Assembly (NCBI GenBank): GCA_027022065.1
Contig: JALVZS010000103.1
Span: forward strand, 1 to 9,527
Source: a bacterium
GTDB lineage: Bacteria > Thermosulfidibacterota > Thermosulfidibacteria > Thermosulfidibacterales > Thermosulfidibacteraceae
Reading direction: 5' to 3'
DNA: 9,527 bases
The notes under the pieces are model-generated. The model worked only from the letters and a program-made list of their open reading frames with translations. It was not told the origin of the DNA and made no database searches. Position numbers and translations under genes: made by a program. How positions within the stretch are numbered: the stretch's first letter is position 1; every line of letters begins with the position of its first letter. This document shows positions 1-9,527 of the stretch, in pieces.

Positions 1-70
1 CTATCTTGAGACCAGACGCTCCTATGTCAAAGCCTATTCCTATGGAGGGCCTTTTACGAAACAAGAGCAT
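1..70 (-). CDS. PilM-like actin-fold protein, N-terminus only (runs off left edge)
   Basis: Only the first 23 codons are visible. An ATG at 70-68 opens a frame that stays open to the window edge and encodes MLLFRKRP followed by SIGIGFDIGASGLKI. A short basic start followed by a Gly-rich D-I-G-x-S-x-x-K segment is the phosphate-1 loop of actin/FtsA-fold ATPases. The arrangement matches the start of PilM, the cytoplasmic actin-like protein of type IV pilus assembly. The start lies inside the 3' end of the upstream hydrolase gene (17-nt overlap, different frame), and AGAAGGG stands about 9 nt before the ATG, so translation is probably coupled. The PilM name is an inference from 23 residues. Other ASKHA-fold proteins (FtsA-like, ROK or FGGY kinases) begin similarly. 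That a coding sequence starts here is more certain than its name. Confidence 0.6.
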   Translation of the reverse strand, partial: MLLFRKRPSIGIGFDIGASGLKI

Positions 71-815
71 CTTTTATGTCCCTTCTTACGGGGATGCTTT
101 TTCTGTAGTCTTCTGCACTTTCAAGGTTTATCTGGGTTATGAAAAGTCCTTCCGTGTGAGATACCTCAAGGATTCTGTGGCCTAAGGGGTGCACAACGCT
201 TGAAAAGCCACTGAAGGAAAGCCTTTTTGTGCTTCCCACTACATTTACTCCCACCACGAAGAACTGTCCCTCAATGGCTCTCGCCTTTAGTAGCGTTCTC
301 CAGTGCTCAATCCTTGCGTCCGGCCACTGGGCTGGGACTATTACTATGTCCGCTTCGTCTTCCACAAGCCTCAGAAAGATATCGGGAAATCTAAGCTCGT
401 AGCATATGGCTATGCCCAGCCTCATTCTCATATATGAAAAAACTTCTGGCTGTGTGCCGCGGGAGAATATCTTTGTTTCTCCCATGGGCTCAAACAGGTA
501 AAGTTTTTTCCTTGTGTGCACTACGCTACCGTTTTTTATAGCAACCGCCGCATTGTAAATCTCTTTTCCCTCTTTAAGCGGGAAGGTCCCCGCTACAATA
601 AGGGTATCGGTTCCTCTTGAAATCTCTTTAACCTCATTTATGAAAGCTTCGGCCTTTTTAAGACTCTCCTCAGATGCGGAGAAGCCCGTCAGCCACATCT
701 CTGGCAAAACGATGAGCTGGCATCCTTTGGAAAGGACCTCGTCAAGAGCCCTTCTTACAAACTCTTTTCTGTTGGGGGTAAGACCTGTCTGTATAAGCCC
801 TACGCTTATTTTCAT
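54..815 (-). CDS. Carbon-nitrogen hydrolase, nitrilase superfamily (omega-amidase/NIT2-like)
   Basis: A 253-residue cytoplasmic hydrolase of the nitrilase superfamily, which cleaves non-peptide C-N bonds, usually amides, through a thioester intermediate. The Glu-Lys-Cys triad is visible: E39 in LPEMWLTGF, K104 in RKKLYLFEP, and C138 in IAICYELRFPD. The post-Cys RFP motif, the PAQWPDARIEHW segment (residues 161-172) and the C-terminal IPVRRDI are also typical. The length is normal for single-domain members (250-280 residues). The substrate cannot be read from sequence. Omega-amidase (2-oxoglutaramate or 2-oxosuccinamate) and other small-amide activities are possible. The ATG at 815 begins right at the conserved first beta strand (KISVGLIQT). 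No clear Shine-Dalgarno precedes it, which fits a very short leader from the promoter proposed at 831-860. The 3' end overlaps the pilM-like start. Confidence 0.9.
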   Translation of the reverse strand: MKISVGLIQTGLTPNRKEFVRRALDEVLSKGCQLIVLPEMWLTGFSASEESLKKAEAFINEVKEISRGTDTLIVAGTFPLKEGKEIYNAAVAIKNGSVVHTRKKLYLFEPMGETKIFSRGTQPEVFSYMRMRLGIAICYELRFPDIFLRLVEDEADIVIVPAQWPDARIEHWRTLLKARAIEGQFFVVGVNVVGSTKRLSFSGFSSVVHPLGHRILEVSHTEGLFITQINLESAEDYRKSIPVRRDIKDALVS

Positions 816-830
816 AAGCGTTCAAATATC

Positions 831-860
831 GTTATTTGTGTGTTTGAGCAAGTGTGTCAA
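831..860 (-). promoter_or_regulatory. Candidate sigma70-type promoter of the hydrolase gene
   Basis: On the minus strand, TTGACA (860-855, a perfect -35) is followed after 18 bp by AATAAC (836-831, 4 of 6 matches to TATAAT). Transcription would begin about 9 nt before the ATG at 815, giving a very short leader, consistent with the poor ribosome binding site there. The -35 lies inside the inverted repeat at 849-875. Consensus matching by eye only. The -10 is weak. Confidence 0.4.
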
Positions 861-875
861 AATTAACACAACTTG
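849..875. repeat. Imperfect 27-bp inverted repeat, candidate operator
   Basis: The plus strand reads CAAG-TGTGT, then an 8-bp AT-rich centre (CAAAATTA), then ACACA, one extra A, and CTTG. The two 9-bp arms are fully complementary apart from the single bulged A at 871. The element sits in the divergent hydrolase/lpxC intergenic region, directly over the proposed -35 hexamer of the hydrolase promoter. It ends 73 bp before lpxC. This is where a repressor site would lie. The TGTGT-N8-ACACA spacing does not match CRP/FNR (N6 or N4 centre), Rex or NrdR sites, so the regulator is unknown. No T-run follows on either strand, so it is not an intrinsic terminator. Confidence 0.45.
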
Positions 876-948
876 TCCTTGTAGGTTGGACGCTTTTTCA
901 CATTGACCCGTTATTCACTTTTTCTTACCCTCAAACTGGAGGTGGGGC

Positions 949-1797
949 ATGCAGGCGAAGAGGAAAACCCTAAAGAACGAGATAGCCATAGAGGGCTTTG
1001 GTATACATACAGGTAAGAAGACCTTAATAAAACTGCATCCTGCCGTCAACGATGGAGGAGCCGTAGTATTTAAAAAGGGGAAGTACAGCATTAAAGCCTC
1101 TCCAGATGCTGTGGTGGATGTGAGGTATGCCACGGTTATTGGTTCAAGCAGCGAAAGGATCAGAACAGTGGAGCACCTCATGTCCGCCTTGTACGGCTGC
1201 GGTGTGACAGATGCCGTGGTGGAGGTGGAGGGCCCTGAAATTCCCATAATGGATGGAAGCGCCAAGGAGTTTGTTGAGCTCATAAAGGGCGTGGGGACTG
1301 AGGAGATAGGCAGGGATAGGAAGATAATTAAGGTGGTGAAGCCCTTTGAGGTTAAAGGAGAAAACGGTTCATACGTGAAGGTTGAGCCCACCGATTCTGA
1401 AGAGATGCTTATAAAGTGCATAATAAGCTACGAGGGGTATCCATGCCTTGAGAGGCAGGAGATAGAGCTGAAGGTTACTCCAGAGGTTTACGAGAAGGAG
1501 GTGGCTCCTGCTAGAACTTTCTGCTTTTACGAACAGATAGCCTTTCTTTTAAAGAGCGGCCTTGGAAGGGGAGGCAACTATAGGAATGTGGTGGTTGTGG
1601 GAAAGAACGGGATACTCAACGGGCCTCCCAGATTTGAAGACGAGCCTGTGAGGCACAAGGCCCTTGATCTTATAGGAGACATTGCCCTTTCGGGCTACTA
1701 TATCATTGGAAAGATTGAAGCCTTCAAAAGCGGACATGCCCTCCACAATCGCTTCTTGAGAGAGTTTCTGACCTCTGATGTTTACCGAAGGTTGTGA
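949..1797 (+). CDS. lpxC: UDP-3-O-acyl-N-acetylglucosamine deacetylase
   Basis: LpxC is the Zn-dependent cytoplasmic deacetylase that removes the acetyl group from UDP-3-O-acyl-GlcNAc, the committed step of lipid A synthesis. All key residues are visible in the 282-residue product: general base E75 and Zn ligand H76 in RTVEHLMSALYG, Zn ligands H236 and D240 in VRHKALDLIGD, catalytic H263 in KSGHALHN, plus conserved IMDGSAKEFV (100-109) and PARTFCF (187-193). The N-terminus (KRKTLKNEIAIEGFGIHTGKK) is canonical. The length matches short thermophile-type LpxC proteins without a C-terminal extension. The start is fixed by GGAGGTG at 938-944, 4 nt before the ATG. It is the only plus-strand gene here, divergent from the hydrolase. 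Its stop is 4 bp from the convergent nrdG stop, leaving no room for a terminator. I could not find a convincing promoter upstream. Confidence 0.97.
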   Translation: MQAKRKTLKNEIAIEGFGIHTGKKTLIKLHPAVNDGGAVVFKKGKYSIKASPDAVVDVRYATVIGSSSERIRTVEHLMSALYGCGVTDAVVEVEGPEIPIMDGSAKEFVELIKGVGTEEIGRDRKIIKVVKPFEVKGENGSYVKVEPTDSEEMLIKCIISYEGYPCLERQEIELKVTPEVYEKEVAPARTFCFYEQIAFLLKSGLGRGGNYRNVVVVGKNGILNGPPRFEDEPVRHKALDLIGDIALSGYYIIGKIEAFKSGHALHNRFLREFLTSDVYRRL

Positions 1798-1801
1798 GGC
1801 T

Positions 1802-2482
1802 CTATCTTAAGATAACCTTCTCTACACAGGGGCGGAGGATTGAGGCAAGCTCTTCCATTTCCTCTCTTGTATAGGGGATTACCTTTTCAAAGGATGGGTC
1901 AAGGGTTTTTGTGTTTATAAACTTCTGAATGGCCACACGCTTTGCACCTTTGAGTATCTCCGCAATTCTCTTTAGTTTTTCTCTGTCAATAAACCCTCTT
2001 ACCGCTGTTATTCTGAACTCGTGCTCCACGGGGGATGATTTTAAAAGCTCTATGGATCTTTCCACCTCCTTCCAATTTCCGCCAAGGAGAGGGTATTCAT
2101 TAGGAGTGGCTTTTACATCAAGGGCTATGTAGTCTGCGATAGAAAGCAGCTTTTCAAGCACCGTTGGAAGGCTTCCGTTGGTGTCTATCTTAACCGGAAG
2201 GCCTAGATCTTTGATTTTTTCCACCAGCCTGATGAGCTTGTCCCTGTGCAGAAGGGGTTCTCCACCTGTTATTACCACGCCGTCTATAAAATTTTTGCGC
2301 CTTTCAAGCTCTTTAAGAGCCCTTTCTTCCTCAATATCTGGAAGTTCTTTTAGCCTTTCGGGAAGTACAAGGTCAATGTTGTAGCAGTAGGGACAGCGGA
2401 AGTTGCAGCCCCCGGTAAAGATGACCGAGGCCACCTTACCGGGGTAATCCACAAAGCTTGTTCCTATAAAGCCCTTTATCAA
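1802..2482 (-). CDS. nrdG: Anaerobic ribonucleotide reductase activating protein (radical SAM)
   Basis: A 226-residue radical SAM activase. It uses a [4Fe-4S] cluster and S-adenosylmethionine to generate the 5'-deoxyadenosyl radical that installs the glycyl radical on class III RNR. The cluster motif is C26-x3-C30-x2-C33 (GCNFRCPYCYN). ITGGEPLL at 71-78 is the SAM-binding GGEP motif, and the N-terminal GTSFVDYPGK is typical of NrdG-type activases. The start is TTG at 2482-2480, and it is the only choice: an in-frame TAG lies just two codons upstream, and any later start would cut into the conserved N-terminus. The TTG overlaps the stop of the preceding small glycyl-radical ORF as TTGA. The nearest SD-like AAGGA is about 10 nt upstream, so coupled translation is likely. 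Homologous activases serve other glycyl radical enzymes, but the operon makes NrdG the best call. Confidence 0.92.
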   Translation of the reverse strand: MIKGFIGTSFVDYPGKVASVIFTGGCNFRCPYCYNIDLVLPERLKELPDIEEERALKELERRKNFIDGVVITGGEPLLHRDKLIRLVEKIKDLGLPVKIDTNGSLPTVLEKLLSIADYIALDVKATPNEYPLLGGNWKEVERSIELLKSSPVEHEFRITAVRGFIDREKLKRIAEILKGAKRVAIQKFINTKTLDPSFEKVIPYTREEMEELASILRPCVEKVILR

Positions 2483-2637
2483 AGGCTATTTATCCTTACG
2501 TAGCGCCTCTCTTTAAACTCCTGCTTTTTGCCTATGTTCCAGTTGCTCACGGGCCTGTAGTATCCCACCACCCTTGAGTATATTTCACAGGGGATGGCAA
2601 TGGCCTTAACCTTTTTCTTCTCCTTAACGCTCTGCAT
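2479..2637 (-). CDS. Stand-alone glycyl-radical domain of class III ribonucleotide reductase (split NrdD subunit)
   Basis: A 52-residue ORF encoding MQSVKEKKKVKAIAI, then PCEIYSRVVGYYRPVSNWN, then IGKKQEFKERRYVRINSL. The EIYSRVVGYYRPV..WN.GK..EFK.R pattern is the C-terminal glycyl-radical segment of NrdD, with G25 as the predicted radical residue (aligned with E. coli NrdD G681). The nrdD gene upstream ends without this motif, so the domain is encoded separately. The ORF lies in the +1 frame relative to nrdD and overlaps its end by 14 nt. It has a perfect AAGGAGG 6 nt before its ATG, and its TGA overlaps the nrdG start as TTGA. The Lys-rich N-terminus (five Lys in residues 5-11) may dock on the acidic NrdD tail. 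The family resemblance is very strong. Inferred role: an obligate radical subunit charged by NrdG. The alternative is the 3' part of a frameshifted nrdD. Confidence 0.85.
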   Translation of the reverse strand: MQSVKEKKKVKAIAIPCEIYSRVVGYYRPVSNWNIGKKQEFKERRYVRINSL

Positions 2638-4717
2638 CGCTCGCCTCCTTCAGTATAGTTATAGCTCCTTCCTCAAACTTTGAAAGCTCATCCTCGTCAA
2701 GCTCTACCTCAACGCCGAAGCGCTCAAGGTCCTCCTTGGTGTGCTTGTAGGGGCAGTAGGGGTACTCCCCTGGGATGTATCCGTGAACGGGGCAGACGGA
2801 GAATGTGGGCGTTATACTGAAGTACGGGAGCCTGAAGTTGGTAACTATCTTTCTTACGAGGTTTTTCACAGTTTCTTTGTCCGGTATCTCTTCTCCCACG
2901 AACAGGTGCACCACCGTTCCGCCTGTGAAGAGCACCTGCAGATCATCCTGGTGGGTTAGAAGCTCGTATATGTCGTCGGTCCAGCTCACAGAGGGGTGCA
3001 CCGAGTTGGTGTAGTAGGGTGCGCTGTCCGTTCCTGCCGTGATTATGCGGTAGAACTTTTCCTTGTCCTTTCTTGCCAACCTGTAGGATGCTCCCTCTGC
3101 CGGTGTGGCCTCAAGGTTGTAGAGATTGCCCGTTTCCTCCTGAAAATCCATGAGTTTTTCCCTCATGAATTTGAGCACCTTTATGGCAAAGGCCTTGCCC
3201 TCGGGATCCGTTATGGGAACTCCCAGGTAGTTGAGGCACATTTCATTCATTCCCACAACGCCTATGGTGGAGAAGTGGTTTGTCCAGTAGGCTCCCGTGC
3301 ACTCTTTAACCTTGGAGAGGTATACCCTGGAATAGGGGTAAAGCCCTTTCTCCGTGAAATCCTCTATAACTTTGCGCTTTATCTCCAAGGAGATCTTGGC
3401 AAGCTCCATGAGGTGGGAGAGCCTGTCAAAGAAGTCCTCCTCGCATGTGGCCAGATACCCGATTCTGGGCATGTTTATGGTTACCACTCCTATGGAGCCC
3501 GTTAAGGGCGCTGCACCGAACAGTCCTCCCTGCCTCTTTCTCAGTTCTCTGTTGTCCAGTCTCAGGCGGCAACACATGCTCCTTGCATCTTCAGGCGACA
3601 TGTCGGAGTTTACATAGTTGGCAAAGTAAGGTATGCCGTATCTTCTGGTCATCTCCCACAGAGGATCTAAAGCGGGGTTGTCCCAGTCAAAGTCCTTGGT
3701 GATGTTGTATGTGGGTATGGGAAAGGTGAAGATCCTCCCTTTGGCATCTCCCTCTATCATCAGCTCGCAAAAAGCCCTGTTTATCATGTCCATCTCTTTT
3801 TGGAACTCCCCGTAGGTTTCGTCCCTCAGCTTTCCTCCCACAACCACAGGGGCGTTTTTCAGAGACTCGGGCACAAAGAGATCCATGGTTATATTGGTAA
3901 AGGGCGTTTGGAAGCCCACCCTTGTGGGCACATTCAGGTTGAACAGAAACTCCTGCAGAGCCTGCTTAACCTCTTTGTAGGAGAGGTTGTCGTATCTCAC
4001 AAAAGGGGCAAGCAGTGTGTCAAAGTTGCTGAAGGCCTGGGCTCCTGCTGCTTCTCCCTGCAGGGTGTAGAAGAAGTTTACTATCTGGCCAAGGGCTGTT
4101 CTAAAGTGTTTTGCTGGTTTACTTTCAACCTTTCCAGGAACCCCCCCGAAGCCCCTCAACAGTAGATCGTAGAGGTCCCAACCTACGCAGTAGGGTCCAA
4201 GCACCCCTAGATCGTGTATGTGGAAGTCCCCCTCTTCATGAGCCTCTCCTATCTCGGATGGGTAGAGCTTTGTGAGCCAATACCTTGCAACCACAGAGGA
4301 GGATATGTGGAAGTTTAGGCCCTGAAGAGAATAGGTCATGTTGGAGTTTTCGTTGACCCTCCAGTCTGCCTTGTTGAGATATTCCTCTATGAGGTTTACA
4401 CCGTTTACTATAGCTCGGCTTATCTCCCTTGCCTGCCTCCTTTTCTCCCTGTAGAGGATATAGGCCTTGGCAACCTTTGCATGACCGTGCTCTATTAGGA
4501 CCTTTTCCACTATGTCCTGTATCTCTTCAACATGAGGAATGTTTCCCTTTTTGAAGAAGTTTCTGTAAAGTATGATTGCTACTTCATCTGCAAGCTCTTC
4601 GGCCCTCTTCCTGTCCGATCCCCCTACAGCTTTGGCAGCCTTAAATATGGCGTTAACGATCCTGTTTCTGTCAAAGGGAACTATGCTTCCATCTCTTTTC
4701 CTAACAAGAGGCTCCAT
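2624..4717 (-). CDS. nrdD: Anaerobic (class III) ribonucleoside-triphosphate reductase, large catalytic chain lacking the glycyl-radical domain
   Basis: This protein reduces ribonucleotides to deoxyribonucleotides without oxygen. From the ATG at 4717 it has 697 residues. The ATP-cone regulatory domain comes first (about 3-93, VRKRDGSIVPFDRNRI). The ten-stranded barrel follows, with C177 in GPYCVGWDL and C382/C383 in SMCCRLRLD matching the two active-site Cys regions of E. coli and T4 NrdD, and GVVTINMPRIGY near 410-421. A Zn-type motif near the end has C642-x2-H645 and C655-x3-H659. After it, where RVxGY should follow, there is only a 38-residue acidic tail (660-697, 14 Asp/Glu and 5 Lys/Arg) and a stop. 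The radical domain is on the next ORF. GGAGGT at 4728-4723, 5 nt before the ATG, fixes the start. A TTG at 4723 would overlap this SD. Two NrdR boxes lie upstream. Without the small ORF this chain should be inactive. Confidence 0.95.
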   Translation of the reverse strand: MEPLVRKRDGSIVPFDRNRIVNAIFKAAKAVGGSDRKRAEELADEVAIILYRNFFKKGNIPHVEEIQDIVEKVLIEHGHAKVAKAYILYREKRRQAREISRAIVNGVNLIEEYLNKADWRVNENSNMTYSLQGLNFHISSSVVARYWLTKLYPSEIGEAHEEGDFHIHDLGVLGPYCVGWDLYDLLLRGFGGVPGKVESKPAKHFRTALGQIVNFFYTLQGEAAGAQAFSNFDTLLAPFVRYDNLSYKEVKQALQEFLFNLNVPTRVGFQTPFTNITMDLFVPESLKNAPVVVGGKLRDETYGEFQKEMDMINRAFCELMIEGDAKGRIFTFPIPTYNITKDFDWDNPALDPLWEMTRRYGIPYFANYVNSDMSPEDARSMCCRLRLDNRELRKRQGGLFGAAPLTGSIGVVTINMPRIGYLATCEEDFFDRLSHLMELAKISLEIKRKVIEDFTEKGLYPYSRVYLSKVKECTGAYWTNHFSTIGVVGMNEMCLNYLGVPITDPEGKAFAIKVLKFMREKLMDFQEETGNLYNLEATPAEGASYRLARKDKEKFYRIITAGTDSAPYYTNSVHPSVSWTDDIYELLTHQDDLQVLFTGGTVVHLFVGEEIPDKETVKNLVRKIVTNFRLPYFSITPTFSVCPVHGYIPGEYPYCPYKHTKEDLERFGVEVELDEDELSKFEEGAITILKEASDAER
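2644..2650 (-). promoter_or_regulatory. Strong ribosome binding site for the small glycyl-radical ORF
   Basis: AAGGAGG on the minus strand lies 6 nt (CGAGCG) upstream of the ATG at 2637, inside the last codons of nrdD. Sequence and spacing are ideal. In the small ORF's frame a TGA immediately precedes this site and a TAA lies a little further upstream, so the small frame is open only from the SD onwards. This decides for a new initiation event here over read-through. Confidence 0.8.
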
Positions 4718-4748
4718 TTCCAACCTCCAGTTTTCTGATCCTATTCAG

Positions 4749-4777
4749 AATATATCATTTGCCCTTGGACTCTTCAA
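4749..4777 (-). promoter_or_regulatory. Candidate nrdD-proximal promoter
   Basis: On the minus strand, TTGAAG (4777-4772, 4 of 6) is separated by 17 bp from TATATT (4754-4749, 5 of 6). The predicted start near 4742 gives a leader of about 25 nt before the nrdD ATG. If this promoter is used, both NrdR boxes lie upstream of its -35. It competes with the distal candidate at 4820-4847. Consensus matching by eye only. Confidence 0.35.
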
Positions 4778-4785
4778 GGAGGAAA

Positions 4786-4801
4786 ACACTAAATATGGGG
4801 T
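4786..4801. promoter_or_regulatory. NrdR box 2 (promoter-proximal to nrdD)
   Basis: ACACTAAATATGGGGT matches 13 of 16 positions of the perfect neighbouring box. Its centre is 32 bp from that box, about three helical turns. Paired boxes on the same helical face are characteristic of NrdR, the Zn-finger/ATP-cone repressor of ribonucleotide reductase genes. Alone it would be unconvincing. The spacing and context raise confidence. Confidence 0.75.
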
Positions 4802-4817
4802 GTGTTAAACTACTGAA

Positions 4818-4833
4818 ACACTATATATAGTGT
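4818..4833. promoter_or_regulatory. NrdR box 1 (perfect palindrome)
   Basis: ACACTATATATAGTGT is a perfect palindrome and an essentially exact match to the known NrdR consensus acaCwATATaTwGtgt. The symmetry extends to 20 bp (4816-4835). It overlaps the -10 hexamer of the distal nrdD promoter candidate, where bound NrdR would block RNA polymerase. NrdR represses nrd genes when dATP is plentiful, so this site predicts feedback control of the whole nrdD/radical ORF/nrdG operon. The nrdR gene is not in the window. Confidence 0.9.
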
Positions 4834-4847
4834 TTAGCCTTTGTAAA
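4820..4847 (-). promoter_or_regulatory. Candidate distal nrdD operon promoter overlapping NrdR box 1
   Basis: On the minus strand, TTTACA (4847-4842, 5 of 6) is separated by 16 bp from TATAGT (4825-4820, 5 of 6). The -35 begins 4 bp after the plsC stop codon. The -10 lies inside the perfect NrdR box, and box 2 would fall in the early transcribed region, a classic repression layout. The predicted start near 4813 gives a leader of roughly 95 nt. Preferred over the proximal candidate because of the operator overlap. Confidence 0.5.
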
Positions 4848-4850
4848 CAG

Positions 4851-5573
4851 CTACTTAGAGCAGCTCTTTTCTGCTTTTTCCCTCAGATCATAAACCAGGT
4901 GCCACAGCTTCTGGATGACCTCAAGCTTCTCCTCAGGGGATAGGCCCTTTGGTGGGAATATGGGTTCTCCCACAACAAAGCACACTTTGCTAGGCTTTAC
5001 CGTGTACTTTCCCTTGGGCATCACATTTCTTGTTCCGTAAAAGGCTGCGGGTATCACAGGAAGCCCCGTTTCCATAAGCAGAGACAGCCCTTTTTTTCTG
5101 AAAGGCTGTAGTCTTCCGTTGGGGGACCTTGTGCCCTCCGGAAAGATGCAGATGGGATTTGACAGGCCTTTTGCGAGGGTTCTTTTTATGGAGCTCAGTG
5201 CGGCCTCTGCGTTTTCCCTGTCTATCTCTATGACATCTATAGCTCTCAAAGCCTGTCCAAAAAGAGGTATCCTGAAAAGCTCCTTTTTTGCCAAGAAGTG
5301 CGGGCACTTTTTGAGCGTGTATATGAGGCAGAATATGTCCATGTAGCTCTGATGATTGCACACAAGCACATACTGGCTGTACTTTTTTAGCATCTCTTCG
5401 TTTTCAATGTGAAGCTTTACTCCCGCTATCTTCAGCAGAATCCAGCTCCACAAAAGCACAATCTTGTTCATTACAATCTTTCTTCTATCAAAGTAGCTCA
5501 TGAGGATGAAAGGTGGTCCCAGCACCAGCACCATGCCAGAGCAGACCAGCCAGAACAGCACCGTCCTAATCAT
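4851..5573 (-). CDS. plsC: 1-acyl-sn-glycerol-3-phosphate acyltransferase
   Basis: A 240-residue membrane-associated acyltransferase that converts lysophosphatidic acid to phosphatidic acid. The HX4D catalytic motif is H74-QSYM-D79 in VCNHQSYMDIF. The second block is KKELFRIPLFG (97-107), the third is the acceptor-binding FPEGTRS (144-150), and the fourth is LPVIPAAFYGT (171-181). Two hydrophobic stretches at residues 4-26 and 37-51 would anchor it to the inner membrane. Length is normal for PlsC. The ATG overlaps the lgt stop by 8 nt (AAAATGATTAG), with GGAAGG just upstream. It is last in the ileS-lspA-lgt-plsC cluster. Its stop is followed almost at once by the nrdD control region, and no intrinsic terminator is visible. 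HX4D enzymes acting on other lysolipids cannot be excluded. Confidence 0.93.
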   Translation of the reverse strand: MIRTVLFWLVCSGMVLVLGPPFILMSYFDRRKIVMNKIVLLWSWILLKIAGVKLHIENEEMLKKYSQYVLVCNHQSYMDIFCLIYTLKKCPHFLAKKELFRIPLFGQALRAIDVIEIDRENAEAALSSIKRTLAKGLSNPICIFPEGTRSPNGRLQPFRKKGLSLLMETGLPVIPAAFYGTRNVMPKGKYTVKPSKVCFVVGEPIFPPKGLSPEEKLEVIQKLWHLVYDLREKAEKSCSK

Positions 5574-6321
5574 TTTCCTTCCTCAGTTTCAGGTATAGGA
5601 TAAGCCCGCAGATGAACATAACTATGCACAGCCATTGGGGAAGTGAAAGGGGGCCTATGTACTTTCTGTCGTCTCCCCTGTAGAACTCCACGATGAACCT
5701 CCCTATAGGGTAAAGCATAAGATAGAGGGACGTTATCTGGCCGTCAAAGCGCTTTTTTCTGTAGGCGAGCGTGAGAGCTCCGAACACCAGGAGATTGCTG
5801 AGCATGTGGTACACTTCCGTTGGATGCAGTGGAACACCTATGGGGGCAAGGCTTTCGGGGTTGGAGAATACAATGGCCCAGGGAAGGCTACAGGGCTTTC
5901 CGTAGCAACATCCCGCGCATAAACACCCTATTCTACCTATGGCCTGGGCCAGTGGAAGCACCCAGGCCACTATGTCCAAGCTCTTTCTTAGGTCAAGGTG
6001 TCTTTTCTTGCAGTAGATAATGGATGCCAGTGCCCCTGAGGCTATTCCCCCTATTATGGCCAAGCCACCCTTCCATATATAAAGGGCAGAAAGAGGATGG
6101 GCTGCGAAAACATCTATGTGCTCCAACACGAAGTAGAGTCTTGCCCCCAGAAGGCCTGCAACAAGCACCCAGAACGCTAGATCGTAAATGGCTTCCTTTG
6201 GTATGCCTTCTTGGGGTGCCCTTTTTGCCGCAAGATAGGCGGCAAGGAAGAATCCTATGGAGACAAACACCCCGTAGGATGGGATGCGTATGCCGTCAAT
6301 GTTTATCAGGTACGGGTGCAT
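5566..6321 (-). CDS. lgt: Phosphatidylglycerol--prolipoprotein diacylglyceryl transferase
   Basis: A 251-residue inner-membrane enzyme that transfers diacylglyceryl from phosphatidylglycerol to the lipobox Cys, the first step of lipoprotein maturation. About seven hydrophobic segments are visible. Typical blocks are the IPSYGVFVSIGF start (13-24), YIWKGGLAIIGG (81-92), the signature at 129-141 (GRIGCLCAGCCYG), LHPTEVYHML (165-174) and PIGRFIVEFYRGD (205-217), with the essential Arg and Glu of the last block kept. The signature differs from the E. coli form (GRLGNFINGELWG): its two Asn and its Glu are replaced by Cys, Ala and Cys. The E. coli H103 position is Ile. I recall similar Cys-rich signatures in other deep-branching and deltaproteobacterial Lgt proteins, so this is probably a natural variant. 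The ATG overlaps lspA by 16 nt without a clear SD, implying coupled translation. Confidence 0.95.
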   Translation of the reverse strand: MHPYLINIDGIRIPSYGVFVSIGFFLAAYLAAKRAPQEGIPKEAIYDLAFWVLVAGLLGARLYFVLEHIDVFAAHPLSALYIWKGGLAIIGGIASGALASIIYCKKRHLDLRKSLDIVAWVLPLAQAIGRIGCLCAGCCYGKPCSLPWAIVFSNPESLAPIGVPLHPTEVYHMLSNLLVFGALTLAYRKKRFDGQITSLYLMLYPIGRFIVEFYRGDDRKYIGPLSLPQWLCIVMFICGLILYLKLRKEND

Positions 6322-6767
6322 CTCTTGTAGAGCAGTGCGAAGGTGATGACTCCAAGCACTATGGCAGTATCTGCCACATTAAAAGCGGGCCAGTGGTACT
6401 TTCCCAGGTGCAGGTCTATAAAGTCCACCACGCGGCCGTAAACGAATCTGTCAATGAGGTTTCCCAAACCTCCCCCTGCTACAGCCCCCAAGGAGGCGTA
6501 TATGTACCAGGGAGCGTGCTTTATGCGCCTTGTCAGGGTTATCACAACCGCTATGGCCGCAATGGAGGCCAGGATAAATACAAAACCTCCTCTGTGCCTT
6601 CCTATGCCGAAGGCTCCCCCTTTGTTTCCCACATAAACTATGTTCAAAAAGGGAGCCACCTCTATGGCTCCCTTTCCCTTTACATTGCCCAGCACCCAGC
6701 CCTTGGTTATCCTGTCAATCAGAAGAACCGCTAAAGCTGTGGCGGTGAATACCGGCCACCTAAGCAT
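6306..6767 (-). CDS. lspA: Lipoprotein signal peptidase (signal peptidase II)
   Basis: A 153-residue aspartyl protease of the inner membrane that cleaves the signal peptide from diacylglyceryl-modified prolipoproteins, the step after Lgt. The catalytic Asp residues are D115 (GRVVDFID) and D133 (FNVADTAI). The conserved N103 and R107 (GNLIDR) and N130 match the spacing of P. aeruginosa N112, R116 and N140. N48 of NKGGAFG and the DRITK motif (18-22) are also present. Four membrane segments are predicted at about 4-20, 60-79, 87-104 and 128-146. Length is normal. The ATG overlaps the ileS stop by 8 nt (AAAATGCTTAG), the ileS-lspA order seen in many bacteria, and lgt follows directly. This is a compact lipoprotein-maturation pair. 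Confidence 0.96.
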   Translation of the reverse strand: MLRWPVFTATALAVLLIDRITKGWVLGNVKGKGAIEVAPFLNIVYVGNKGGAFGIGRHRGGFVFILASIAAIAVVITLTRRIKHAPWYIYASLGAVAGGGLGNLIDRFVYGRVVDFIDLHLGKYHWPAFNVADTAIVLGVITFALLYKRCTRT

Positions 6768-9527
6768 TTTTCAGAACCTCTGCACACCTCGGGCAAACAT
6801 CGGGGTAGTTTGGATCTTTTCCAATCTCTTCAGAGTAAACCCAGCACCTTGGACACTTGGAGCCTGGAGCTTTTTCCACTGTTATAGAGAGCCCTTTTAT
6901 CTCCTCGGCCTCAACCTCTCCCTTGCCTTCCGTTGCTATCTCTACCTTGGAGACTATGAAGAACTCCCTCAGGGTCCACGGATCAAAGGAGTCAAGAAGA
7001 CTCTTGAGGTTTTCATTGACATAAAGCTTAACGGATGCGTCAAAGGAGTGGCCTATGAGGCCTGCGTTTCTTGCCATCTCCAGCGCTCTGGTGATCTCTT
7101 TTCTTGCATCTAAAAGCCTTCTCCACCTTTCCGCCACCTCAGGTGCCCTGGGAAGCTCCTCTTTTTTGGGGAAGAGCTCAAGGTGCACGCTATCTTTGTC
7201 TTCTGGAAGCTTTGGAAGGTGCTGCCAGGCCTCCTCCATGGTGAAGGAGAGAATAGGGGCGAGGTATTTTATGAGGGATCTTGCCATGATGTATATGGCC
7301 GTTTGGGCAGAGCGGCGCTCTTTTGATTTTGCACCGTGTATGTAAAGCCTTTCTTTAACAATATCCAGGTAAAGCGCAGAAAGATAGACATTTATGAACT
7401 GAAGGCAAAGATGATACACCCTGTAGTACTGGAAGGAATCGTAGGCCTTTCTTATCTTCTCCGCAAGCTCCGAAAACTCGGTCAATATCCACTTGTCCAT
7501 ATCCAGCAGTTCCTCAAAGTCCAGCATGTCTTCTTCTGGATTAAAGTCGTACAGGTTGCCCAAAAGAAACCTTATGGTGTTCCTTATCTTTCTGTAGGCC
7601 TCAACCAGACGCTTGAGGATCTCGTCCGAAAGCCTCACATCTTCTGTATAGTCCTCTGTGGCTACCCAGAGCCTCAGTATTTCCGCACCGTACTTCTTTA
7701 TGACATCCTGGGGGGATATCACATTCCCCAGGGACTTGCTCATCTTTCTCCCTTCTCCGTCAACCACAAACCCGTGCGTGAGGACAATTCTATATGGGGC
7801 TTTGTCCCTTGTGGCCACAGCTTCAATGAGTGAGCTCTGGAACCAGCCCCTGTGCTGATCGCTTCCCTCAAGGTACATGTCCGATGGCCACCTGAGTCCC
7901 TCGGTATTCTCAAGGACAAAGGCGTGGCTCACTCCCGAGTCAAACCACACATCCAGGATATCCGTTTCCTTCCTGAAGCTGTCGCTGCCGCACTTGGGAC
8001 ATTTGAAGCCCTCCGGCAGAAAATCCTTTATATCCCTTGTGAACCACACATCCGCCCCTTCTCTTTCGGTTAACTCGGACACCTTCTCAAACAGCTCCTT
8101 TGTGGCTATAAGCTCTCCGCAGTTTTCACAGTAGGCTACGGTTATGGGAACTCCCCAAGCCCTCTGCCTGGATATGCACCAGTCCGGCCTCTGACTAACC
8201 ATTTCCCTTATGCGAATCCTGCCCCAGGAGGGTATCCATTCCACCTCGTCTATGGCTTTGAGACATTTTTCTCTCAGATTGCCCCTCTCCATGGATATGA
8301 ACCACTGCGGCGTTGCCCTGAATATAACGGGGTTTTTGCACCTCCAGCAGTGGGGATACGAGTGGGTTATATCCTCCTCCAGTATGAGCATCCCTTTTTC
8401 CTTGAGCAGTTCAACGATTTTGGGGTTGGCTCCCCAGATGTTTTCTCCCTTGAAGTAGCTCACCGTGTCATCAAATCTTCCTTCGTCGTCTACAGGGTTG
8501 TACACTTCCAACCCGTACTTGAGTCCCACGGTGTAGTCCTCTTCACCGTGCCCTGGAGCTATGTGGACGCAACCCGTTCCCTGAACCAGGGTGACGAAAT
8601 CTGCAAGGATGAGAACAGAATCTCTGTTTTCAAAGGGGTGTCTGCATTTCAGCCCTTCAAAGTCCCTTCCCTTTGCCTTTCCTATTACCTTTCCAGACAC
8701 GCCAAATTTTTTCAGACACTCATCCATGAGCCCCTCTGCCAGAATCCACACCTCTTCTCCCACGTCCACGGCCACATAGTTGAACTCGGGATGCACTGCT
8801 ATTGCCAGGTTTGCTGGCAAGGTCCAAGGGGTGGTGGTCCATATAAGAACATACTTGGGCTTGTCTATGCCTGAGAGCTCTTTGATGGCCTTTGAGAAGT
8901 CATCCTTGCAGGGGAACTTCACATAGATGGATGTGGATGTGTGATCCGCATACTCCACTTCTGCCTCTGCAAGGGCTGTTACGCAGTGTATGCACCAGTA
9001 AACGGGCTTGAGCCCCCTGTAGGCCAGACCCTTCTCAAATATCTTGCCCAATTCCCTAACTATTTTTGCTTCGTATTTGAAGTCCATGGTGATGTAAGGG
9101 TTGTCCCAGTCTCCAAATACCCCCAGTCGCTTAAACTCCTCCCTCTGTATGTTAACGTATTTTTCAGCGTAGCTTCTGCAGATCTTTCTTATCTGGTCCT
9201 TGGTCATCTCTCTCTTTTTGGCCCCTAGCTGCTTGTCCACCTGGTGCTCTATAGGAAGGCCGTGGCAGTCCCATCCAGGTATGAAGGGAACCCTGTATCC
9301 CTCCATGGCCTTTGACTTAAGCACGAAATCCTTGAGGATCTTGTTAAGAGCGTGCCCAATGTGGATGTTTCCGTTGGCGTATGGAGGGCCGTCGTGGAGG
9401 ATGAAGAGGGGAGCGTCCTTTCTCTCTTCAAGCAATCTGTGGTATATGTCCATCTCTTCCCACTTTTTGAGAAGCTCAGGTTCCTTCTTCACAAGGTTGG
9501 CCTTCATCTTGAAGTCTGTCTTGGGAG
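6760..9527 (-). CDS. ileS: Isoleucyl-tRNA synthetase (5' end outside window)
   Basis: This class I aminoacyl-tRNA synthetase charges tRNA-Ile. Numbering from the internal Met at 9507, the HIGH motif is at 49-52 and KMSKS at 588-592. The CP1 editing domain shows TTPWTLPAN (225-233) and GHGEEDY (319-325), and DVWFDSG lies at 519-525. Cys pairs suggesting Zn sites are C172/C175, C387/C390, C460/C463 and C503/C506, plus the C-terminal C885/C888/C905/C908 cluster (CPRCW...CPRC) of bacterial-type IleRS. The gene does not start at 9507: the frame stays open to the right edge and encodes PKTDFK just before MKANL, the canonical bacterial LPKTDF-MKANL N-terminus. At least 921 residues are therefore visible, and about ten more probably lie outside. 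The stop overlaps lspA by 8 nt. Any promoter or T-box leader lies outside the window. Confidence 0.97.
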   Translation of the reverse strand, partial: PKTDFKMKANLVKKEPELLKKWEEMDIYHRLLEERKDAPLFILHDGPPYANGNIHIGHALNKILKDFVLKSKAMEGYRVPFIPGWDCHGLPIEHQVDKQLGAKKREMTKDQIRKICRSYAEKYVNIQREEFKRLGVFGDWDNPYITMDFKYEAKIVRELGKIFEKGLAYRGLKPVYWCIHCVTALAEAEVEYADHTSTSIYVKFPCKDDFSKAIKELSGIDKPKYVLIWTTTPWTLPANLAIAVHPEFNYVAVDVGEEVWILAEGLMDECLKKFGVSGKVIGKAKGRDFEGLKCRHPFENRDSVLILADFVTLVQGTGCVHIAPGHGEEDYTVGLKYGLEVYNPVDDEGRFDDTVSYFKGENIWGANPKIVELLKEKGMLILEEDITHSYPHCWRCKNPVIFRATPQWFISMERGNLREKCLKAIDEVEWIPSWGRIRIREMVSQRPDWCISRQRAWGVPITVAYCENCGELIATKELFEKVSELTEREGADVWFTRDIKDFLPEGFKCPKCGSDSFRKETDILDVWFDSGVSHAFVLENTEGLRWPSDMYLEGSDQHRGWFQSSLIEAVATRDKAPYRIVLTHGFVVDGEGRKMSKSLGNVISPQDVIKKYGAEILRLWVATEDYTEDVRLSDEILKRLVEAYRKIRNTIRFLLGNLYDFNPEEDMLDFEELLDMDKWILTEFSELAEKIRKAYDSFQYYRVYHLCLQFINVYLSALYLDIVKERLYIHGAKSKERRSAQTAIYIMARSLIKYLAPILSFTMEEAWQHLPKLPEDKDSVHLELFPKKEELPRAPEVAERWRRLLDARKEITRALEMARNAGLIGHSFDASVKLYVNENLKSLLDSFDPWTLREFFIVSKVEIATEGKGEVEAEEIKGLSITVEKAPGSKCPRCWVYSEEIGKDPNYPDVCPRCAEVLKNA

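Follow-up and report, generated by a model that had tools for sequence, protein, structure and literature searches.

A separately encoded 52-residue glycyl-radical protein as the probable radical subunit of a split class III ribonucleotide reductase

The window, that is, the whole 9,527-nucleotide stretch of DNA analyzed here, comes from a fragmented MAG (251 contigs, 88% complete; G000) of a phylum with nine genomes in the collection. Its minus strand carries three genes in the order nrdD, small gene, nrdG (Table 1). The large nrdD ORF matches the Pfam NRDD family (PF13597) over profile positions 1-528 (E 5e-180), with an ATP-cone also matched, and the chain ends before any RVxGY motif, residue 699 being the last. 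The ATG at 4717, which follows a GGAGG by 6 nt, is a likelier start than the TTG at 4723. The glycyl-radical motif is found in a separate 52-codon ORF, whose translated product, MQSVKEKKKVKAIAIPCEIYSRVVGYYRPVSNWNIGKKQEFKERRYVRINSL, bears the radical Gly as residue 25 within RVVGY, continues with a WN.GK..EFK.R tail and matches profile positions 533-560 of the same family (E 4.6e-9). The small gene overlaps the nrdD stop by 14 nt (2624-2637), and its own stop is overlapped by the TTG start of nrdG as TTGA. The separate 52-codon ORF with its radical motif, both overlaps and the AAGGAGG ahead of the small-gene ATG had been claimed in a preliminary description of the locus and were recovered here from the sequence, the ORF call and the profile match. 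The same description warned that gene callers may miss so short an ORF, which proved only partly true, some records annotating the small gene as nrdD or as hypothetical.

Table 1. Features of the nrdD locus in the window and of lone radical-domain genes in two other genomes
Feature	Position	Strand	Description
Putative small glycyl-radical subunit gene	2479-2637	-	52-aa ORF, ATG start, RVVGY
Large catalytic subunit gene nrdD, lacking the radical loop	2624-4723	-	PF13597 and ATP-cone; 697-699 aa
nrdG, radical-SAM activase	1802-2482	-	TIGR02495 (NrdG2 family), E 5e-55, above cut-off
Shine-Dalgarno sequence AAGGAGG	2644-2650	-	Inside the coding end of nrdD, 6 nt before the small-gene ATG
Lone NrdD glycyl-radical gene, G006	L021:1498-1671; L228:8054-8227	+ (L021)	Mu-like prophage late genes
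Lone NrdD glycyl-radical gene, G025 (distant genome)	L020:1483-1668	-	Mu-like genes near major head protein

The two chains tile PF13597 almost without overlap, and likewise, on the NrdD of Thermotoga maritima (4COI), residues 99-614 are matched by the large chain and residues 612-645 by the small-protein profile. Together, both genes thus account for one known chain, cut just before the radical loop. The large chain includes the barrel domain with the finger-loop and barrel cysteines expected of a class III ribonucleotide reductase (RNR). Indeed, the NxN flap (N126/N128), HxHD (168-171), the barrel Cys179 and MCCR (383-386) are invariant across 30 split chains, among which the zinc-knuckle residues C644/C657 are nearly invariant. 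Class III finger loops come in two main types, and MCCR, with its methionine, represents one of them (PMC9669993). The RVxGY motif is present at the level of the system, on the separate 52-aa protein, and an nrdG of the TIGR02495 family lies nearby. The departure from the class concerns the C-terminal radical domain on the same chain, as the large chain is devoid of RVxGY and the split is conserved. An AlphaFold2 model of the large chain (pLDDT 81.9, the finger loop itself being of low confidence) has class III RNRs only as its best PDB matches, with Z about 30, and the small chain modeled alone gave a model (pLDDT 65.7) too weak for interpretation.

A complete-looking C..H/C plus C-x2/3-C/H knuckle is found in 66 of the 74 split large chains, and the knuckle is lost in three, all from Aminicenantes. 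We also weighed a zinc site completed by Cys17 of the small chain, but this idea was abandoned: the split large chains mostly have a knuckle of their own, and in many small chains this position is taken by Val or Thr. Some small radical proteins, from Nealsonbacteria and viral contigs (L089, L092, L144, L173, L182), possess their own four-cysteine ribbon before the radical motif, as though the small chain had taken over the zinc site. A glutaredoxin/thioredoxin-like tail is fused behind the radical domain of one small split protein (L245, G189) and on one-chain phage NrdDs (viral L134, L141, L155, L176 and L183; L260).

The split is present in 9/9 genomes of the phylum with an identical three-gene order, and one relative displaying it bears the NCBI label 'Aquificota bacterium'. 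At the DNA level, the ATG and the GGAGG of the small gene are conserved in relatives G001 and G002, and the TTGATAA junction is shared with G001, the aligned stretch of G002 having ended before the junction. The preliminary description had looked to relatives for conservation of the split, and it is borne out by these comparisons. The dN/dS of the small gene amounts to 0.12-0.16 to the nearest relatives, with an overall range of 0.01-0.16 where computable; judging from these ratios, the gene is under purifying selection. Protein-level conservation throughout the phylum together with such low dN/dS places the small ORF far beyond chance. The split is also found in Thermodesulfatator autotrophicus and other Thermodesulfobacteriota, Aminicenantes, Spirochaetota, Elusimicrobiota, Desulfurellales, Patescibacteria, Woesearchaeota and Pacearchaeota, and it occurs in isolates, in closed single-contig genomes and on plasmids. 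An ordinary one-chain nrdD cut by an assembly or sequencing indel, or decaying as a dying gene, would look alike in a single fragmented MAG such as the source of the window, and a base restoring one continuous nrdD had been named beforehand as the finding that would overturn the split. This event is excluded by the dozens of independent genomes that share the gene order. With that order recurring in the whole phylum, in isolates, in closed genomes and on plasmids, with the ATG and Shine-Dalgarno sequence conserved in relatives at the DNA level and with dN/dS well under 1, both the assembly-error and the pseudogene readings were rejected, their probability being negligible.

In a survey of 386 genomes, with a threshold of at least 44 bits, an NrdD-type radical domain was detected in 87, and in 41 of these 87 it is only found in a short frame. 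No distinct domain has lost the radical Gly, whether in short frames of split systems (83/83), lone (59/59) or fused (69/69). A tree was built from 133 NrdD chains (74 split, 59 fused) after removal of the radical part, and the window chain falls within a well-supported set of 36 chains, 35 of which are split. At least 11 changes between the split and fused states are forced by supported branches and the total count is 14, compared with about 44 when the labels are shuffled, the exact counts being soft as they come from a quick tree with some long branches. The near uniformity of the supported set and the repeated changes of state indicate that the split is old in this set and arose or reverted many times.

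The mode of translation was addressed on 73 split loci. Relative to the nrdD stop, the small motif is distributed over the three frames as 26/24/23; the stops are TAA in 40 loci, TGA in 23 and TAG in 10, and the radical motif lies anywhere between 19 and more than 1000 nt from the stop. In 59/73 loci, the small ORF has an ATG or GTG preceded by a strong Shine-Dalgarno sequence, compared with 69/1460 random ATGs (5%). These data bear on the alternative that programmed frameshifting or stop-codon readthrough delivers one chain, of which the small ORF would merely be the last segment. The 14-nt frame overlap in the window would suit such a product, as would the shared frame of both ORFs in about a third of loci, but neither frameshifting nor readthrough predicts the even spread over frames, the use of all three stop codons, the variable distances and the Shine-Dalgarno sequences, which argues against both. 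Programmed frameshift and readthrough were therefore rejected on frame and stop statistics, and a single product is extremely unlikely.

The locus very probably encodes a class III RNR with an obligate, non-covalent, translationally coupled 52-residue radical subunit activated by NrdG. An obligate separate radical subunit was already proposed in the preliminary description and stands as the best reading of a genome in which neither another NrdD radical domain nor a class I/II large subunit turned up. Indeed, a PF13597 search of G000 returned no second NrdD radical domain, and neither G000 nor G003 (94% complete) yielded a class I/II RNR large subunit. In both genomes, no RNR other than the split enzyme was therefore detected, although, G000 being only 88% complete, a second RNR may have been missed there. 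A class II RNR is also present in most other relatives, and the essentiality of the split enzyme is thus not general. That the chains form a complex, that the small chain bears the radical and that the pair is catalytically competent are inferences.

In the proposed mechanism, the large chain would bind substrate and effectors and carry the finger-loop cysteines and the zinc-knuckle stub, while NrdG would take a hydrogen from Gly25 of the small chain. The RVVGY loop of the small chain would insert into the large-chain barrel and, as happens within one-chain NrdD, the radical would pass to the finger-loop cysteine, here across a non-covalent interface. In Prevotella copri NrdD, the tethered radical domain is ordered with ATP and mobile or disordered with dATP, and its movement should be largely that of a rigid body (PMC11226230). 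A mobile domain of this kind does not obviously need a tether, which makes a binding interface mechanically plausible; dATP control in the split enzyme is predicted to act on small-chain binding. That the large chain relies on a different radical source, for instance a partner enzyme, with the small protein acting as a regulator, is barely credible given that the radical Gly is invariant in all distinct short, lone and fused domains and that nrdG adjoins the small gene.

The preliminary description named no characterized class III RNR of this form. The split is not peculiar to the source organism, being widespread and also found in the genetically characterized enzyme of Cupriavidus necator H16. 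In this strain, NrdDG of the pHG1 plasmid was reported to be essential for full denitrification, the plasmid-free strain being rescued by B12 (PMC2864759). The RefSeq sequence of pHG1 shows a large chain (WP_011154155), then a 66-aa protein (WP_011154154), then NrdG. As in the window, a large chain without radical motif is followed by a small radical protein and nrdG, although the H16 proteins belong to an RVMGY-type lineage distant from the window on the tree. The literature searched on the H16 enzyme names only NrdD and NrdG as its components. This system is the strongest external evidence that the split enzyme is functional. For C. metallidurans, Rmet_5137 and Rmet_5139 are given as nrdD and nrdG (PMC2864759); the split was confirmed in the sequence of the CH34 megaplasmid (L184), and the tag skipped between both is probably the gene of the small radical subunit. 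Bradyrhizobium and Paracoccus plasmids display the same split arrangement.

Besides the radical domains adjoining nrdD, lone ones occur among phage genes. Two genomes with a split NrdD, G006 and G025, carry a second, lone domain in such a setting (Table 1); in G006, which belongs to the same order as the source genome, it is located between the terminase and Mu-type portal genes of a Mu-like prophage. In IMG/VR, most of the 80 loci retrieved with the small-protein profile are short ORFs with no nrdD nearby. When 45 such viral records, which may be fragments, were searched whole, about 41 held a single lone domain only and three also held a large chain; a radical-SAM match is absent from 35 of the 41 lone-domain records, with the same proviso. 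The viral lone domains have ordinary phage genes as neighbors, namely terminase, Mu portal, GemA, Gam, Sak4, RusA and endolysin genes. A PHROGs search with the small proteins gave weak matches only (E 0.015-0.08) and no family for the lone phage domain, and INPHARED phages gave few matches, either to one-chain NrdD or to unannotated proteins; one of them, MT835493, proved to be a fused NrdD with a glutaredoxin-like tail. In one phage record (L168, G110), the radical domain (127475-127564) lies about 17 kb from the large nrdD chain (106761-110684). Other phage nrdD chains contain long in-frame inserts, possibly inteins (including L107, G075). In some split-NrdD genomes (G065, the source of L030; G067, the source of L032; G042; G401), one or more additional lone radical genes lie at a distance from nrdD, and no such extra gene was found in the surveyed genomes with only fused NrdD. 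A Patescibacteria locus (L083:4993-5370) encodes a complete NrdD with its own radical domain and, directly after it, a second lone domain; among NrdD loci, it comes closest to the PflB/GrcA pair.

This Patescibacteria pair, the lone domains carried by phages and the size and stand-alone nature that the small protein shares with YfiD and Y06I (PMC8683613) could suggest a YfiD/GrcA-like repair role for the 52-aa protein, which would then serve an enzyme that normally carries its own radical domain elsewhere. This role is very unlikely in the window, where the gene is located between nrdD and nrdG and where no NrdD with its own radical domain was found with PF13597 in the source genome or its relatives. 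Furthermore, the small protein is a member of the NrdD family: among glycine-radical families, it matches NrdD-type ones only, with no match to those of pyruvate formate-lyase (PFL) or GrcA at E up to 1. GrcA membership was thus rejected for want of both a PFL-branch match and a full-length parent with its own radical domain.

Spare-part rescue has been demonstrated only for PFL (YfiD, T4 Y06I), and spare parts for other glycyl radical enzymes have been proposed as speculation (PMC8683613). The phage lone domains are natural candidates for NrdD 'spare parts'. We tentatively propose, as a serious possibility short of a probable one, that the NrdD radical domain is a detachable cartridge, a separate subunit replaceable after oxygen damage, phage copies of which keep the host NrdD running. 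An oxygen-damaged small chain could then be swapped while the 80-kDa chain is retained. Phages and Mu-like prophages would bring the cartridge alone, usually without the radical-SAM activase, and the host NrdD served during infection would be either split or cleaved by oxygen. If true, the phage copies would form a new class of phage metabolic genes, and spare parts would become known for the first time for a ribonucleotide reductase.

Part of this picture is already known, as RefSeq names some of the small proteins nrdD and annotates the small gene of C. necator H16. Literature searches returned no description of a split NrdD in cellular genomes, with an earlier mention possible in Siedow 1999 (H16) or Wei 2014 (N. 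bacilliformis), and no biochemistry on a split NrdD pair. The reviews and structure papers found all place the radical glycine on the catalytic chain; in the present sample, a separate gene encodes it in about half of the genomes that have an NrdD-type domain. Many NrdD records seemingly lacking a radical site are complete when the short adjacent ORF is counted. Split systems offer natural two-piece tests of radical-domain docking, NrdG activation and dATP control, and split and lone domains are candidates for the long-suggested spare-part repair beyond PFL.

Among known systems, the split enzyme is close to the one-chain class III RNRs, such as those of phage T4 (1H7A), T. maritima (4COI/4U3E), P. 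copri (8P23) and S. thermophilus (9D3X), with which it shares the profile, the fold, the NxN flap, HxHD, the finger-loop Cys, the zinc knuckle, the RVxGY-type loop and the NrdG neighbor, as well as the ATP-cone, which is absent in some of them. In these enzymes, the glycyl-radical domain is described at the C-terminus of the same chain (PMC9531940, PMC9669993), whereas here a second gene product carries the radical loop and the tail, the cut being made between the zinc knuckle and RVVGY. YfiD/GrcA and T4 Y06I are likewise small stand-alone glycyl-radical proteins that the host activase activates and that complete a larger chain, but they belong to the PFL branch and repair an enzyme having its own domain, while the window system has no other copy. 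NrdJab of Pseudomonas aeruginosa is another case in which an RNR usually made of one chain is encoded as two proteins (PMC4520616); this enzyme is of class II and B12-dependent, and no radical domain is separated in it, unlike in the window system. Finally, phage nrdD genes with introns or inteins, as in Jug phages and Aeromonas phiAS4, also come in pieces (PMC12363816, PMC3653736). Their interruptions are mostly mobile elements, often respliced, whereas the window holds no insert and its small gene has its own start.
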